A DNA stretch of 64,000 nucleotides, from positions 62,001 to 126,000 of the forward strand of contig NZ_CP078089.1 in NCBI RefSeq assembly GCF_022701195.1. The letters are read 5' to 3'. Shown in pieces: positions 1-64,000 of this stretch. The translations under genes and the position numbers were made by a program. The notes below the pieces were generated by a model. It worked only from the letters and a program-made list of their open reading frames with translations. It made no database searches and had not been told where the DNA came from. The stretch is from Allobaculum mucilyticum. Its GTDB lineage: Bacteria; Bacillota_I; Bacilli_A; Erysipelotrichales; Erysipelotrichaceae. How positions within the stretch are numbered: position 1 is the first letter of the stretch; the number at the start of each line of letters is the position of its first letter.

Positions 1-162
1 GTCGATGGCAAAATGCAGTTTGCCTGCGTAGACGGTCCGGATTTTGACGGTCACAAAGTTGACTTTGATGCTGCCATCAGCCGCAACCGTGCATACATGG
101 ACAAAGAGCGTCACAATTACGAAGAAACCTGCAATCTTCTGAACAAGAAGGAGGAAGCGTAA
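1..162 (+). CDS. FNR-like FAD/NAD-binding electron-transfer subunit, C-terminal end (partial)
   Basis: The last 53 codons of a gene that begins before the window, open in frame 1 and stopping with TAA at 160-162. The residues CVDGPDFDGHKVDFD are characteristic of the C-terminus of sulfide/dihydroorotate dehydrogenase-like FAD/NAD-binding proteins (ferredoxin-NADP reductase family), whose last domain binds a 2Fe-2S cluster. In Firmicutes this subunit is commonly encoded directly before a GltA-type glutamate synthase small subunit, and the two form an NfnAB-like transhydrogenase or glutamate synthase-like pair. The next gene starts 1 base after the stop and its ribosome site (AAGGAGGAA) lies inside this one, so the two are co-translated. 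Family call is firm; the exact substrate is not determined. Confidence 0.8.
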   Translation, partial: VDGKMQFACVDGPDFDGHKVDFDAAISRNRAYMDKERHNYEETCNLLNKKEEA

Positions 163-163
163 G

Positions 164-1549
164 ATGCCAAACATGAGAATGGATAAAAATCCGATGCCGA
201 CTCAGCCGGCCGAAGAGAGAATCCATAACGTTGATGAAGTCGCCCAGGGCTATACAGCCGAAATGGCGATTGATGAAGCAAAACGCTGCCTGTCCTGCAA
301 ACATAAACCGTGTATCAGCGGATGCCCGGTCAATATTCATATTCCTGAATTCATCGCCAAAGTTGCAGAAGGCAACTTTGAAGAAGCATACGAAATCATT
401 TCGCTGACCAGCTCGCTGCCAGCCATCTGCGGCCGTGTCTGCCCGCAGGAAAGCCAGTGCGAATCCAAGTGCGTACGCGGCATCAAAGGCGAACCGGTTG
501 CCATCGGCCGTCTGGAGCGCTTTGTTGCTGACTACATGAGAGAAAAAGGCGAAGCTCCGCTTAAAGCACCACAGCGCAACGGTCATAAGGCTGCTGTCAT
601 CGGTGCCGGTCCTGCCGGTCTGACTGCTGCAGGCGACCTTGCTAAACTTGGCTATGAGGTTACTGTTTTTGAAGCTCTGCATACGCCAGGCGGCGTACTG
701 ATGTACGGCATTCCCGAATTCCGTCTGCCAAAAGCCATCGTCCAGCATGAAATCCAGAAACTGCGCGATCTTGGCGTTGAAATCGTCACCAACTACGTTG
801 TCGGCCGTTCCGGCACCATCGAAGAACTGATGAATGACGGCTACGAAGCCATCTTCGTCGGCAGCGGAGCCGGTCTGCCAAACTTCATGAACATGGAAGG
901 CGAGGAACTCAAAGGCGTATATTCCGCTAACGAATTCCTGACCCGCTTCAACCTGATGAAAGCCTACAAAGAAGGATCCGCAACTCCAATTCAGCATCCG
1001 ACAAAAACGGTTGTTGTCGGCGGCGGAAACGTGGCCATGGATGCTGCACGCTGTGCAAGACGTCTTGGCAGCGAAGTTCATATCGTTTACCGCCGTTCGC
1101 TTGAAGAACTTCCAGCCCGTAAAGAGGAAGTTGAACACGCAATGGAAGAGGGAATCATCTTCGATCTGCTCAATAACCCGGTTAAAGTTCACGGCGATGA
1201 AAACGGAAACGTCAATGCTGTTGAATGCATCCAGATGGAACTTGGCGAACCGGATGAATCCGGTCGCCGCCGTCCGATTGCCAAAGAGGGAAGCAACTTC
1301 ATGATTGATGCCGACTGCATGATCATGGCCATCGGTACTTCTCCAAACCCGCTGATCCGCTCTACGACCGAAGGTCTGGAAACCAACCGCAAAGGCTGCC
1401 TGATTGTCAACGAAGACGAGATGACAACCAAAGACGGCGTATTTGCCGGCGGTGATGCCGTCACCGGTGCTGCAACCGTTATTTCCGCCATGGGCGCAGG
1501 CAAGAAAGCTGCTGCTGCCATGGACCGCTACATCCAGAAAAACCGCTAA
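164..1549 (+). CDS. gltA: Glutamate synthase small-subunit family NADPH oxidoreductase
   Basis: A 461-residue flavoprotein of the glutamate synthase beta-subunit/NfnB family. The N-terminal part carries two 4Fe-4S-type cysteine groups (CLSCKHKPCISGCP near residue 45 and CGRVCPQESQCESKC near residue 90). An FAD-binding GAGPAGLTAAGDLAKLGY follows near residue 147 and a second NAD(P)H-binding VVGGGNVAMDAARCARRLG near residue 285. The C-terminal GVFAGGDAV is the usual FAD-contacting segment. It takes electrons from NADPH and passes them to a partner: either the large glutamate synthase subunit or, given the FNR-like gene immediately before it, an NfnAB-type complex. Length is normal for the family. 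The start at 164 follows AAGGAGG by a good distance. Confidence 0.9.
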   Translation: MPNMRMDKNPMPTQPAEERIHNVDEVAQGYTAEMAIDEAKRCLSCKHKPCISGCPVNIHIPEFIAKVAEGNFEEAYEIISLTSSLPAICGRVCPQESQCESKCVRGIKGEPVAIGRLERFVADYMREKGEAPLKAPQRNGHKAAVIGAGPAGLTAAGDLAKLGYEVTVFEALHTPGGVLMYGIPEFRLPKAIVQHEIQKLRDLGVEIVTNYVVGRSGTIEELMNDGYEAIFVGSGAGLPNFMNMEGEELKGVYSANEFLTRFNLMKAYKEGSATPIQHPTKTVVVGGGNVAMDAARCARRLGSEVHIVYRRSLEELPARKEEVEHAMEEGIIFDLLNNPVKVHGDENGNVNAVECIQMELGEPDESGRRRPIAKEGSNFMIDADCMIMAIGTSPNPLIRSTTEGLETNRKGCLIVNEDEMTTKDGVFAGGDAVTGAATVISAMGAGKKAAAAMDRYIQKNR

Positions 1550-1573
1550 GCGATATTTTCTGATTAATCATTC

Positions 1574-1606
1574 AGCTCCGCTTTCTGCGGAGCTTTATTC
1601 GTTTTT
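1574..1606 (+). terminator. Rho-independent terminator after gltA
   Basis: An 8-bp perfect stem (AGCTCCGC / GCGGAGCT) with a 5-base loop, followed by TTTATTCGTTTTT. It lies 25 bases after the gltA stop and ends that operon. Confidence 0.85.
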
Positions 1607-1688
1607 GAAGGAACTGAAAAGCTTCTCATTCTGCCAGGGCGTAACTTGCAAGCGTCCCGATTTCTGGACGATCACGGGCCATGATCGG

Positions 1689-1708
1689 CTTTTGGAGCGC
1701 TCCAAAAG
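1689..1708 (+). promoter_or_regulatory. 20-bp perfect palindrome upstream of the efp promoter
   Basis: CTTTTGGAGC followed at once by its exact reverse complement, with no loop. It ends 9 bases before the -35 box of efp, and no T-run follows, so a terminator is unlikely. Its position and dyad symmetry fit a dimeric regulator site; which regulator is unknown. Confidence 0.45.
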
Positions 1709-1717
1709 TCCTGCTTG

Positions 1718-1745
1718 TTGACAGGAAACGTTTTATCTTTACAAT
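1718..1745 (+). promoter_or_regulatory. Sigma-A promoter of efp
   Basis: TTGACA (1718-1723), a 16-base spacer and TACAAT (1740-1745), about 40 bases before the efp start. This is one of the closest matches to consensus in the window. Confidence 0.8.
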
Positions 1746-1786
1746 AAATTTGTTCACAGTACAGAAAAAGGAGTCAGTTCTCATCT

Positions 1787-2350
1787 ATGATCAGTTCAAA
1801 TGATTTGAAACCAGGTCAGACCATTAACGTCAACGGCGATATCTATGTCGTTCTCGATACGCTGCAGAATAAAACAGCTCGTTCTGCCATGGTCGTTAAA
1901 GCCAAAGTCCGCAACCTTCGTACAGGAAGCAACGTCGAGCTTTCCTGGGGCGGCGGAGAAAAAGTCGAACCTGCAATGATCGACAAACGTGAAATGCAGT
2001 ATCTTTACGATACAGAAGATGCCATGGTTTTCATGGACAATGAAACCTATGAGCAGATTGAAATCCCGACAAGCCGTCTTGAATGGGAAAGAAAATTCGT
2101 TAAACCAAACGACAACGTTAACGTAACGAGCTACGAAGGCGAAATCCTCGGTGTATCCCTGCCTGACAAAGCAACTCTTCAGGTTGTTGAGTGCGAACCG
2201 GCTGTAAAAGGCGATACAACCAGCGCTGCGCAGAAAAACGCAAAACTGGAAACCGGTCTTGAGCTGAAAGTGCCTCTGTTCATCAACGAAGGCGAAATGA
2301 TCGTTGTTTCGACTGCTGACGGAAAATATTCCGGCCGCGCAAAATCTTAA
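1787..2350 (+). CDS. efp: Translation elongation factor P
   Basis: A 187-residue EF-P of normal length, with the KOW-like N-terminal domain (NDLKPGQTINVNGDIYVV), the RNLRTG segment and the C-terminal OB domains (VPLFINEGEMIVVSTADG). EF-P binds between the P and E sites and rescues ribosomes stalled at polyproline. The loop that reaches the peptidyl-transferase centre reads NKTARSAMVV. The tip residue, Lys32 in Bacillus and Lys34 in E. coli, is Arg32 here, as in Pseudomonas-type EF-P, where that arginine is rhamnosylated. The gene is monocistronic, with its own promoter, AAAGGAG ribosome site and terminator. No modification enzyme is encoded nearby. Confidence 0.95.
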   Translation: MISSNDLKPGQTINVNGDIYVVLDTLQNKTARSAMVVKAKVRNLRTGSNVELSWGGGEKVEPAMIDKREMQYLYDTEDAMVFMDNETYEQIEIPTSRLEWERKFVKPNDNVNVTSYEGEILGVSLPDKATLQVVECEPAVKGDTTSAAQKNAKLETGLELKVPLFINEGEMIVVSTADGKYSGRAKS

Positions 2351-2353
2351 TTC

Positions 2354-2380
2354 AAAGCCGCTGATGCGGCTTTTTTATTT
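2354..2380 (+). terminator. Rho-independent terminator after efp
   Basis: Stem AAAGCCGC / GCGGCTTT around TGAT, running into TTTTTTATTT, just after the efp stop. Confidence 0.9.
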
Positions 2381-2415
2381 ATCATTTATTACCTTTACTT
2401 AAAGGCCATTTTAAG

Positions 2416-2443
2416 TTTCAACTCAATCGAATTCTGTTATAAT
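2416..2443 (+). promoter_or_regulatory. Promoter of the acidic membrane protein-cmk operon
   Basis: TTTCAA (2416-2421), a 16-base spacer and a perfect TATAAT (2438-2443). Expected transcription start is near 2450, which excludes the upstream in-frame GTG at 2447 as the start of the next gene. Confidence 0.7.
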
Positions 2444-2467
2444 AGCGTGGTGCTTAAGGAGGTATGT

Positions 2468-3721
2468 ATGACGAAACTGTCCCGCAAAGACCGTTACCAG
2501 AACCTGCGCACATCTCTAGATGAGCAGCCTTCCGGCAATTCCGCCAGAAAGCAGACGACCGCACCGACAAACAGTCAGCCGGCCGCCAGGACTCTGCCGG
2601 CATCCGAGCAGCCCGCAAGCAAGCCTGTAAGACGTGCAGCTCCTGATGCCAAAGCCGAATCTCGCCCCGCAAAGGATTATTCGAAAATGCGCGCCGGATC
2701 CAGTCCGGTTATCGAAGACCTGCTTGGCGAAGTCACCCAGTATAACCTGTCAAACGGCGATCTGGTCAGCCCGGATCCGCAGATGCAGATTCTGCACGAT
2801 CTGAGTGAATCCGGAGCAAACCGTTCCAAGCGAACCCGCCATCTTGTTGAGATGGAGAAGAATGAAACTGCAGGCGGAACCACCAGAAATCTGTATTCTT
2901 CCGACCTGTCCGCTCTTGCCAGCGAGGATGCTGCTTTTCAGAAGGCCGCTCCAGCCATTCAGGATCTGATGCTTGAACAGATGAAATCGGAAGATTCCGG
3001 CGTTCTTGATGATCTTGATCTTGGCATTTTTGAACCCGAACCATCTGCTTCCGCTTCCAGAAAGAAATCCGCAGCGCCGGATACTTCTGAAACCGAAAGC
3101 CGGAAACCAAAAAAGAAGAAAAAATCCCTGTTTTCCCGCAGAACAGAGGAACCTGAACCTTATGCGGAAGAGGATGAACTCGAAGAAGAGATGACCATCT
3201 ATCCCGATGAATCCTCACAGGATGAAGACCTTGTCCAGGAAGATTCCGATCTTCTTGAAGAAGAAGTCATCCTGACGGCATCCCGTCCTTCTATTGCCAA
3301 TTTCCGTTCCAATGCCGGAAATCCGGATTTAGAAGAAGAAGACGATGTCCGCATCTATACCCCGTCAACCAGCCGCAGAAAGTCTGATCCTGTCGAATAC
3401 GACGATGAAGACGATGATGGCCGCGATGAGGAAGAAGAACTGACACTCTCCCGTCAGGAACTCAAGCAGCTCAAGGCAAAGAAAAAAGCCGAGAAGAAAG
3501 CTGCCAAAGAAGCCCGAAAAGCCAGAAAGGCTGAAGAGGACTTCGATGATTACGATGACTATGAAGAAGAAAGCGATACTGATGAGCACGCTGACTTCGA
3601 TGAAGAAGATCAGTCCGTTTCCAAAGGACAGGCGATCTTCATGATCGTATGCGTGATCATTCTCGTCATTCTGATTGTCCTGACTATCTACTGGATGTCT
3701 CAGCTGGGGATCTTCGGATGA
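2468..3721 (+). CDS. Acidic low-complexity protein with a C-terminal membrane anchor
   Basis: A 417-residue protein of unknown function. The first ~100 residues are polar and rich in Ser, Ala, Pro and Lys/Arg. The middle is dominated by runs of Glu and Asp with basic patches (KPKKKKKS, KAKKKAEKKAAKEARKARKAEE). A single hydrophobic segment, IFMIVCVIILVILIVLTIYW, lies about ten residues from the end, so the large charged part is probably cytoplasmic (tail-anchored). The start at 2468 has AAGGAGG five bases upstream. The stop overlaps the cmk start (ATGA), so cmk translation depends on it. No enzyme motif is visible. The charge pattern suggests a scaffold or nucleic-acid-proximal membrane protein, but that is a guess. 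Confidence 0.75.
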   Translation: MTKLSRKDRYQNLRTSLDEQPSGNSARKQTTAPTNSQPAARTLPASEQPASKPVRRAAPDAKAESRPAKDYSKMRAGSSPVIEDLLGEVTQYNLSNGDLVSPDPQMQILHDLSESGANRSKRTRHLVEMEKNETAGGTTRNLYSSDLSALASEDAAFQKAAPAIQDLMLEQMKSEDSGVLDDLDLGIFEPEPSASASRKKSAAPDTSETESRKPKKKKKSLFSRRTEEPEPYAEEDELEEEMTIYPDESSQDEDLVQEDSDLLEEEVILTASRPSIANFRSNAGNPDLEEEDDVRIYTPSTSRRKSDPVEYDDEDDDGRDEEEELTLSRQELKQLKAKKKAEKKAAKEARKARKAEEDFDDYDDYEEESDTDEHADFDEEDQSVSKGQAIFMIVCVIILVILIVLTIYWMSQLGIFG

Positions 3722-4389
3722 GTGCATTTAACGTAGCCCTCGACGGACCAAGCGGATCTGGAAAGTCGTCTGTCGCAGATACCATTGCTGAAAAATACGG
3801 CATGGAACATCTTGATACCGGTGCCATGTACCGGGCTTTAGCCTGGAAGCTGGATCAGATGAAGATTACCCCAGAAAGCGGAGATGCGCTTGTTGAGGCA
3901 CTGAAGACCATTCATCTTGATATCGATCACGATTCTGTCGCTGTCAATGGTCAGGATGTAACCCGGGCGATCCGCGAACCGAATGTTTCAAAACTTGCAT
4001 CGCTCTATTCCGCGCTCCCGGAAGTGCGCGAAAAGCTGGTTGCTCTGCAGCAGAAAATTGCCTCGAAGAAAGGCTATATTCTGGATGGCCGGGATATCTG
4101 TGATGTCGTTCTCCCGGATGCAGAAGTCAAGATCTATCTTGATGCAGCACCCGAAGCCCGCGCAAAGCGCCGTCATGCGCAGAATCTCGAGAAGGGAATT
4201 CCTTCCGATTTTGATGAAGTTCTCCAGGCGATCATCGAGCGTGACCGCAGGGATACAACCCGTGAAGTCAATCCGCTGAAAATTTCCAAAGACGCAGAGT
4301 TCCTGGATTCCAGCAATCTGACGTTTGATCAGACCGTTGAAGCGGTCGAACAGCTGATTCGCAAGGCTCTTTCCAAAGAAAGCGCCTGA
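3718..4389 (+). CDS. cmk: Cytidylate kinase
   Basis: A 223-residue (d)CMP kinase that phosphorylates CMP and dCMP with ATP in pyrimidine nucleotide salvage and lipid precursor supply. It has the P-loop [13 protein letters not shown] near residue 8, the HLDTGAMYRALAW nucleotide-binding motif near residue 34, LDGRDICDVVLPDAEVKIYL near residue 120 and the lid-type RDRRDTTREVNPL near residue 178, all typical of Cmk. The start was placed at 3718, overlapping the previous stop as ATGA. A longer upstream reading would add 23 residues that do not belong to the family. Confidence 0.95.
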   Translation: MSAFNVALDGPSGSGKSSVADTIAEKYGMEHLDTGAMYRALAWKLDQMKITPESGDALVEALKTIHLDIDHDSVAVNGQDVTRAIREPNVSKLASLYSALPEVREKLVALQQKIASKKGYILDGRDICDVVLPDAEVKIYLDAAPEARAKRRHAQNLEKGIPSDFDEVLQAIIERDRRDTTREVNPLKISKDAEFLDSSNLTFDQTVEAVEQLIRKALSKESA

Positions 4390-4528
4390 TCTTCACAAAA
4401 CAGCTCAGTGCAGCTCTCAATAGCAGGGCTGAATTGAAATCGTTCTCCTGTTGGGGATTTACACTTGTAGAAGAACAGATAGTTTTTCTGGAAATGAATC
4501 CTGTTTTCTCAGGTAGAAAGAAGTACAT

Positions 4529-5833
4529 ATGGTAAAAGGCACAGTAGCGATTGTCGGCCGCCCGAATGTCGGCAAATCGACCGTATTCAATCGCATTCTC
4601 GGCGAGCGCAAAAGCATCGTCGATGATACGCCCGGCGTAACCCGGGACCGCATTTATGGTCAGGCAGAATGGCTTACCCAGCCCTTCTATCTGATCGATA
4701 CCGGAGGAATCCAGCTGGAAGAGCAGGATTTCGCAGACGAGATCGGCATGCAGGTTGATCTCGCCATTCAGGAAGCCGATGTCATTCTGTTTCTGGTCTC
4801 CGCCCTTGAAGGCGTAACCGATGATGATATCGCGATTGCCCGCAAGCTGAACCGCGCCGGAAAGCCGGTCGTTCTTGCAGTAAACAAAGCGGACAATGAA
4901 AATCTGCGCATGGGAATCTATGATTTCTATACGCTTGGCGCAGGCGACCCGATACCGCTTTCTGCAGCCCATGGTACAGGCGTTGCGGAAGTTCTTGATG
5001 AAATCGTCGCCAAACTGCCTGATCGCAAGATCAAAACATACGAAGGCATGACTACGTTCTGCGTCATCGGCCGTCCAAACGTCGGCAAGAGCTCGCTGGT
5101 CAATGCCATTCTGAAAGAAGACCGTGCGATCGTCTCCAATATCGAAGGTACAACCCGTGATGCAGTCGATACGCCGTTCCGTTATGAAGGACGCGACTAC
5201 GTCATTATCGATACCGCCGGCATGCGCAAGAAGGGAAAAGTCTACGAGAATATCGAGAAATATTCTGTTCTGCGTGCCGTTTCCGCTATTGAGCGTGCGG
5301 ACGTTGTTCTGTTTCTGATCGATGGCGAAAAGGGAATCCGCGACCAGGACAAGCATGTCGCAGGTATTGCCCATGATGCCGGCAAAGGCGTCATCATTGT
5401 CTACAACAAGTGGGATACCGTCGAAAAAGACGAACGGACGATGAATGAGATCACCAAGAAGATCCGTGAAGAGTTCAAATACCTCTCCTACGCACCGATC
5501 GCTTTCGTTTCTGCGAAAACCGGTGCTCGCGTTTCCGGACTTATTCCGCTGATCGATGAAGTTCATGATGCCTGCACAATGCGCGTTCCGACAAACGTTC
5601 TCAACGACGTCATCATGGATGCGCAGATGATGAATCCGCCAAAACCGCACAACGGCAAGCAGCTGCGGATTTACTATGCATCGCAGGTTTCTGTCCAGCC
5701 GCCGCATATTCTGATCTTTGTCAACGAACCGGAGCTGTTCCATTTCTCCTATAAACGCTATCTCGAAAACAAACTTCGTGAAGCCTTCGGATACATCGGA
5801 ACGCCGATCCGGATCAGCGCAAGAAAGCGTTAG
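4529..5833 (+). CDS. der: Ribosome-associated double GTPase Der (EngA)
   Basis: A 434-residue protein with two tandem GTPase domains and a C-terminal KH-like domain, the full Der layout. The G1 motifs are GRPNVGKST (about residue 10) and GRPNVGKSS (about residue 179). The G3 motifs are DTGG and DTAG and the G4 motifs NKAD and NKWD. The C-terminal part carries the conserved [20 protein letters not shown]. Der is essential for 50S ribosome subunit maturation. It has its own leader of 139 bases after cmk, and the ribosome site is weak (AGAAAGAAG). Confidence 0.96.
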
Positions 5834-6158
5834 TTTCAAAAACGAAACGGCAGACCGGCAGGCAGAAAGCCAGGAAGCAGATTTCTTCTGCAGATGCAGG
5901 CCTTCTTTCTGGTCAGCGCTTCAGACTTCTGTTATTTTTAACAGTGCGTTTTCGTGCCGGAAAGCCCTTCGTTTTTTTGCGCCATAATCACCGCACATTT
6001 AAGATACTCAAACCATCCTGATCCGATAAACTATAGTTGTACCCGCCATATCTGCCCTTTTTCTGCAAAAGAGAATGCAGAAAGAAGACAGAAGGGAACA
6101 TCATCGGCCTCAGGCTGTTCGCCGGTGTATCCCGGCACAGAAAGCAGGAAATATTCGT
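5834..6158 (+). other. Intergenic region der-gpsA with no gene
   Basis: 325 bases. No convincing reading frame and no strong terminator hairpin. The only short element of note is AGCAGGAA (6143-6150), the ribosome site of gpsA. An in-frame upstream ATG at 6075 exists but adds residues unrelated to GpsA. Confidence 0.6.
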
Positions 6159-7154
6159 ATGAAAACCACGATTATCGGCAGCGGAAGCTGGGGAACAGCT
6201 CTCGCACAGGTCCTCGCCGACAACGGGCAGCCCGTCTGCCTGATCGGTGTTGACCCTGCTGAAATTGAAGATATCAACACCAATCACCGCAACTCAAAGT
6301 ATTTTGGCGACTATGCGATCAACCCGGCCATTCACGCCACTTCGGACTGGGCATCGCTTGCAGATGCTGATGTCGTTCTGTTTGCGGTTCCGACGCAGGT
6401 TATTGAGTCTGTCGCCGCAAAGGCTGCTGAATTTGTCAGCAAGCCTGTAATCTGGGTCAACGTTTCCAAAGGCTTCAATCCAGGAACAGATGAGCGAATG
6501 AGTGAAGTCATCCGCCGTGTCGTTCCAAAAGAGAAGCTTTCCTCAGTTGTCTCTCTGATTGGTCCTTCCCACGCTGAAGAAGTCATCGAGCGGCAGCTGA
6601 CCAGCATTGATGCGGTTTCTCTCAAAGAAGCCGATGCCATTGCCATCCAGCAGCTCTTTTCAAACGGCTATCTGCGCATTTACACAGGTACCGATGAAAT
6701 CGGCAGCGAGCTTGGCGCCGCAATTAAAAATGTCATGGCGATTGCTTCGGGCATCATTGCCGGTCTTGGATACAAGGACAACACCCGCGCAGCTCTGATT
6801 ACGCGCGGTCTGCAGGAAATGATCCGCTTTGGAACGCATTTTGGCGGAAATCCAACCACCTTTATCGGTCTGACCGGTATCGGCGATCTGATCGTTACCT
6901 GCTCATCCGTCAATTCGCGCAACTTCCAGGCTGGCTATCAGATCGGTAAGGAAAATGATGTCACGCATTTTCTGAAGACCAACAAGAAAACGACCGAAGG
7001 CATCCGCACCGCAAAAGTCGTTCATGACATTGCTGCGCGCCAGCACATCGATGTACCGATCTGCGAGGAAGTCTACCAGATCCTCTATGAAGGCAAGGAA
7101 CCGCGCAACTGCGCTAATGATTTAATGTTAAGAGATTTGAAGAAGGAGTTTTAA
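6159..7154 (+). CDS. gpsA: Glycerol-3-phosphate dehydrogenase [NAD(P)+]
   Basis: A 331-residue enzyme that reduces dihydroxyacetone phosphate to sn-glycerol 3-phosphate for phospholipid synthesis. The Rossmann motif TIIGSGSWGTALAQVLADNG starts at residue 3. The family signature around GSELGAAIKNVMAIASGIIAG holds the catalytic lysine, and the substrate loop FIGLTGIGDLIVTCSSVNSRN follows. Length is typical. The start was chosen because the glycine-rich motif must begin within a few residues of it and AGCAGGAA lies upstream. It is followed 2 bases later by the HU gene, so the two share a transcript. Confidence 0.95.
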   Translation: MKTTIIGSGSWGTALAQVLADNGQPVCLIGVDPAEIEDINTNHRNSKYFGDYAINPAIHATSDWASLADADVVLFAVPTQVIESVAAKAAEFVSKPVIWVNVSKGFNPGTDERMSEVIRRVVPKEKLSSVVSLIGPSHAEEVIERQLTSIDAVSLKEADAIAIQQLFSNGYLRIYTGTDEIGSELGAAIKNVMAIASGIIAGLGYKDNTRAALITRGLQEMIRFGTHFGGNPTTFIGLTGIGDLIVTCSSVNSRNFQAGYQIGKENDVTHFLKTNKKTTEGIRTAKVVHDIAARQHIDVPICEEVYQILYEGKEPRNCANDLMLRDLKKEF

Positions 7155-7156
7155 CT

Positions 7157-7462
7157 ATGCCGAAGTTTGTCAACAAGGATTCCCTCACGGATACCCTCGC
7201 GACAGCGTTTAACCTGAAAAAGAAGGACGCCGCTGAAATCATCACCCTGATCTTTGATGAAATGTCCGAAGCACTCGTTTCCGAAGGAACAGTAGAAATC
7301 ACCGGTTTTGGAAAATTCATCATTTTCGATCGCAAGGAACGTATGGGAATTAACCCGGTCACCAAAGAGCGTATGCCGATTCCAGCGACGAAGCTTCCAA
7401 AATTCAAACCCAGCCAGACTCTCAAAAACAAATGCAACAACCGCGATAAAGACGAAGAATAG
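7157..7462 (+). CDS. hup: HU-family DNA-binding protein
   Basis: A 101-residue histone-like protein of the HU/IHF family, which bends and compacts DNA as a dimer. The N-terminal helices (KFVNKDSLTDTLATAFNLKK) and the saddle segment VEITGFGKFIIFDRKERMGINPVTKERMPIPA with its proline-tipped arm are clear. It has a short extra basic-acidic tail (KNKCNNRDKDEE) compared with the 90-residue norm. The ribosome site GAAGGAG lies inside the end of gpsA, so the pair is translated from one mRNA, which ends at the terminator that follows. Confidence 0.93.
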   Translation: MPKFVNKDSLTDTLATAFNLKKKDAAEIITLIFDEMSEALVSEGTVEITGFGKFIIFDRKERMGINPVTKERMPIPATKLPKFKPSQTLKNKCNNRDKDEE

Positions 7463-7482
7463 TCATTCTCTTAGCCGCTTAC

Positions 7483-7530
7483 AGCCTCCTGCCTTCTGGA
7501 CTCTTCCAGACCGGCAGGAGGCTTTTCTGC
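7483..7530 (+). terminator. Rho-independent terminator after the HU gene
   Basis: An 11-bp arm AGCCTCCTGCC pairs with GGCAGGAGGCT, with a nested TCTGGA/TCCAGA hairpin, then TTTTCTGCTTT. Confidence 0.9.
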
Positions 7531-7692
7531 TTTGAGAAAGCCAGAAAAGCCCCAGGAAAAGCAGATCAATTCCAGCAGCCGTTCTGCCCGGCTATACTGA
7601 ATTCGTACCAGAATCGTTTGAAATACGAACGGTTCTTATCATAGAAGAATTCAATCAGGATGATTTAACCGGATTCAGGAAAGAAGGATTTC

Positions 7693-8277
7693 ATGCATTC
7701 TATTGTTCTGGCCGGCGGCTGCTTCTGGGGTGTCGAACACTTTTTTGAACAGTTTCCGGCTCTGCGAACGGAAGTCGGCTACGCAAACGGTTCCTGCACT
7801 CCTGTAACGTACAGGGAAGTTTGCGACGGATCCGGTCATGCGGAAGCCGTTCGCATTGAGTATCCCGATTCAATCGCTCTGCCGCAGATTCTCGCGGCTT
7901 ACTTTACGATCATCGACCCGACTTCCATAAACCGTCAGGGCAAGGATAAGGGCATCAGTTACAGGACTGGCATTTATACGAACGATCCAAAAGAAGCCTG
8001 CATCGCAAAGCTGATGCTTCAGGACGTTCAGGATTCCTGCGATAAGCCAGTTGCCGTTGAAGTCGGCCCATTAGAGAATTTCACGACGGGTGAAGCGGAT
8101 CATCAGAAATATCTCGACCATCATCCTGGAGGCTACTGCCATCTGCCGCTTTCTGTCATGCGTGGACACCGACTGATGACTCTCCGGGAAGTCATGGACC
8201 ATTACCCGCATCTCAAGGCTGCACTCCAGCGATGCGCAAAGAAGATGGAGACCAGTAAAAAGTCATCTCAGTCCTGA
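7693..8277 (+). CDS. msrA: Peptide methionine-(S)-S-oxide reductase
   Basis: A 194-residue MsrA that reduces methionine S-sulfoxide in oxidised proteins using thioredoxin. The catalytic motif GGCFWGVEHFFEQ is at residue 8 (nucleophile Cys10). The downstream YANG, DPTSINRQGKDKGISYRTGIY and FTTGEADHQKYL blocks, which build the substrate pocket, are all present. A TATACT at 7593-7598 with TTCCAG 17 bases upstream may be its promoter, and AAGAAGGATTTC is a usable ribosome site. No MsrB is fused or adjacent. The gene ends at a strong terminator. Confidence 0.95.
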   Translation: MHSIVLAGGCFWGVEHFFEQFPALRTEVGYANGSCTPVTYREVCDGSGHAEAVRIEYPDSIALPQILAAYFTIIDPTSINRQGKDKGISYRTGIYTNDPKEACIAKLMLQDVQDSCDKPVAVEVGPLENFTTGEADHQKYLDHHPGGYCHLPLSVMRGHRLMTLREVMDHYPHLKAALQRCAKKMETSKKSSQS

Positions 8278-8301
8278 TCAGTATCGAAAGATCACGCAGA
8301 A

Positions 8302-8341
8302 AACCCGAAACCGGACAGCACCTGGTTTCGGGTTCTTTTGT
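8302..8341 (+). terminator. Rho-independent terminator after msrA
   Basis: An 11-bp perfect stem AACCCGAAACC / GGTTTCGGGTT with an 11-base loop, followed by CTTTTGTTTG. Confidence 0.9.
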
Positions 8342-8405
8342 TTGTGGTGGAAGGGAAGGATTCGATTACGACTATAGAGCATTCTTCTGTCCTTTACGGT
8401 ATCTT

Positions 8406-8801
8406 TTACAGCCGGCAGGCGGCAATGCTTTCCGTGATTACGCGCGAGAGCAGACCGATATCTGTGCGTCCGGTGAAGTCAAACCGGGCAGAGAATCCAC
8501 TTGTAAAATGCAATTCAAGCTCCGTATCGGAGAAAAGCTCCGCAAAACCAGGAGTCTGAATGGTGAAGTACTGAATGCGGGAGTAGGGCATGGAGGTAAA
8601 GGATTTGCGTCGTCCGGTAAATCCCTGAACGTCCACAGAAATAATGCGCATGTTTGTAAAGATGATCTGATCGCGAACAGTTGCAAAAGCCATAATGACT
8701 TCTTCGTCGCTAATCAGCATGCCATCGATGTCCTTGCGGACTGAAGTAGATGGAATGGGTTTGAGGGTCAGAATGGAATCCTGATTAAAATTGATTGCCA
8801 T
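8406..8801 (-). CDS. Bacterial PH-domain protein
   Basis: A 131-residue single-domain protein resembling the bacterial pleckstrin-homology family (bPH_1, formerly DUF1696). The pattern of alternating beta strands (DQIIFTNMRIISVDVQG, RKSFTSMPYSRIQYFTIQTPG, ELELHFTSGFSARFDFTG) and a C-terminal helix (IGLLSRVITESIAAC) fits. Such proteins form rings or bind ligands in the cytoplasm, but their role is mostly undefined. It is monocistronic and converges with msrA. The ribosome site AGGAG lies just upstream of the start. Family call is good, function unknown. Confidence 0.75.
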   Translation of the reverse strand: MAINFNQDSILTLKPIPSTSVRKDIDGMLISDEEVIMAFATVRDQIIFTNMRIISVDVQGFTGRRKSFTSMPYSRIQYFTIQTPGFAELFSDTELELHFTSGFSARFDFTGRTDIGLLSRVITESIAACRL

Positions 8802-8984
8802 GATAAATCGTATTCTCCTTGTCTGTTAATCTGATTCAGGTGCTGGAACCTGGAAAAGTACAGTTCTATTCAATCAGACTTTTCGGTTTTCTCTCATTAT
8901 GCTTTTCTAAGTATTTTCCAAGGATTTCTGACATGAAACTTAAGCTGGAATTCTGCTTTACGTGTTGGACTTTGAAAATAGAAA

Positions 8985-9025
8985 TCAAAAAGGGCAGGCC
9001 GACAGAAGATTGTTCTGTCCGGCCT
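8985..9025 (-). terminator. Terminator of the amino acid ABC importer operon
   Basis: Read on the - strand, AGGCCGGACAGAA pairs with TTCTGTCGGCCT (one unpaired base) and is followed by GCCCTTTTTGATTT. It lies 30 bases after the ATPase gene. Confidence 0.85.
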
Positions 9026-9054
9026 GTCCGGATCGATATAACGAAATAATTCGA

Positions 9055-9858
9055 CTAAGCAGAAAGCTTGCCGATAAAGTCGCGTACACGCGGATTGGAA
9101 GAACCGAAGAGCTCGGCAGGGGATCCCTGCTCAAGAATGGTTCCTTTATCAATGAAGATAATCCGGTCAGAGACTTCACGGGCAAAACCAAGTTCGTGGG
9201 TAACGATGACCATCGTAATATGCTCGGCAGCCAGCTGCTTGAGTACTTTTAATACGTCTGCGGTCAGCTCCGGATCCAGAGCCGAAGTCGGCTCATCCAG
9301 AAACAGCACTTCCGGCTTCATTGCCAGAGCCCGGGCAACTCCGACACGCTGCTGCTGTCCGCCGGAAAGCTGGCAGGGATAGGAGTCAGCCTTATCGCTC
9401 AGTCCAAACTGGCCAAGCAGATCACGGGCTGTCTTTTCTGCCTGCGCTTTATCAATATGAGCCACTTTGATCTGCGGATCCATGATGTTTTTCAGAACGG
9501 TATAGTGCGGAAACAGGTTGAAGTTCTGAAAGACCAGACCGAAATGGCTGTGGATCTTCGACAGTTCTTTTTTTGGGACATATTGCGAGGGACCGAATTC
9601 GTCTCCCAGTGCCTCGCAGACTGTATCGCTGCCATAGCGCAGGGAACCATGATCCATCGTCTCAAGCAGAGTCGAACAGCGAAGAAGCGTCGACTTGCCC
9701 GATCCTGACGGACCGATGATGGAGACAATTTCGCCAGGGAAGACTTCAAGAGAAATATCTTTGAGTACTTCCGTCTGTCCAAACGACTTGGACAGACGCG
9801 TAACGGACAGAAGAGGAGCCGGTGTGAGGACGGTGTCCTGTTCTTTGATTTCTTGCAT
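9055..9858 (-). CDS. Polar amino acid ABC transporter, ATP-binding protein
   Basis: A 267-residue ABC ATPase of the GlnQ/HisP type that drives uptake of a polar amino acid. It has Walker [10 protein letters not shown] (about residue 50), the [15 protein letters not shown] signature, Walker [16 protein letters not shown] and the H-loop IVTHELGFA. The N-terminus has an extra ~15 residues before the usual first strand. It is the last gene of a three-gene - strand operon (binding protein, permease, ATPase), 15 bases after the permease stop, with GGAGGATG as ribosome site. The transported amino acid cannot be told from the sequence. Confidence 0.92.
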
Positions 9859-9873
9859 CGCACATCCTCCTTT

Positions 9874-10524
9874 TTATGTCCGGTAATAGCTGTAATGCTT
9901 TTCGATCTGGTCCATGACGTAGCTGACAACCAGGTTGAAGATGTAATAGTACAGACCAGCGATCATCAACGGAATAATTGTTGCCTGTGCAGCGGCAAGC
10001 TGTTTGGCAACCGTGAACATTTCCGCAACCGCGATAACGAATGCTAAGGACGTATCCTTAACAAGCGTAATGATTTCGTTGGTGATCGCAGGAAGAACCT
10101 GTTTGATCAGCTGTGGGAGCAGAATATGGAAAAACGTCTGTGTTTTGGAATAGCCCAGAACTTTTGCGGCTTCTTCCTGGCCTTTGGGCAGCGACTGCAG
10201 ACCGCTGCGGTAAATCTCCGCAAAGTAGGCTGCGTAGTTGAGTGAGAAGGCGATGATGACCGCGATGAAGCGATAATCCGGAGAAAGTCGGATCTTGAAC
10301 AGATAGTACGGTCCGAAGTAGACCACTAAGAGCTGAAGCATCAGCGGCGTTCCGCGCATGATCGAAATATAGAAGCTGGTCAGGGAACTGACGATCTTAT
10401 TCTTCGACATGCGTCCGAAAGCTACGATCATGCCAAGGGGCATTGAGAAAAGAATCGTAAGGAAGAAGATCTCCAGCGAAACGACAAGACTTTTTCCAAT
10501 CTCAATAAATGTAGTCCAGTCCAT
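9874..10524 (-). CDS. Polar amino acid ABC transporter, permease
   Basis: A 216-residue inner-membrane permease of the His/Glu/Gln/Arg/opine family. It has about five hydrophobic segments and the cytoplasmic coupling motif around YAAYFAEIYRSGLQSLPKGQEEAAKVLGYS, the EAA loop that docks with the ATPase. The N-terminal segment is SLVVSLEIFFLTILFSMPLG. It is probably a homodimer, because the operon holds only one permease gene. It starts 9 bases after the binding-protein gene ends. Confidence 0.92.
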   Translation of the reverse strand: MDWTTFIEIGKSLVVSLEIFFLTILFSMPLGMIVAFGRMSKNKIVSSLTSFYISIMRGTPLMLQLLVVYFGPYYLFKIRLSPDYRFIAVIIAFSLNYAAYFAEIYRSGLQSLPKGQEEAAKVLGYSKTQTFFHILLPQLIKQVLPAITNEIITLVKDTSLAFVIAVAEMFTVAKQLAAAQATIIPLMIAGLYYYIFNLVVSYVMDQIEKHYSYYRT

Positions 10525-10533
10525 TGAAGACCC

Positions 10534-11382
10534 TTATTTCCGGTACTGATCAATAACGATGAAGTCGCTCAGACCATATTTTTCTGCAAGTTCAGCAACG
10601 GTTCCGTTGTCATACAGTTCATAGATATCTTCCTGTACGGTATCGCGCAGATCAGTGTTTCCTTTCAGGAAGCCGACTGCATAAACTTCAGAAGCCAGCG
10701 GCTCGTCGAGCTTTTTATATTTATCCGGGTTCTTGTCGATCTGATACTGAGCAACGCCGATATCCATGGCAACCGCATCAATTCCGCCGGCTTCCATATC
10801 CATCAGGGCAGTGTTGTAATCGCCGTACTGGGTCAGGCTGGCAAAAGAGTCAGCGAGTTCTTTGTGATCGTCGCTTTCAAGAGCGGCAAGTGCAGAAGAG
10901 TCTTTCTGTACGCCGACATTCTTTCCAGCCAGATCTGCTGCAGAGGCAATATCCGAGTCAGCCGGAACAACGAAAACCTGCGAGTTGTCGATATAAGGTT
11001 CCGAGAAGGTGTAGTCATCTTCACGGCCGTCCATGGTGAATCCGTTCCAGATGCAGTCGATGGTTCCGCTCGAGAGTTCCATATCTTTGGCATCCCAGTC
11101 GATCGGCTGTTTAACCAGCTTCCATCCTTCGAGATCCGCTACTGCTTCAGCCATTTCCAGGTCAAAGCCTGTATATTCACCGTTTTCGTCTTTGTAGCCG
11201 TAAGGCGGGAATTCTGCATCAAAGCCGACAGTAAATGTCGACTGATCGGACGATGCAGCGTTTGAAGCAGCTGACGAGTTTTTGTCTGCTGTGGAAGAGG
11301 AAGCAGGTGCGCTGCTCGAAGAGCATCCTGCCATCAGAACAGCAGCCAGAGCCGCCGTCATAAATCTTGCGGTGTTTTTCAT
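10534..11382 (-). CDS. Polar amino acid ABC transporter, substrate-binding lipoprotein
   Basis: A 282-residue extracellular solute-binding protein of family 3. The N-terminus is a lipoprotein signal (MKNTARFMTAALAAVLMAGC) with lipobox LMAGC. A Ser/Ala-rich linker of about 30 residues leads to the mature fold: FTVGFDAEFPPYGYKDENGEYTGFDLEMAEAVA, then DCIWNGFTMDGREDDYTFSEPY. These segments contact the alpha-amino and carboxyl groups of the ligand. The protein is lipidated by the Lgt encoded at 15.5 kb. It is first in the operon, with GGAGAAAAACT upstream. A small inverted repeat TTTCAT/ATGAAA at about 11460-11475 lies in the upstream region. Confidence 0.92.
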   Translation of the reverse strand: MKNTARFMTAALAAVLMAGCSSSSAPASSSTADKNSSAASNAASSDQSTFTVGFDAEFPPYGYKDENGEYTGFDLEMAEAVADLEGWKLVKQPIDWDAKDMELSSGTIDCIWNGFTMDGREDDYTFSEPYIDNSQVFVVPADSDIASAADLAGKNVGVQKDSSALAALESDDHKELADSFASLTQYGDYNTALMDMEAGGIDAVAMDIGVAQYQIDKNPDKYKKLDEPLASEVYAVGFLKGNTDLRDTVQEDIYELYDNGTVAELAEKYGLSDFIVIDQYRK

Positions 11383-11950
11383 AGTTTTTCTCCTGATTCA
11401 GTGCCGGAATTCTGCCAGTGAAAATGACGGAACCGGACAATATGTGAAATCTTAACATATTTCATTTGTATGAAAATTCAGTTTTCTGTTTTCAGAGAAG
11501 TTTGAAAGTTTTTCGTACTGTTTCAGCTCATCCTTGTAAGTTTCATCCTGCCCACAAGGGTAAACCAGCACAGTGTACAGAACTCTTTGCAAAAGCGGGG
11601 AGTGATTTGCTTCTTCATCGTTCAGGATCAGTAAGCATGTACAGATCGGGCAGATTTTTCGAAGATATGCAGGCTGATCCGCCTCGGCAGCGACAGAGAA
11701 CAGACTGCCAGAAAGGAATTTCGCTCTTTTGGAAGATTCCGACAGAACTCATGAAGTGAAAGTCTCTCTGGTATTGTTCCGATAAAGCAGAGCGGATCGG
11801 AACGAAGCGGATGCATAAGAATGAATATTATCTTATTCAGTGTATTTCTATCCTTATTAATCCTATTTATCTCTGTAAGACAGGAAGGAATCAAGTTTTG
11901 CGGTCAGAACTGTTGCGGTCATTCGTTCCGATTCCGTTCAGTCCGGTTCG
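11383..11950 (+). other. Divergent intergenic region between the ABC importer and the Fic gene
   Basis: About 570 bases without a supported gene. It holds the (unassigned) promoter of the - strand importer and a perfect 8-bp hairpin at 11776-11803 (GTTCCGAT / ATCGGAAC, 12-base loop) with no T-run. Short open frames here lack ribosome sites. Confidence 0.5.
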
Positions 11951-11956
11951 TATAAT
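11951..11956 (+). promoter_or_regulatory. Probable -10 box of the Fic gene
   Basis: A perfect TATAAT, 28 bases before the ATG at 11985. The -35 region (TTCCGA at 11926-11931) is poor and 19 bases away. It implies that the open frame upstream of 11963 is not translated. Confidence 0.5.
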
Positions 11957-11984
11957 GAAGTTGCCAATCAGGAGGCAGATGCCA

Positions 11985-12983
11985 ATGAAATACATGACGG
12001 TGCTGGAAGCTTCTAAGAAATGGGGCATCTCTGATCGTCGTGTCCGTTTTCTCTGTTCACAGGGAAGAATACGGGGCATTATTCAGCAGGGGCGGCGTTA
12101 TCTGATTCCGGAGACTACCGAAAAGCCGAGAGACGAACGGATCCGGAAAGCAAATTCCGCTGGTTCAAGGAAATATAACGATTTTACACGCCTGGACTTT
12201 CTTAAAGGCATGATCAGCGAACAGGAGAAAACCGATGTTCTTCCTCTAGCGGAAGAACCCCGGGAGTTTATGGTACATTTTTCCTGCAATACGGCAGCGC
12301 TTGAGGGCAGTACGCTGTCGGAGCAGCAGTGCGCTGCAATCTTTCAGGGACACGTTGTCGCTGATCATCCGCTTCGCGAACACCTCGAAGTTCTCGGCAT
12401 CAAAGATGCCATGACCTATGCCATCGAGTGTGTGAAGGAGCGCAAACCGCTTTCACAGAATGTCATCCGCAGCGTGCATCAGTTTCTCTGTCTGGACCAG
12501 CCCTTTTCCAAGGGCAAGTACCGCAGAGTCCGTGTCAGGATCAGCAATACCGAGTCGAGTCCGGTATATCTTGATCTGATGGAACCTCGAATCAACGACT
12601 TGCTTAACGCCAATACGCAGCGAAAAAAAGTGATGCATCCGATCGAGAGAATCGCACGATTCTATCTCGAGTTCGAAGGAATTCATCCCTTCGAAGAGGG
12701 AAACGGACGTACAGCCTGCATTCTGCTCAACCTTGAGCTGATGCAGAACGGCTACCCGCCGATCGATTTTTCCAGAGACGATCAGGAAACCCGGATCCTC
12801 GCGCTGCAGGATTATGAAAGTTCACATAATCCCGCGCAGATGATCCGTCTGATCTCCAAAAAAGCGGAAGAAGAAATGGAACACTATCTGAACAGAAGCC
12901 GGGAAAAACGATCGAAAAAAACAGCCGAACGCCAGCATGCAGACCCTTCCGCATTGCGGAAAAGCAGTCCGCTTCAGGCGTAA
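11985..12983 (+). CDS. Fic-domain protein with N-terminal DNA-binding helix-turn-helix
   Basis: A 332-residue Fic enzyme. Residues 5-42 (TVLEASKKWGISDRRVRFLC, then a beta hairpin ending RRYLIP) form a MerR/excisionase-type winged HTH. Residues 103-108, TAALEG, match the inhibitory helix motif (S/T)xxxE(G/N), which places it in class II, with the inhibitor in front of the Fic core. The active loop HPFEEGNGRT (234-243) has all catalytic residues, so transfer of AMP or a related group onto a protein hydroxyl is expected. The tail is basic. The start at 11985 has AGGAGG nine bases upstream; ATG 11979 is too close to it. No separate antitoxin is adjacent. Confidence 0.85.
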   Translation: MKYMTVLEASKKWGISDRRVRFLCSQGRIRGIIQQGRRYLIPETTEKPRDERIRKANSAGSRKYNDFTRLDFLKGMISEQEKTDVLPLAEEPREFMVHFSCNTAALEGSTLSEQQCAAIFQGHVVADHPLREHLEVLGIKDAMTYAIECVKERKPLSQNVIRSVHQFLCLDQPFSKGKYRRVRVRISNTESSPVYLDLMEPRINDLLNANTQRKKVMHPIERIARFYLEFEGIHPFEEGNGRTACILLNLELMQNGYPPIDFSRDDQETRILALQDYESSHNPAQMIRLISKKAEEEMEHYLNRSREKRSKKTAERQHADPSALRKSSPLQA

Positions 12984-13239
12984 TCTCAGAGTTGTACCGC
13001 ATCGATTCAGCTTCAGAAAAATCCAGAGGCATACACACTGGTCAAAACGGAGCAGGGAAAAGTCCCCGCTCCGTTTTCTGCTGTTCAGGCAAATGATCGA
13101 CACTGAAACACCTGACCGCAAAGTGCAGCTCACCGCTTTCGGGCAAAGCAGGAATCGTGTGATGAATGCTGATTTATACTTTGAAGAGTACAGCGGGATT
13201 GCCGCAATAGAGAAATCTATTCTTCAAGGAGGTTACATT

Positions 13240-14235
13240 ATGTGCACTGGACTTTCCTTCGCCAATGGAAACAGCCATTACTTCGGACGCAACCTTGACC
13301 TGGAAATCGACTACCCGGTTGACGTCGTCATTACACCTAGAAATCATCCGTTCCGCTTCAGAAATGCGGACGGTCTGAAAACCCACAATGCCATCATCGG
13401 CATGGGTCTCGTTCAGAATGACTACCCGCTCTATTTCGAGGGCGTTAACGATAAGGGCCTTGGCATGGCCGGACTCGCATTCTGGACAAGCTGCCATTAT
13501 TTTCCTGTTCAGGAAGGCAAACTCAATCTTGCATCTTTTGAAATCCTGCAGTACATCCTGGGCAAATGCTCCACTGTAGAAGAAGCAAAAGAAGAGTTCA
13601 AAAACATAAACATCACCAACGTCGGCTTCTCATCCGCAATGGCACCAAGTCCGCTTCACTGGCTGATCAGCGATGCGAACAGCTCCATCGTCGTTGAGCA
13701 GACCGAAGCCCATGGTCTGATGGTCTATGATGATCCGTTCAATGTTCTGACCAATGAGCCGGAATTCCCGTTCCATGAAAAGAACCTCTCGTTCTACTGC
13801 AACGTTTCCAATCATCTCGAAAACTTCTCAGAAACCCGCTTTGCTCCCAACTTCCCGGATTTCATCAAAATGGGCGCCGGCATGGGTACATCCGGACTGC
13901 CAGGCGGTCTTGATTCCATGTCCCGTTTCGTCCGCGTAGCGTTCACCCGCTTGAACTCCGTCTGCTCGAATGAGACAGAAGAATGCAGCATTCAGCAGTT
14001 CTTCCATATTCTGTCGTCTGTCTATCAGACCAATGGATGCGACCAGGTTAAACCTGGTGAATATGAAGTCACTCAGTATTCCTGCGGTGCAAACCTGGAA
14101 ACTGGACGCTTCTACTACACCACCTACTCCAACCAGTCCATCACTGCCGTTGACCTGCATAAAGAAGACCTCGACTCCGATCGAATCGTTTCCTATCCTG
14201 TCAAACGCGATCTTCGAGTTGAACTCCAGAACTAA
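13240..14235 (+). CDS. bsh: Bile salt hydrolase (choloylglycine hydrolase)
   Basis: A 331-residue Ntn-hydrolase that removes glycine or taurine from conjugated bile acids. Cys2, exposed after removal of Met1, is the nucleophile. The catalytic neighbours FGRNLDLE (Arg17, Asp20) are in place. So are the loop VLTNEPEFPFHEKNLSFY, with the conserved Asn, and GLPGGLDSMSRFVRVAF, with the catalytic Arg. Penicillin V acylase is the alternative in this family, but the last motif favours bile salts. The start is fixed by Cys2 and by AAGGAGG at 13226-13232. A longer upstream frame would bury the nucleophile. It stands alone with its own terminator and has no signal peptide, as usual for cytoplasmic BSH. 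Confidence 0.88.
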   Translation: MCTGLSFANGNSHYFGRNLDLEIDYPVDVVITPRNHPFRFRNADGLKTHNAIIGMGLVQNDYPLYFEGVNDKGLGMAGLAFWTSCHYFPVQEGKLNLASFEILQYILGKCSTVEEAKEEFKNINITNVGFSSAMAPSPLHWLISDANSSIVVEQTEAHGLMVYDDPFNVLTNEPEFPFHEKNLSFYCNVSNHLENFSETRFAPNFPDFIKMGAGMGTSGLPGGLDSMSRFVRVAFTRLNSVCSNETEECSIQQFFHILSSVYQTNGCDQVKPGEYEVTQYSCGANLETGRFYYTTYSNQSITAVDLHKEDLDSDRIVSYPVKRDLRVELQN

Positions 14236-14269
14236 TCCGTCTTTGCCCGATCTTCTCAAATCTGAAAAA

Positions 14270-14303
14270 AGCCTGCGCAGAGCGATCTGCGCAGGTTTTC
14301 TTT
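14270..14303 (+). terminator. Rho-independent terminator after bsh
   Basis: A 9-bp stem CCTGCGCAG / CTGCGCAGG with a 6-base loop, then TTTTCTTT. Confidence 0.9.
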
Positions 14304-14432
14304 ATCCCCCATCGGACAGGAAATGACACAGCAGGGAAGAGCAGACAGAAGAAGTGAAGAGCCTTTCTGAAAGATGACTCCTGTAAACGGCACTCAGCGT
14401 ACAGATCCGTAAGGATGCAGGCAGAGCGTCAG

Positions 14433-14461
14433 TCCGACGATATTTCCGGATTTGTTATACT
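14433..14461 (+). promoter_or_regulatory. Probable promoter of the metallophosphoesterase gene
   Basis: TATACT at 14456-14461 with TCCGAC 17 bases upstream. The hexamer ends only 6 bases before the ATG at 14468, so transcription would begin at or next to the start codon. Confidence 0.45.
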
Positions 14462-14467
14462 TGGACT

Positions 14468-15376
14468 ATGACTCGATCACGATATTCATGGCTCAAGAGG
14501 CTCTGTATTCCTCTGGCCATTGCATCTATTGGTCTGGAGGGCTATCAGGCTCTGCGTCAGGATCTGCAGACAAGCCGCTATGACATCAATGCAGTTGGAC
14601 TGCCTGCTGCTTTTGACGGACTTCGCATCCTTCATCTTTCTGATCTGCACGGCTCCATGCCGGAAGGTCTTCTGGAAACGTGCAAGACACTCGAACCGGA
14701 TCTGATTTTCTGTACAGGTGACATGTATGACGGCGTCCAGCATGCAGCCATTACAGATAATCTCCTTGATTCGCTGACCAAACTGGCCCCGGTTTATCTT
14801 GTCGGCGGAAATCACGAATACTATGCCGGCAGCTGGAACAAGAGGGCAGAGAAGCTTGAAGGACGGGGAATCCATGTCATGGATGACCGGGTTCTGACGC
14901 TGCACGCTTCCGATCTGCCGCGGATTTCGAAGGATGCAAAGCTGAATGATGGTGCGGATCCAGCCATTGAAATTGCCGGACTGGCTGACCCGGATCTGCG
15001 TTATACCTGGTCTGCTGCAAGACGTCTGAAAGAAATGAAGCATTCGATGCAGCAGCTTCCCGAAAAGAAAGACTTCCGTCTTCTGCTTTACCACCGGGCA
15101 GATCTGTTTGAGCAGACTGCTCCCCTGAAGGCTGATGTGGTCTTCAGCGGTCATCTGCACGGCGGTCAGTGGCGCTTCTTCAATCACGGTCTGCTAGCAC
15201 CCGACGACGGCGATCGATGCGTGGTGTTTCCCAAATATGATGCCGGAGTTTTTGAGCGCGATGACTCAGCGCTGGTTGTCAGCCGCGGGCTTGGCGATCA
15301 GATGAAAGTTCCGCGCCTGTTCAACCGGCCGGAAGTGATTCTCGTTACTCTTCACTCTGTTGCTGAACTTTATTAG
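14468..15376 (+). CDS. Membrane-anchored metallophosphoesterase
   Basis: A 302-residue calcineurin-like phosphoesterase (YkuE/YaeI type). The N-terminal WLKRLCIPLAIASIGLEGY is a signal anchor or one membrane segment. The metal-binding blocks follow in order: LHLSDLHG (about 55), CTGDMYD (about 84), GGNHEYY (about 116), a histidine in LLYHRADL and FSGHLHGGQW (about 232). Relatives of this type act on UDP-lipid or other phosphodiesters at the membrane surface; the substrate here is unknown. No ribosome site precedes the ATG, and the -10 box sits so close that the mRNA may be leaderless. Confidence 0.85.
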   Translation: MTRSRYSWLKRLCIPLAIASIGLEGYQALRQDLQTSRYDINAVGLPAAFDGLRILHLSDLHGSMPEGLLETCKTLEPDLIFCTGDMYDGVQHAAITDNLLDSLTKLAPVYLVGGNHEYYAGSWNKRAEKLEGRGIHVMDDRVLTLHASDLPRISKDAKLNDGADPAIEIAGLADPDLRYTWSAARRLKEMKHSMQQLPEKKDFRLLLYHRADLFEQTAPLKADVVFSGHLHGGQWRFFNHGLLAPDDGDRCVVFPKYDAGVFERDDSALVVSRGLGDQMKVPRLFNRPEVILVTLHSVAELY

Positions 15377-15553
15377 TTGAAGCACAAGCCCCGTACGGCA
15401 CAAGCCTGTACTGGAGCAGAATGTCCTTTAGAAAGCAGGGATGGAAGAAAACCGTTCAATCCTTTAGAATGGTACAAGTGCCTTCTGTAACATGGCACAT
15501 AAGCAAACGCTGTTTTCAGCATTCTGTTTCTGCACAGATCAAGGAGGAGATCC

Positions 15554-16339
15554 ATGTATCCTGTTCTTGTCTCCTTTGGAGATATTCATGTTTATTCATA
15601 CGGACTGATGATTGCGATCGGCATTCTGGTCGCGTATACGCTGGCTGAAAAGAAAGTCCGTAAAGCCGGCTATGATACAAAGCGCCTGGAATGGCTGGTC
15701 TTTACGATTCTTGCCGGCGGCTTTGCGGGTTCGAAAATCCTCTACTGGATTACCCGCATCGGCGATATTCCGAGTGATCCGACCATTCTGACAAATCTTG
15801 GCGATGGCTGGGTCGTCTACGGCGGAATCATCGGCGGTATTCTTGCCGGCTGGGTTTACTGCAAAAACCACGGCATGAACTTCCAGGAGTGGTTCGATCT
15901 GATCATCCCGGAAGTTGCTCTTGCACAGGGCTTTGGCCGCATCGGCTGCCTGCTTGCCGGATGCTGCTACGGTATTGAAACCGCAAGCGGAATCGGCATT
16001 GTTTTCCCGGAAAACTCGCTGGCACCCTCTGGAGTCGCACTCTTCCCGTCGCAGATCGTCATGTCGGTCTATGACTTTGCACTGTTCTTCTTCCTGGAAT
16101 GGTTCTCGAAAAAGAAAAAATTCCATGGCGAAGTCGGCTGCATCTATCTGATTGCCTATTCGGTCGGACGCTTTGTCATTGAGTTCTTCCGCGGCGATCT
16201 GATCCGCGGCGTTGTGAACGGTCTTTCAACATCGCAGTACATTTCGATTGCGGTTGTGATCGCGGCAATTGTGATCATGTATCTTGGACGGAAGAAGAAG
16301 AAAGAAGACCACGGATCTTCTGCTTCAAAAGCGGCCTGA
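15554..16339 (+). CDS. lgt: Prolipoprotein diacylglyceryl transferase
   Basis: A 261-residue, about seven-span membrane enzyme that moves diacylglycerol from phosphatidylglycerol to the lipobox cysteine of prolipoproteins. The Lgt signature GRIGCLLAGCCYGI is near residue 137, with the catalytic region GWVVYGGIIGGILAG before it and YSVGRFVIEFFRGD near the end. The tail is basic (GRKKKKEDHGSS). AAGGAGG lies 6 bases before the start. It serves the lipoproteins seen in this window, such as the amino acid binding protein and the lipoprotein at 62 kb. It is a single gene with its own terminator. Confidence 0.96.
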   Translation: MYPVLVSFGDIHVYSYGLMIAIGILVAYTLAEKKVRKAGYDTKRLEWLVFTILAGGFAGSKILYWITRIGDIPSDPTILTNLGDGWVVYGGIIGGILAGWVYCKNHGMNFQEWFDLIIPEVALAQGFGRIGCLLAGCCYGIETASGIGIVFPENSLAPSGVALFPSQIVMSVYDFALFFFLEWFSKKKKFHGEVGCIYLIAYSVGRFVIEFFRGDLIRGVVNGLSTSQYISIAVVIAAIVIMYLGRKKKKEDHGSSASKAA

Positions 16340-16380
16340 TCCGCGGTATAAAAACCATTTACAGTTCTGATTTGATTTAT

Positions 16381-16409
16381 GGACATCCTGAACAGGGATG
16401 TCCTTTTTT
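16381..16409 (+). terminator. Rho-independent terminator after lgt
   Basis: Stem GGACATCC / GGATGTCC around TGAACAG, followed by TTTTTTG. Confidence 0.9.
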
Positions 16410-16470
16410 GTACTCTGAGCAAACCGGTCCTGGCACCGGACAAAAAACGGTGCGCTATACTGTCAGGCGT

Positions 16471-17853
16471 ATGAAACAGATTGATTACGGACATGGTTCC
16501 ATTTTCCGGGCGATGATCCTTTCAGCCGGACCAATGATGGCTGCTCAGGTTCTGTCGCTTCTCTATAACATCGTTGACCGGATGTATATCGCAAGAATTC
16601 CGCAGACAGGTACGCTTGCTTTAGGCAGCATTGGTCTTTGCTTTCCGATTCTGACCATTCTGACCGCTTTTGCGAGTCTTTACGGGTCCGGCGGCGGACC
16701 GCTCTCCGCGATTGCCTGCGGCAGAGGAGATCTCAAAGAAGCCAGGACGATCCAGAATACATCCTTTGCACTGATCGTTCTGACCGGGCTTGCTCTTATG
16801 GCGATCGGCGAACTCTTCTGTCTGCCGATTCTGCAGGCATTTGGCGCTACACCCGGCAATATTGGCTATGCCACCGGGTATCTGCGGATCGTCCTGCTGG
16901 GGACAGTCTTTTCCATGCTGGCTTCTGGCATGAATCCATTTCTCAATGCACAGGGCTTTCCGGCAGCCGGCATGATGACGGTGCTGATTGGTGCTGTTCT
17001 GAATATCATTCTTGATCCGGTATTCATTTTTGTCTTTGGATGGGGAATCGAGGGCGCTGCCTGGGCAACGGTCCTGTCGCAGATTGTTTCAGCGCTGTTT
17101 ATTTTCTGGTTTCTGCTTCGAAAGAAAGCCGTCCTGAAACTTGAACCGCTTGGCTGCTTCAGATCGATTCGATTGAACAGAATCAAACGGATTACATCCC
17201 TTGGCTTTGCCGGATTCATTATGCAGATCACAAACTCGCTGGTGCAGTCGGTCTCCAATACGATTCTCGGACAGACTGGCGGCGATCTGTACATTTCTGT
17301 CATGACAATCGTAAGTTCCGTACGGCAGATTCTCGATACGCCGATTTTCGGTCTGACAGACGGTACAAGTCCGATTATCAGCTTCAACTATGGAGCAGGG
17401 AAGCCGGATCGAGTTCGCAGTACAATCCGGCTGATGACTCTGATCTCTATAGCCTATACATGCATCATCTGGCTGCTGATCCTGCTGCAGCCGCAGTTCT
17501 TCATCTTGCTGTTTAACGACGATGCTTCTTTGACCAGGCTTGCCATTCCTGCTCTGAAAGCCTACTTTTTTGCCTTCCTGTTTCAGGCATTTCAGTACTC
17601 CGGACAGACTGTCTTCAAATCGCTGGGCAAACGGAAACAGGCCATTTTCTTTTCTCTGTTCCGCAAAGTCATCCTCGTCGTCCCGCTGACCTTTCTGCTC
17701 CCGTACTATTTTGGAGTCATGGGAGTATTCCAGGCTGAACCGATCTCTAACTTTGTCGGAGGAAGCGCCTGCTTTCTGACCATGCTTGCGACAGTCGGAA
17801 AAGATTTAAAAAAGGCTGTCGTAAAGCAGGACAGTACAGTGAAAGCCGAATAA
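16471..17853 (+). CDS. MATE-family multidrug/metabolite exporter
   Basis: A 460-residue, 12-span cation-coupled exporter with the two-fold MATE layout. The first repeat opens with AMILSAGPMMAAQVLSLLYNIVDRMYIARI, and the second with ITSLGFAGFIMQITNSLVQSVSNTILG after about 220 residues. The segment FASLYGSGGGPLSAIACGRGD is a typical MATE loop. The substrate is unknown, and cationic drugs or bile acids are only possibilities. The gene has TATACT (16456-16461) nine bases before its ATG and no ribosome site, so translation from a very short or absent leader is likely. Confidence 0.88.
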   Translation: MKQIDYGHGSIFRAMILSAGPMMAAQVLSLLYNIVDRMYIARIPQTGTLALGSIGLCFPILTILTAFASLYGSGGGPLSAIACGRGDLKEARTIQNTSFALIVLTGLALMAIGELFCLPILQAFGATPGNIGYATGYLRIVLLGTVFSMLASGMNPFLNAQGFPAAGMMTVLIGAVLNIILDPVFIFVFGWGIEGAAWATVLSQIVSALFIFWFLLRKKAVLKLEPLGCFRSIRLNRIKRITSLGFAGFIMQITNSLVQSVSNTILGQTGGDLYISVMTIVSSVRQILDTPIFGLTDGTSPIISFNYGAGKPDRVRSTIRLMTLISIAYTCIIWLLILLQPQFFILLFNDDASLTRLAIPALKAYFFAFLFQAFQYSGQTVFKSLGKRKQAIFFSLFRKVILVVPLTFLLPYYFGVMGVFQAEPISNFVGGSACFLTMLATVGKDLKKAVVKQDSTVKAE

Positions 17854-17912
17854 GCAGACAGATTTTCCGACAGGAAAGAAATGATCAGCACGTTCTATTC
17901 TTTTGTCTTATT

Positions 17913-17965
17913 GCCTGAAGTGTTCATCCCAAGACCATCTGGATGAATGCTTCAGGCTTGTTTGC
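17913..17965 (+). terminator. Terminator after the MATE exporter
   Basis: Seventeen-base arms (GCCTGAAGTGTTCATCC / GGATGAATGCTTCAGGC, two mismatched positions), then TTGTTTG. The following 210 bases up to 18175 hold the leader of the next operon; no clear promoter was found there. Confidence 0.75.
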
Positions 17966-18175
17966 ACAGTTTTCGTGTTTTTTGCTTCGAATCGACATGG
18001 TTCTTGTGTAATTTCCATTTCGTCTTATCTTTTCAACCGGATTTGATACGCTAAATATATTCGCCATGACGATCCGAATCGTGATTGAACGAACCAAAAC
18101 AGACTCTGTCCTCTCTATAGGCTCATTTTTTCTTTGGAGGGAGAGCAGAGGTTCTGTGTTCGCAGGAGAGATTGA

Positions 18176-20356
18176 ATGAATAGAACAATTCATAACGAGG
18201 AACTGCCATATCGTGTCGGCGGTCTGCTCTATACGCCCGCACTTAACCGGTCGATTGCCAGAAAGCTGCTTGAAGGGCAGATTCCCTCACTGAGCTCTTT
18301 AGCGTTCTGTCTGGAAGACGCCATTACCGATGAAAGCCTTGCGGACGCGCAGAAGCAGCTCAGGATCACACTGGGCGAATTATCCGGAGCTTCCAGTGAG
18401 CTTCCGCTCCTATTTGTACGCGTCCGGACGCCAGAGCATATGGCACAGGTTCATGAAGAACTTGGCGAACTTGAAGATCTGCTGACAGGCTATATTGCTC
18501 CAAAATTTGATGAATCCAACGCGGATGGCTACTGTACGCAGATCGAACAGTGGAACAAAGACAGCAAAAACCGGCTGTACCTGATGCCGATCCTGGAAAG
18601 CCATGCGGTTGCTCATCCGGCCAATCGGATTTCCAATCTGCTGAACATTAAAAACCGGATCGATATGATCCGGCCATATATCCTCAATGTCCGTGCAGGC
18701 GGCAATGATTTTTCCAATCTGTTTGGTCTGCGCCGAAACAGCTCACAGACGATCTACGACATTGGCATGATTCAGAATATTCTTACCGATATCCTGAGTA
18801 TCTTTTCTGCCGATTATGTCGTTTCCGGTCCAGTCTGGGAATACTTTGGATCAAACGATCAGGATCCCTGGGCACAGGGCCTGCGCAGAGAACTGGAACT
18901 CGATCTGCTCAACGGCTTCATCGGAAAGACTGCCATTCATCCAAGCCAGCTTCCTGTAATTGCCGAAAGTCTGAAAGTCGATCTGCATGATTATGAAGAT
19001 GCAAGACGCATTGTTTCATGGAGCAGCGAGGGACTTGGCGTTGGAAAAAGCGCAAACAAAGACCGGATGAACGAAGTCAAATGCCATCAGAAATGGGCAG
19101 AAATGATTCTGCTGCGCGCAAGGATTTATGGAATCCGCACGAATGAAGAAAACGAAGAAGCCGTTAAACGGGCTCTGTTCCGCCTTCATCAGCAGGAAAA
19201 GATCAGCCTGCATCCTTATGCAGAAGACGAGCTGCTCCAGGTTGCAAAACGGGTCAATAATCCAAAGCGCTCCTATCTGCTAGTTAATCCGCTGCAGGCC
19301 AAGCATGTTCCTGTTTCTCCCAATGAAGCATTGCAGATGATGGAAAACTTGGCTGCAAAAGTTCTGAACACCGTGTCATCCAATGAATCGCTACTGGTCA
19401 TCGGCTTTGCGGAAACCGCTACTGCAATTGCCCGTGAAATCGCGAAATCACTTGGCGAAGATACCGGCTTTATTCATACCACCAGAGAAAAATCTAAAGA
19501 TGCTGGCTCATTCCTGTTTTTCAGCGAAGAACACAGTCATGCAGCAGAACAGAAGCTCGTCGCTGATCGTCTCAGTGAACTGATCGATGCATGCGACACT
19601 GTACTCTTTGTTGACGATGAGTTCACAACAGGCAAAACGCTTCTCAATATGATCCGCGTCCTGGAACAGAAATGTCCAACTCTTGCAGAGCGTCGAAAGA
19701 TTGCGGTCTCTGTGATCTGCCGTCTGAACGATGAAAACAGACAGAGATGGACAGAAAACAGTCTGGAGAGTATCAGTCTGCTTGATCTTCCTGAAGGCGA
19801 CTTTGACAGAGAGGTATCAACAATTGAAGCCAGTCTGGGAACACCGTTTGCGCCCTCTGGCGAAAATAAACAGACGATCAGCCAGAGCGCTGAATATTAT
19901 GCTCCGGATGCACGGATTGGCTTTCTGATCCGTGAAGAAAACCAGGCAGCAAAAGAGCAGTCAGCCAGTGATCTGGATCTGATGCAGACATTTGGTCTGC
20001 ATCCAGATGAGAATGTCCTCGTTCTGGGTACTGAAGAGTTCATGTATGAAGCCATTGCCCTTGGAAAAGCTCTTGAAGACTGCAAAAAGCTGCATTCTGT
20101 CCGTGTTCATGCCACAACCCGCTCACCGATCGGTATCTGCTCTGATGAAGGATATCCGATTGGAAGCGGCCATCAGATTCCCAGTTTCTATGATCCGCAG
20201 CGGACAACCTATCTCTATAACATCGGCTCGTATGATGCCGTCTTCTTTGTCACCGATGCAGAAAACCCGAATCCCAACGCTCTGGAAGTGCTGATGGAGA
20301 TGTTTGGTAAGAAGGGCTGCACGCACTTTATTGAAGTCAGAAGGAGAAAGAAATGA
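18176..20356 (+). CDS. C-C lyase + phosphoribosyltransferase + TRSP fusion (ter-module biosynthetic enzyme)
   Basis: A 726-residue three-part protein. Residues 1-310 resemble the HpcH/CitE-like TIM-barrel lyase of Ter-associated operons (FCLEDAI near 44, RAGGNDFSNLFG near 173, GFIGKTAIHPSQLPVI near 247). Residues 360-550 are a phosphoribosyltransferase with the PRPP loop VLFVDDEFTTGKT (476-488). Residues 605-722 are the TRSP domain, with the name-giving motif TRSP at 648-651 and GICSDEGYPIGSGHQIPSFYD after it. In the Ter stress systems these modules are predicted to build a nucleoside-like metabolite. They are commonly separate genes, so the fusion is notable. The gene is first in an operon and overlaps the next as ATGA. 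Ribosome site is GCAGGAG. Confidence 0.82.
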   Translation: MNRTIHNEELPYRVGGLLYTPALNRSIARKLLEGQIPSLSSLAFCLEDAITDESLADAQKQLRITLGELSGASSELPLLFVRVRTPEHMAQVHEELGELEDLLTGYIAPKFDESNADGYCTQIEQWNKDSKNRLYLMPILESHAVAHPANRISNLLNIKNRIDMIRPYILNVRAGGNDFSNLFGLRRNSSQTIYDIGMIQNILTDILSIFSADYVVSGPVWEYFGSNDQDPWAQGLRRELELDLLNGFIGKTAIHPSQLPVIAESLKVDLHDYEDARRIVSWSSEGLGVGKSANKDRMNEVKCHQKWAEMILLRARIYGIRTNEENEEAVKRALFRLHQQEKISLHPYAEDELLQVAKRVNNPKRSYLLVNPLQAKHVPVSPNEALQMMENLAAKVLNTVSSNESLLVIGFAETATAIAREIAKSLGEDTGFIHTTREKSKDAGSFLFFSEEHSHAAEQKLVADRLSELIDACDTVLFVDDEFTTGKTLLNMIRVLEQKCPTLAERRKIAVSVICRLNDENRQRWTENSLESISLLDLPEGDFDREVSTIEASLGTPFAPSGENKQTISQSAEYYAPDARIGFLIREENQAAKEQSASDLDLMQTFGLHPDENVLVLGTEEFMYEAIALGKALEDCKKLHSVRVHATTRSPIGICSDEGYPIGSGHQIPSFYDPQRTTYLYNIGSYDAVFFVTDAENPNPNALEVLMEMFGKKGCTHFIEVRRRKK

Positions 20357-21402
20357 GAAGCAGCTATCTCGATGAAGATGTAACGATTCTTCTAAAAGAC
20401 ATTACCGGACAGGTTGAGCCGCTTCCTGCAACGATCCGGGAAAAGCGGATCCAGAGCGGAACGCATTACTGTGAAATGCTGCCGCTTGAATATGTCCCAT
20501 CTTCGGCGTATCTGAAAACATATGAGCAGGCTCTTGAGCTCTACGCGCAGATTACAGCGGATGCGCTGGCACGTCTTGGGGATGCCATCTGGGCAGAGAA
20601 GAACGGAAAGCCGGTCCTGGTTTCGCTTGCCAGAGCCGGTACACCGATCGGCATTCTGCTTCGCCGCTATATCCGAAAGAAATACGGCTTTGATGTCCCG
20701 CACTATACGATTTCGATCATCCGTGGCAGAGGCATCGATAAAAACGCTATGGACTATATCCTTGAGCGTCATGATCCATCGTCCATTCAGTTTGTGGATG
20801 GCTGGACAGGAAAAGGAGCGATTCAAAGACAGCTGATCGAAGCTATAACAGACTATCCGGAAGTTTCTGCAGGCCTTGCAGTTCTTTCTGATGCCGCCTG
20901 GACTGCAGAAAAATGCGGAACGCATGATGATTTTCTCATTGCATCTTCGTGCCTCAACGCAACTGTCTCCGGTCTGATCAGCCGGACATTTCTTAGCAGT
21001 GATCTCATCGGTCCTGAAGATTTTCATGGAGCGATGTACTATGGAGAGCTCAAAGACGAAGACCGGACCTACGAATTTATCCATACGATCGAATCGCATT
21101 TCCGTTATGATCTGCAGCCTGAAGAGGATCGTAAAACCGAGCTGACCGGGCTGGAAGAGGTCCATTCGATCTGCGAACACTTTTCGATTTCGGACATCAA
21201 TCTGGTAAAACCCGGAATTGGTGAAGCGACCCGTGTGCTGCTGCGGCGCATTCCGGAACGGATTCTTGTCCGCAGTCTGGATGATTTCGACCATCTTGGC
21301 CATCTCTATCAGCTGGCCATGGAAAAAGATGTTCCAGTTGAAGTCTATCCGCTCAAGAACTACAGAGCCTGCGGAATTATCCGCTCGATAGGCGACTGCT
21401 GA
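20353..21402 (+). CDS. StiP-type phosphoribosyltransferase with C-terminal PELOTA RNA-binding domain
   Basis: A 349-residue protein matching the StiP / PRTase_1 + PELOTA_1 architecture of Ter-associated operons. The N-terminal two-thirds has YVPSSAYLKTYEQALELYA, PVLVSLARAGTPIGILLRRYI and HYTISIIRGRGIDKNAM, with FVDGWTGKGAIQRQL as the PRPP-side loop. The older name 'cysteine protease StiP' is not supported by any protease motif here. The last 85 residues (LVKPGIGEATRVLLRRIPERILVRS and on) fit the PELOTA fold. It overlaps the previous gene by 4 bases and the next by 1, so one translationally coupled operon is clear. The predicted role is ribosylation of the operon's metabolite. Confidence 0.8.
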   Translation: MRSSYLDEDVTILLKDITGQVEPLPATIREKRIQSGTHYCEMLPLEYVPSSAYLKTYEQALELYAQITADALARLGDAIWAEKNGKPVLVSLARAGTPIGILLRRYIRKKYGFDVPHYTISIIRGRGIDKNAMDYILERHDPSSIQFVDGWTGKGAIQRQLIEAITDYPEVSAGLAVLSDAAWTAEKCGTHDDFLIASSCLNATVSGLISRTFLSSDLIGPEDFHGAMYYGELKDEDRTYEFIHTIESHFRYDLQPEEDRKTELTGLEEVHSICEHFSISDINLVKPGIGEATRVLLRRIPERILVRSLDDFDHLGHLYQLAMEKDVPVEVYPLKNYRACGIIRSIGDC

Positions 21403-22196
21403 TGAAGATTCTTCTTGCCTGTGATCTCGACAACACGCTGATCCACTCTTTCCGCCATGTACAGCCTGGCGAGCCATGCATTGAATGGCTCAACGGAAAC
21501 GAGCAGAGTTACGTGACCAGAAAAACCTTCGAGATCCTCTCAGACGGTCTGCCCGAGGACATCCTCGTTGTACCCATCACTTCACGCTCGATTGCCCAGT
21601 ACCAGAGAATCATCTGGCCGCAGGACCAGGCACCGCGGTATGCACTGACGTCCGGAGGCGGCATTCTGCTCGAACAGGGTGAAGAAAACAATGCCTGGAA
21701 AGAGCAGAGCAGGGCGATTAATGAGAGTTTCGGTGCGGCAGAGTGTTTTGCAAAGGCTGCTGAGCTGCTCTCTTTAATGCCCGGTCTGAAAAGCTGCCGC
21801 ATGATCGATTCGATCTATCTCTTTGCTCATTTTTACTCAGAAGAATCAGCAAGTAAGGCGTTGAGTCTTCTGAAACAGGCAGAAAGCGATGCCTGGAAAG
21901 ACCGGATTTCTGCTTTACTGGTACGGCGCAAACTCTATCTCTTCAGTCCGGCTGCCGATAAAGGGGCTGCGCTTGAGCGGCTTAAAGCAAAGTTTGACGC
22001 AGATCTTGTTCTTGCAGCCGGAGACTGCTCGCCGGATCTTTCCATGCTTAAACAGGCGGATCTTGCACTGATTCCAGATTCACAGATGGCTGATTCTCTG
22101 ATTCCTGCATCGACAAAGATCTGTCCTGAATCCATTCCGTTTTCTGATTTCATTCTTCAGACAGCTCTGTCCTGTCTGGACGATTTACGCAAATGA
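21402..22196 (+). CDS. HAD-superfamily phosphatase of the ter-like operon
   Basis: A 264-residue Cof-like HAD hydrolase. Motif I is ACDLDNTLIHS (residues 6-16; Asp8 and Asp10 catalytic), motif II is PITSRS near residue 61 and motif IV is AAGDCSPDLSML near residue 205. A cap domain lies between. HAD phosphatases are standard members of the Ter-linked biosynthesis module, where they are thought to dephosphorylate a nucleotide-like intermediate. The start overlaps the previous stop as TGATG. Immediately after the stop codon comes a 16-bp hairpin that separates it from the HD gene. Confidence 0.82.
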   Translation: MKILLACDLDNTLIHSFRHVQPGEPCIEWLNGNEQSYVTRKTFEILSDGLPEDILVVPITSRSIAQYQRIIWPQDQAPRYALTSGGGILLEQGEENNAWKEQSRAINESFGAAECFAKAAELLSLMPGLKSCRMIDSIYLFAHFYSEESASKALSLLKQAESDAWKDRISALLVRRKLYLFSPAADKGAALERLKAKFDADLVLAAGDCSPDLSMLKQADLALIPDSQMADSLIPASTKICPESIPFSDFILQTALSCLDDLRK

Positions 22197-22237
22197 AAAG
22201 TGCAGAGATCCGGCAAGTACCGGTTTCTCTGCACTTT
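22197..22237 (+). promoter_or_regulatory. Strong hairpin between the HAD and HD genes
   Basis: A 12-bp perfect outer stem (AAAGTGCAGAGA / TCTCTGCACTTT) and, after a small bulge, an inner CCGG/CCGG stem with a CAAGTA loop. It begins with the first base after the HAD stop codon and ends on the base before the ribosome site GGGAG of the HD gene. A TTT run lies only within the stem, so termination would be partial. It may set the HD gene's expression or protect the upstream mRNA 3' end. Confidence 0.65.
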
Positions 22238-22247
22238 GGGAGTTTAT

Positions 22248-22757
22248 ATGCTTTCAGATCACAAGACAGACGGCTATGCAAAGCTGTCTGAACAGACCTT
22301 TTCCAGATACGCACGGATCGTAAATCCGGTTCTGCGTACCTTTGCGATTGAACATACCGCAATGACTGTATCCTTTATGACCATGATCGCTTTGCGACGG
22401 AATCTGGACTTCGAGTCCGCCAGAATAGCTGCTCTGCTTCATGATGCCGGCAAATTTGATCTCAACGAAGGCTCCGCAAGACATGCGGCAGCTGGCGCAT
22501 TACGTGCAGAAGAGCTGCTAAGCGAGAGCGGATGCTTTTCACAGAGCCAGATTGACTCGATCTGCGAAGCAATCCGCCTGCATTCCAGTAAAGATCAGAT
22601 CGACAGTCCGCTTGCAGAAGCACTTAAAGATGCGGATGTTCTTGCTTCCTGGGCCGTTCATCCTGATGATCCTCTTTCCCAAGTCAGACAGAAGCGTCTG
22701 GAGAAGACGTGTGCTGAACTGAACATTCCTCTTCAGACTCCATCTGCTAAGAAATAG
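22248..22757 (+). CDS. HD-domain phosphohydrolase
   Basis: A 169-residue HD-superfamily protein. His from the segment FAIEHTAMTVSFM, the HD pair in AALLHDAGKFDLNEG (about residue 63), a further His in RHAAAGALRAEELL and AIRLHSSKDQ near residue 115, and Asp in LKDADVLASW give the metal-binding set of a small HD phosphohydrolase. Substrate unknown; nucleotides are the usual choice. It follows the ter-like biosynthesis genes after the strong hairpin, so it may act on the same pathway. The start at 22248 was chosen for its GGGAG site. The upstream in-frame reading would run through the hairpin. Confidence 0.75.
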   Translation: MLSDHKTDGYAKLSEQTFSRYARIVNPVLRTFAIEHTAMTVSFMTMIALRRNLDFESARIAALLHDAGKFDLNEGSARHAAAGALRAEELLSESGCFSQSQIDSICEAIRLHSSKDQIDSPLAEALKDADVLASWAVHPDDPLSQVRQKRLEKTCAELNIPLQTPSAKK

Positions 22758-22765
22758 AACAGACA

Positions 22766-23539
22766 CTATTCCTGCTTGGAAGTATTTCCGTCGTCTTCTT
22801 TTTCCGGATCAGCTGCCGGCTGGTTTTCTTCGTTTCTGTCTTCTGCTTCTTTTTCCGGATTGGAAAGGGAAGTAGAGAGCTCGATGGCTTCATTGGGATT
22901 TGGAGCTGCGTTCTGTTTGAGAACATCCTCTTTATCCTGCTTAGCGTTCGGATCTTCCTTCATTTCAAGGCGAAGGGCGTTGCGGAACGCAGTTTCAAGA
23001 AGCTGGCGGCCTTTTGTCTCAAGCATTTCATGTTCTTCAAGATCGCCGGCAACAACAGACTGGCACAGTTCGCTGTAGGCACGGCCTAATGCGCCTGTCA
23101 GAACTGCCGCAGTCGTTCCATTCACTGCCGCACCGGCAGCCGTTCCGACACCTGGAATCAGCTTGAGCAGGGAACCGGAGATCGTTTTGCCCAGAACTGT
23201 TGTTCCTGAAATTCCAAGAACGGTAAATGCGAGGGAACGAAGAGCGTGCTTCTTCAGATTGATACCGTAGATTTCCGTCAGCTTCAGAAGCATGGCGGTC
23301 TGCTGACCAATCAGCAGCGGTGCATCCGCCAGAGGAATCGGCAGAGCACCAGTCGCAGCGGCACTGGTTACGAATCCGAGAATCGTCCGGTTAGCACGGA
23401 TTTTATTTTTCTCGATTTCAGAGAGTACGCGTTCGCTTTCGATTTCTTCTTCAAGAGCTTCAATCAGAACCGGCAGAAGCGATTCATCAATCTGATCCTG
23501 CAGATTTCTGTTTTCCTTATCACTCATACAGTTATCCAT
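22766..23539 (-). CDS. DUF697-family membrane-associated protein
   Basis: A 257-residue protein. Residues 45-180 match the DUF697 pattern: ILGFVTSAAATGALPIPLADAPLLIGQQTAML, then KKHALRSLAFTVLGISGTTVLGK and LIPGVGTAAGAAVNGTTAAV. These are amphipathic or membrane-inserting helices often coupled to dynamin-like or Era-like GTPases. The last 60 residues are acidic and disordered (NPEKEAEDRNEENQPAADPEKEDDG). It converges with the ter-like operon with only 8 bases between stops. AAGGAG directly touches the first ATG, so the in-frame ATG at 23527 may be the true start. No partner GTPase is nearby. Confidence 0.7.
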   Translation of the reverse strand: MDNCMSDKENRNLQDQIDESLLPVLIEALEEEIESERVLSEIEKNKIRANRTILGFVTSAAATGALPIPLADAPLLIGQQTAMLLKLTEIYGINLKKHALRSLAFTVLGISGTTVLGKTISGSLLKLIPGVGTAAGAAVNGTTAAVLTGALGRAYSELCQSVVAGDLEEHEMLETKGRQLLETAFRNALRLEMKEDPNAKQDKEDVLKQNAAPNPNEAIELSTSLSNPEKEAEDRNEENQPAADPEKEDDGNTSKQE

Positions 23540-23668
23540 CTCCTTCTATATACGGTTACAGAATTATGATCATGTTCCGGCAAGTTCTGCAAACAATGCT
23601 CTTGATTTTATGTTGCGGCCTGCAGAACCGTTCAAACCAGAACCTATGGCAATTCTGAACCTTTTCTA

Positions 23669-23695
23669 AAAACCGATCCGGCCTGGACCGGTTTT
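23669..23695 (+). repeat. Inverted repeat cluster upstream of a small membrane gene
   Basis: AAAACCGATCC pairs with GGACCGGTTTT (one mismatch) around GGCCT. A second, looser pair AAACCG / CGGTTT follows at about 23704-23729. No gene on the + strand ends nearby to need a terminator, so an operator-like or bidirectional structural role between the divergent genes is possible. Confidence 0.4.
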
Positions 23696-23798
23696 ATTAT
23701 CGAAAACCGTTTATCTTTTCATACGGTTTATTCACAAAACTGTTCATATGGTTGTTTTCCTGTAAAGTGGTTCTGTCAGAAAGGAGGGAACTGTATCC

Positions 23799-23993
23799 AT
23801 GTTTGCACTCTTTCTTGTCATTCTGTTTCTGATCGGCATCATCGGATCAGTCATTGACATGATTCTTCACCCTTTCCGTACGCTCAAGACACTCTGTCTG
23901 CTTGTCATCCTCTGTATCGGACTGTTTCTGTATCTTGGTCTGAATGCCGCTGATCTGCTTGCAGCGCTTGCAACGATTGGGATTGTCCTTTAG
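23799..23993 (+). CDS. Small two-span membrane protein
   Basis: A 64-residue, almost wholly hydrophobic protein. Segments FALFLVILFLIGIIGSVIDMI and LCLLVILCIGLFLYLGL are joined by the short basic turn HPFRTLKTL, and LLAALATIGIVL may form a third short helix. A strong AAAGGAGGG site 10 bases before the start argues that it is translated. Function unknown. It stands alone, divergent from the DUF697 gene. Confidence 0.55.
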   Translation: MFALFLVILFLIGIIGSVIDMILHPFRTLKTLCLLVILCIGLFLYLGLNAADLLAALATIGIVL

Positions 23994-24042
23994 GCCGTTT
24001 TCTTCTTTATATCAACATATAAATTCATTAGAGTTATTATTA

Positions 24043-24745
24043 ATGAAATAAAAATGGTGCTGCCTTTTCTTAAGCACCCTGATGATCCTTGTTCTGCCTG
24101 GATGTAAATCTTCTTCAAATACAATTCCGGAAGCATCGATTGTGATTACTGATCTGAATCAGTATTACGGATTTAACAAAAACGGGGCAGAACTGGAGTC
24201 CGTTTCCACCCAGTGTGTGTACGGAAAACTGGCAAATACCGGTCTGATGAACCGGTTTACCAAAGAAAACGATCAGTTTCTGATTTCAAAATCTACAACG
24301 GATAAGAGCATGAAGCAGTACCTGATCGCTGTAGACAAAAGTACCGGCGAAGTGAAAGAAACAGAGCCGCATGACGGGGATTTCTACAGTATCTGCGTCG
24401 ACGGGGACATGATTTATACCGTATCTGCCAGCACGAATTCAATTACGCTGCGCAGCTATTCCCAGGACTTAAAGCTCGTTAAATCCGCACAGGTTCCTCT
24501 TGATGCCGCCATGGTCATTCCAACCGGAATCTGCAAGTATCAGAACACGATTTACGTTCTGTGCGGCTTTGTAAACGCTGATGCGGCTTATGGAACTGTA
24601 TCCAATAAGCTGGTCTCAGTCAGCCCGGATTTCGAATATCTGGATACCATCGATCTCGGCTTAAATGATGGTGCATGGAAACGTCGAGTATTTTGATCTG
24701 AAGCCTTACGGCATTGAACATGCCTGGGGATTGCTGGTGCGTTAA
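24043..24745 (+). pseudogene. Decayed lipoprotein gene (nonsense codon 3 and a frameshift)
   Basis: Reading from ATG 24043 gives Met-Lys-stop-Lys-Trp and then a fully credible lipoprotein signal, CCLFLSTLMILVLPGC, so codon 3 (TAA, 24049-24051) interrupts an otherwise normal start. The open frame then runs with beta-rich, possibly beta-propeller-like sequence (repeats such as MKQYLIAVDKSTGEVKETEP and ITLRSYSQDLKLVKSA) to about 24670. There one extra G shifts the frame. In the next frame it continues VHGNVEYFDLKPYGIEHAWG and stops at 24745. The frame from ATG 24082 would lack the signal's basic residues. Two lesions in 0.7 kb make it a pseudogene, unless sequencing errors are involved. Original function unknown. 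Confidence 0.7.
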
Positions 24746-24995
24746 TCCGTGTCAGAAGCTTTAAAGAACGAACAGATACAATGATCAGCAGTTCTGATCA
24801 TGCAAAGTCACCCAGGCAGAACAGAAAACGAACATAGAATCAGCGAGCCTGCGATGACACTGATCCCATATTAATAGGGGAGATGGAATCGAAGGCTTTT
24901 TGTATGTTGATGGAGGTCAGGGTTACAGGGTGTCTCATCTTCGCATAATCTGTATTATGTAACATAAACGTTACTGAAACGGCCAGAACGTCAAA

Positions 24996-25023
24996 AAGGA
25001 CTCCATCCTGCGACGGAGTCCTT
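24996..25023 (-). terminator. Terminator of the Panacea/toxSAS operon
   Basis: Stem AAGGACTCC / GGAGTCCTT with a 10-base loop, 20 bases after the antitoxin stop. On the - strand it is followed by TTTGACG, and on the + strand by CATTTTT, so it may stop transcription both ways. Confidence 0.8.
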
Positions 25024-25042
25024 CATTTTTACCGCTTATCCT

Positions 25043-25783
25043 TTATTTTGCGCATCTGAGAATCAGGCTGTCCGGAATTCTTTTCCAGGTTGTTCCGTCA
25101 TACGCTGTTTCCCATGCCGTTCCCGGCTGATGTGTCAGAGCAACCAGCTCATGGGCACTCAGATCACCGTACTTTTGCAGCACTTCTTTAATGACCGCCA
25201 TTTTGGTAAGACCGTCTTCGGCTCTGGCCATCCTGCAGTCTTTTACAGTCGGTGTATGGTCATCAAAATCTGTGATCAGCTTGTCACGGAGATCTTCATC
25301 TTTATAATCTCTGGTCTGATAATAGAAGTCCTCTGCAACCGGACCATACTGGAATGCATAGATACCATCATCAAACAGCTGCTGTCCAGTCTGTTTCAGA
25401 TAAGCTTCATAGCACAGATAGACCAGTTTCTGCAGCTTAAGCTTGCCGGCATCCATTCTTGAAAGAATGTAGGCAGCAATATCGATACTGCTCAGCTGAA
25501 GATCGGCGTTTACGTATTCCATAAACTCATCCACAGACTTGCAGAAATATACTTTTTCAAAGTATGGATCACTCTTTTTTACATCTTCAGTCTCTGCTGA
25601 AGCAAGATCCTTGACGTGCAGAGAAACAGGAACTGAATGAATGTTTCTGCCCATAATTTCCCGATGAACTTCTTTTGCATGCTGATTCTGTTCGCCTTCC
25701 CCAACAACGACTTCAATTGCGACACGCCGGTGTTTTGTATAAGACGTAGCGGTAAAAATATAGTGTCGATACATTCTAATCAC
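25043..25783 (-). CDS. panA: Panacea-domain (SocA/DUF4065) antitoxin
   Basis: A 246-residue protein. Residues ~98-235 are a Panacea/DUF4065 domain: IAAYILSRMDAGKLKLQKLVYLCYEAYL, then DGIYAFQYGPVAEDFYYQTRDY and LSAHELVALTHQPGTAWETAYDG are diagnostic. About 95 residues precede it and are not recognised. Panacea proteins are general antitoxins (PanA) that neutralise very different partner toxins, including small RelA/SpoT-like synthetases. Here the partner is the gene just upstream, whose stop overlaps this start by 4 bases. Position second in the operon is the reverse of the commonest antitoxin-first order. The terminator follows directly. Antitoxin role is inferred from family and context. Confidence 0.82.
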   Translation of the reverse strand: MIRMYRHYIFTATSYTKHRRVAIEVVVGEGEQNQHAKEVHREIMGRNIHSVPVSLHVKDLASAETEDVKKSDPYFEKVYFCKSVDEFMEYVNADLQLSSIDIAAYILSRMDAGKLKLQKLVYLCYEAYLKQTGQQLFDDGIYAFQYGPVAEDFYYQTRDYKDEDLRDKLITDFDDHTPTVKDCRMARAEDGLTKMAVIKEVLQKYGDLSAHELVALTHQPGTAWETAYDGTTWKRIPDSLILRCAK

Positions 25784-26418
25784 TTCCTTTCACTATATTC
25801 AGTATAGTTCTGTTTATAAGTTTTATGCGAGATAAGATTGTTTTCTCTATCCTCGCCATTCCAGATCTGAAGCTCCCAGCTCGGTGAGAAGTTCGACTCC
25901 TGGATATAGACATGAATCGCAGTATAGTCATTTTTCGTCGCGTCGGTACACCGAAAACGCGTTGAATCACAGAAGACTGTCTTCAGAGCCTGAAGCAGCT
26001 GTTCACGGTCTGGCGAAGCAGTCAGACACAGTCTGAAACCGACGGTATCATTCAGGCATTTCTTTAAGGGAACTATTCCCTTTTCACTTCGGTTCATATA
26101 CCGGTCGACCTTATCCGTCAGAGAATCCCATTCCTTTACCCGGAACTCTACAGTGAAAGAGACTTTCGGCTGGAACTGGTGTGAAGGCAAATCCATCAGG
26201 TGCTGATCTGCATAGAACTTGTACACTTTAAAATACCTGAACAGTTCATCACCATACAGCCTGGACAGATTATGCTTGAAGTTGATTTGGCACGGGCATT
26301 CATCCTTCCATTCGATACTTGTCTGGTAATGAAAGTCAGATAGTGCCCAGATAAAAGCTTCAATGTCTCTGAAGGTTTCTGCGAATTCAGCTTGATTCAT
26401 GTCTGATATATTAATCAA
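25780..26418 (-). CDS. toxSAS: RelA/SpoT-like synthetase toxin
   Basis: A 212-residue single-domain protein with all key RelA/SpoT synthetase residues. These are RVKEWDSLTDK (93-103, matching R-x-K-xxx-S-xxx-K of the ATP site), NDTVGFR (Asp124), NDYTAIH (Tyr165 and His169 of the G-loop) and ELQIW (Glu182). There is no hydrolase, TGS or ACT domain. Small toxic synthetases (toxSAS) make pp(p)App or pyrophosphorylate the tRNA CCA end and stop growth. The overlap with a Panacea antitoxin makes that role much more likely than housekeeping (p)ppGpp synthesis. The first in-frame start is TTG 26418; ATG 26400 is the alternative. No strong ribosome site is visible for either. Confidence 0.85.
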   Translation of the reverse strand: MINISDMNQAEFAETFRDIEAFIWALSDFHYQTSIEWKDECPCQINFKHNLSRLYGDELFRYFKVYKFYADQHLMDLPSHQFQPKVSFTVEFRVKEWDSLTDKVDRYMNRSEKGIVPLKKCLNDTVGFRLCLTASPDREQLLQALKTVFCDSTRFRCTDATKNDYTAIHVYIQESNFSPSWELQIWNGEDRENNLISHKTYKQNYTEYSERK

Positions 26419-26811
26419 TTTCCGTCAGAATAAAAGCATTCTTCATGAAGACGGCTTTTCATTTCTGAAAACCGGTACAGTTTCGTCATTTCTGCGTTTT
26501 CTCTGACAGATCTAAGGGCCAATCTATGCCGATTGAATCAATTGCAGAGAATCTTCGAAAATTTCCACCCCTCCACGTATGATTGTTCTGTAAGCGCTGC
26601 AGAACCTGCTGCTTCTGAAACTCGTGCATAACTGGACGGCTGGCTTTTCTTAGCGGGACTCCCCTGCTCTGCTTTGCCATCTGGCGGCATCATTAAACGC
26701 GGAAGCGATAATAAACCTGTATGCTTTGCGAATATGTTTTATTGAAGCATATCACATCTTTGTAATTCATTTATAAACGTTCTACATTTTAAAAATTTGG
26801 AGGAAGAGATT
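26419..26811 (+). other. Divergent intergenic region between toxSAS and the 941-residue gene
   Basis: About 390 bases. It should hold both divergent promoters, but no clear consensus was found for either. A 64-codon frame on the - strand (26486-26680) is basic, has no ribosome site and resembles nothing recognised. The last 100 bases are AT-rich, ending in the ribosome site GGAGGAAGAG. Confidence 0.45.
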
Positions 26812-29637
26812 ATGACAATGACTCAGGAAGAGCAGAACCTGTACGACTGGCTGCTTAACGGACCTGTTCAGACCGTTCTGAAAGAATATGTAAAAGAGCA
26901 TCCAGTGAAAAGCTATAAGGATGTCGTATTTTATATGTCCGTGAACAGAACCTGGCCCATTGGCGATTCGGTTTATGACCTGCTCAGAGAGCAGATCAGC
27001 GAACTTTCTGCAGACAGAAAAATAACGGAGGATGTTCTGTTCACTTATTCACACAGAATGGCAAAGAAGATGGAAGAAGCAGACTCCATCACGTTTAGGA
27101 TAATCAAATCAAGCAAGCTTCCAGGACGGATCATTCGTGATAACCCCAAGGCACTTCGAAACAAGAAACTGCTCATTGAGGTTCTGCAGTTTATTCTCAA
27201 CGAGGCTGCTCTGAATCTCTGGGAGATGTATAGAGGTGAACCTTCTTCGGCTGCTGAGCAGATCCTCGATTTTGCAGCGAAGCATAAAAAAGATTTATCT
27301 CCGTTTATTAATTCTCTTGCCGATGCGGCTGCAGATCAGGAAACGTTCGTTAAGAACCTGATCCTGCTGTCTCCTGCATCCTCCTGTCTGCTTGCAGCGC
27401 TGATCGACCCATCCAGCTCCAGAGAATGTCTGGACCATCTCAGTTTATTTCCGATTATCTCGAAGGATTTATGCGAAGCGCTTGATAAGCACGCCTCACA
27501 GGTTCTTGAGTCTTTGAACCAGTCAATGTTTGAGCGGCTAAACGGAAAAGAAACTGTACAGACCACTCATGCGGAGAGTCCGAAACAGACTTCTGCCAGA
27601 AGAAAAAGCAAAGACCGCATGCCAGATTCGGTCCGAAAAGCCCTCGAGATCTCTGCTGATCAGGAAAACAAAAAAGCCCGTCAGGGAGATGCGATTTTTG
27701 ATTTTCTGCGCATCATGATGAACTGCGAATCCAGTGACAAATTTTATAGCATCTCCCTTCTCTACTCTGCCGCAGCTCAGGAAGCGGAGAAATCATGGTT
27801 CGGGCTGAGCGATGAAGAATTGTCTGATTTCATGCATTCAATTCCGGCTCCTGTTCTGGAGGCTGCTATGGAAGCTTACAGCCCCTGTCAGAACCGAATC
27901 GGGGGACCCTATTTTCTTATGTTTGCATTGCAGACAATCGGATGCTTCAACAGAACTGCCGACCAGCAGCTCGACCGCCTTAACCGTCTGCAGCATCCGG
28001 CAAATCCGTCCTTTATGACCGCCATTGAAGAACTGAGTTCCCTCTATGACCAGTCTGTCCCCAGCGAAGATCCGGAAGAGGAAAATCCGTATATTTCCCT
28101 GCCCCTTTGCTGGATCACCACGCTCTTCATGGATCTTCTCTATACCTCCAGACTGCGCACAGAAATGAATCAGGAGTTTTATAACTCCATTCTCGAGATT
28201 CTTTTTGAAGCGGACTTACAGAAACAGAACGGTATGGCGGAAAGATCCATTGAAGAGGATGAGGAAGAAGATCCCGTACCAGTAATCGGTGATGGCATGA
28301 ATGCTACAGAGTGGATGTTCTCACGCTCAATGTATTCTGTACTGAAGCTTGCCTGGTCGGATCCGGAAATCCGTAAGAAGCTGATCCGCTCGCTTCGATC
28401 CAACATTCTCAAATCCTCTCAGAAAACGGAGCAGCTGATGGTTTCAATGGCTGAGGAGAAATTCTTCTCCTCTTTTGAATTCTTTCCCAGTCAGGCTGCA
28501 CTGTTTCTGATTGAGCTGCTGGAGAACAGATGGTTTGAAGCTTCTCTGTCTCCGTATTGCGCTCTTCTGCAGAAAGACACGTTCTCAATCTGGAGACACA
28601 TCCGGAAATCGTGGTCATTGGACAGCCTTGAAATTCAGCTGAAAAACCAGGAAGTCAGCACAGAGAATATTGAGTTACTTATGAATGAGTCTTTAAGCGA
28701 TCTGGATAAGGAAGAAGAAGAGATCTATGCCCGTCTTCTGTCCATGGAGATGACATACAATACTTCTCATCTTTCATTTGGAGATTCCCCGGAATCCAGA
28801 ATCGCAATGAAAGACCTGGTCTCGGTCTTCTGCTTTCTGGTGAAGATCAATGCAGATGATGAGCTCAAAGAAGAATTTCTTCAGACGCCGCCTGTCTTCC
28901 GGAAATTCATCGTTCGACATCTCATGCTCAGCGCAATTAATATCTACCGTGAATACGAACATGCCTGCCATGAAGCCCAGATGCCCGCTCACACTGAGCG
29001 GATCAGACTGCAGAATTTAGGCCTGTATCAGGAAAAGAGCCAGCTTGAAAAGACAGTTCAGAACCTCCGGGAGAATAACAGTCTGCTGAAACAGGAACTG
29101 GAAAATGCAGCAAACGACGGTTACCAGAAAGGCGTTAAAGAAACCGAAGACCGCCTCTTTGAAGAGATCCGGAATCTGAAAAAAGAGCTTGCTGAAAGCC
29201 GGAAACAGAATGCTATTGACGAGAATGAGAAGCAGGAGCTCTATCAGCTGCGTGAACTGCTGTTTACCAATGAGCAGGACGACAGTCCATCTGCAGACAC
29301 TTCTGCTCCACTTCGTGATGATGAAGCTGCCAGAATCGACACCTATCTGAAGACCCACCGTGTCGTGTTTGCGGGCGGTCATTATAAGCAGTGTGCGGAG
29401 TTGAAGAAGAAGTATCCCGGCTTTCGCGTGTACTTCGATGAGCAGATTCCTGCAGAGGTTATTTCCTCAGCAGACCTGATCATTGTGTTCTACAAATGGA
29501 TTTCCCATGGCACCTACTACCGGGTCAAGAAGTACGGTTCCCGTCATGGACAGCCGATCCCGATTGAATACATCGGCGAGAAGAATATCATTGCCAGCGA
29601 ACGGCGGCTGCTTTCGATCATTGAGAATTACGAATAG
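26812..29637 (+). CDS. Large helical protein with coiled coil and C-terminal DUF2325-like domain
   Basis: A 941-residue protein, not recognised as a whole. Residues 1-~730 are alpha-helical and repetitive in feel, with acidic and Ser/Glu-rich linkers (SPKQTSARRKSKDRM, SIEEDEEEDPVPV). Residues ~745-840 form a coiled coil (LYQEKSQLEKTVQNLRENNS, LFEEIRNLKKELAESRKQ). The last ~85 residues resemble DUF2325: VVFAGGHYKQCAELKKKYPG, ISSADLIIVFYKWISHGTYY and HGQPIPIEYIGEKN. DUF2325 with an upstream coiled coil occurs in Firmicutes and has no known reaction. The start has GGAGGAAG upstream; a TTG 15 bases earlier would remove that site. It is divergent from the toxin-antitoxin pair, so a role in conflict or stress is possible but unproven. 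Confidence 0.65.
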   Translation: MTMTQEEQNLYDWLLNGPVQTVLKEYVKEHPVKSYKDVVFYMSVNRTWPIGDSVYDLLREQISELSADRKITEDVLFTYSHRMAKKMEEADSITFRIIKSSKLPGRIIRDNPKALRNKKLLIEVLQFILNEAALNLWEMYRGEPSSAAEQILDFAAKHKKDLSPFINSLADAAADQETFVKNLILLSPASSCLLAALIDPSSSRECLDHLSLFPIISKDLCEALDKHASQVLESLNQSMFERLNGKETVQTTHAESPKQTSARRKSKDRMPDSVRKALEISADQENKKARQGDAIFDFLRIMMNCESSDKFYSISLLYSAAAQEAEKSWFGLSDEELSDFMHSIPAPVLEAAMEAYSPCQNRIGGPYFLMFALQTIGCFNRTADQQLDRLNRLQHPANPSFMTAIEELSSLYDQSVPSEDPEEENPYISLPLCWITTLFMDLLYTSRLRTEMNQEFYNSILEILFEADLQKQNGMAERSIEEDEEEDPVPVIGDGMNATEWMFSRSMYSVLKLAWSDPEIRKKLIRSLRSNILKSSQKTEQLMVSMAEEKFFSSFEFFPSQAALFLIELLENRWFEASLSPYCALLQKDTFSIWRHIRKSWSLDSLEIQLKNQEVSTENIELLMNESLSDLDKEEEEIYARLLSMEMTYNTSHLSFGDSPESRIAMKDLVSVFCFLVKINADDELKEEFLQTPPVFRKFIVRHLMLSAINIYREYEHACHEAQMPAHTERIRLQNLGLYQEKSQLEKTVQNLRENNSLLKQELENAANDGYQKGVKETEDRLFEEIRNLKKELAESRKQNAIDENEKQELYQLRELLFTNEQDDSPSADTSAPLRDDEAARIDTYLKTHRVVFAGGHYKQCAELKKKYPGFRVYFDEQIPAEVISSADLIIVFYKWISHGTYYRVKKYGSRHGQPIPIEYIGEKNIIASERRLLSIIENYE

Positions 29638-29786
29638 CCTGCAACCTTGTCGTGCATCCAAAAAGCTGGATTGTCCCTTCTCGAAGATGTCTGTACCTTA
29701 TCCCGGTGCAAGCGTTTACCATTCCGTCAGCATCTGGATGCTGAATGAGTGATTTTAAACTTCAAAACAAATCGAGTATCCTGTTA

Positions 29787-29847
29787 AAGCAGACTGCTCA
29801 AGTCTGCTTACTCAATACAAAAGCGCCGGATTGTGATGGTCCGGCGC
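29787..29847 (+). terminator. Two consecutive hairpins before the GNAT gene
   Basis: AAGCAGACT / AGTCTGCTT (29787-29809, 5-base loop) and GCGCCGGA / TCCGGCGC (29823-29847, 9-base loop). Neither has a long T-run. The first probably helps end the upstream transcript. The second sits 8 bases before the ribosome site AAAGGATG of the GNAT gene, so it may affect that gene's translation. Confidence 0.5.
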
Positions 29848-29868
29848 ATGTTCTGAAAGGATGCAGCT

Positions 29869-30366
29869 ATGGAAATTCGACACGCACAAAGAAATGACTT
29901 ACCCGCCATGCTTGAGATTTACAGAGAAGCCCGTGCTTTTATGAAAGCTAACGGCAATCCCAATCAGTGGAAAGACAACCGGCCTTCTGCCGAAGCGATT
30001 CAGAAAGATATTGAATCCGGACAGTCTTATCTCATTTTTGATGGAGGAGTCCTCTGCGGTGCGTTCTCTCTGATTTTCGGTGATGATCCAACCTACGCTC
30101 TGATCGAAAACGGACAGTGGAAAAGCGATCTTCCCTACGCAACAATTCATAAAATTGCTTCTTTCCCAGGGGCGCATGGCGTCTTTTCTGAAATTATCCG
30201 TTTCAGTGAACCGAAAGCTCAGTCTTTAAGAATTGATACGCATCCAGACAATCAGATCATGCAGCATCTGATTCTCAAGAACGGCTTTGAATACTGCGGA
30301 AATATTTATACCGATGACGGCACTCTTCGCTATGCATACCAGAAAGACCTCATCAAACAGAATTAA
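29869..30366 (+). CDS. GNAT-family N-acetyltransferase
   Basis: A 165-residue acetyltransferase. It opens with EIRHAQRNDLPAMLEIYREAR, the usual first strand and helix of GNAT proteins. ATIHKIASFPGAHGVFSEIIRF near residue 90 is the strand 4 / acetyl-CoA loop region, although the canonical Q/RxxGxG/A is weak. LRIDTHPDNQIMQHLILKNGFEYCGNIY is the typical strand 5-helix 4 ending. It probably acetylates a small molecule, which is not identifiable. Single gene, with a terminator after it. Confidence 0.8.
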   Translation: MEIRHAQRNDLPAMLEIYREARAFMKANGNPNQWKDNRPSAEAIQKDIESGQSYLIFDGGVLCGAFSLIFGDDPTYALIENGQWKSDLPYATIHKIASFPGAHGVFSEIIRFSEPKAQSLRIDTHPDNQIMQHLILKNGFEYCGNIYTDDGTLRYAYQKDLIKQN

Positions 30367-30388
30367 GCCCTTTTGCTTCTTAAAACCA

Positions 30389-30428
30389 ATGAACCTGCCC
30401 GCAATTGCGGACAGGTTCATTTTTATTT
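30389..30428 (+). terminator. Rho-independent terminator after the GNAT gene
   Basis: ATGAACCTGCCCGC pairs with GCGGACAGGTTCAT (one mismatch) around AATT, then TTTTATTTG. The A-rich base on the other side makes it usable for the convergent small gene too. Confidence 0.85.
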
Positions 30429-30459
30429 GATCTTCATTGACCAGGCATTTCCGGAGAAA

Positions 30460-30699
30460 TTATGCCTGGTGACGGATCTGCGCAATCCATTCACTGAACA
30501 GTGAAATTACGCCGCCGACAATCAGAATATAGCCGGCTGGTTTGAGCAGTTCCGGGCGAAGAGAAGCGGCTGATCCAGTTGTCGATGCAAGTGCAATCGA
30601 ATAGAAGATAAAGCAGAGAATGCCGGCTGCCATCAGTGCCAGCGAGACATAGGTCCACCTGCGGTAAAACTTTCTGTCTTTCTTATTCATTCTTTTCAT
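30460..30699 (-). CDS. Small two-span membrane protein
   Basis: A 79-residue protein. A basic start (MKRMNKKDRKFYRRW) is followed by the helix TYVSLALMAAGILCFIFYSIAL, a polar loop and the helix PAGYILIVGGVISLFSEWIAQI. The orientation is probably N-in. The start at 30699 has a run of G (GGGGGGGTAAG) as ribosome site. An upstream TTG would add residues encoded by that site. Function unknown. It converges with the GNAT gene. Confidence 0.6.
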   Translation of the reverse strand: MKRMNKKDRKFYRRWTYVSLALMAAGILCFIFYSIALASTTGSAASLRPELLKPAGYILIVGGVISLFSEWIAQIRHQA

Positions 30700-31010
30700 A
30701 CTCTTACCCCCCCTGTACAAAGACGTACTCTTACCTATTATGCACGATCAGGATGATAAAATAGCCAGATCGTGCCCGGATATTCTGCTCTGCATGCCTT
30801 GTAAAAAGCCAGAACGTATTTCTGCTCGTAAAAAGTCAGGAGACGAACTCGCAAAAAAAGCTGTGTTAGAGATTTCTTTATCTTTCCAGTCTTCGCCTTT
30901 CCATTCCAGCGGCTTGGAGAGCTTGGGGAACACCATCAGACCTGATTTAATTCATTAGCATGACGAATAAAACCTTTTTTAATTTACAGTAAATCAGTAT
31001 ATGTCTTTTG

Positions 31011-31160
31011 CTATCTTTCCCTGTAGCTCACTCTCATAATCGAAGTCTGATACGCCTGTAAAAACGTCTGCTGTTCCAGATAGAAATTATTCAGATCGAC
31101 TGCTCGATTAAGATTGTCAAGCTTCTGATTATTTACTGCGAGCTGGTATGCGGTGTTTTC
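31011..31160 (-). pseudogene. 3' remnant of an unknown gene cut by the IS3 copy
   Basis: On the - strand a frame with natural codon use ends at TAG (31011-31013) and encodes a helical tail (AYQLAVNNQKLDNLNRAV, then YLEQQTFLQAYQTSIMRVSY). Its upstream continuation runs into IS3 transposase sequence and loses meaning, so it looks like a gene truncated by the element. Weakly supported. The stretch 30721-31010 next to it holds no gene I can support. Confidence 0.3.
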
Positions 31161-31185
31161 ACACGATTCCGAATGGGGCTTCTTC

Positions 31186-31902
31186 ATCGCGGTATTCGAA
31201 TGAACATCAAAAAAATCCGAAGGCTCATGAAAAAATACCATCTGATTTGTCCTATACGTAAAGCTAATCCTTACAGGAGGATGGCTAAAGCCCTTCGAAC
31301 AAACAATGTCGCCGAGAATCTGGTAAAGCGATAATACGAACTATCAGGTCCTCGCAAGGTCCTTCTCACAGACATCACGTATCTCAAATATCGAAATGGA
31401 ACAGCGTATCTATCGACAATCACTGATGCCTATACGAAGCAAGTTCTCGCATATCAAATCAGCTCATCTCTCGAAGTTCACTTTGTTCTGCGACGGTAAA
31501 TCAACTGTTCGAAAAGCATCGATTGAGTTGGAGACAGATACGATTATCCATTCGGATCAGGGCTGTCACTACACGAGTTACAGCTTCATTGAGCTCGTGA
31601 AAAGTAAACGTCTCAGACAGTCCATGAGCCGGAAAGGAAACTGTTGGGATAATGCCCCGCAGGAGAGTTTCTTTGGACATATGAAGGATGATCTTAAGGA
31701 GCACCTTTCCCGTCAGGAATCGTCCGACCGAGTTGTAGAATTTGTTTCAGAATGGATTCAGTACTACAACACGAAGCGGTATCAGTGGCAGCTGGCAAAG
31801 CTGTCGCCTGACCAGTTCTATGACTACATCACAACAGGCGAATATCCGATTGAGGGAATTGAGCCTGCCCCTATCCGCTTGGATAGTCACCAGAAGAAGT
31901 AA
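31186..31902 (+). pseudogene. Degenerate IS3/IS150-family transposase (orfB)
   Basis: Pieces of an IS150-type orfB lie in order but in different frames. HRGIRMNIKKIRRLMKKYHL begins near 31186. After a stop and frame change near 31330 comes LLTDITYLKYRNGTAYLSTITDAY, with the first Asp of the DDE triad. A further change near 31490 leads to TIIHSDQGCHYTSYSF (second Asp) and CWDNAPQESFFGHMKDDL (Glu), with the usual ending WIQYYNTKRYQWQLAKLSPDQF. The N-terminal orfA and start are missing. With at least two frame changes it cannot make an active transposase. Confidence 0.85.
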
Positions 31903-31922
31903 TTCTGCCGGAAAATTTGCGG

Positions 31923-31956
31923 CGCACTGGGAGATTCCGATCGGGGTCTCCCAGTG
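31923..31956 (+). terminator. Hairpin at the 3' end of the IS3 copy
   Basis: An 11-bp perfect stem GCACTGGGAGA / TCTCCCAGTGC with a 12-base loop, 20 bases after the transposase stop. Similar hairpins close many IS150-type orfB genes. No T-run follows. Confidence 0.6.
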
Positions 31957-32404
31957 CAATCACTAGCTGACCTTTTGTATAGATCTAGCATTACTCACTT
32001 TTGTGTCCTTGATTTGGGGTACCCTTCAAGCTGACGAAAGGTTGCCTGTTTACCTATTCTCTGGTTGGAAGGCGTCCAAGGATGAAAAACAATCGTTTTG
32101 AATGGTTTGCGCGGCCTATAGAAAACATTACGATGGGATCTTTTTGTGTACCAGTTACAGGAGGTCTTTCGGGAAGATCGAAGGACTCATAACATTATCA
32201 GGGTTGCGTGGCAATGACCTGCTGTTTCATGGATGATGGATATTTCTTTCTCCAGATCATTGATACTTCAATTTCTCAAATCAGAATCCCAAATATCCCA
32301 CAAACCCTCATTGAACAAAAAACAGACCGGATTTTTATACGGACTGTTTTTTTAGATGCGTCAGACAAAATACCCAATTTTGCTGACGGCAGATTTGGTG
32401 TTCA
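31957..32404 (+). other. Junction between the IS3 remnant and the IS1182 element
   Basis: About 450 bases without a supported gene. Short coding-like scraps (for example RRPRMKNNRFEWFARPIENI near 32070) suggest further decayed mobile DNA. A terminator-like hairpin lies at 32316-32353 (AAAAAACAG-A-CCG / CGG-A-CTGTTTTTTT), usable on either strand and close to the IS1182 transposase stop. Confidence 0.45.
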
Positions 32405-34102
32405 TCAATAGTGAACACAAACAAAAGCTAAATTGAGTTCAATATGTGAAATTGGGGCATATTTCACATACATAGCTTGAATCAGCGAAGATACAAGAAG
32501 ATCCAATGCCTGTTTGGCATCTTCTTGTGCGTATTTCAGCACTCGTCTTACGTTTATTGCCGTAATAGCTAACGTATATCCGAATTTTTTGCGCACTAAC
32601 CCCCTGAACGGAAGGGTATCAATTTTTTGATTCCTTCTTAGCTGGTTTGGGATAGCTTCAACACCGTTTCTGAACCGGTAATTGGCAATTGCCTCTTCAC
32701 TTTTCATGGTCCGCTGAAGGTGTGCTCTTTGGATCTTCTTCTGGGAAATGGTTCCAGATCTGACTCTTTTGTGATTTTTCATCGGGCATCGGCCAGTTGC
32801 AGCGAATGGGCAATCTTTACAGGTTGTTTCTTTGTGGAATGAGATATTCCAGGAATCGGTTTTCTCGTAGTAGGTTACTCGATCTGCAGTCTTTCCGTTT
32901 GGGCAGGTTACCGTTTTTGTTTCTTCATCGATTTCGAAATCAGCAGTCAAATCGGGTGTTTCTTTACCCGTCATAGCAGTTCCTACAAGTTGAATTCCGT
33001 GTTCAGCTGCTTCATTGATGTTATCCACGCTGATGTAGGCTCCGTCGGCAACCAAAGTTGTTTCGTCTCCTTCTTCAGCCATCTTCTGAATTTCATCTTT
33101 GGCGAACTTGGAATCGCTGTAGATATTGGGCTGGAAATCAAATGAGTCGATGATCTTTCGGTTGGTATCGAGGTCGACTGTTTCAGCGAAATTGCCAACG
33201 TATCCCTGGTGATTTTCACCGGCCTTCTTACGGAAAGTCGATTCCGGCTCAACTGGATTGTTCAGGACAGTCGAGTTCAGCTCTTTTCCGTCACGAACGG
33301 AATGAAAAGAGCCATCGGTGTTTGTGTTGACCTGCTCGGAAACAAAGCGGATGAGCATCTGTGCTTCTTCACAGTCATTCAGCGTGCCTGGAATCAGATC
33401 ACGAACGGCACAGGCATCCTGAAAAGCGGTCTGCAGTTTAGCCGCAGCCGGAGTATGGGAGTGATAAGTAACCTTATTCTCATCGAAGTCCTCGATATAG
33501 TGTTGAAGATTCTCGGGGATTGCGATTTTGTTTTCATCCAAAACCATGAGCATGTTTTTAATGACCACATGCGCCAGCTGCAGTCTTGAAAGCTTTCTGG
33601 CGCCGTTATCGACCATGATGGAGTCCATTCTCCGCTTGAGATTGGTGCCAAGATAGGCGTCTTTAAGAGACTTGGCCAGTTTTTCGGCAAATTCATGGAG
33701 AAGATCGATGCCAGTCTGCTGCATATAAAAGGCATTGGCAGCACGAAAGCGGTTAAGCGTTCTCTGGTTTACCGGCTGATGTTCAAAGGACGTTGTTCCA
33801 AGAGCGAACTGATACTCCAGAGAAAAGGTAACGCTTCTCTCCAGTTCTTCGTCTGTCAGAGTAAACAGATCTTTCAAAACAAGCATAGCTAAAACGAGGT
33901 ATGTAGGAGTTGAAGGTCTGGTGTTGGTGTTCTTTGAGTAAAGAGGCTCAAAAATCGATTCAAGTTTAACCAGCTCAGGAATAATGACACGGTTGAAATA
34001 GCCCGGCCAGCCGGATTCAAGCATTCTGAGCTTTCGATCAGAAAGTGAGTAGGTTAGATCGAAGAGATTCATCTGAATGGGTTTGAACTTGGACTGCGAC
34101 AT
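32405..34102 (-). CDS. IS1182-family transposase
   Basis: A 565-residue DDE transposase. The N-terminal DUF772-type region (LSDRKLRMLESGWPGYFNRVIIP, then PTYLVLAMLVLKDLFTLTDEELERS) and SMIVDNGARKLSR-like segments lead to the catalytic part: TLVADGAYISVDNINEAA (Asp) and a zinc-like CKDCPFAATGRCPM. The C-terminal FRNGVEAIPNQLRRNQ... KFGYTLAITAINVRRVLKYA supplies the typical IS1182 ending. The frame is intact, so the copy may be active. The start at 34102 follows CGGGGGTG. The TTG 24 bases upstream is less likely. I could not define the terminal inverted repeats of the element. Confidence 0.88.
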   Translation of the reverse strand: MSQSKFKPIQMNLFDLTYSLSDRKLRMLESGWPGYFNRVIIPELVKLESIFEPLYSKNTNTRPSTPTYLVLAMLVLKDLFTLTDEELERSVTFSLEYQFALGTTSFEHQPVNQRTLNRFRAANAFYMQQTGIDLLHEFAEKLAKSLKDAYLGTNLKRRMDSIMVDNGARKLSRLQLAHVVIKNMLMVLDENKIAIPENLQHYIEDFDENKVTYHSHTPAAAKLQTAFQDACAVRDLIPGTLNDCEEAQMLIRFVSEQVNTNTDGSFHSVRDGKELNSTVLNNPVEPESTFRKKAGENHQGYVGNFAETVDLDTNRKIIDSFDFQPNIYSDSKFAKDEIQKMAEEGDETTLVADGAYISVDNINEAAEHGIQLVGTAMTGKETPDLTADFEIDEETKTVTCPNGKTADRVTYYEKTDSWNISFHKETTCKDCPFAATGRCPMKNHKRVRSGTISQKKIQRAHLQRTMKSEEAIANYRFRNGVEAIPNQLRRNQKIDTLPFRGLVRKKFGYTLAITAINVRRVLKYAQEDAKQALDLLVSSLIQAMYVKYAPISHIELNLAFVCVHY

Positions 34103-34322
34103 AAGAAACACCCCCGAAATATTCAATTATATTATACTACTAATATTAATTTAATCGAGATTAATTTCAATTAATTGTAGCATTATTTTGAAAAATTCGG
34201 ATCAGTCCAAGATCTATGAACACACTTCAGCTATTTGTTACTTTTGTCGGGCGCATCTTTTTTATCGATTAACTGAAATGGTACTGGACGGTCTTTTTTT
34301 GCAGACAGTTGTCTTTATCAGT

Positions 34323-35120
34323 CTATGGACGCTGGCCAAGCCCGCCTTCAAGAGTGATCGTCTCACCGGTCATGTACTTGAAGTCAGGGCCTGCGATCTG
34401 AACACAGACACGTCCGATATCGGAAATGACGTCGCCATAGCGGCCGACTGGAGGCATGTGGACGTTGGCTTTGAATGCTTCTGGATAGGCTTCTTCAAAG
34501 TTTTCGAGCTGGCTGGTCCATGCAAGCGGGCAGATGATGTTGACGTTGACGTTGTATTTACCCCACTCGGTGGCTGCAACACGACTCATGCCTCGGATGC
34601 CTTCTTTTGCGGCTGCATAGGAGCACTGTCCGTAGTTGCCAAACAGACCGGCACCGGAAGCAAAGTTAATAACCGATCCCTGTGTCTCTTTCAGATACGG
34701 CAGGCAGGCTTTCATGTAATAGAACGCAGAATACAGACCGGAGAATACAGCCAGGTTGAACTGATCCGTTGTCTGATCTTCAAGCGTTACACCGGATGCA
34801 GATGCCTGGGCATTGTTAATCAGGACATCAATCCGTCCAAATTTGTCGATTGTCGCATCAACGACTGCCTTAACTGTGGCTTCGTTGTCTTTTCCGGCTT
34901 CGATATCTGCCTGCACTGGCAGGACTTCGATACCGTATTTGGCTTCAAGCTCTTCTTTGGCTTCCGTCAGTTTCTTGACGTTACGGCCTGTAATGACAAG
35001 ATTGGCACCCTCTTTTGCAAAGCAGTGTGCAATGCCGTAGCCGATTGATCCAGGACGGCCGTCTTTAAGAGTGGCCTTTCCTCCGCCGGTGATAATGACT
35101 GTCTTTCCTTTATAGCTCAT
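34323..35120 (-). CDS. SDR oxidoreductase resembling 12-alpha-hydroxysteroid dehydrogenase
   Basis: A 265-residue short-chain dehydrogenase. The cofactor motif is TGGGKATLKDGRPGSIGYGIA, with a lengthened glycine loop, followed by LVITGRNVKKL (Arg-Asn, favouring NADP(H)). The core has DVLINNAQASASGVTLEDQT, a catalytic Ser in INFASGAG and CSYAAAKEGIRGMSRVAATEWG for the Tyr-xxx-Lys pair. The end is MTGETITLEGGLGQRP. The NNAQASASG and GLFGNYGQCSYAAAKEGIRG segments closely recall clostridial 12-alpha-HSDH, which oxidises or reduces the C12 hydroxyl of bile acids. Start 35120 has GGAGGAAAC; earlier starts add unrelated residues. Family certain; substrate probable. The IS1182 transposase lies 220 bases downstream. 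Confidence 0.7.
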   Translation of the reverse strand: MSYKGKTVIITGGGKATLKDGRPGSIGYGIAHCFAKEGANLVITGRNVKKLTEAKEELEAKYGIEVLPVQADIEAGKDNEATVKAVVDATIDKFGRIDVLINNAQASASGVTLEDQTTDQFNLAVFSGLYSAFYYMKACLPYLKETQGSVINFASGAGLFGNYGQCSYAAAKEGIRGMSRVAATEWGKYNVNVNIICPLAWTSQLENFEEAYPEAFKANVHMPPVGRYGDVISDIGRVCVQIAGPDFKYMTGETITLEGGLGQRP

Positions 35121-35491
35121 AACAGTTTCCTCCGTTTCAAGCGCATCTGCGCTTACGAATTGTATGGGTTCCATATTATCCATATCTGGCAATTTCCAAT
35201 GTTACAGAAGTTGGTTTTTATCCAGTTCAGAGATATTCATTCTGATTTCGATGGTTTTTCTAACTTTTTTTGGACCACACAGTTGGCTGCGGTTCTGCCG
35301 GAATGGATCCCTCGACATTCGATCGTTCAACAATGAACAGAATATGATCAAATCCATGGGATATCTTCATCTTAACAGTCATGAATTCTCTACTTAACTC
35401 AGATAACCGGCATATCCTTTTACAGCATTCCTGAGGAAACTGAAACTGATCAGGAGAACTGAACCTTCCGCTCTTTGTCCCTGTCAGACGC
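35121..35491 (-). other. Intergenic region upstream of the SDR gene
   Basis: About 370 bases between the SDR start and the terminator of the CoA-disulfide reductase gene. It must hold the SDR promoter; no strong consensus was found. No gene is supported on either strand. Confidence 0.4.
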
Positions 35492-35530
35492 AGAAAAAGG
35501 CGAACATCCTTATACACGGAAATGTTCGCC
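35492..35530 (-). terminator. Terminator after the CoA-disulfide reductase gene
   Basis: On the - strand, GGCGAACAT pairs with ATGTTCGCC (14-base loop) and is followed at once by TTTTTCTG, 50 bases after the stop. Confidence 0.88.
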
Positions 35531-35581
35531 AGGTATTCATTCTTTCTGTTCTGCTGGAGAGGCAGTTTAAGGCTTCGATGA

Positions 35582-37285
35582 TCAGGAAATCTTTGGCTGA
35601 TCCATGCCGCATGGGAACTCTGTCTCAATGAGTCCCTGTTCATGCGTGACATCATTATAGAAACGGAAACCGCCCGCAAAGTTATAGCACTCAAATCCAT
35701 TACCCTGCAGAATCCGGCAGGCAATGTAGCTTCGTACGCCGCTCTGACAGATGACATAGACTGGTTTTTCGGGATCAATCTCATTCAGACGGTTCCGGAG
35801 TTCATCAACCGGGATATTCTTGAAGCCTTCGATATGGCCGCCTGCATATTCTTGTGGCGTTCTTACATCCAGACGCGTAATATCCGATCGATTCAGGACT
35901 GAGTTCAGATCTTCGAGATGCCACTGTCTGAGAATGCCGTCGCGGATGTTTTCGATCATGAATCCGGCCATATTGACTGGATCTTTTGCGGATGAATAAG
36001 GAGGAGCATAGGCAAGATCGAGATCCTTCAGATCGGCTGCATTCATCTGATTATGAATGGCTGTTGCCAGGACATCGATTCGCTTGTCAACGCCCTGATA
36101 GCCGACAATCTGGGCACCAAGGAGCCGGAATGTCTCCTTTTCAAAGATCACTTTCATGATCATGACCTTGCCGCCTGGATAATAGCCGGCATGGTTCATT
36201 GGAGAAAGAATTACGGAATCGACATCGAGTCCGGCTCTGCGAGCGCTGGTTTCATTCATTCCCGTAACGGCTGCATCGAGATCAAAGACCTTCAGAATAC
36301 TGGAGCCCTGAGAACCAGTAAAATGGCTGTCTTTACCGCAGATATTATCTGCCGCAATTCTTCCCTGTTTATTGGCCGGACCGGCAAGAGCGATCAGAGC
36401 CGGCTGCTTGCTGACAGAATGACGGACTTGAACTGCATCGCCGACCGCATAAATATCCGGAACGGATGTTTCCATCCGGTCATTGACGATGATGCTATCT
36501 TTCATACCGAGTTCGAGTCCGGCATCTTTGGCCAGTTTAGAATCCGGAGCAACGCCGATTGCCAGGATCACCATATCTGCATGAAGCGGTGCCTGGTCTT
36601 TGAGCAGAACATCCACTCCGTTTTCTTTCTTCACAAAGCCCTCTACTGTCTTTCCAAGAGCGAGTTTTACGCCATGACGGCGCATCTCTGCCTGAATCAG
36701 AGCAGCCATATCCGGATCAAACGGATTCATCAGCTGTTTTGGACGCTGAACGATCGTCACATCAATGCCCAGCTGATTCAGGTTTTCTGCCAGCTCGACA
36801 CCGATGAAACCTCCGCCGGCAAGAACGACGGATTTCGGATGATGCGTTTCGATGTACTCTTTGATTCGAAGCGTATCTTCTACAGTCCGGAGCGTAAACA
36901 GCTGATCGGCATCCATTCCGCTGAGGCGAGGCAGAACGGGTTTTGCACCGGGAGAAAGAAGAAGCTTGTCATAGGGTTCTTCAAACTCTTCGCCAGTATC
37001 AAGGTTTGTTACCGAGACTGTTTTGCGATCCGGATGAACCGCTGTCACTTCATGACGGACTTTAATCTCGGTGCGAAAACGCGAACCAAAGCTTTCCGGT
37101 GTCTGCAGTGTGAGATCTTCTCGGTCAGGAATCACTTCGCCGATGTAATACGGAAGGCCGCAGTTGGCATATGAAATATAGTGCGACCGTTCAAAAACAG
37201 TAATCTGTGCCTGTTCATCCAGGCGGCGGATTCTTGCAGCAGCGCTCGCTCCTCCGGCCACGCCGCCTACAATTACGACTTTCAT
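35582..37285 (-). CDS. CoA-disulfide reductase with C-terminal rhodanese domain
   Basis: A 567-residue flavoprotein of the single-cysteine disulfide reductase family. FAD motif VVIVGGVAGGASAAARIRRL is at residue 3 and the redox Cys42 lies in YANCGLPYY. The NAD(P)H motif VVLAGGGFIGVELAENLNQLG is near residue 153 and the second FAD contact YAVGDAVQVRH near 285. Residues ~465-560 form a rhodanese domain with its own active Cys in VYVICQSGVRSY. Such fusions reduce CoA disulfide, CoA persulfide or polysulfide. The gene follows the cysteine desulfidase on the same strand by 39 bases, which supports a role in handling sulfide or persulfide. AAGGAG precedes the start. Confidence 0.9.
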   Translation of the reverse strand: MKVVIVGGVAGGASAAARIRRLDEQAQITVFERSHYISYANCGLPYYIGEVIPDREDLTLQTPESFGSRFRTEIKVRHEVTAVHPDRKTVSVTNLDTGEEFEEPYDKLLLSPGAKPVLPRLSGMDADQLFTLRTVEDTLRIKEYIETHHPKSVVLAGGGFIGVELAENLNQLGIDVTIVQRPKQLMNPFDPDMAALIQAEMRRHGVKLALGKTVEGFVKKENGVDVLLKDQAPLHADMVILAIGVAPDSKLAKDAGLELGMKDSIIVNDRMETSVPDIYAVGDAVQVRHSVSKQPALIALAGPANKQGRIAADNICGKDSHFTGSQGSSILKVFDLDAAVTGMNETSARRAGLDVDSVILSPMNHAGYYPGGKVMIMKVIFEKETFRLLGAQIVGYQGVDKRIDVLATAIHNQMNAADLKDLDLAYAPPYSSAKDPVNMAGFMIENIRDGILRQWHLEDLNSVLNRSDITRLDVRTPQEYAGGHIEGFKNIPVDELRNRLNEIDPEKPVYVICQSGVRSYIACRILQGNGFECYNFAGGFRFYNDVTHEQGLIETEFPCGMDQPKIS

Positions 37286-37297
37286 AATTTCTCCTTC

Positions 37298-37312
37298 CGG
37301 GTCTTCGACCCG
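37298..37312 (-). promoter_or_regulatory. Tight hairpin just before the CoA-disulfide reductase ribosome site
   Basis: A 6-bp GC-rich stem CGGGTC / GACCCG with a 3-base loop in the 39-base gap between the desulfidase and reductase genes, a few bases before AAGGAG on the - strand. The T-run is on the + strand side, so it is not a - strand terminator. It may stabilise or insulate the downstream message. Confidence 0.45.
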
Positions 37313-37324
37313 TTTTTTCTTTTT

Positions 37325-38639
37325 TCAGTGCCGGCTGTCCTGGCCAAGCATGATCTGGACAATTTCCTTATCCGTTTCACGCATCCCATCCCGTCCAAGC
37401 CGGCCGATATTGCGAATTGTATTTTCAACGCCTTTGGTGACGATTCCATCGCCTCCGACAAATTCCTGACCGTTCAGGTACATGTGGTAGCCCAGAATTC
37501 CGGCTTCGACACTCGCGGCAATTTTTGCCGCACAGCTGGGCTTTGCGCCATCGCAGATAATGCCGGAAACGATCGCCAGAGCGTTGACCAGCGTGTGTTC
37601 AATTCCCTTCAAATCCGCACCCAGCAGATAGGCAATCCCGCATCCTGCTGCACATCCAGCTGTTACCGCACCACAGTAAGCCGAAAGACGGCCAATGCCG
37701 GCTTTTTCATGAATGGCAATCAGGTTGGACAGAACCAGAGACCGGTAAAGCATTTCATCGCTCAGATTCAGATCGCGCGCATATTCAATAACCGGTACAA
37801 ATACCGTGATTCCCTGGTTTCCGGAACCGGAGTTGATGATGACAGGCAGTTCGCAGCCGCTCATTCTGGCATCCGATCCGGCTGCTGCTTTGGCAATTGC
37901 CCGGTTGCGGACATCGTCGCCATAGAATTTCAGCATCGTTGAACCGATGTTTGCACCATAGCTTTGACAGAGTCCCTCCATTGAAATCGCACTGTTATAG
38001 GCGATCTTCCCGGTCGAGCACTTCGCGCACATCTTCAATGTCGCAGCTTATTGCAAAGTCATAAATGTCTTTTACCGTCAGAAGATTCTTATCGGTCAGT
38101 CCGTTTTCCGCCGGTCCTTCATGAGCACAGGAACAGTCTGTCAGATCGGTCTGATCCAGGAGGATTTCTCCGTTTTTATCGATATAGACGATGTTGGTAT
38201 GGTAATTGGCAATCCGTACAGAGGAAGACTGCTCGCCGCTTTCCAGAGACACGATCAGATCAAAGATCAGACCGTGATCCACAGCTTCAACTGTAACTGG
38301 AATCTGCTCCAGAAATTCCTGCATCTGCGCTTTCTGCTCGGGCACAACCTGAGAGATGACCTCAAGAGCTTTGTCTGCATTTCCGGCAACGATTCCGGCT
38401 GCAGCGGCTGCTTCAATTCCTTTCAGACCGCCCGTATTGGGAACGACAACACTTTTTACATTCTTGATGATATTGCTGCTGACACCGATTTTGACTCTCT
38501 CCGGCATGCAGCCAAGAACTTCTCTGGCTTTGGCAGCCGCATAGGCAATCGCGATTGGTTCTGTACAGCCCATGGCGGGAATGAGTTCTTCTTTAAGGAT
38601 CTGTGTATATGCCTGATAGAGCATGCTTGTCTTATTCAT
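37325..38639 (-). pseudogene. cyuA: L-cysteine desulfidase (CyuA/UPF0597), frameshifted
   Basis: Two overlapping - strand frames together make one CyuA/YhaM-type enzyme of about 435 residues. The first (38639-37995) has the N-terminus AMGCTEPIAIAYAAAKA, with an iron-sulfur-type Cys, and VVVPNTGGLKGIEAAAAAG, and breaks off after VREVLDRE. The second resumes with IAYNSAISMEGLCQSYGANIG and ends normally (CGAVTAGCAAGCGIAYLLGA, GIICDGAKPSCAAKIA). One extra base in the stretch 38003-38008 explains the split. The enzyme turns cysteine into pyruvate, ammonia and sulfide. The rest is well conserved, so the lesion is recent or a sequence error. It lies between two other thiol/sulfide genes on the same strand. 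Confidence 0.8.
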
Positions 38640-38873
38640 CCTGACTGATTTCCTTTCCGCTTCATTCTTTCATTCTTCAATTTCCAAAGCGCACCGAAAA
38701 GATTTCCGACTGCCATCAGGCAGTCTCGCCCGGAAGTCTGTCTGGCTGCGCTCCGGTTTAAAAGTGATTGCGCTTCGTTTCATTTATTCATTCAATCGAT
38801 GCAGCATTCAGTCTCATTCTAAACAAAATCCTCAGAGCAGACGAGCTGCCTGGGGAATGGTGAAAGCAATCTG

Positions 38874-40049
38874 TTAAAGCGGAAGGCCATCTACTGCATC
38901 TTTGAGCTGATGCATGGCTTTTTCAAGCGTTGATCTTGGGCATGCAGCATTCAGGCGCATATATCCGGAAAGCGTTCTGCAGAAGGCACGGCCTTCATTG
39001 AGTCCAAGTCCGGCTTTATGAATGAAAAAGTCCCGAAGTTCTTCATCGCTCATATGCAGCTCTCTGCAATCAAGCCACATCAGATATGTAGCATCCGGAC
39101 GATTTACACGGATCTGCGGAATCCATTTTTCACAGAAATCGCAGACGTAATCAAAGTTGCCCTGAAGATACTCAAGAAGCTGTTCGAGCCATTCTTCTCC
39201 GCTGTTATACGCTGCTTCCATGGCAACAGAGCTGAATGCGTTGTTTCGATGAATATCCATCGATGACCAGAATCGGTCAAAGCGCTCTTTCATTTCATAA
39301 TCCGGAAAAATCGTTGTACTGGCCTGCAGTCCAGCCAGGTTGAATGTTTTCGTCGCCGAAATGCAGGTAATGACATGCTTTGCGATCTGCTCAGATAAAG
39401 AGGCAGTCGGAATATGTCTGCAGCCATTGAAGATCAGGTCGGAATGAATTTCGTCAGAAACAATCAGAACATCATTCTCAATGCAGATCTCTGCCATTTT
39501 TGTCAGTTCTTCTTTAGTCCAGACCCGTCCAATCGGGTTATGCGGGCTGCAAAGAAGAAAGATTCGGCACTCTTTGGCCTTTCTGGCAAAATCATCAAAA
39601 TCGATCTGCCATCTGCCTTCCGATTCGACAAGCTGGTTTTCTGCAACCTGCCGTCCGCTGTGTTCGACAATCTCATAGAACTCCGGATACACCGGGGTCT
39701 GAATCAGAACCTTGTCTTCCGGTTCTGAAAACAGGCGCACAATCGCATTCATCGCCGGAACGACACCCAGACTCCAGCTCATCAGTTCCGTATCCTGTTT
39801 CCAGCCATTGCGGCGGACTTCCCAGTTCTGAACAGCCTGGAAGTAGCTTTCCGGTCTGGAAGTATAGCCCCAGATGCCTTCTCTGGCTTTCTGCTCGCAC
39901 GCATCAATAATTGGCTGAGCTGTCCGGAAATCCATATCCGCAACCCATAACGGGATTACATCATAGGTCCCGAACTTTTTATTGCGTTCATCATACTTGG
40001 CCGAACGATTGCCCGTACGGTCGATGACCTCATCGAAGTTGTATTTCAT
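38874..40049 (-). CDS. PatB/MalY-type PLP-dependent cystathionine beta-lyase
   Basis: A 391-residue fold-type I aminotransferase-like C-S lyase. It opens with YNFDEVIDRTGNRSAKYDERNKKFG and PLWVADMDFRTAQPIIDA, characteristic of MalY/PatB. GVVPAMNAIV and the substrate loop LLCSPHNPIGRVWTKEEL follow, then DEIHSDL with the PLP-ring Asp and SATKTFNLAGLQAS with the Schiff-base Lys. It releases thiols or sulfide, pyruvate and ammonia from cystathionine, cysteine or cysteine conjugates. It is upstream of the desulfidase and the CoA-disulfide reductase in the same direction, with a 234-base gap, so they form a sulfur-metabolism neighbourhood rather than a proven operon. Confidence 0.88.
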   Translation of the reverse strand: MKYNFDEVIDRTGNRSAKYDERNKKFGTYDVIPLWVADMDFRTAQPIIDACEQKAREGIWGYTSRPESYFQAVQNWEVRRNGWKQDTELMSWSLGVVPAMNAIVRLFSEPEDKVLIQTPVYPEFYEIVEHSGRQVAENQLVESEGRWQIDFDDFARKAKECRIFLLCSPHNPIGRVWTKEELTKMAEICIENDVLIVSDEIHSDLIFNGCRHIPTASLSEQIAKHVITCISATKTFNLAGLQASTTIFPDYEMKERFDRFWSSMDIHRNNAFSSVAMEAAYNSGEEWLEQLLEYLQGNFDYVCDFCEKWIPQIRVNRPDATYLMWLDCRELHMSDEELRDFFIHKAGLGLNEGRAFCRTLSGYMRLNAACPRSTLEKAMHQLKDAVDGLPL

Positions 40050-40191
40050 CGCCCCTGTATTCCTTTCTCCTATCTCTTTCTTTTCTCTTTCTTCTCAATA
40101 TGTCTGATTCCGTCTGGTCAGCGAACTTCCCTGAATGATCGCTTCAGCCAGCTCTTATAAAATCACACTCTGCTCACTCATCAATGAAGAC

Positions 40192-41796
40192 TCAGAACGG
40201 ATCTTCAAATTCATCGAAATCAGGATCCAGAGAGATGCTCATTCCCCACGGCGCTTCAATCCATGGTGTTGTAATCAGCCAGGCGACTGGAACGCCCTGT
40301 GCAGCTTCTTCTGGCGGAAAGAAACAGAACCCGTCCGTCAGAATCAGGATCATTGATGGAAGTTCGTCAAAATAGCGGTTCATCGCCCTGAAGATCGCCT
40401 CAAAATCCGTTCCGCCTCCGCCAGTTACGGAAAGCTCAAACAGATCTTCAATCTCATCAAATTCCATCGGTTCAGTCACCCGGGTATCAAAGAATGACAG
40501 ATACCCCTGAACCGAATCCAGCGCATCAAACATCGAACGGACTTCACCGATTGTTTCATTAAGTGTCGCAGCACTGATCGAACCGCTCACATCCACGACT
40601 ACCCAGATATCCTCAACTGAATTGCCGTACAGATCATTCCAGTAGCCAGGGAGAATACACGGACCATCCACTCTGCGGTCCGGCCTGGAGAAGGTATAGT
40701 CCGACATATTCTGACGGATCAGCTCATTGAGAATCGTCAGCCAGTCCGCCTTTCCTTCTGTTTTCAGATCATCGATAACCCGTTCCATAAAGCCAGGGAG
40801 TACGCCTGCCTGCATGCTCCACTGTGCTTCCTGAAGCAGAGCCTGATCCCATTGAGCTGTCATCGTGGAAGAAGATGGAATCTGCTCCCACAGTTCATGC
40901 GTGTCAATCTGCGAGCCATCAGGTCTTTGAACAGATGGCTCCGACAGGCTGGATGCTTCTGGCCGATTCGGGTTCTTCTGATTTTTCGCTCCGGCGTTGG
41001 TGTTTAGGTTAGGATCTTCATCAGCTGCATTATCTTCTGCATTATCAGAGTTCGGCTGCTCTGCCTCTTTATTTTCATCCTGCGTGTCAGACATCTCTTC
41101 TGGTGAATCTTCATCGGAGGGATTATCCAGACCGGATCCGGCTTCATCCTCATTCTCTTCGTCCTCTATGCCAGGATCCTCAGATTCCCCGGTATCGCTC
41201 TTTTCAGTCTCCTGACTTTCATTGGGATCATCTGCCTGAGCAGAAGCTGAATCATCACCTTCATCTCCGCCTGCACCGCCAGAGGAATCCGGATCTTTGT
41301 TCTGCTCGGACTGGTTTTCTTCCTGATATTTCTGCTGCTTGATCAACATGGAATAGACTTCTTCAGCCGTGAGATCTCTTCCAGGCGTGCCGTCTGGTGC
41401 ATGTGCTGGAAGCGCATGACCGTTAAACTCGATCGTTTCAAGTTCAAGAGAAGCGAGCGCCATGGAATTGGCAACGATATCGCAGGCCAGATTGAACATG
41501 AACAGGTCCCGCTGCTCTCTTCTCTGGGGGTGACGAAGAGCGCAGTGAATAATTTCATGCAGAAGAACAAACTGCAGATGTTCATCATCAAGGGTCTGCA
41601 GAAACTGCGGATCGATTACGATCTTCTCAAGATCGGTCATGGACGTGCCGCAGGGCGAAAAGCCAAAGCGCATGCGCAGCAGAAGCCGTCCGAAAAACGG
41701 GGTTTTCTGTACCAGCGCCATACGGGCCAGTGTCAGGCGTTTAGATGCTCTGCGCCGCTCTGCTCTTGCCCGTTCATCCGCTGAAGGATTCGCCAT
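40192..41796 (-). CDS. DUF2201-type protein: HExxH metallopeptidase-like and vWA domains
   Basis: A 534-residue protein. The N-terminal domain (to about 145) carries LLHEIIHCALRHPQR, a zincin-type HExxH motif at 80-84 with a following His. Residues ~150-290 are an acidic, low-complexity linker (SQETEKSDTGESEDPGIEDE and similar). The C-terminal ~200 residues are a von Willebrand A-like domain with the MIDAS motif DVSGSIS near residue 400 and VTGGGGTDFEAIFRAM. This is the DUF2201_N + DUF2201 pair. It overlaps the MoxR ATPase upstream by 23 bases, the classic MoxR-vWA partnership in which the ATPase remodels a vWA-bound target. Whether the metallopeptidase is active is unknown. Confidence 0.82.
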   Translation of the reverse strand: MANPSADERARAERRRASKRLTLARMALVQKTPFFGRLLLRMRFGFSPCGTSMTDLEKIVIDPQFLQTLDDEHLQFVLLHEIIHCALRHPQRREQRDLFMFNLACDIVANSMALASLELETIEFNGHALPAHAPDGTPGRDLTAEEVYSMLIKQQKYQEENQSEQNKDPDSSGGAGGDEGDDSASAQADDPNESQETEKSDTGESEDPGIEDEENEDEAGSGLDNPSDEDSPEEMSDTQDENKEAEQPNSDNAEDNAADEDPNLNTNAGAKNQKNPNRPEASSLSEPSVQRPDGSQIDTHELWEQIPSSSTMTAQWDQALLQEAQWSMQAGVLPGFMERVIDDLKTEGKADWLTILNELIRQNMSDYTFSRPDRRVDGPCILPGYWNDLYGNSVEDIWVVVDVSGSISAATLNETIGEVRSMFDALDSVQGYLSFFDTRVTEPMEFDEIEDLFELSVTGGGGTDFEAIFRAMNRYFDELPSMILILTDGFCFFPPEEAAQGVPVAWLITTPWIEAPWGMSISLDPDFDEFEDPF

Positions 41797-42892
41797 ACTT
41801 CTTCTTCCATTCTTTATAGACCGGAGACGTAATCAGAACCTTTTTTGTACAGGGCAGAGTCTGAAAGACCTGAAAAAGAGACTGGGCATAATCAGGCGGA
41901 AAATGAGAAACATACGAAGCAAGATTATCCATCTGTGTTGTCTTCAGCGAGGTCTTTCTTGCTGCAAGCTGACTTTGCAGCGACTGACAGAGTGCAAACA
42001 GCTGATCGGCGCTTTTTGGAAAGGCTCTGCACTCGCCTTTAAGAATCTGATCAAGCGAATAATCCATGCCATATCCGCTGCAGAAGGAAGCAAACTCCAT
42101 TGCACAGTCCAGACCGACTGCCGAGGCAATCAGAGGCACCTGCTTACGGATGCCTTCTGGATACAGCGAGAGAATCCGGCTCACGAAGCTCCAGGTTCGC
42201 GGCGAAGGATAGGCAATATCCGAAATACGCGGTTCCATGACAAGACGAGAGGGATCTTTTTCAAGGAACTGAATGATCCGCTCGTCGATGTTCTCCCGCT
42301 CTGCCCACTTCTTCCAGTCTTTAAAATCCGGTTCGACATTGAAATGCAGAAGGCGGGAGCACAGAGCTTTCGGCATCTGGAAAGCTACCGAGCGGTCAGT
42401 TGTCCGGTTGCCGGCAGCCATAACCAGGCAGTTATCCGGCAGTTTATGTTCACCGACCCGACGATCCAGACAGATCTGATAGGCAGCAGCCTGCATGGAC
42501 TGCGGTGCAGCAGTCAGTTCGTCAAGAAGAAGCAGATTGATGACATCGTCTGAAGAGTCCATCGCAAAGATTTTCGGTTTCAGCCAGAGCGCGCTTTCTC
42601 TTGCCGGATCTGCAACAGGAATACCGCGCAGATCAACCGGCGAAAACAGCAGCAGACGGATATCGGTCAGCACGACCCGCTTGCCCACTGCTTCTTCAAT
42701 TTTCTGGGCTGCCTGTTTAATGCCTTCTGACTTTCCGATTCCAGGCTGTCCCCATAAAAAGATAGAGGGTACCTGACGAAGCGGAAGTCCGCTTTTTACT
42801 GCCCGGATGCACAGATCGGCAATTTCATCGACCATTTCTCCGGTATAGAGGGTCGGCATTCCGCTTGAGCGGGCATCAATTTTTGCTTTCAT
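41774..42892 (-). CDS. MoxR-family AAA+ ATPase
   Basis: A 372-residue AAA+ protein. Walker A is LWGQPGIGKSEG near residue 47, Walker B VINLLLLDELTAAP near residue 119. Sensor 1 lies in LVMAAGNRTTDRS and the arginine region is MPKALCSRLLHFNVEP. It fits the MoxR branch, whose members work with a vWA protein encoded beside them, as here (23-base overlap). The start at 42892 has AAAGGAAA upstream; an ATG 27 bases earlier lies in front of that site. It follows the helicase gene on the same strand, separated from it by a strong terminator. Confidence 0.88.
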   Translation of the reverse strand: MKAKIDARSSGMPTLYTGEMVDEIADLCIRAVKSGLPLRQVPSIFLWGQPGIGKSEGIKQAAQKIEEAVGKRVVLTDIRLLLFSPVDLRGIPVADPARESALWLKPKIFAMDSSDDVINLLLLDELTAAPQSMQAAAYQICLDRRVGEHKLPDNCLVMAAGNRTTDRSVAFQMPKALCSRLLHFNVEPDFKDWKKWAERENIDERIIQFLEKDPSRLVMEPRISDIAYPSPRTWSFVSRILSLYPEGIRKQVPLIASAVGLDCAMEFASFCSGYGMDYSLDQILKGECRAFPKSADQLFALCQSLQSQLAARKTSLKTTQMDNLASYVSHFPPDYAQSLFQVFQTLPCTKKVLITSPVYKEWKKKYGESFSG

Positions 42893-42974
42893 CTGTTGTT
42901 TCCTTTCGTATCTGAGCATTCAGGCTGACTGCTTCTTTCCTGAAGCGTTAATGCCTGAACCTGTATAAGTCTGT

Positions 42975-43029
42975 ATAAAAAAGCGTCTTTTTCTGTCTTC
43001 ACTCTGAGAGGACGACAGAAGAAGACGCT
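42975..43029 (-). terminator. Terminator between the SNF2 helicase and MoxR genes
   Basis: On the - strand, 16-base arms (AGCGTCTTCTTCTGTC and its complement, one mismatch) with a 16-base loop run into TTTTTTATACAG. It should end most helicase transcripts before moxR. Confidence 0.9.
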
Positions 43030-43041
43030 CAGAATTTCTGT

Positions 43042-46000
43042 TTAAAACAGCTGCTCGGCTTTTTTCATGGCCTGCTTTCTCTCTTCTTCAAGACGCTCAG
43101 CTTCTTCGATCTTCTCATCGATCCTGCTGAGTTTTTCTTCAAGCTGAGAAATCAGCGGTGTAAACGAATTGCCTTTTGCCAGTTCCCGTTTCGCATTTTC
43201 AAGATCGCTGCCAAGACGCTCGATTCTGTTCTGCGCCTGAGTAATCTGGTCAGGCAGATGGGAGAGCAGATAGTCAAGAGACATCGTCAGACCAATCGCA
43301 CTGTCTGTTTTTACTTTCAGCGGGTAAAGCTGTTTAATGCTTGTGCCTTTAAGATAAATTGGCTTCTCGTCTTTTGGACCAGACGTGCCGTACCAGTAGT
43401 CCGAAGGCAGGACGAAGACCTGGAATCCCTTGTATTCCATGATGTTGTAAAACTGGAGGCCCATTATGTATTGGGCATCATAAATACCCGTGATAATCTC
43501 ATTGCCAATCTTTTCGCGCTCATCGCGCGAGACGACTCTGTTCATCTTTTTGTAAAGAGCATCATCTGCCTGCATGCGTTGAACGCTCGTTTTCTGTTCA
43601 AAAATCTTTTCCGGAATCGACTTGATTTCAATCTGCAGGTTCTGCAGCTGATTCTGCCGCTGGCGGTGTCTTGTTTTCGTCCGCTCAAGAGCGTTCGCTG
43701 TTTCAACCCGCTTTTTGATCAGCGGATTGCCAATTGCAATCGCTTTGAGTTCCGCATAGGAAAGCACAGTATCGGCAATATCTTCCATAGTGCGCTCTTT
43801 TGCGGATCCGGCCAGGAACGCACTGATGAAACGCTGCTTGTTTTCAAGAAGCTGCCAGCTGTAGGAGTCAAATGTACCTTCTGTAATGTAGCGGAAGATT
43901 CTGACTTCCTTGCTTGTATTTCCCTGCCGGATGATACGTCCTTCGCGCTGAACCATATCTGCCGGACGCCATGGTACGGACAGATGATGCATCGCAACCA
44001 GGCGTTCCTGAACGTTGACACCGGTTCCCAGCTTTTCTGTTGAACCGATCATGACGCGGACTTTTCCCTGATTTACAGCGGCGAATAATTTCTTCCGTGC
44101 AATTTCCGTTTCTGCATCATGAACAAAAGCGATTTCTGACTCCTGAAAGCCGCGTTCGAGAAGCTGCTTTTTCAGTTCGTCATAGACGTTGAATGTCTTC
44201 TTCGGCGTTCCGATATCCGAGAAGACCAGCTGCGCGCTGTCCGGAAATTCTCTCGCGATTTCTGTCACCTTGTCGGCGCACTGAGAAATCTTGCAGAATG
44301 GGATTTCTGCTTCCGGCAGCTCTTCATCAAGAAGACGCAGATCCATGGCACACATACGGCCGTCGTTGGTGATTTTCAGCAGGTTGTCCGTCTTGCGGCT
44401 GACTTTGCGGTTGCGGACATTCTCTGTTCGCTCTGCAAGATCAGCGATATATTCCGCCTGACTTCTGGTTTTCTCTACGGTGACATCGGAGTAGCCGTTG
44501 AACTCAGGCAGCAGATCTTCCTGCGCATCAGCGTAATGGAAATCGCACACTGTCGAAAAGAGAGCCATGAGCTCCGGCAGATTATGGAATGTAGAAAAGC
44601 GGGTCATGGGACGCAGATGTGAAGAGTCGACATCCACTTCAAAATTCGTTTCGCGCTGGGCAAACGTATTGATCCACTGATCAAAGCTGCCAACCTGAAG
44701 ATCCGCCAGTTCATCCGGCTGCAGATAGCTCTGCAGAACGAACAGGTCTGCAATCGAGTTGGTCAGCGGCGTACCGGTCGCAAAGACAAGATGTTCGGTG
44801 CTGCGGGCTTTTTCGACCATTTCCTTACACTTGACTGCCCCGTTCGCATTCAGACCGACAACGTTGTCTGCCCGGCACTGCAGAGGAATGTTCTTGTATT
44901 TATGAGCTTCATCGACAAAGAGCGCATCAAAGTTCAGATCGTCGTAGCAGAGTCCTTCATCTTTTCCGTCATTTTTCTCTTCAAAGCGGATCAGGCTTTC
45001 ACTCAGCGCTTTAATCCGGTTCGTGAGTTTGTATTTCAGAGATCCGCTTAAGGAAAGCACATCATTTTTCAGATTCTGGATCTCTTTCTGCTTCTGCTTC
45101 ACCCAGTAGGCATGGCTCATCTTCACACGGTCAAAAGTCGAGTGAGCCATATAGCAGACAGTAAACTCGGAATCCCGGATCATTTCCAGAGTTTTCTGGC
45201 GCTTTGCGGGTGTCATCTGCGATGAACGGATAGTCAGAATATCGTCATCCGGATAAAGAAGCTCATGGGCGCTGATAAAATCCTGGAACACCTGATTGGG
45301 CACAGTAATCAGAATCCGGTTTGCGATGTTCAGACGTTTCATCTCATGGGCTGCGCAGATCAGTTCGTACGTTTTGCCTGTACCGACTTCATGGGCAAGC
45401 AGCGTATTCTTGCCTGACAGAAGAATCCGCGCCACCGCATTCTTCTGATGATCATAAAGATGGATATCCGGATTCAGTCCCGGAAAATCCAGGAAGGATC
45501 CGTCAAATTCGACGGTTGAAAATGCGGAGAATTCTTCGTTATAGCAGGTTTCCAGCTCTTCCATGCGATGGACATCCGACATGCACCAGTCTGCGAACGC
45601 TTCGCAGATCTGCCGCTGACGGTCCTGCGCCTGCTGTGTCTTTTCCCGGTTGAGAATGGACCGTTCTGCAAGCTTGCCCTCATCATCCCGTACATACTTG
45701 CGGTCATAAATCTTCACAGTACGGGCATTCATCGTCTGTTCAATGATTTTCAGTGCCGAAATCTCGAGGGTTCCATAGGTCAGGTTATTGCGGACATAGG
45801 AAAGATCCGATGCCTGATATTCCGTTTTCCATACGCCAAGGACCGGTTCGTAGATCACTTCCCTGACTGTCCAGCTGTCCAACAGTTCTGCGATAAATTC
45901 CCCGTACATCTCTTCGGGAATCCATGTCGCGCCAAGAGACAGATGAATCTGGTCGATCGGAATTCTGGAGGGAAGACGACGGTCAATCGCATCCAGGTTT

Positions 46001-46380
46001 TCCTGAAACAGGCCCGGAAAGCGTTCGTTCCACACCTTGGCGCGCTGCCGTTTCTGACGCAGGTTGCCAGTCAGATAGCTGGCTGCAAGAACCCAGCCAT
46101 CCTTCGGATCATAAGTATCGCTTTCCTGCATGTGATCCGGATCCTGAAAAATGCCATGTCCTTTCAGGCGGCTGATCAGTTCAGAAACATCCAGACCGGA
46201 ATGGGTACTCATCCAGCTAAGCGACACAGACCCCTTCTGACGGATGCATGCAATCAGGGCATCGCCTGCACTGTCGGCAGGCACTGCGAGCGATTCATCA
46301 TCTCGGTCTGGCGTATCCTCTTCGTCATCCATCCGGTCCATGTCATAGACAAGGTCCATTTCCTCAAAAAAATCGTCCAT
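43042..46380 (-). CDS. Large SNF2/DEAD-type helicase
   Basis: A 1112-residue superfamily 2 ATPase. The first ~50 residues are strongly acidic. The region to ~310 is not recognised but has a possible winged-helix part (KGSVSLSWMSTHSGLDVSELI). Motif I AHEVGTGKTYE is near residue 335, the DEAH-type box FVDEAHKYKN near 485, motif III VFATGTPLTNS near 530, and the second RecA domain ends with GTGVNVQERLVAMHHLSVPW and MVQREGRIIRQGN (motif VI). A long basic coiled coil closes it. The core matches the SNF2 helicases of conjugative elements and phage-like DNA, which are often fused to a methylase that is absent here. Start 46380 has GGAGG. Confidence 0.8.
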   Translation of the reverse strand: MDDFFEEMDLVYDMDRMDDEEDTPDRDDESLAVPADSAGDALIACIRQKGSVSLSWMSTHSGLDVSELISRLKGHGIFQDPDHMQESDTYDPKDGWVLAASYLTGNLRQKRQRAKVWNERFPGLFQENLDAIDRRLPSRIPIDQIHLSLGATWIPEEMYGEFIAELLDSWTVREVIYEPVLGVWKTEYQASDLSYVRNNLTYGTLEISALKIIEQTMNARTVKIYDRKYVRDDEGKLAERSILNREKTQQAQDRQRQICEAFADWCMSDVHRMEELETCYNEEFSAFSTVEFDGSFLDFPGLNPDIHLYDHQKNAVARILLSGKNTLLAHEVGTGKTYELICAAHEMKRLNIANRILITVPNQVFQDFISAHELLYPDDDILTIRSSQMTPAKRQKTLEMIRDSEFTVCYMAHSTFDRVKMSHAYWVKQKQKEIQNLKNDVLSLSGSLKYKLTNRIKALSESLIRFEEKNDGKDEGLCYDDLNFDALFVDEAHKYKNIPLQCRADNVVGLNANGAVKCKEMVEKARSTEHLVFATGTPLTNSIADLFVLQSYLQPDELADLQVGSFDQWINTFAQRETNFEVDVDSSHLRPMTRFSTFHNLPELMALFSTVCDFHYADAQEDLLPEFNGYSDVTVEKTRSQAEYIADLAERTENVRNRKVSRKTDNLLKITNDGRMCAMDLRLLDEELPEAEIPFCKISQCADKVTEIAREFPDSAQLVFSDIGTPKKTFNVYDELKKQLLERGFQESEIAFVHDAETEIARKKLFAAVNQGKVRVMIGSTEKLGTGVNVQERLVAMHHLSVPWRPADMVQREGRIIRQGNTSKEVRIFRYITEGTFDSYSWQLLENKQRFISAFLAGSAKERTMEDIADTVLSYAELKAIAIGNPLIKKRVETANALERTKTRHRQRQNQLQNLQIEIKSIPEKIFEQKTSVQRMQADDALYKKMNRVVSRDEREKIGNEIITGIYDAQYIMGLQFYNIMEYKGFQVFVLPSDYWYGTSGPKDEKPIYLKGTSIKQLYPLKVKTDSAIGLTMSLDYLLSHLPDQITQAQNRIERLGSDLENAKRELAKGNSFTPLISQLEEKLSRIDEKIEEAERLEEERKQAMKKAEQLF

Positions 46381-46589
46381 AGAATCCTCCGTTACCAAGT
46401 TACTATTTTCTCATACTTATAACGGTTTTTCACTTTGAACTGCGGCAGGGACATGGATTTGCACGGATCGAGCGAATTGAGGAAGCGCATTCTTTTTTTA
46501 CGGATTGCCTGGGAGGTCTGCGATTTTTGAAACAGGCCATGTACAATTTTCTTTACAGGTGCACGACACAAAGAACAGGAGGAGAAGCT

Positions 46590-48104
46590 ATGCAGAATCA
46601 GAACGATCCATCTACAGGAGAAAACAGACCAGTTCAGGACGATGCTGTCTCCTCCATGTCTCAGAACAATCTGCCTGCTGCAGACAGCGCAGAAAACTGC
46701 CCGAGGCCGGGAAAGAGGCACAACAGGAAAAAGTACCGGGAAAACAGACGGAAAAGACGCGAAAAAGAGAAAAGACAGGAGAAACTGCAGCAGACCATAA
46801 ATACAGTTCGCCGCTTCTTTACAGTTTCTGGACTCCGCAGAAATATCACCATTCTGAAAAACTATCTTGAAATCAAGCGGGCCAGAAGGGAGTATGGCGC
46901 GCTCAGTGAAAAGCAGTCGATCCGTGAGCTTCATCTGTTTGATCGAATCCAGCCGACCGAACGTGTTTACTGTGAAATGCCTATGAGTGATCTTCAGCTA
47001 GCGTCAATCGAGGACGGGCATCGCTGCCGGCCATATCTCATCCTGGATAAAACAGAAAACGGAATTATCGGTCTGCCGTGTTCCCATAAGCCATGGCTGA
47101 AAGTATCGGAGCTTCTTCAGTATCCGCTCGAGTGTGAAGACTATTCGCAGTATCTGCTGTTCGGTTCAAAGTTTTTAAACATCCACGATTCATGGGTCAG
47201 ACTGACGGAACCGGTTTTTGTTCCCGAAAAGAAAATTCTGTCCTACTCCGGACCAATCAACGAAACCGACATCCGTCAGATCAGCCGTCTGCTGAATATC
47301 TGCGATCCAAAAGATAAACGCTGGCCTGCAACAGGCTTCTCGAACCGTCCATACCAGCCTAAAGAAGGCGATCTGCTTCTGGTGTCAGGACTGGCCAGAA
47401 CTGCTTTTCTGATCACTTCTGCCGATCAGCAGACATTCTTTGGCTATTACGTCAGCCTTAAAAAGCCTCCAAAAGATATGAAAAAGGAGATTGCATCCAG
47501 ACGGCATGAACCTGCAGGCTCAGCCGACAGCTTACAGAGAATTCTTGCTTCATCCGATATCCAGGAGCCTCTTGGTTTTATTACCTGTCGCGAAATGATC
47601 TGTCAGATTCTGGATCTTGGCAAATGCGAACGGCCGATTGAACTTGGAATCCATATTGTCGATTTCATTTCCATTCCGACTCTTTATGCCCTTAAAGAAG
47701 AAATCAAAGCCAGACAGCACCATTTCCGTCCTGCCAGACCCAGGCAGCCAAAAAAGCGCCCCGTTTCAGGATTCACCCTGAATTATCCTGTCGGAGCGAT
47801 CTTTATCGAAACGTTCAGCGATCTTGAATGGGTCTATATGTTTACACAGGGACAAAGACACTATGGCGTTCTTCTGGACGATTATTTTGAAGGCGTGCCG
47901 CGTCTGAAAAAAATGACTTTTGACAACCTGCAGGAAGCCTGCGAAGTCATCGATGAAGAGACCTTTCTGGCTCTCGAGCCAGTGATTGAAATGACCGGAC
48001 TTTTAACTGATGAACAGCGCCAGCTTCTTGTTAAGGCCTATCTGGAACCTGAAGAACAGGAAGAGGAAGGAAACAAAGAAAGAAATGAAGAAGCGGATGA
48101 GTGA
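46590..48104 (+). CDS. Unrecognised 504-residue protein divergent from the helicase
   Basis: A protein of unknown family. Residues 1-45 are polar, and 45-80 very basic (RPGKRHNRKKYRENRRKRRE), likely to bind nucleic acid. Near residue 125, VYCEMPMSDLQLASIEDGHRCRPYLILDKTENGIIGLPC resembles the RP(Y/A)LI(L/V) core of MazF/PemK-like folds. A second such stretch (YQPKEGDLLLVSG) appears near residue 275 and a third (YPVGAIFIETFSDLEWVYMF) near 405. Three diverged repeats are therefore possible. The C-terminus is acidic. AGGAGGAG sits 5 bases before the start. It shares a 209-base divergent region with the helicase and may be co-regulated. No catalytic residues can be named. Confidence 0.6.
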   Translation: MQNQNDPSTGENRPVQDDAVSSMSQNNLPAADSAENCPRPGKRHNRKKYRENRRKRREKEKRQEKLQQTINTVRRFFTVSGLRRNITILKNYLEIKRARREYGALSEKQSIRELHLFDRIQPTERVYCEMPMSDLQLASIEDGHRCRPYLILDKTENGIIGLPCSHKPWLKVSELLQYPLECEDYSQYLLFGSKFLNIHDSWVRLTEPVFVPEKKILSYSGPINETDIRQISRLLNICDPKDKRWPATGFSNRPYQPKEGDLLLVSGLARTAFLITSADQQTFFGYYVSLKKPPKDMKKEIASRRHEPAGSADSLQRILASSDIQEPLGFITCREMICQILDLGKCERPIELGIHIVDFISIPTLYALKEEIKARQHHFRPARPRQPKKRPVSGFTLNYPVGAIFIETFSDLEWVYMFTQGQRHYGVLLDDYFEGVPRLKKMTFDNLQEACEVIDEETFLALEPVIEMTGLLTDEQRQLLVKAYLEPEEQEEEGNKERNEEADE

Positions 48105-48142
48105 ACAGCAGATCAGCGAATCTTCCCTGTTTTCGTGAACAC

Positions 48143-48169
48143 CTGTCTGCTCTTTTCAGACCTTTTTTT
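48143..48169 (+). terminator. Weak terminator after the 504-residue gene
   Basis: A short stem GTCTG / CAGAC with a 7-base loop followed by CTTTTTTTC. It is short but has a good T-run. Confidence 0.55.
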
Positions 48170-48410
48170 CAGGATTTTCTGTCCATTTTCGGCCTGAAAA
48201 GCACTCAAAAGGGCGCATTAAGAAAGATTTTCGATTGAGAGAATAGAAAATACCCCATATCTTGTGCAAGATTATTCCCAGCAAAAACCGCAGTACCCTT
48301 CCGGTTTTTGTAAATACAGACAGCGGCAGTCAGTTTGAGCATGCCCCTGTTTAAGCCGGAGACAGATTCTCCGGCTGTCTGATCAGCTCAGGAAAGGAAA
48401 TCATCAGAGT
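48170..48410 (+). other. ddh leader region with a 9-bp hairpin
   Basis: About 240 bases. A perfect hairpin AGCCGGAGA / TCTCCGGCT (48354-48376, loop CAGAT) lies 34 bases before the ddh start and has no T-run. A lysine riboswitch was considered because of ddh, but its conserved core was not found. The ribosome site is AGGAAAGGAAA. No clear promoter. Confidence 0.5.
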
Positions 48411-49385
48411 ATGACTATTCGAGTAGGCATTGCCGGATACGGCAACCTTGGCAAAGGCGCAGAGAAAGCAGTCTGCGCAGCCGAAGACATGGAACTCGCT
48501 GGAATCTTCACCAGACGCGCTCCCGAATCGCTTCATCCAGCCAGTGGCGCACCTGTCTATGCACTCAGCAGCGCACCGGATTTCAAAGATGATATTGATG
48601 TCATGATTATCTGCGGGGGATCCGCAACCGATCTGCCAGAGCAGACACCGGAACTCGCCCGTTACTTCAACGTTGTCGATTCCTTTGATACACACGCCCG
48701 CATTCCCGAACATTTCGCCAATGTAAACAAAGCCGCAAACGAAGCCGGCACAACAGCTGCGATTTCGATCGGCTGGGATCCGGGACTGTTCTCGCTTGTC
48801 CGTCTGATCGCTCAGTCCATTCTGCCCGATGGCGAAACCTATACCTTCTGGGGCAAAGGCGTTTCCCAGGGTCATTCCGATGCCATCCGCAGAATTGAAG
48901 GTGTTGCAGATGCCAAACAGTACACCATTCCAAAAGAAGAAGCTCTTAAAGCCGTCCGCGCCGGAAAACAGCCAGAGCTGACAACCCGTCAGAAACATGC
49001 ACGCGAATGCTTCGTCGTTCTTGAAGAAGGTGCCGATCCGGAACGCATCGAAAACGAAATCAAAACGATGCCTAACTACTTCTCCGACTACGACACAACC
49101 GTTCATTTCATCTCACAGGAAGAAATGAATAAAAACCATTCGAAGCTTCCCCATGGAGGATTCGTTCTGCGCAGCGGTTCAACTGGTGACAACCATCATC
49201 TGATCGAGTTCTCGCTGGATCTCGATTCCAACCCGGAATTCACCGCTTCCGTTCTGACTGCCGTAGCCCGTGCTGTTGTCCGCATGAACAGGCAGGGACT
49301 GACCGGTGCAAAAACCATCTTCGATATTCCGGCAAGCTATCTCTCCAGCATGAGCCAGGAAGAGATTCTCGCTCATCTTCTCTAA
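48411..49385 (+). CDS. ddh: meso-Diaminopimelate dehydrogenase
   Basis: A 324-residue NADPH-dependent enzyme that forms meso-diaminopimelate from L-tetrahydrodipicolinate in one step, for peptidoglycan and lysine. The cofactor motif VGIAGYGNLGKGAEKAV is at residue 5, followed by FTRRAP for NADP. Substrate residues lie in SIGWDPGLFSLVRL, WGKGVSQGHSDAIRRI and SGSTGDNHHLIEFSLDLDSNPEFTAS, the last a hallmark of Ddh. Length is typical. It is a single gene with a terminator. Its presence argues that the cell has a dehydrogenase route to meso-DAP. Confidence 0.95.
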   Translation: MTIRVGIAGYGNLGKGAEKAVCAAEDMELAGIFTRRAPESLHPASGAPVYALSSAPDFKDDIDVMIICGGSATDLPEQTPELARYFNVVDSFDTHARIPEHFANVNKAANEAGTTAAISIGWDPGLFSLVRLIAQSILPDGETYTFWGKGVSQGHSDAIRRIEGVADAKQYTIPKEEALKAVRAGKQPELTTRQKHARECFVVLEEGADPERIENEIKTMPNYFSDYDTTVHFISQEEMNKNHSKLPHGGFVLRSGSTGDNHHLIEFSLDLDSNPEFTASVLTAVARAVVRMNRQGLTGAKTIFDIPASYLSSMSQEEILAHLL

Positions 49386-49410
49386 ACCCATCAAATTCTG
49401 ATTCCCATAC

Positions 49411-49455
49411 AGCGAAGCGACTGTTCCATGCAGCCGCCTCGCTTTTTCGTTTTTG
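49411..49455 (+). terminator. Rho-independent terminator after ddh
   Basis: AGCGAAGCG pairs with CGCCTCGCT (one mismatch) over a 15-base loop and runs into TTTTCGTTTTT. Confidence 0.8.
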
Positions 49456-49629
49456 CAGAAAAGTGCATGCGCTTACCTTCAGAAAACCTTTATCCTCTTT
49501 CTTTACTCATTTTTAAGACGGTTATTGTGCCGTACTTCACGCAAACTGCTTTATGCAAAGTCTGTTAGGATGAGACTGAAAAAAAGTGACAAAAAGCAGA
49601 ACAAATCTTTGCAGAAAGGAGTCGAACTT

Positions 49630-50466
49630 ATGAATCAGAACAAACCGCAGAAGGAAAACTCCAGCCAGAAATCCATCGTATTTCTCGACCTTGACGGAAC
49701 CCTCTGGCAAAACGAAATCATTCCCCCATCCGCTCTGGAAGCCCTGAAACAGGCAAAAGCCAACGGCCATCTCATTTTCACCAATACCGGCCGTTCAAAA
49801 GACGGCGCGTCGGATCGCCTTGAAGAGCTGCCGATTGCCGGCGAAGTCTATTCCGCCGGAACCGAAATCTGGCAGGACGGATCCCGGATCTTCTACCAGC
49901 CCATGCCTGAAGAACTTGTACGGAAAATCATTGCCAAGCTGCAGGAACTGAACGCCGGCATCTGCGTTGAAGGTTCAGTCTCCACTTTTGCCAACCAGAA
50001 ATCCCGTGAACACTTTCTTGAAGAGTTCGGTGCAAAAGCAAATGAACTGCGGTATTACCGCGCTCCCGACATTTCAGAAATGAAACCGGAAGACTATCAG
50101 TCCGTCATGAAGATTTCAGCCAATGGTCTTACTGATGGCCTGCTCGATGATTTCCTTGATGAAAACAACCTGACGTTCACCCTGTTTCATACACACAATA
50201 ACGAGGGGATCGTATCCGGTGAAATCTCCCAGTCAGCCTGGAATAAAGGAACCGCGTTCAAAGAAATCCAGAAGCGGCTCGATGAACCGTATCGCACGAT
50301 TGCGGTGGGCGATTCCGCAAATGATCTGCCGATGTTTGAAAAAGCGGATCTCTCTATTGCAATGGGAAACGGTACAGAAAAAGTCCGCCAGGTCGCTGAC
50401 TATGTCACAGACTCCATTGATGAAGACGGACTGTACAGCGCCTTCCGCCACTTCCATCTGATCTGA
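49630..50466 (+). CDS. Cof-type HAD-IIB phosphatase
   Basis: A 278-residue HAD hydrolase. Motif I is FLDLDGTLWQ (Asp nucleophile near residue 20), motif II FTNTGRSKDG near residue 54 and motif IV VGDSANDLPMFEKAD near residue 230, followed by AMGNGTEKVRQVADYVT, the typical Cof-family ending. A C2-type cap lies between. Likely substrates are sugar phosphates or similar small phosphomonoesters; not determinable. The start at 49630 follows AGAAAGGAG by 8 bases. A frame open further upstream lacks family similarity and overlaps the ddh terminator. Confidence 0.88.
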   Translation: MNQNKPQKENSSQKSIVFLDLDGTLWQNEIIPPSALEALKQAKANGHLIFTNTGRSKDGASDRLEELPIAGEVYSAGTEIWQDGSRIFYQPMPEELVRKIIAKLQELNAGICVEGSVSTFANQKSREHFLEEFGAKANELRYYRAPDISEMKPEDYQSVMKISANGLTDGLLDDFLDENNLTFTLFHTHNNEGIVSGEISQSAWNKGTAFKEIQKRLDEPYRTIAVGDSANDLPMFEKADLSIAMGNGTEKVRQVADYVTDSIDEDGLYSAFRHFHLI

Positions 50467-50530
50467 ATCAGCATTCTTCTTTCCCTGATTCATAATCATC
50501 CCCCCCAGAACCACACAGAAATGACCCCGC

Positions 50531-50564
50531 AGCTTCTCTTTTTTCATTTAAAAAAAGAGAAGCT
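50531..50564 (+). terminator. 14-bp hairpin after the HAD gene
   Basis: AGCTTCTCTTTTTT and its exact reverse complement flank a 6-base loop. It is 65 bases after the HAD stop and is the only terminator candidate, though the T-run is in the stem. The rest of 50467-50893 shows no gene except the tiny frame noted at 50757. Confidence 0.5.
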
Positions 50565-50756
50565 GTTAACTCCTTTGGCTTTTTACAGATTTGGGAATTG
50601 TATTGCGATCGATCCCAGATGAACACATTGCCGAATAAACACTGAATTCACGACTCATACCAGTAACTGTTCGATAATGCGACCTGACGTTGCAGCACGA
50701 GCAAAGGTAAGAATGATCGGAACTGTTACTGCATTGTGCATTACAGCTTCTTTAAA

Positions 50757-50798
50757 TCAAGTGTTTTCAGCAATGAATTCACCGATCTTATGAAACAT
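50757..50798 (-). CDS. Possible 13-residue peptide with strong ribosome site
   Basis: AAAGGAGG, six bases, then ATG and the frame MFHKIGEFIAENT ending in TGA. The ribosome site is among the best in the region, yet the frame is tiny. It lies downstream of the zinc-ribbon gene on the same strand. It could be a real small peptide, a leader, or the 5' stub of a lost gene: the next 95 bases on the - strand read as a plausible but stop-interrupted continuation. Confidence 0.3.
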   Translation of the reverse strand: MFHKIGEFIAENT

Positions 50799-50893
50799 AC
50801 AGTTTCCTCCTTTTATTAAAGGAGGAGTAAAAATTGCGAAAAAGAAAGAGCCACTGGAATATAAACGTTCGCAGCAGCTCTTTGAGAATCGGT

Positions 50894-51232
50894 TTAATTG
50901 AATAACATAATCATTACGAAGAACATCCAGGAAGCCCCAGCGGTAAAAAATACTAGCCCGTCCATTACTGCGCAAAGTATCAATAACAAGATACCAACTG
51001 CAAGCAGAACAACACCAATTTTCCTTCTTGATGTAATGTCTTTAGCTTTTTCTTGAACTTCCTGGATTTTGGCCTCATCGATGTTTCTGTGCTTGATGAC
51101 CTTATGATTATCATCATTGAGAATCACATGATTACCACAGTACTGGCAATAAATATCATGTTTACCCTCGGCAAGCTCTACATGCTTCATCTCTGCTCCG
51201 CATATCGGACAAATCAGATCGATAACTGTCAT
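50894..51232 (-). CDS. Zinc-ribbon membrane protein
   Basis: A 112-residue protein. The N-terminal ribbon has two CxxC knuckles (ICPICGAEM and IYCQYCGNHV, about 17 residues apart) that should bind zinc. A charged stalk (KVIKHRNIDEAKIQEVQEKAKDIT) and two membrane helices (IGVVLLAVGILLLILCAVMDG and LVFFTAGASWMFFVMIMLF) follow. Function unknown. GGGAG seven bases before the start serves as ribosome site. An IS4-family element begins only 33 bases upstream of the start, so the original promoter has been separated from the gene. Confidence 0.7.
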   Translation of the reverse strand: MTVIDLICPICGAEMKHVELAEGKHDIYCQYCGNHVILNDDNHKVIKHRNIDEAKIQEVQEKAKDITSRRKIGVVLLAVGILLLILCAVMDGLVFFTAGASWMFFVMIMLFN

Positions 51233-51265
51233 ATAATGACTCCCGTTTTTTTCATACTAGTGTAC

Positions 51266-52915
51266 CAATGTCATTAAGTTAAGATTTCTCAGACCACATC
51301 AGCGTTAAGCAGTGATGTGGTCTTTTTTCTACTCTTCAAGTCAAATCTCGAATGATTCGAGTTTTTTCACTTTTTTCTAAAAATCTATTGACAAATTTCT
51401 GCCGCCGCGCGGCTGCTTCGCAGCCGATGGGGAGAACTTAAAGGAGTTTTCCCTATGACTGCTATCGCCAAAGAATGTTCTTTCTTCAGAAACACCTTCC
51501 TCAATATCATCAGCTCAGAAACGGCGAACCCTGCCAATTTTACTTCTCAGTCCGCCTTCACCCGTAAGCGGCAGATTGACCTGCATGAGCTTGTCCTTCT
51601 TCCGTTTCAGCTGACAGAGGAATCCCTCGCTGCTTCCTTTCCCTGGATCCTGTTTAAGGGCGGATCATCTGTTTCAGCCTCTGCTGTGTCTCAGGCCCGT
51701 TCCAAAATCAACTCTTCACTTTATAAAAACGTCTTCAATCGGTTTAACAAGGCAACTTCCAGCTCTGATGTTAAAACCTTCAAGGGTTATCGCCTCCTCG
51801 CTGTAGATGGAAGCGAGATTCAAGTTCTTCCTGAACAGGACAATGACATCACCTATGGCGCTTCTAAAAAAGGCAAGAAGAGGCACTTTGTTCATTTGAA
51901 TGCCGAATTCGACGCCCTCAACTCCGTCTTTACTGACGCGCTGCTTCAACCCGGCTCTGAGAAGAATGAAGATTCAGCTCTTCTTGAACTCGCTCAGCGT
52001 TCTTCATTTCAGAAAGCCATCTTCATCGCTGATCGGGGATACGAAGCTCTTATGTCTTTCTATCGCCTGCAGAAGGAACATGTCCCTTTTGTCATACGTA
52101 TCAAAGACGAGACATCATCTACAAGCATTCTCAAGTACTATAAGACTCCCGAGTCAGAAGAGTATGACATTCCTTTCAATGTGATTCTGACCAGTAAAAA
52201 CAACAGGCATGTCAAAGACCATTGGGATGTCTATAAGTACATCTCTTCGTACAGGAAGCAGCCTGAATTTGACGGTCAAACGACTGAACTCCCTTTAAAT
52301 ATCAGGGTTGTGAGGTTCAAAGCTGCCTGCGAAGGGAATGAATCATTCATTACCGTCTGCACCAATCTGTCGGAAGCTGAGTTTGGGACCGAGGACATCA
52401 AGCAGATCTACCGTCTGCGCTGGCAGGTTGAAGTCGGCTTCAGGGGACTGAAACGAAACACCGATCTTGAATGGACTCATTCAAGGAAGCTTGATCTGGT
52501 CCAGGCAGAGATCTATGCCAAAATGACTCTCTACAATCTTTGTTCCCGTTTGCGCAACAAGGTAGAAAGATCTCGTCAGCACCAGAAGCGCATCGCTCAG
52601 GCCAAAAAGCACAAGCAGAAGGCAGATTTCGGATTCATCATCAAAACGATTCAACAGTGGCTGTTCAAAAAAGCCAGAATCAGCTTGAGTACACTGGAAG
52701 ATCTTCTTCTGGCCAGGATATCTCCGATCAGAGAAGGAAGAGCTGATACCAGAAAGAAGAAGTGACAGATTTGAAAACCGAAAAGTCATCAGGATGATTT
52801 TTTCAACAGGTAGAAAATCATCCTTTTCGTCATGCCTGAGACGCAAAATATAAGAAATGACAACGCTCATGAACAGGGTATACGATTTTTATCCCTCCTT
52901 AACTTAATGACATTG
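51266..52915 (+). mobile_element. Complete IS4-family insertion sequence
   Basis: A 1650-base element bounded by perfect 18-base inverted repeats: CAATGTCATTAAGTTAAG at 51266-51283 and its reverse complement at 52898-52915. It is flanked by a perfect 10-base direct repeat ACTAGTGTAC (51256-51265 and 52916-52925), the target duplication. Inside the left end is a strong terminator (51291-51323, 11-bp stem, T6) that shields the transposase from outside transcription. A TTGACA at 51388-51393 and a hairpin at 51410-51426 precede the gene. A second terminator (52791-52824) follows it. Intact ends and perfect duplication indicate recent insertion. Confidence 0.95.
51455..52765 (+). CDS. IS4-family transposase
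   Basis: A 436-residue DDE transposase with an intact frame. The catalytic residues lie in LLAVDGSEIQVLP (first Asp, near residue 118), AIFIADRGYEALMSFY (second Asp, near 192) and the YREK-like motif IYRLRWQVEVGFRGLKRNTDLE (Glu, near 318). The N-terminus (ESLAASFPWILFKGGSSVSASAVSQARSK) and the basic C-terminus are typical of the family. AAAGGAG lies 8 bases upstream of the start. A short GC hairpin just before the ribosome site may limit translation from read-through mRNA. Confidence 0.93.
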   Translation: MTAIAKECSFFRNTFLNIISSETANPANFTSQSAFTRKRQIDLHELVLLPFQLTEESLAASFPWILFKGGSSVSASAVSQARSKINSSLYKNVFNRFNKATSSSDVKTFKGYRLLAVDGSEIQVLPEQDNDITYGASKKGKKRHFVHLNAEFDALNSVFTDALLQPGSEKNEDSALLELAQRSSFQKAIFIADRGYEALMSFYRLQKEHVPFVIRIKDETSSTSILKYYKTPESEEYDIPFNVILTSKNNRHVKDHWDVYKYISSYRKQPEFDGQTTELPLNIRVVRFKAACEGNESFITVCTNLSEAEFGTEDIKQIYRLRWQVEVGFRGLKRNTDLEWTHSRKLDLVQAEIYAKMTLYNLCSRLRNKVERSRQHQKRIAQAKKHKQKADFGFIIKTIQQWLFKKARISLSTLEDLLLARISPIREGRADTRKKK

Positions 52916-52951
52916 ACTAGTGTACAAAAGTTAAAACATAAAGAATCCTTG

Positions 52952-53290
52952 TTAAAGATGTAAAACCCTTTCGGCAATTTCTTTAGTTCTTACCTGATTC
53001 CAGTAATTAACTCCAATATATCCACATGTTCTCCCGGCAACATTCATCTTACTCTGATCCCTGTTCCTGCAATTTGGTCATTCCCGTCCAGGCTTTCTGT
53101 TTTCGTCCTTTACAATCTGGATCTCACCAGAATATCCACACTTCTGACAGTAATCAGATTTGGTATTCAGCTCAGCAATAGATGATGTTTTCGTATATAT
53201 GCTGGAGTATCCCAGGAACGGCTGGAATATTACTCTTCATATTCGGAACTTCGACACAGGAGACTGTTCCTCCTCTATTACATAAAAGCC
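52952..53290 (-). pseudogene. nrdD: 3' remnant of anaerobic ribonucleotide reductase (nrdD)
   Basis: On the - strand, GGTVSCVEVPNMKSNIPA and GILQHIYENI lead, after a frame change near 53190, to ELNTKSDYCQKCGYSGEIQ. An in-frame stop comes next, where family members continue to the second knuckle CPNCGNRD. Then come KMNVAGRTCGYIGVNYWNQ and a final stop at 52952-52954. This is the C-terminal end of class III NrdD, including the zinc site and the segment near the glycyl radical. At least one frameshift and one nonsense change show decay, and the rest of the gene is absent. It lay directly upstream of the zinc-ribbon gene before the IS4 insertion. Confidence 0.72.
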
Positions 53291-53962
53291 GGTCAGCTGT
53301 ACGCTCCTGCATCCGCCAGAAACCACATCTCTCTTCCTGTCAGAACCGCCTTCTCCCAGAATCAGATACCTTCCAGTGGTTTGAACAGGATACGGAAAGT
53401 TCTTCCGGCTTTATAAAATATATGAATTCATCCTGTTTTTTCCAGTGTGAATTGTCAGAAATTCTGTCCATACACGTCCCGTATGACCCATTATTCAGTC
53501 GTCTGTATGAACTTTGCAGGCCCTTCTGAAAGGCACAGAAAAGCCGGTATAAATCTGAAACAGACGCAGATCACAGGATCCTTTTCTGCTCTTTTGGATT
53601 CTGTCATTGCCAGAGAGCAGAAAAGGCATCGAATACTTCGAAGTTCGATTGAATCTGTCGATTTTTCCGGGGCATCTCAGCCCCTGAAAGTATCCATAGA
53701 AGCATGTTCTTGACTTGCTCTTCCAGAGTGATGAAAATTCTGTCCGTCAGAAAAAAGGACGTCTTAGAAAAGAGATTCGCAGACGAATTTCAGACATTCT
53801 TCGAGTATCTTTTCACGTCTGCTGTTTTTTCTGAATTATGGAAAAAATGACGCAGAATCTCTGAAGGCAGACTGCCCTGATAAATTTATACTGTCATTCT
53901 CTGCAACATTTCTGTTGTTTTTTTCGTATCCTAATGATGACTTCTCAGAAAGGGGAAAATGA
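53291..53962 (+). other. Gene-poor region upstream of the MacB-like ABC gene
   Basis: About 670 bases. Open frames on the + strand (for example 53447-53713) lack ribosome sites and family resemblance. The part nearest the nrdD remnant may be further decayed nrdD. A TATACT at 53887-53892 is a possible -10 for the ABC gene, but its -35 is poor. Confidence 0.45.
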
Positions 53963-56548
53963 ATGCTTCAGTGCAAACACATCGTTAAAGAGTATTATTC
54001 CGGCGATGAGATCATCAAAGCGGTCAACGATCTGTCTGTGACATTCAGGGACAATGAATTTGTATCCATCCTCGGCCCGTCGGGCTGCGGCAAGACTACA
54101 TTCCTGAATATCATCGGCGGTCTGGACCAGTACACCTCTGGCGATCTGATTATCAATGGAAAGAGTACCAAAGAATATACCGACAAGGACTGGGACACGT
54201 ACCGCAACCACCGCATCGGTTTTATCTTCCAGAGCTACAACCTGATCATGCATCAGACGGTATTAAAGAACGTAGAGATGTCTCTGACACTCTCCGGCGT
54301 TCCCAAGTCTGAACGCAGACAGAGAGCGATTGAAGCTTTAAAAAAAGTCGGCCTTGAAGACCAGATCAACAAAAAGCCGACCCAGATGTCCGGCGGTCAG
54401 ATGCAGCGCGTGGCGATCGCCCGTGCGCTGGTCAACGATCCGGAAATTGTCCTTGCGGATGAACCCACCGGCGCGCTTGATTCCGAAACGTCCGTACAGA
54501 TCATGGACATCCTCAAGGAGGTTGCTAAAGACCGACTGGTGATCATGGTCACGCATAACCCGGAACTTGCAGAACGCTACTCCACCCGTATTGTCCGTTT
54601 AAAAGATGGAAAAATGATTTCCGATTCGATGCCGGTTGAAGATGCAGATGAAGAAGAAAAGCCAAGACAGATGAAGAAGCCAAGCATGAGCTTCTGGACT
54701 GCTCTGTCGCTTTCCTTCAACAACCTCATGACCAAGAAAGGCCGTACGCTGCTGACTTCCTTTGCGGGATCGATTGGCATCATCGGTATCGGACTGATCA
54801 TGTCGCTCTCCAACGGCGTTCAGGATTACATCAACCGCGTAGAAAACGATACGATGGCCGACTATCCGATTGAACTCAAAGACAACACGATGGACATGTC
54901 GGTTCTCATGACGGCCATGATGGACATGCGCGATGAAGAAGAGGTTCAGGACAGTGAAAACACCGAGATCTCTACTTCACAAATGGTTGAATCCATCCTG
55001 GATTCCATCTCTTCATCCAAGACCAACAACCTTGCTGAATTCAAGAAGTATCTTGAATCAGATGCCGGACAGGTCTTCGTCGACAAGGCAAAAGCAATTG
55101 AATACAGCTACGCCATGGACATGACGGTTTATAACGAAAGCTCCGATTATGGTCTTGTCAGAATCTCGCCAAACGGTCTGATCGACAAGCTCGGTCTTTC
55201 TTCAATCGGCAGCATGCAGCAGGTCATGGGAATGAGCTCGCCTATGAATCAGGAAGTCTGGATTCAGATGCCTGATTCGCAGACTCTGCGTGAAGAAAAC
55301 TACCAGCTGATCGACGGTACCTGGCCGCAGAATGAAAGCGAACTGCTGCTTGCAGTGGATTCCAGAAATCAGATTACAGACTATGCACTGTATTCCATGG
55401 GTCTTCTCGATCAGGATGAACTGGCCAAAAACTACCAGAACGTTCTGGATGGCAAGACAGACAAAATTGAAGTGAGCGAATCCAAATCGTATTCCAACGA
55501 TGACTTCATCGGCATGGAATTTGAAGTAGTTCCAAATTCCGCACTGTATGAAAAAGCCAACGGTCTGTGGATCGACCAGTCTGACAATGACGAGTTCATC
55601 GAAAAGACGCTCACAGACAACGGCAAGAAAGTCAAAATCGTCGGTATCGTCAAACCGCAGGAAAAAACAGTTTCCTCCAGCGCTCTTGGCGCCATCCTCT
55701 ATGACTCTTCCCTGCGCGACTGGGCAGGCGAGGCAGCTGACAAATCCGAAATCGTCAAAGAACAGAAAGCCGACCCGGACATCAACGTCTTTACCGGCCG
55801 CGAGTTCTCCAATGTCGAAAAGTTCTCCATGGATCAGCTGACGCCAGAACAGATGATGCAGATGCAGACTATGCCTCAGGAAGAGCTGCTGGCTTACATC
55901 ACGACCTACAACAACAACCTCAACGCAACCTATGACTCCAACCTTTCCTCGCTTGGCGTCATCGATCTCAACGAGCCATCCGAAATCAAGCTGTATGCTT
56001 CAAGCTTCGATGACAAGGAAGAGCTCGGCAAGATGATCACCGACTACAACAACATGCAGACGGATGAAAACAAGCCGGAAAACATCCTGACTTACAATGA
56101 TACAATCGGCACCATGCTTTCAGGCGTACAGACCGTCATCAACCTGATCTCCTATGTACTGATGGGCTTTGTATCCGTATCTCTGATCGTTTCTTCGATC
56201 ATGATCGGCATCATCACCTACATTTCCGTACTTGAGCGAATCAAGGAAATTGGCGTCCTCCGTGCCCTTGGTGCTTCGAAACGCGATATCCGCCGCGTCT
56301 TTAATGCAGAAACATTCATTACCGGTCTGACATCCGGTCTGATCGGTATCGGCCTGACTGTTCTGCTCGACTGGCCGATCTCCCTGATCGTAGAGAACCT
56401 GACTGGCGTCGGCGGCATTGCTTCTCTGCCAGTTGGCGGTGCTGTGATTCTGGTTCTGATCAACCTGGCTCTGACCATGATTGCAGGTCTTATCCCGGCA
56501 TCGATGGCATCAAAGAAGAATCCAGTCGAAGCACTCCGCACCGAATAG
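53963..56548 (+). CDS. MacB/FtsX-type ABC transporter, fused ATPase and permease
   Basis: An 861-residue protein. Residues 1-~228 are a LolD/MacB-type ATPase: Walker A GPSGCGKTT near 38, signature MSGGQMQRVAIARAL near 142, Walker B IVLADEPTGALDSE and the H-loop MVTHNP. A charged linker leads to the first membrane helix (SFAGSIGIIGIGLIMSLSNG near 272). A ~420-residue extracytoplasmic region follows, then three helices (VLMGFVSVSLIVSSIMIGIITYI, ITGLTSGLIGIGLTVLL, AVILVLINLALTMIAGLIPA) and the ending KNPVEALRTE. This mechanotransmission class exports peptides or drives cell-wall enzymes. No cognate two-component system or membrane-fusion partner is adjacent. AAGGGG precedes the start. Confidence 0.88.
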   Translation: MLQCKHIVKEYYSGDEIIKAVNDLSVTFRDNEFVSILGPSGCGKTTFLNIIGGLDQYTSGDLIINGKSTKEYTDKDWDTYRNHRIGFIFQSYNLIMHQTVLKNVEMSLTLSGVPKSERRQRAIEALKKVGLEDQINKKPTQMSGGQMQRVAIARALVNDPEIVLADEPTGALDSETSVQIMDILKEVAKDRLVIMVTHNPELAERYSTRIVRLKDGKMISDSMPVEDADEEEKPRQMKKPSMSFWTALSLSFNNLMTKKGRTLLTSFAGSIGIIGIGLIMSLSNGVQDYINRVENDTMADYPIELKDNTMDMSVLMTAMMDMRDEEEVQDSENTEISTSQMVESILDSISSSKTNNLAEFKKYLESDAGQVFVDKAKAIEYSYAMDMTVYNESSDYGLVRISPNGLIDKLGLSSIGSMQQVMGMSSPMNQEVWIQMPDSQTLREENYQLIDGTWPQNESELLLAVDSRNQITDYALYSMGLLDQDELAKNYQNVLDGKTDKIEVSESKSYSNDDFIGMEFEVVPNSALYEKANGLWIDQSDNDEFIEKTLTDNGKKVKIVGIVKPQEKTVSSSALGAILYDSSLRDWAGEAADKSEIVKEQKADPDINVFTGREFSNVEKFSMDQLTPEQMMQMQTMPQEELLAYITTYNNNLNATYDSNLSSLGVIDLNEPSEIKLYASSFDDKEELGKMITDYNNMQTDENKPENILTYNDTIGTMLSGVQTVINLISYVLMGFVSVSLIVSSIMIGIITYISVLERIKEIGVLRALGASKRDIRRVFNAETFITGLTSGLIGIGLTVLLDWPISLIVENLTGVGGIASLPVGGAVILVLINLALTMIAGLIPASMASKKNPVEALRTE

Positions 56549-56610
56549 AATTCGTTTTTCCATTATGATTTTCCATGCATTCAGACAGACTGAACCTGAG
56601 AATGCATACA

Positions 56611-56664
56611 GGGGTTGTCCCAACGATTCGGCTAAACCGGATCTGTCAGGGCAGCCCCTTTTTC
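56611..56664 (+). terminator. Terminator after the MacB-like gene
   Basis: GGGGTTGTCC pairs with GGGCAGCCCC (10 pairs, two G-U) around a second small stem (TTCGG/CCGGA), then TTTTTCTG. Confidence 0.8.
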
Positions 56665-56889
56665 TGTCAGGTTTGATGATCTGCAACCTCCAGAGGCTAA
56701 CGGAAAACAGCCGGAGACCGGAATAACCTGTTCATGCTGTTATTTGCTGTTTTGATGTCTTTTTCTGACATAAGTACAGAAGATGATTCGACAGCTGGTT
56801 CGTATGCTGATATCATCTGAATAATTACTGGGGTCGTCAGCGATCGATGACGGGTCCACCGGATGAGGGGAGCTATTCCCCTTTTTTTA
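56665..56889 (+). ncRNA. Candidate small RNA ending in a terminator
   Basis: After the previous terminator, about 200 bases without a gene end in a second + strand terminator (AGGGGA / TCCCCT with T7, about 56866-56889). Just upstream is a hairpin CGTCA / TGACG (about 56836-56853). A terminator that serves no gene suggests a short transcript; no promoter consensus could be fixed and no known RNA family was recognised. Confidence 0.3.
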
Positions 56890-56928
56890 TTTGGGCAGGC
56901 GCTCAGGGCTTCTTTGCGCATGAAAAAA

Positions 56929-56947
56929 GGAAGCCCATCGGGCTTCC
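56929..56947 (-). terminator. Terminator of the small HTH gene
   Basis: GGAAGCCC / GGGCTTCC with a 3-base loop; on the - strand it is followed by TTTTTTCATG. Confidence 0.85.
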
Positions 56948-56979
56948 GATTTGTACTCATTTGCGGACGCAGTTTGCGG

Positions 56980-57234
56980 TTAGTCGTCTGTATCTTTTGG
57001 CTTTACATCATCCGCTTCGAACAGAACGAGGGGTTCACGTGTGCGCGGATCGATGAAAGCAAGGCGGGTGCCGGTAAGTTCAGCCAGACGAATGAGGTCA
57101 TCGCCGGAGAACGCGTCCCGAGAATACTTCGTGTTGAGCGCCTGCGGGCGGGAAAGTCCAAGAGCGTATGTATAATCTACGCTTTTAACGCCTTTCAGAG
57201 CGAGCAGACTTTTGATTTTGTTGGTTTTACTCAT
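56980..57234 (-). CDS. Small helix-turn-helix DNA-binding protein
   Basis: An 84-residue protein that is mostly one XRE-like HTH domain: KIKSLLALKGVKSVDYTYALGLS forms helices 1-2, RPQALNTKYSRDAFSGDDLIRLAELTG the recognition helix and following helices. The segment LAFIDPRTREPLVLF ends it as a short beta hairpin. It probably regulates a small set of genes; no partner is adjacent. The start at 57234 has GGAGGGACT upstream, while an ATG 54 bases earlier has none. AT-rich DNA and an insertion sequence lie upstream. Confidence 0.7.
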   Translation of the reverse strand: MSKTNKIKSLLALKGVKSVDYTYALGLSRPQALNTKYSRDAFSGDDLIRLAELTGTRLAFIDPRTREPLVLFEADDVKPKDTDD

Positions 57235-57288
57235 GACTGAGTCCCTCCTTGAGTTTCTGTAAACACAATGAAACAGGCATTCATTCAT

Positions 57289-57668
57289 TATTTCATCGCT
57301 CAGAACTCAATTGAATCAGTGACGGCTAAATTATATAGCATATTCGTTTAAAGATAAAATGAATGTCCTGCCGATATGTAAATTATGGATCATTTGCATT
57401 TATTCGTCAGTTGAAATTCAAAAAATATCGTTTTTTAGCTGATTTTATAAGAAATTCGCTTTTTCAGTCCATAAATGTAAGCGTGGCTTTCACTTCTATG
57501 AATTAATCATTCACTTTGTACCTTCTTATAGCGAAAGAGTTTTAATTTTTACTCTTTATTCACATAAAGTTCATAGAATGGTAAGAAACAAATTGTTTTA
57601 AAACGGAAAAATGACGATTTAAAAAATTTATTCAAGTCCGGTGACCGGTATTTACGAAACTGTTGACA
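57289..57668 (+). other. AT-rich intergenic region between the HTH gene and IS1634-type element
   Basis: About 380 bases, clearly richer in A+T than the flanking genes, with no reading frame of note. It holds the HTH gene promoter and was the landing zone of the insertion sequence. AT-rich islands like this often mark foreign or regulatory DNA. Confidence 0.5.
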
Positions 57669-57697
57669 ATTAAATAGAACTTTCCCAATCAGCTAAA

Positions 57698-59221
57698 CTA
57701 TACGGTCGGATTTTTGCGTGGACGACCATGTTTCCTTTTGGGCTGGTCTACTGGATCTGGTCGTGGAATCAGATCCAGTTTTTGAAGAATTTCTATCTGA
57801 CCAGGATTCATCTTGATCAGTTCCCACTCATTATCATTTTTTATTCTTTTGCCTCTTTGCAGGATATGCATGATTTTCTTATAGCTCATGTCCTCAAGGA
57901 GGCCTTTTTCGTCGAACAGGTTCAAAAGTCTGAACGTGATGACGGTCGACAGAAAATCAATGAATTCGCTGCCGATCACTGAGTAGTCATCATGGACTCT
58001 GGTTACATCAAAGCCGAGGGCGTTCTTGTAGTACCGCATAACGATCTCGATTTGCCAGCGATAACTATAGGTCTTCCAGGCATCTTCCGGAGACAGATCG
58101 ACATCTGATTCAAAGACCACTGTTCCAAATGTACGCTTTTTCTTTTCGTATTCTTCGAAATCGTACTTATCTTTACGATGCTTATCCAGCCAGTCCGTCT
58201 CCTCCTGAGCCGCTCTTCTCGGATCACGGAAACTGTAGAGCCATTTTTCCTTATTAGACAGCTTCTCTTTCTTAAACTGAATCGGTTCCATCTGCCCAAG
58301 AAAGCCGCAGCAGCCTTCGATCACGCCCTCGAAGTTATACATCTCATGATCGAAGGCAAGCTTGGCATTCCGATGAAGCGGGTTGAAGTAATGAAGCTGC
58401 GGGCAGTCTTTAAGGACTTCTTCGATCGATTTGACGGGAAACCCTTTATCACCAACCATAATTCCGCTTTGAATACCGTTCTGTTTCACAAAACTGTCAT
58501 AGGATGTCAGATCGAGCATATTGCCGGGAAAGCACTGCGAACAGATGGGCTCCATTTTTTCCAGATCAAATGCATAAAGTACGGAAATATCCCGTCTTCC
58601 TTTCAGTCTGGCCTTTCTGGAAAACTCCGAGAGCGTGTTTTGTCTGGAGTCGTTCGACTTCAGTGTTCCATCGATCAGAAGATGATCATCAATCCCAACT
58701 TTGGCTGCCCGGTTTTTCATGAACTTCAGAATTCGGTTGCATGTTTTACCAAGATCTTTTTGAAATGTACTGATCGTATTCTTGCTCATCGCGGTTTCTG
58801 GCATCAGCTCCGTCAGAAACGACTCATCGTAACTCTCTTTGAGTTCGCAGTCTTTGATATGCGGATAGCAGACGCGAAGAATGGCCATGCACAGAATCTT
58901 ATCGGCGTCCTGACGGTTATAGACCTGAAGCAGTTCTTCCATCAATTCAGCGGACTGCCTGTAACAGAGCTCAACATTGGCCCAGTCCTTAAGAACTGTC
59001 TTAGATGTATGAACCGCTGGAGAAGTCGGTTCTTCAAGAGGTACGAATTTGCCATTAATGATGTGGCCGATAGTAGGACCATCGACTGGATAACAATGGC
59101 CATTCTTGCGAACACAGCCGACTCGCTGTTTGACAGCGTATCGATCTTTGTTTTTTCCATAAGCGTAAACAATCGTATTTTTGGGACGGGCGACGGCCCG
59201 GATATCAGCTGGGACGGACAT
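57698..59221 (-). CDS. IS1634-type DDE transposase
   Basis: A 507-residue transposase with an intact frame. The catalytic positions are LLIDGTLKSNDSR (first Asp, near residue 188), GIMVGDKGFPVKSIEEV (second Asp, near 268) and WKTYSYRWQIEIVMRYYKNALG (Glu, near 396, in the YxxRWxIE motif). The N-terminus (NTIVYAYGKNKDRYAVKQR) and the basic tail KRKHGRPRKNPTV, an AT-hook-like RGRP/HGRPRK element, are typical. The gene fills most of the element, and its stop lies inside the left inverted repeat region. Confidence 0.92.
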   Translation of the reverse strand: MSVPADIRAVARPKNTIVYAYGKNKDRYAVKQRVGCVRKNGHCYPVDGPTIGHIINGKFVPLEEPTSPAVHTSKTVLKDWANVELCYRQSAELMEELLQVYNRQDADKILCMAILRVCYPHIKDCELKESYDESFLTELMPETAMSKNTISTFQKDLGKTCNRILKFMKNRAAKVGIDDHLLIDGTLKSNDSRQNTLSEFSRKARLKGRRDISVLYAFDLEKMEPICSQCFPGNMLDLTSYDSFVKQNGIQSGIMVGDKGFPVKSIEEVLKDCPQLHYFNPLHRNAKLAFDHEMYNFEGVIEGCCGFLGQMEPIQFKKEKLSNKEKWLYSFRDPRRAAQEETDWLDKHRKDKYDFEEYEKKKRTFGTVVFESDVDLSPEDAWKTYSYRWQIEIVMRYYKNALGFDVTRVHDDYSVIGSEFIDFLSTVITFRLLNLFDEKGLLEDMSYKKIMHILQRGKRIKNDNEWELIKMNPGQIEILQKLDLIPRPDPVDQPKRKHGRPRKNPTV

Positions 59222-59396
59222 TTTCGGCTCCTTTTTTATATAGTGTATTTATATCATTATTATACCATTAATTGATCTATACAGGGAGGATTTTTATATT
59301 CAAAATGAAATTTCTCAAAATCGAATTGATTTATAATTTTGCTTAATAAAGCTCGTTAATCGTAGTTATGGTCATTGAGCCAGGGGAAAATTAAAA

Positions 59397-59421
59397 AGAG
59401 AGCCTCGGGAAAAGGCTCTCT
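59397..59421 (-). terminator. Inward terminator inside the IS1634-type element
   Basis: AGAGAGCCT / AGGCTCTCT with a 7-base loop; on the - strand it is followed by TTTTTAATTTT. It stands between the right end and the transposase gene. Confidence 0.85.
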
Positions 59422-59764
59422 GATGGGATGAAATTTCAAAAACGAGCGATTTGTATAGTTAAGCTCATTGGGAAAGTTCTAATTAAATTTCACTATATAT
59501 ATTTTCCATCTTCCTGCACCGGTATCTTACCACCTTACAGGGCGAGATCATCTCAGCAGACCGGATGAATCCATTTCTGTATTATTCTTCCATCCAAATC
59601 CGGAGAAAACGGGTTGAAACCCAGTTTATTATTCCTTCCCGTTCGACCCTGTTCTGTTAATCCAATCCGATTGCATTCCATTTCAGAACGGTATCTTTCC
59701 ATCCGGTCATGGCAAAGAGTTCGATTGGCGATTCGACCTAAAATGAGAGTCAGGGGGAATCAAT

Positions 59765-60898
59765 ATGAATCATGTAATTACCGCGGATCTGATGCATTTT
59801 CTTGAAACGGCCTGGATTCCAATTGTGGAAGTTCTCGCCGGAGCAGTAATCGGACCAAAGGTCAAAAAAGCGATTGTGATCTTTGCCAATAAATCAAGCA
59901 ACGCGCAGAACAAGGGGGTTCTGACCTTTGTCGGATCAGCAGCCAATATATGCATCATTGCCCTGTCGCTGATCCTTGCGGCTGAAGCGCTCGGTCTGAA
60001 GATGAACAGCATCATCTCGCTGATTACCGCTTTAGGACTTGGCGTCGCTCTGGCTTTAAAGGGCAATATGGCTAACGTAGCCGGCGGCCTGCAGATTCTG
60101 ATTACCAAGCCGTTTAAAATCGGCGATTACATCCGGATCTCATCGCACTATGGCGTTGTAACCGCAATTGAACTGATGTTTACCACAATCCGGACCAACA
60201 ACCAAAAAGAAGTCGTTATTCCAAACGCGACGATCGTTCAGGATCTTGTAACCAACTTCTCCAAAAATCCGTATATTCGTCTGAAGATTCCGTTTGCGGT
60301 TTCCGACGGAAGCAATTTCACAGAGATTGAGCAGATCGTTCTGCGCATTCTTAAAGAAAGCCCGTATGTCCTGCAGAAGGAAGAAAACGAAGTAACCGTC
60401 CGCTCGATTGAAGACGGCTATATCGTCATGGAAGCGATCACCTCGATTGAACCGCGCGATCAGGACAACTGCAAAAGAGCGATCCTCAAAGAAATCGCCT
60501 TAAGCATCCCAGGTCTGCAGACCAGCTCGCCAACTAAGATTGAACTTGAACCGGACCTGGATGCAGCACTTCCCGCTTCTGCTAAACCGGCTGATTCAGA
60601 AAAGACTTCACCTGCTAAGTCTGTTGTGCAAGCAGAATCCAGTATGAACCAGACTGCCGCTCCTGCCGGTTTACAGATTCCAGCCCAGGCGCTGTATCCC
60701 GAAATTGTCGAAGACTTTGAATCCGATGTAACGCAGAAGGACATCTCTTCCCTTTCTCCATCTGGAAAGAATTCTTCGCCCGCTTCATCAGTTTCATCTG
60801 ATTCAGTCACAAAAGACAGTCCAGGCCGCTCTGCAGATCCATCCACAGAGTCTGGATCAGCCAACTCCGCAAAACAGAATAATTCCACACAGAAATAA
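59765..60898 (+). CDS. MscS-family small-conductance mechanosensitive channel
   Basis: A 377-residue channel protein. Two or three N-terminal helices lead to the pore-lining helix: SIISLITALGLGVALALKGNMANVAGGLQILI near residue 80, the MscS signature. FKIGDYIRISSHYGVVTAIELMFTTIRTNNQKEVVIPNATI is the beta domain that follows. The last ~105 residues are Ser/Pro/Ala-rich and disordered, an unusual extension. The channel releases solutes on osmotic downshock. AGGGGGAA lies 4-5 bases before the start. The 277 bases between the IS element and this gene hold no other feature. Confidence 0.9.
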   Translation: MNHVITADLMHFLETAWIPIVEVLAGAVIGPKVKKAIVIFANKSSNAQNKGVLTFVGSAANICIIALSLILAAEALGLKMNSIISLITALGLGVALALKGNMANVAGGLQILITKPFKIGDYIRISSHYGVVTAIELMFTTIRTNNQKEVVIPNATIVQDLVTNFSKNPYIRLKIPFAVSDGSNFTEIEQIVLRILKESPYVLQKEENEVTVRSIEDGYIVMEAITSIEPRDQDNCKRAILKEIALSIPGLQTSSPTKIELEPDLDAALPASAKPADSEKTSPAKSVVQAESSMNQTAAPAGLQIPAQALYPEIVEDFESDVTQKDISSLSPSGKNSSPASSVSSDSVTKDSPGRSADPSTESGSANSAKQNNSTQK

Positions 60899-60935
60899 AG
60901 AACGGACCAGACGATCCGTTTATGACGGTTTTACA

Positions 60936-60964
60936 GCTTCCTGCATCAGCAGGAAGTTTTTTTC
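60936..60964 (+). terminator. Rho-independent terminator after the MscS gene
   Basis: CTTCCTGC / GCAGGAAG around ATCA, then TTTTTTTC. A smaller AACGGA/TCCGTT hairpin lies at 60901-60920. Confidence 0.9.
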
Positions 60965-61449
60965 TTTGCACTGCCTGCTGTTAAAGCAGACTGAAAGCGG
61001 AAAAGAAAAAAGACTCCGTGTGCAGGGAGTCTTCTTCAATGGAACCGTTAGACGGAATACCTGTTGGAAACAGGGTTTGAGGGATAAGACGAATTTCTGA
61101 TGAGGGATATCAGTCATTCGTCATGGCCTTGAAAACAGACGGTTCTGAAGTCGGCCAGGTTTCAGAACGCTGCGGGTCGAGTCTTCCGTTCTGTTTTACT
61201 GTCTTCAGTCTAAAAAAGTTTTCCTGTCAGGACAATTCAGATGCCTGCCTTGAACAGAAAGACTAAATAATCCGTTTCAGTAAATCAAACAGTCTTCCCA
61301 TTCAAGTAATATCCTGACGGGACAAGGCTTTATTCCGCAAGCTCTTCCGGTACTTATTGTATCGGACCACCTGTCGGATCCCGCTCTTTTGCCCGAAGTC
61401 TTCCTGGATCTGACTGGACAGACCTTTGATTGAAGAGCTGTTCGAACAC
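60965..61449 (+). other. Gene-free region between convergent genes
   Basis: About 485 bases. One further hairpin, GACTCC / GGAGTC (about 61013-61034), is followed by T6 on the - strand and would act as a backup terminator for the lipoprotein gene. No gene is supported on either strand. Confidence 0.5.
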
Positions 61450-61488
61450 GAAAAAGACCGGCTGCAAAGCTCGTCTGCATGCCGGTCT
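61450..61488 (-). terminator. Terminator of the lipoprotein gene
   Basis: On the - strand AGACCGGC pairs with GCCGGTCT over an 18-base loop and runs into TTTTCG. Confidence 0.85.
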
Positions 61489-61514
61489 GTAATTCAAAAT
61501 TGTTGCATAGCGGC

Positions 61515-62462
61515 TTAATATGGAACCTTCAGGATCTGGCGGTATCCAAGAGCCGGAGAATTGATATTGATGGTGATTCCGTTTTTCATTTTTGCGGAGA
61601 AATCAGGAATCGCATCTTCAGCCTGGAAGAGAATGCTTGCGGTAACGGACTGTTCCGGTCCGAGATAGAACAGCTCATAGCCAAGGCTCTCTGCCCGGAT
61701 GGATTCTGTTTTTGCCTGCATTCCGTTTTTCGAGAAATCAACTGCTTCGATTTCTTCCTGGCTCATATTGCGCAGTTCATCAGCATTCGAGAACTCGCTT
61801 AAGTTGAAGCCGTCAATCGTGCAGATTGGAGACAGATACGGAACAACAAGACGGTGGTCGGTTTTGTTCGTGTAGCTGATCTTCAGACCTTCAATTGTCG
61901 AGACGCCTTTTTCATAGCGGTAGATGAGATCGGATGCATCTACGTCAAAGGAATAATATTCATCTTCGTAGATGGTGAACTGTGCCTGGTCGGAGTTGAC
62001 GATTTTCGAGTCGTCAATCTTACGGATTTCGGTACTTGAGAAGGGGATGAATTCCTTCTGGGCTTCAACGTACAGACCGATGCTGCGATCCTGTGTTCTT
62101 GGTACGCCGATATAGCCGTAAATGTATGTGGACATGCCAGGGTTGATGTCGTTGGTAATGGTTGTCTTAAACTGATCAATCGGATTGATCTGCCGGTAGC
62201 CGTCTTTTGTCTTCGCACGCAGCGTGTAGACCAGGTTGGACAGGTGGTAGACCGTATCCGAATTGTTGTCGACACCTGCAAGGAAATAGAAGAAGACAGT
62301 GTTGGCTTCCTTATTGTCGACTTCAAGAACATCGACCATGGAAAGCGTTACGTTCTCACGAAGTTCGACTGAGGTGATTTTTTCTTCTTTACACCCCGCC
62401 ATGGTCAGAGTCATTCCAAGACTCATGGCAAGGGTAAGCAGCAGATTCAGGATTTTTTTCAT
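61515..62462 (-). CDS. Lipoprotein of unknown function
   Basis: A 315-residue exported lipoprotein. The signal MKKILNLLLTLAMSLGMTLTMAGC has a clean lipobox (TMAGC, Cys24). The mature part looks like two beta-sandwich domains of similar build: a first around VFFYFLAGVDNNSDTVYHLSNLVYTL and a second around LKISYTNKTDHRLVVPYLSP. Both recall the DUF4352/DUF5067-type immunoglobulin-like lipoproteins. It should be anchored on the outer face of the membrane. AGGAATG serves as ribosome site. The next gene upstream on the same strand, 192 bases away, is also exported. Confidence 0.75.
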   Translation of the reverse strand: MKKILNLLLTLAMSLGMTLTMAGCKEEKITSVELRENVTLSMVDVLEVDNKEANTVFFYFLAGVDNNSDTVYHLSNLVYTLRAKTKDGYRQINPIDQFKTTITNDINPGMSTYIYGYIGVPRTQDRSIGLYVEAQKEFIPFSSTEIRKIDDSKIVNSDQAQFTIYEDEYYSFDVDASDLIYRYEKGVSTIEGLKISYTNKTDHRLVVPYLSPICTIDGFNLSEFSNADELRNMSQEEIEAVDFSKNGMQAKTESIRAESLGYELFYLGPEQSVTASILFQAEDAIPDFSAKMKNGITININSPALGYRQILKVPY

Positions 62463-62654
62463 TCATTCCTCCATCGATGCCTGTTCAGACAGATTCTGCA
62501 TTTCTTCAAGGCGGCAATCTGAAGAAATCCATCCAGACTGCCCGAAGCAGTCATTCTGTCTGTCTTTAAAGCGTATGGCTGTCAGTGTAGCCCAAAGAAT
62601 CCGTAACAATTTGGAAATTCTTTGTGATCGTCATTCAGGTCGGTTTATAGTCTT

Positions 62655-63956
62655 CTATTCAGCTGCGTACCAGGCAATGCCTTCGTCTTTCCAGCCGACG
62701 GAAACCAGATATTCGCGCTCATTCTGATCAGCGGAGTAGTTATGCGAACCAGATGATGCATTCGGGTTGTACTGACGGTACATCGGGCTGCTGTCCTGGC
62801 CGCCTGAATACCAGCCAATGCCTTCATCTTTCCAGCCGGCTGATACCAGATAGTCTCTTTCGTTCGCATCGGCTGTGTAATGATGATCTCCCGGACCGCT
62901 TGGATTATACAGTCTGTAAACAGGAGTTCCGCTCTTTGGAGCACGCCAGCCGACTTTCTCAAATTTCCATCCAAGGTTCATCAAGTTTGTACGCTCGTTC
63001 CGGCTTGCAGTATAGAAGTGTTCGCCGGTATGCGGATTGTACAGACGGTACATGGCTACAGATGCATTGTCTGCAGCTCCTTCTGTCGCCTGCTGGATCT
63101 CATTGAGGTAGTCATTGATTCTTGTGCGGAACTCGCTGGTTTTTGCCACATAATCATCTCTGCCGCTTACAGCCGCAAAGGTCTGACCGCATACAGCGCC
63201 AAACAGAGTACCTTCTGAACTGCCAAAGGCGAAACCGGTCACGGTAAAGGTCGGTTTGACAATATTGTTAATGTGCGAATAGTCGCCCGCTCCTGCTTCC
63301 AGTTCACCGAGATACCAGGAGACAAACGGGTTTCTTCCGTTTTCTCCGTTCATGACATTCTGGAAACGATCATTCAGGGTATGGCCCCATGCGAGGTTTT
63401 CATGGACCTGGTAAAGGCGGGAATGGTCCATATTGTTTCGCGATGCGCCCGACTGAACAGCCGCAATGGCCATCAGTGTCGAATCCGCATTCAGTGCATG
63501 CAGTCCGCGAAGTTCTGTACGAATGTAGTTGCAGTCATCGATGCCATCAAGTGCAGCAAGCAGATTCTTCATGGAAGAAGGATCTTCCGGATCATCCAGG
63601 CGGATATAGCCCTCGCTCGCACCTTTTGCGAGAATGGCAGCAGCCTGCCGGTCGCCAAGATACAGATAAAAGCCAAGCGAACCGAGCTTTTCCGGATCCT
63701 GATTCTCATAAGGGCTCAGATAACGGCTGATTTCTTCCTGGTTCAGATAGACACCAGTCTGGTTCCAGGCCGTTTCCAGCCAGATTTCATCGGCGTTTTT
63801 ACCGGTATTTTCCACTCCGGGGATGATTGTTGTTGAAGCGGCGTCTTCAAATGAAGCTTCGCCATCGCTGTTTGAAGCGAGGATCATCTGGGCACTGCCG
63901 GCTGAACAGGCCAGCACGGCAGACAGTGATCCGATCAGCAGCGTATTTCCTTTCAT
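62655..63956 (-). CDS. Secreted CAP-like protein with DUF5648-type repeats
   Basis: A 433-residue exported protein. The signal peptide (MKGNTLLIGSLSAVLACSAG and on) probably ends near residue 27. Residues ~90-300 resemble a CAP/SCP domain (LMAIAAVQSGASRNNMDH, VHENLAWGH, NPFVSWYLGE, VTGFAFGSSEGTLFGAVCGQTF). Residues ~305-433 hold three DUF5648-like repeats: MYRLYNPHTGEHFYTAS, VYRLYNPSGPGDHHYTAD and MYRQYNPNASSGSHNYSAD, each followed by ERxxLxxxGWK and a closing W. Such repeats occur on Gram-positive surface proteins and may bind ligands or cell wall. No sorting motif is present. AGAGG is upstream of the start. The last 44 bases of the window are its leader. Confidence 0.8.
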   Translation of the reverse strand: MKGNTLLIGSLSAVLACSAGSAQMILASNSDGEASFEDAASTTIIPGVENTGKNADEIWLETAWNQTGVYLNQEEISRYLSPYENQDPEKLGSLGFYLYLGDRQAAAILAKGASEGYIRLDDPEDPSSMKNLLAALDGIDDCNYIRTELRGLHALNADSTLMAIAAVQSGASRNNMDHSRLYQVHENLAWGHTLNDRFQNVMNGENGRNPFVSWYLGELEAGAGDYSHINNIVKPTFTVTGFAFGSSEGTLFGAVCGQTFAAVSGRDDYVAKTSEFRTRINDYLNEIQQATEGAADNASVAMYRLYNPHTGEHFYTASRNERTNLMNLGWKFEKVGWRAPKSGTPVYRLYNPSGPGDHHYTADANERDYLVSAGWKDEGIGWYSGGQDSSPMYRQYNPNASSGSHNYSADQNEREYLVSVGWKDEGIAWYAAE

Positions 63957-64000
63957 AACGGACCTCTACTTCCTTCTTGAACCGTTTAATAAGAACGGAC

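Follow-up and report, generated by a model that had tools for sequence, protein, structure and literature searches.

A compact Ter-type metabolite module with a fused lyase and phosphoribosyltransferase gene in Allobaculum mucilyticum, and a distant TerD locus of different kinship

The window analysed here is a 64,000-nucleotide stretch of the genome of Allobaculum mucilyticum, probably a gut bacterium (contig NZ_CP078089.1, positions 62,001 to 126,000), and coordinates refer to it unless stated otherwise. On its forward strand lie a fused lyase/phosphoribosyltransferase (PRTase) gene, a StiP-PELOTA gene and a HAD phosphatase gene, which overlap one another, with hairpins at both ends and an HD-domain gene beyond:

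17913–17957, + strand: strong hairpin 3′ of a MATE transporter gene, probable upstream transcript end (fold of 17900–18180)
18176–20356, + strand: fused C-C lyase / PRTase_2 / TRSP gene, 726 aa (open reading frame, Pfam, motifs)
18203–19135, + strand: C-C_Bond_Lyase domain, CitE-like, aa 10–320 (PF15617, E 1.9e-98)
19136–19231, + strand: fusion linker, in-frame ATG, GTG and TTG absent (sequence)
19232–19747, + strand: PRTase_2 domain, aa 353–524 (PF15609, E 2.1e-42), with PRPP loop VLFVDDEFTTGKT at aa 476–488 (motif)
19910–20299, + strand: TRSP domain, aa 579–708 (PF12500, E 3.3e-25), with TRSP motif at aa 648–651
20353–21402, + strand: StiP-PELOTA protein, 349 aa, ATGA overlap with the fusion gene (PF11202, E 7e-101; PF15608 (PELOTA_1), E 1.6e-29)
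21402–22196, + strand: HAD-IIB type phosphatase, 264 aa, one-base overlap with the StiP stop codon (S6PP, HAD-SF-IIB, motifs)
22197–22237, + strand: strong hairpin directly after the HAD stop codon (fold; no long U tract)
22248–22757, + strand: HD-domain gene, a neighbour judged to be outside the module (HD domain, E 2.5e-11)

A gene set of this kind, the Ter metabolite set with a nucleoside-like compound as its predicted product, was reportedly described by Anantharaman, Iyer and Aravind in 2012. The first-pass annotation of the window had recognized its members (a CitE-like lyase, a PRTase with TRSP, a StiP-type PRTase with PELOTA, and a HAD phosphatase), and Pfam matches were obtained to all of them. 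Its claim that the lyase and PRTase-TRSP form a single chain of 726 residues is likewise borne out, as the reading frame from 18176 to 20356 carries three Pfam domains. The segments that it assigned to the lyase and TRSP families, residues 1–310 and 605–722, correspond to matches at residues 10–320 and 579–708, and the TRSP motif at 648–651, the PRPP loop and the ATGA (20353) and TGATG (21400) overlaps are all present in the sequence. The lyase-domain profile matches CLYBL/CitE structures (best E 1.3e-9), and the PRTase_2 profile matches HPRT/APRT structures weakly (best E 0.0094), with the PRPP-binding loop VLFVDDEFTTGKT present in this half of the protein. The HAD protein matches S6PP above the cut-off (E 1.8e-6) and HAD-SF-IIB with 37.3 bits, under the model cut-off of 41.8 (E 2.9e-9), and has the motifs DLDNT at aa 8 and GDCSPD at aa 207.

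The StiP-PELOTA protein is probably a second phosphoribosyltransferase, and PF11202 (StiP) is, we presume, the Pfam family formerly named PRTase_1. D149, G150 and K154, which belong to a PRPP-loop-like motif, are conserved in all 55 aligned homologues (55/55); His117 and His225 are invariant as well, and there is no cysteine among the invariant columns. It is quite unlikely that StiP-PELOTA instead has the cysteine protease activity implied by the name and description of PF11202 in Pfam, and that the module is partly proteolytic. The two invariant histidines agree with such an activity, as do the findings that the StiP sequence profile matched no PRTase among solved structures (PDB) and that no alignment was obtained between the StiP and PRTase_2 profiles, but Cys200 is present in only 50 of the 55 homologues and is replaced by Ile or Phe in the other five, including the Klebsiella and Vibrio ter proteins. 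With the candidate catalytic cysteine not invariant and the PRPP-loop-like residues conserved throughout, we regard the protease assignment as unsupported.

Relatives of the module were found with a StiP alignment as the query, a whole-fusion query of genome contigs having given none. At least 590 were confirmed, and those described here are the 80 with the best match to StiP, the second gene of the module; they are therefore related to each other and picked by similarity. Their HAD proteins are at most 39% identical to that of the window. Both the lyase and the PRTase were seen in 51 of these 80, and none has the fusion, the two being separate genes in 51/51. Relatives with the two genes adjacent, overlapping or close together account for 26 rows, two of which represent the same G208 locus. 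The two viral contigs with both enzymes (L051 and L154) likewise encode them separately. The viral contigs with module genes number three altogether, with two loci each for StiP, lyase and PRTase; the one record from the phage collection is apparently bacterial DNA under a wrong label. Among the literature titles and abstract openings listed, none is about a lyase-PRTase-TRSP fusion, and Anantharaman, Iyer and Aravind 2012 may mention one.

An assembly or base-calling error that joined two overlapping genes is an improbable source of the fusion. The proximity of the two genes in relatives (the 26 adjacent rows) and an estimated genome completeness of 92.5% would fit such an artefact, but the reading frame is open across 726 codons, and a separate PRTase gene would need a start, for which the linker offers in-frame CTG only. 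With no in-frame ATG, GTG or TTG there, the PRTase half thus has no obvious start of its own. At least 40 copies of an IS gene, of 1311 bases each, are 100% identical in this genome, which argues for few base errors in the assembly, although repeat polishing could also produce such identity. As a single chain, the fusion suggests that the lyase and PRTase-TRSP catalyse consecutive steps in one complex.

The genes flanking the module encode a MATE transporter upstream (MatE by Pfam) and HD and DUF697/EcsC proteins, without an IS, and there is neither an Rfam match nor a tRNA in the window. The fold of 17900–18180 has a z-score of −3.6 for the entire stretch, and the 17913–17957 stem also appears in the centroid structure. 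The hairpin at 22197–22237 (−30.7 kcal/mol for 81 nt folded, z −5.3) is a probable module end or processing site. The HD hydrolase had been taken to be attached to the operon, and this does not hold up: the GTG listed as its start (22200) falls inside the hairpin, and the likely start is the ATG at 22248, which has its own GGGAG ahead of it and lies 51 bases 3′ of the HAD gene. The HD gene adjoins the module in 0/80 relatives. A homologue is present in three of four other members of the genus and a PRTase_2 match in none of the four, three of which are only 58–67% complete; the surroundings differ in G116 and G003, and G136 has a broken copy. The HD gene thus looks like a genus gene, and we rejected it as a part of the module because of its absence beside the module in relatives, the other surroundings of its genus homologues and the strong intervening hairpin.

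The module operon, the 10 kb around the module and the rest of the window contain no TerD, as first noted, and all three genomic TerD matches lie near 2.195 Mb on the same contig (C1:2195045–2197584). Bacillus subtilis, used as a control for this search, also gave TerD matches. There, at 2.19–2.20 Mb, three TerD genes are accompanied by YceG, TelA (PF05816, E 9.9e-76) and a cation P-type ATPase. The reported lack of ATP-grasp and TerC genes in the window also stands as regards Ter ATP-grasp and PF03741-type TerC: the Klebsiella ter ATP-grasp matches no window ORF, and PF03741 (TerC) has no match in the entire genome, the TerD locus having the P-type ATPase. The sole ATPgrasp_Ter match in the genome was considered as a Ter ligase and discarded, since its sequence identifies it as carbamoyl-phosphate synthase. 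The Klebsiella ter ATP-grasp matched ORFs in only 15 of the 80 relatives, so this component is not universal.

As judged from sequence identities and quick trees, the module and the TerD locus differ in kinship, the former resembling Oscillospiraceae and the latter the locus of G039, a member of the same family. The closest module sequences are from Oscillospiraceae and Selenomonadaceae (e.g. L053, L071 and L074; StiP 62–67% and lyase 48–57% identical), and the StiP tree places the window within a set of 36 rows, mainly from these two families, with support of 96. For TelA, the three TerDs and the ATPase, identity is 69–81% to the proteins of G039 (a genome where no PRTase_2 was found) and at most 46% to those in the loci of the 80 relatives, where StiP reaches 67%. 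The TelA tree pairs the present genome with G039 (support 100) on a long stem. These differences make it unlikely that a single ter operon was later split by rearrangement between insertion sequences, even though these gene types lie near one another in other loci, at least 40 identical IS gene copies are available, and the TerD locus has a further copy with an identical protein product 1.3 kb upstream of YceG; the module itself is bordered by MATE, HD and DUF697/EcsC genes rather than by IS. The module and the TerD locus are perhaps not mutually adapted, given their different kinship.

TerD is present in the DNA examined around the StiP locus in 43 of the 80 relatives and elsewhere in the genome in 34 of the remaining 37, such that TerD and StiP share a genome in 77/80; the three genomes without TerD (3/37) are MAGs by title. 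Compact lyase-PRTase-StiP-HAD quartets number 12 among the 80, six of them without TerD in the DNA around the locus and all six with TerD elsewhere in the genome, and a TerD-less compact quartet is not special to the window. In 290 genomes sampled from one class, that of G570 (G570 itself left out), TerD is present in nine and StiP in seven, all seven of which have TerD (Fisher p 1e-12); two of the nine TerD genomes lack StiP. In the family to which the window belongs, PRTase_2 exceeds the cut-off in 1/195 genomes and TerD is found in 3/195, and the present genome has both.

The first-pass annotation had proposed a free-standing module with its product used in another way, and this is not supported, given the terD genes elsewhere in the genome and TerD in 77/80 relatives and 7/7 StiP genomes. 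Of the ter locus with terD that it had set against its own proposal, three terD genes were found and PF03741 TerC was not, and use of the module genes by that locus is something that we infer. A module independent of TerD, its product perhaps acted on by the HD hydrolase, is correspondingly a poor candidate. The 1–2 Mb distance and other kinship of the TerD locus, the HD gene 51 bases downstream, and three modules outside the best 80 with no TerD in the DNA examined (a Brevibacillus plasmid, L044; G208, an 11.4 kb contig; and viral contig L154) are in its favour, but TerD accompanies StiP in the present genome and in nearly all relatives, and the HD gene lies behind a strong hairpin and is beside the module in none of the 80.

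Compared with the set of 2012, the lyase, PRTase_2-TRSP, StiP/PRTase-PELOTA and HAD proteins are alike, and the present genome also has TerD and TelA. It differs in that the lyase and PRTase-TRSP are one chain, the TerD locus is distant and of other kinship, and neither a dedicated ATP-grasp nor PF03741 TerC was found. On the Lactococcus cremoris plasmid pFI430 (NC_025249) the genes for lyase, PRTase, StiP, a HAD type protein, YceG, TelA and three TerDs form a single row, with the same module order and with YceG-TelA-TerD x3 as in the distant locus here, whereas they are unfused and contiguous, and a DUF475 gene, presumably TerC-like, is present where this genome has the ATPase. The Oscillospiraceae and Selenomonadaceae modules are also compact quartets, partly without TerD in the DNA examined, but have the lyase and PRTase as separate genes. 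In the Klebsiella ter cluster (NZ_CP141562), genes for PRTase, StiP and lyase and a hypothetical gene similar in size to a HAD gene lie beside terD-type genes, but the cluster is unfused, has a different gene order and includes an ATP-grasp. What is unusual here is the lyase/PRTase-TRSP fusion and the differing kinship of the module and the TerD locus. The Ter metabolite gene set is described in PMC7824862 and PMC8115787, and the latter, from 2021, still treats the product as a prediction and calls it unclear how it connects to the TerC complex.

These genes most likely make up a Ter metabolite module of the known kind that acts in trans with TerD, because TerD is in the same genome and the two co-occur in relatives and in the class sample. 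We put at roughly three in four (0.77) the probability that the module makes the metabolite of a Ter stress-response system, was acquired from a gut Clostridia/Negativicutes pool and serves the TerD/TelA/YceG/P-type ATPase locus of different kinship 1–2 Mb away on the same contig. The CitE-like lyase would provide a small building block by forming or cleaving a C-C bond, and PRTase_2-TRSP and StiP-PELOTA, read as a second phosphoribosyltransferase, would use PRPP to join this block to ribose phosphate. Dephosphorylation by the HAD enzyme would then yield a nucleoside-like compound able to diffuse and to be sensed by the TerD/TelA complex; a product of this kind would allow the two loci to lie apart. 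Points against this assignment are the lack of a dedicated ATP-grasp and of PF03741 TerC in the genome, the different kinship of the loci, the occurrence of TerD without StiP (2/9) and the genomes without TerD (3/37).

A more tentative extension, which we consider possible but hold at less than even odds, is that the fusion, read as a Rosetta-stone clue to the Ter pathway, points to a lyase/PRTase_2-TRSP complex that channels an intermediate between active sites, and that the module is an exchangeable metabolite cassette whose diffusible signal lets it serve in trans a TerD/TelA/P-type ATPase locus to which it is unrelated. In the relatives examined, genomes with the second gene of the module nearly always encode TerD as well, even at a great distance from it, and this pattern speaks for a product that diffuses and is sensed by the TerD complex. 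The fusion narrows which two steps of the Ter pathway may be successive, and the single chain with lyase and PRTase-TRSP would be a handy protein for expression.

The module consists of three overlapping genes that lie between two strong hairpins, with the start of an HD gene beyond the second:

17913–17957, strong hairpin 3' of the MATE gene (by folding)
18176–20356, C-C_Bond_Lyase, PRTase_2 and TRSP domains in a single 726-residue chain (open reading frame and Pfam)
20353–21402, StiP and PELOTA_1 domains (open reading frame and Pfam)
21402–22196, HAD-IIB type phosphatase (open reading frame and profile matches)
22197–22237, strong hairpin directly after the HAD stop codon (by folding, z −5.3)
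22248, ATG start of the HD gene, 51 bases past the HAD stop and with its own GGGAG in front

In the sequence the fusion and StiP genes meet at an ATGA overlap, and the StiP and HAD genes at a TGATG overlap. The motifs that we take to be catalytic sites are intact, namely MPILES and GGNDFS in the lyase, the PRPP loop (residues 476–488) and TRSP (648–651) further along the fusion chain, and DLDNT and GDCSPD in the HAD protein. The first-pass annotation had named this domain set and the one lyase-PRTase-TRSP chain, and reading frames, Pfam and motifs agree with it. Among solved structures, the lyase profile hits CLYBL/CitE and malyl-CoA lyase (best E 1.3e-9), that of PRTase_2-TRSP gives weak hits to HPRT and APRT (best E 0.0094), and that of StiP hits L7Ae through its PELOTA part (best E 0.0025). 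In PMC7824862 the Ter system is described as PRTases and HAD enzymes that make a signal, TerB and TerD that bind ligands, TerC, and TelA; according to PMC8115787 the predicted product of the cluster is a nucleoside-like metabolite, whose link to the TerC complex that paper calls unclear.

We compared the module with 80 StiP relatives, the best-matching of at least 590 confirmed in a profile search of genome contigs; they are 52–67% identical, and their titles place most of them in the Clostridia and Negativicutes, many coming from gut or rumen. In the DNA fetched around them (at most 10 kb per side, often less), BLAST of open reading frames identifies PRTase in 72 of the 80, lyase and HAD in 52 each, TerD in 43, P-type ATPase in 34, YceG in 30 and TelA in 29. 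Lyase, PRTase and StiP are consecutive in 25, and 12 have the quartet with HAD, six of these (L063, L071, L074, L103, L108 and L132) without TerD in the fetched DNA. At four loci (L089, L092, L093 and L095) that DNA has StiP and HAD but matches neither lyase nor PRTase; their genomes have TerD elsewhere, and the module may exist here in reduced form. Locus L043 (MT836648.1), titled 'Bacteriophage sp.', carries a ter island of P-type ATPase, three TerD, TelA, YceG, an inverted lyase, StiP and PRTase genes, and its remaining reading frames look bacterial by eye.

Neither HD nor the DUF475 reference is matched in the fetched DNA of any of the 80, and none has HD adjoining the module. Three of the four other genus members searched have a relative of the HD gene, and the intact copies, in G116 and G003, sit in different surroundings; none of the four, three of them only 58–67% complete, has a PRTase_2 match. 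Given also the hairpin after HAD and the gene's own GGGAG and start, we leave out of the module the HD hydrolase that had been described as attached to it. In the single-contig genome G136 (58% estimated completeness) the HD homologue is in three pieces (L141), perhaps reflecting many frameshift errors.

Lyase and PRTase share a reading frame in none of the 51 relatives having both. They are separate in the ter genes of Lactococcus pFI430, in contrast to the window, and are also unfused in Alkaliphilus, Brevibacillus and Mycolicibacterium plasmids, in the same-class genome G208 and in the viral-contig loci L051 and L154. Where the two genes are adjacent they mostly overlap or lie close (26 pairs, two from the same G208 locus, with reading frames taken at their longest). 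In the window the frame is open across a linker of ~32 codons that contains CTG and no ATG, GTG or TTG. A base error could mimic a fusion but is unlikely here, and against it a transposase gene of 1311 bases in the same genome is 100% identical in all 40 copies listed. If the fusion is real, it suggests that the lyase and PRTase_2-TRSP act one after the other.

That DDE transposase (436 aa) is encoded at 51455–52765 of the window and in at least 39 other places, giving at least 40 identical copies (109 candidates initially); another copy, at L006:3356–4666, encodes the same protein and is outside the 40 listed. The copies represent a very recent IS burst. Elsewhere in the window, a RelA/SpoT-domain protein and, next after it, an overlapping Panacea (SocA-like) protein (25043–26418, minus strand) resemble a toxin-antitoxin pair of the toxSAS-PanA kind. 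A Fic-domain gene (11811–12983) precedes a choloylglycine hydrolase gene (CBAH, E 7.6e-82; ~13144–14235) of bile-salt-hydrolase type, which fits a gut habitat.

Pfam names StiP (PF11202) a cysteine protease, a reading made slightly less improbable by two negative comparisons, as the StiP profile matches no solved PRTase structure and gives no alignment with PRTase_2. However, 5 of 55 homologues, including the Klebsiella and Vibrio ter proteins, carry Ile or Phe in place of Cys200, whereas R94, R124, D129, D149, G150, W151, K154 and G155 are invariant in all 55. This conservation is a better fit to a PRPP-loop enzyme, and we consider the protease unlikely.

The operon had been read as possibly free-standing, with no TerD in the window, but a PF02342 search reveals three TerD genes on the same contig (C1:2195045–2197584), at a locus with YceG, TelA and cation P-type ATPase genes by Pfam. 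The whole-genome search proposed at first pass thus recovers TerD, while its other target, ATPgrasp_Ter, matches only carbamoyl-phosphate synthase; TerC of the PF03741 type has no match in the genome. The single PRTase_2 match is inside the window. The window spans C1:62001–126000, which puts the module at ~80–84 kb; the TerD locus is at ~2.19–2.20 Mb of the same 3.14 Mb contig. The two are separated by 2.1 Mb in one direction and, should the contig be circular, by 1.0 Mb in the other.

For each of the 37 loci among the 80 that lack TerD in the fetched DNA, the whole genome was checked, and TerD is present elsewhere in 34, including all six such quartets and counting G569, where the TerD match is short and partial; G556, G571 and G578 (MAGs by title) have none. 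In a draw of 291 genomes from the class to which G570 belongs (titled Dorea sp. 5-2; presumably Clostridia), leaving 290 once the centre is excluded, nine have TerD and seven StiP, and all seven StiP genomes also have TerD (Fisher p 1e-12). In the window's family TerD is present in 3 of 195 genomes and PRTase_2 above cut-off in one (32 at E 0.001 or better, the other 31 below cut-off); a phylum sample has PRTase_2 in 2 of 392. From these checks and counts, StiP nearly implies TerD and the reverse does not hold. TerD domains also occur within very long open frames of 1378 aa (G550:C7:10480) and 1439 aa (G551:C196:6259), both Selenomonadaceae by the titles of L073 and L074.

The two loci have different kinships. 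In a quick StiP tree (89 rows, with long-branch warnings for G208) the window falls within a 36-row set (support 96), mainly Oscillospiraceae and Selenomonadaceae, and is distant from G208, a member of the same class as the window; identity to relatives reaches 67% for StiP and 57% for the lyase. TelA, the three TerD and the ATPase are 69–81% identical to those of family member G039, in which PRTase_2 was not found, versus at most 40%, 42% and 46%, respectively, at the 80 relatives' loci. A quick tree of 32 TelA rows joins this genome to G039 with support 100, but the stem of the pair is very long, which leaves its placement unsure. YceG is nearest to that of G208 (28%) and was not found on the G039 piece read, which begins ~0.8 kb upstream of TelA.

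Modules without TerD in the DNA examined, on Brevibacillus plasmid L044 (26 kb), the G208 contig (11.4 kb) and viral contig L154 (17 kb), slightly lower our confidence in the best explanation, a Ter metabolite module acting with TerD in trans, to which we give a probability of about three in four. The module is of a known kind, in a fused form unseen among the relatives examined and with TerD in trans. Most simply, the metabolite module would have been imported and may serve, in trans, a TerD locus of the family.
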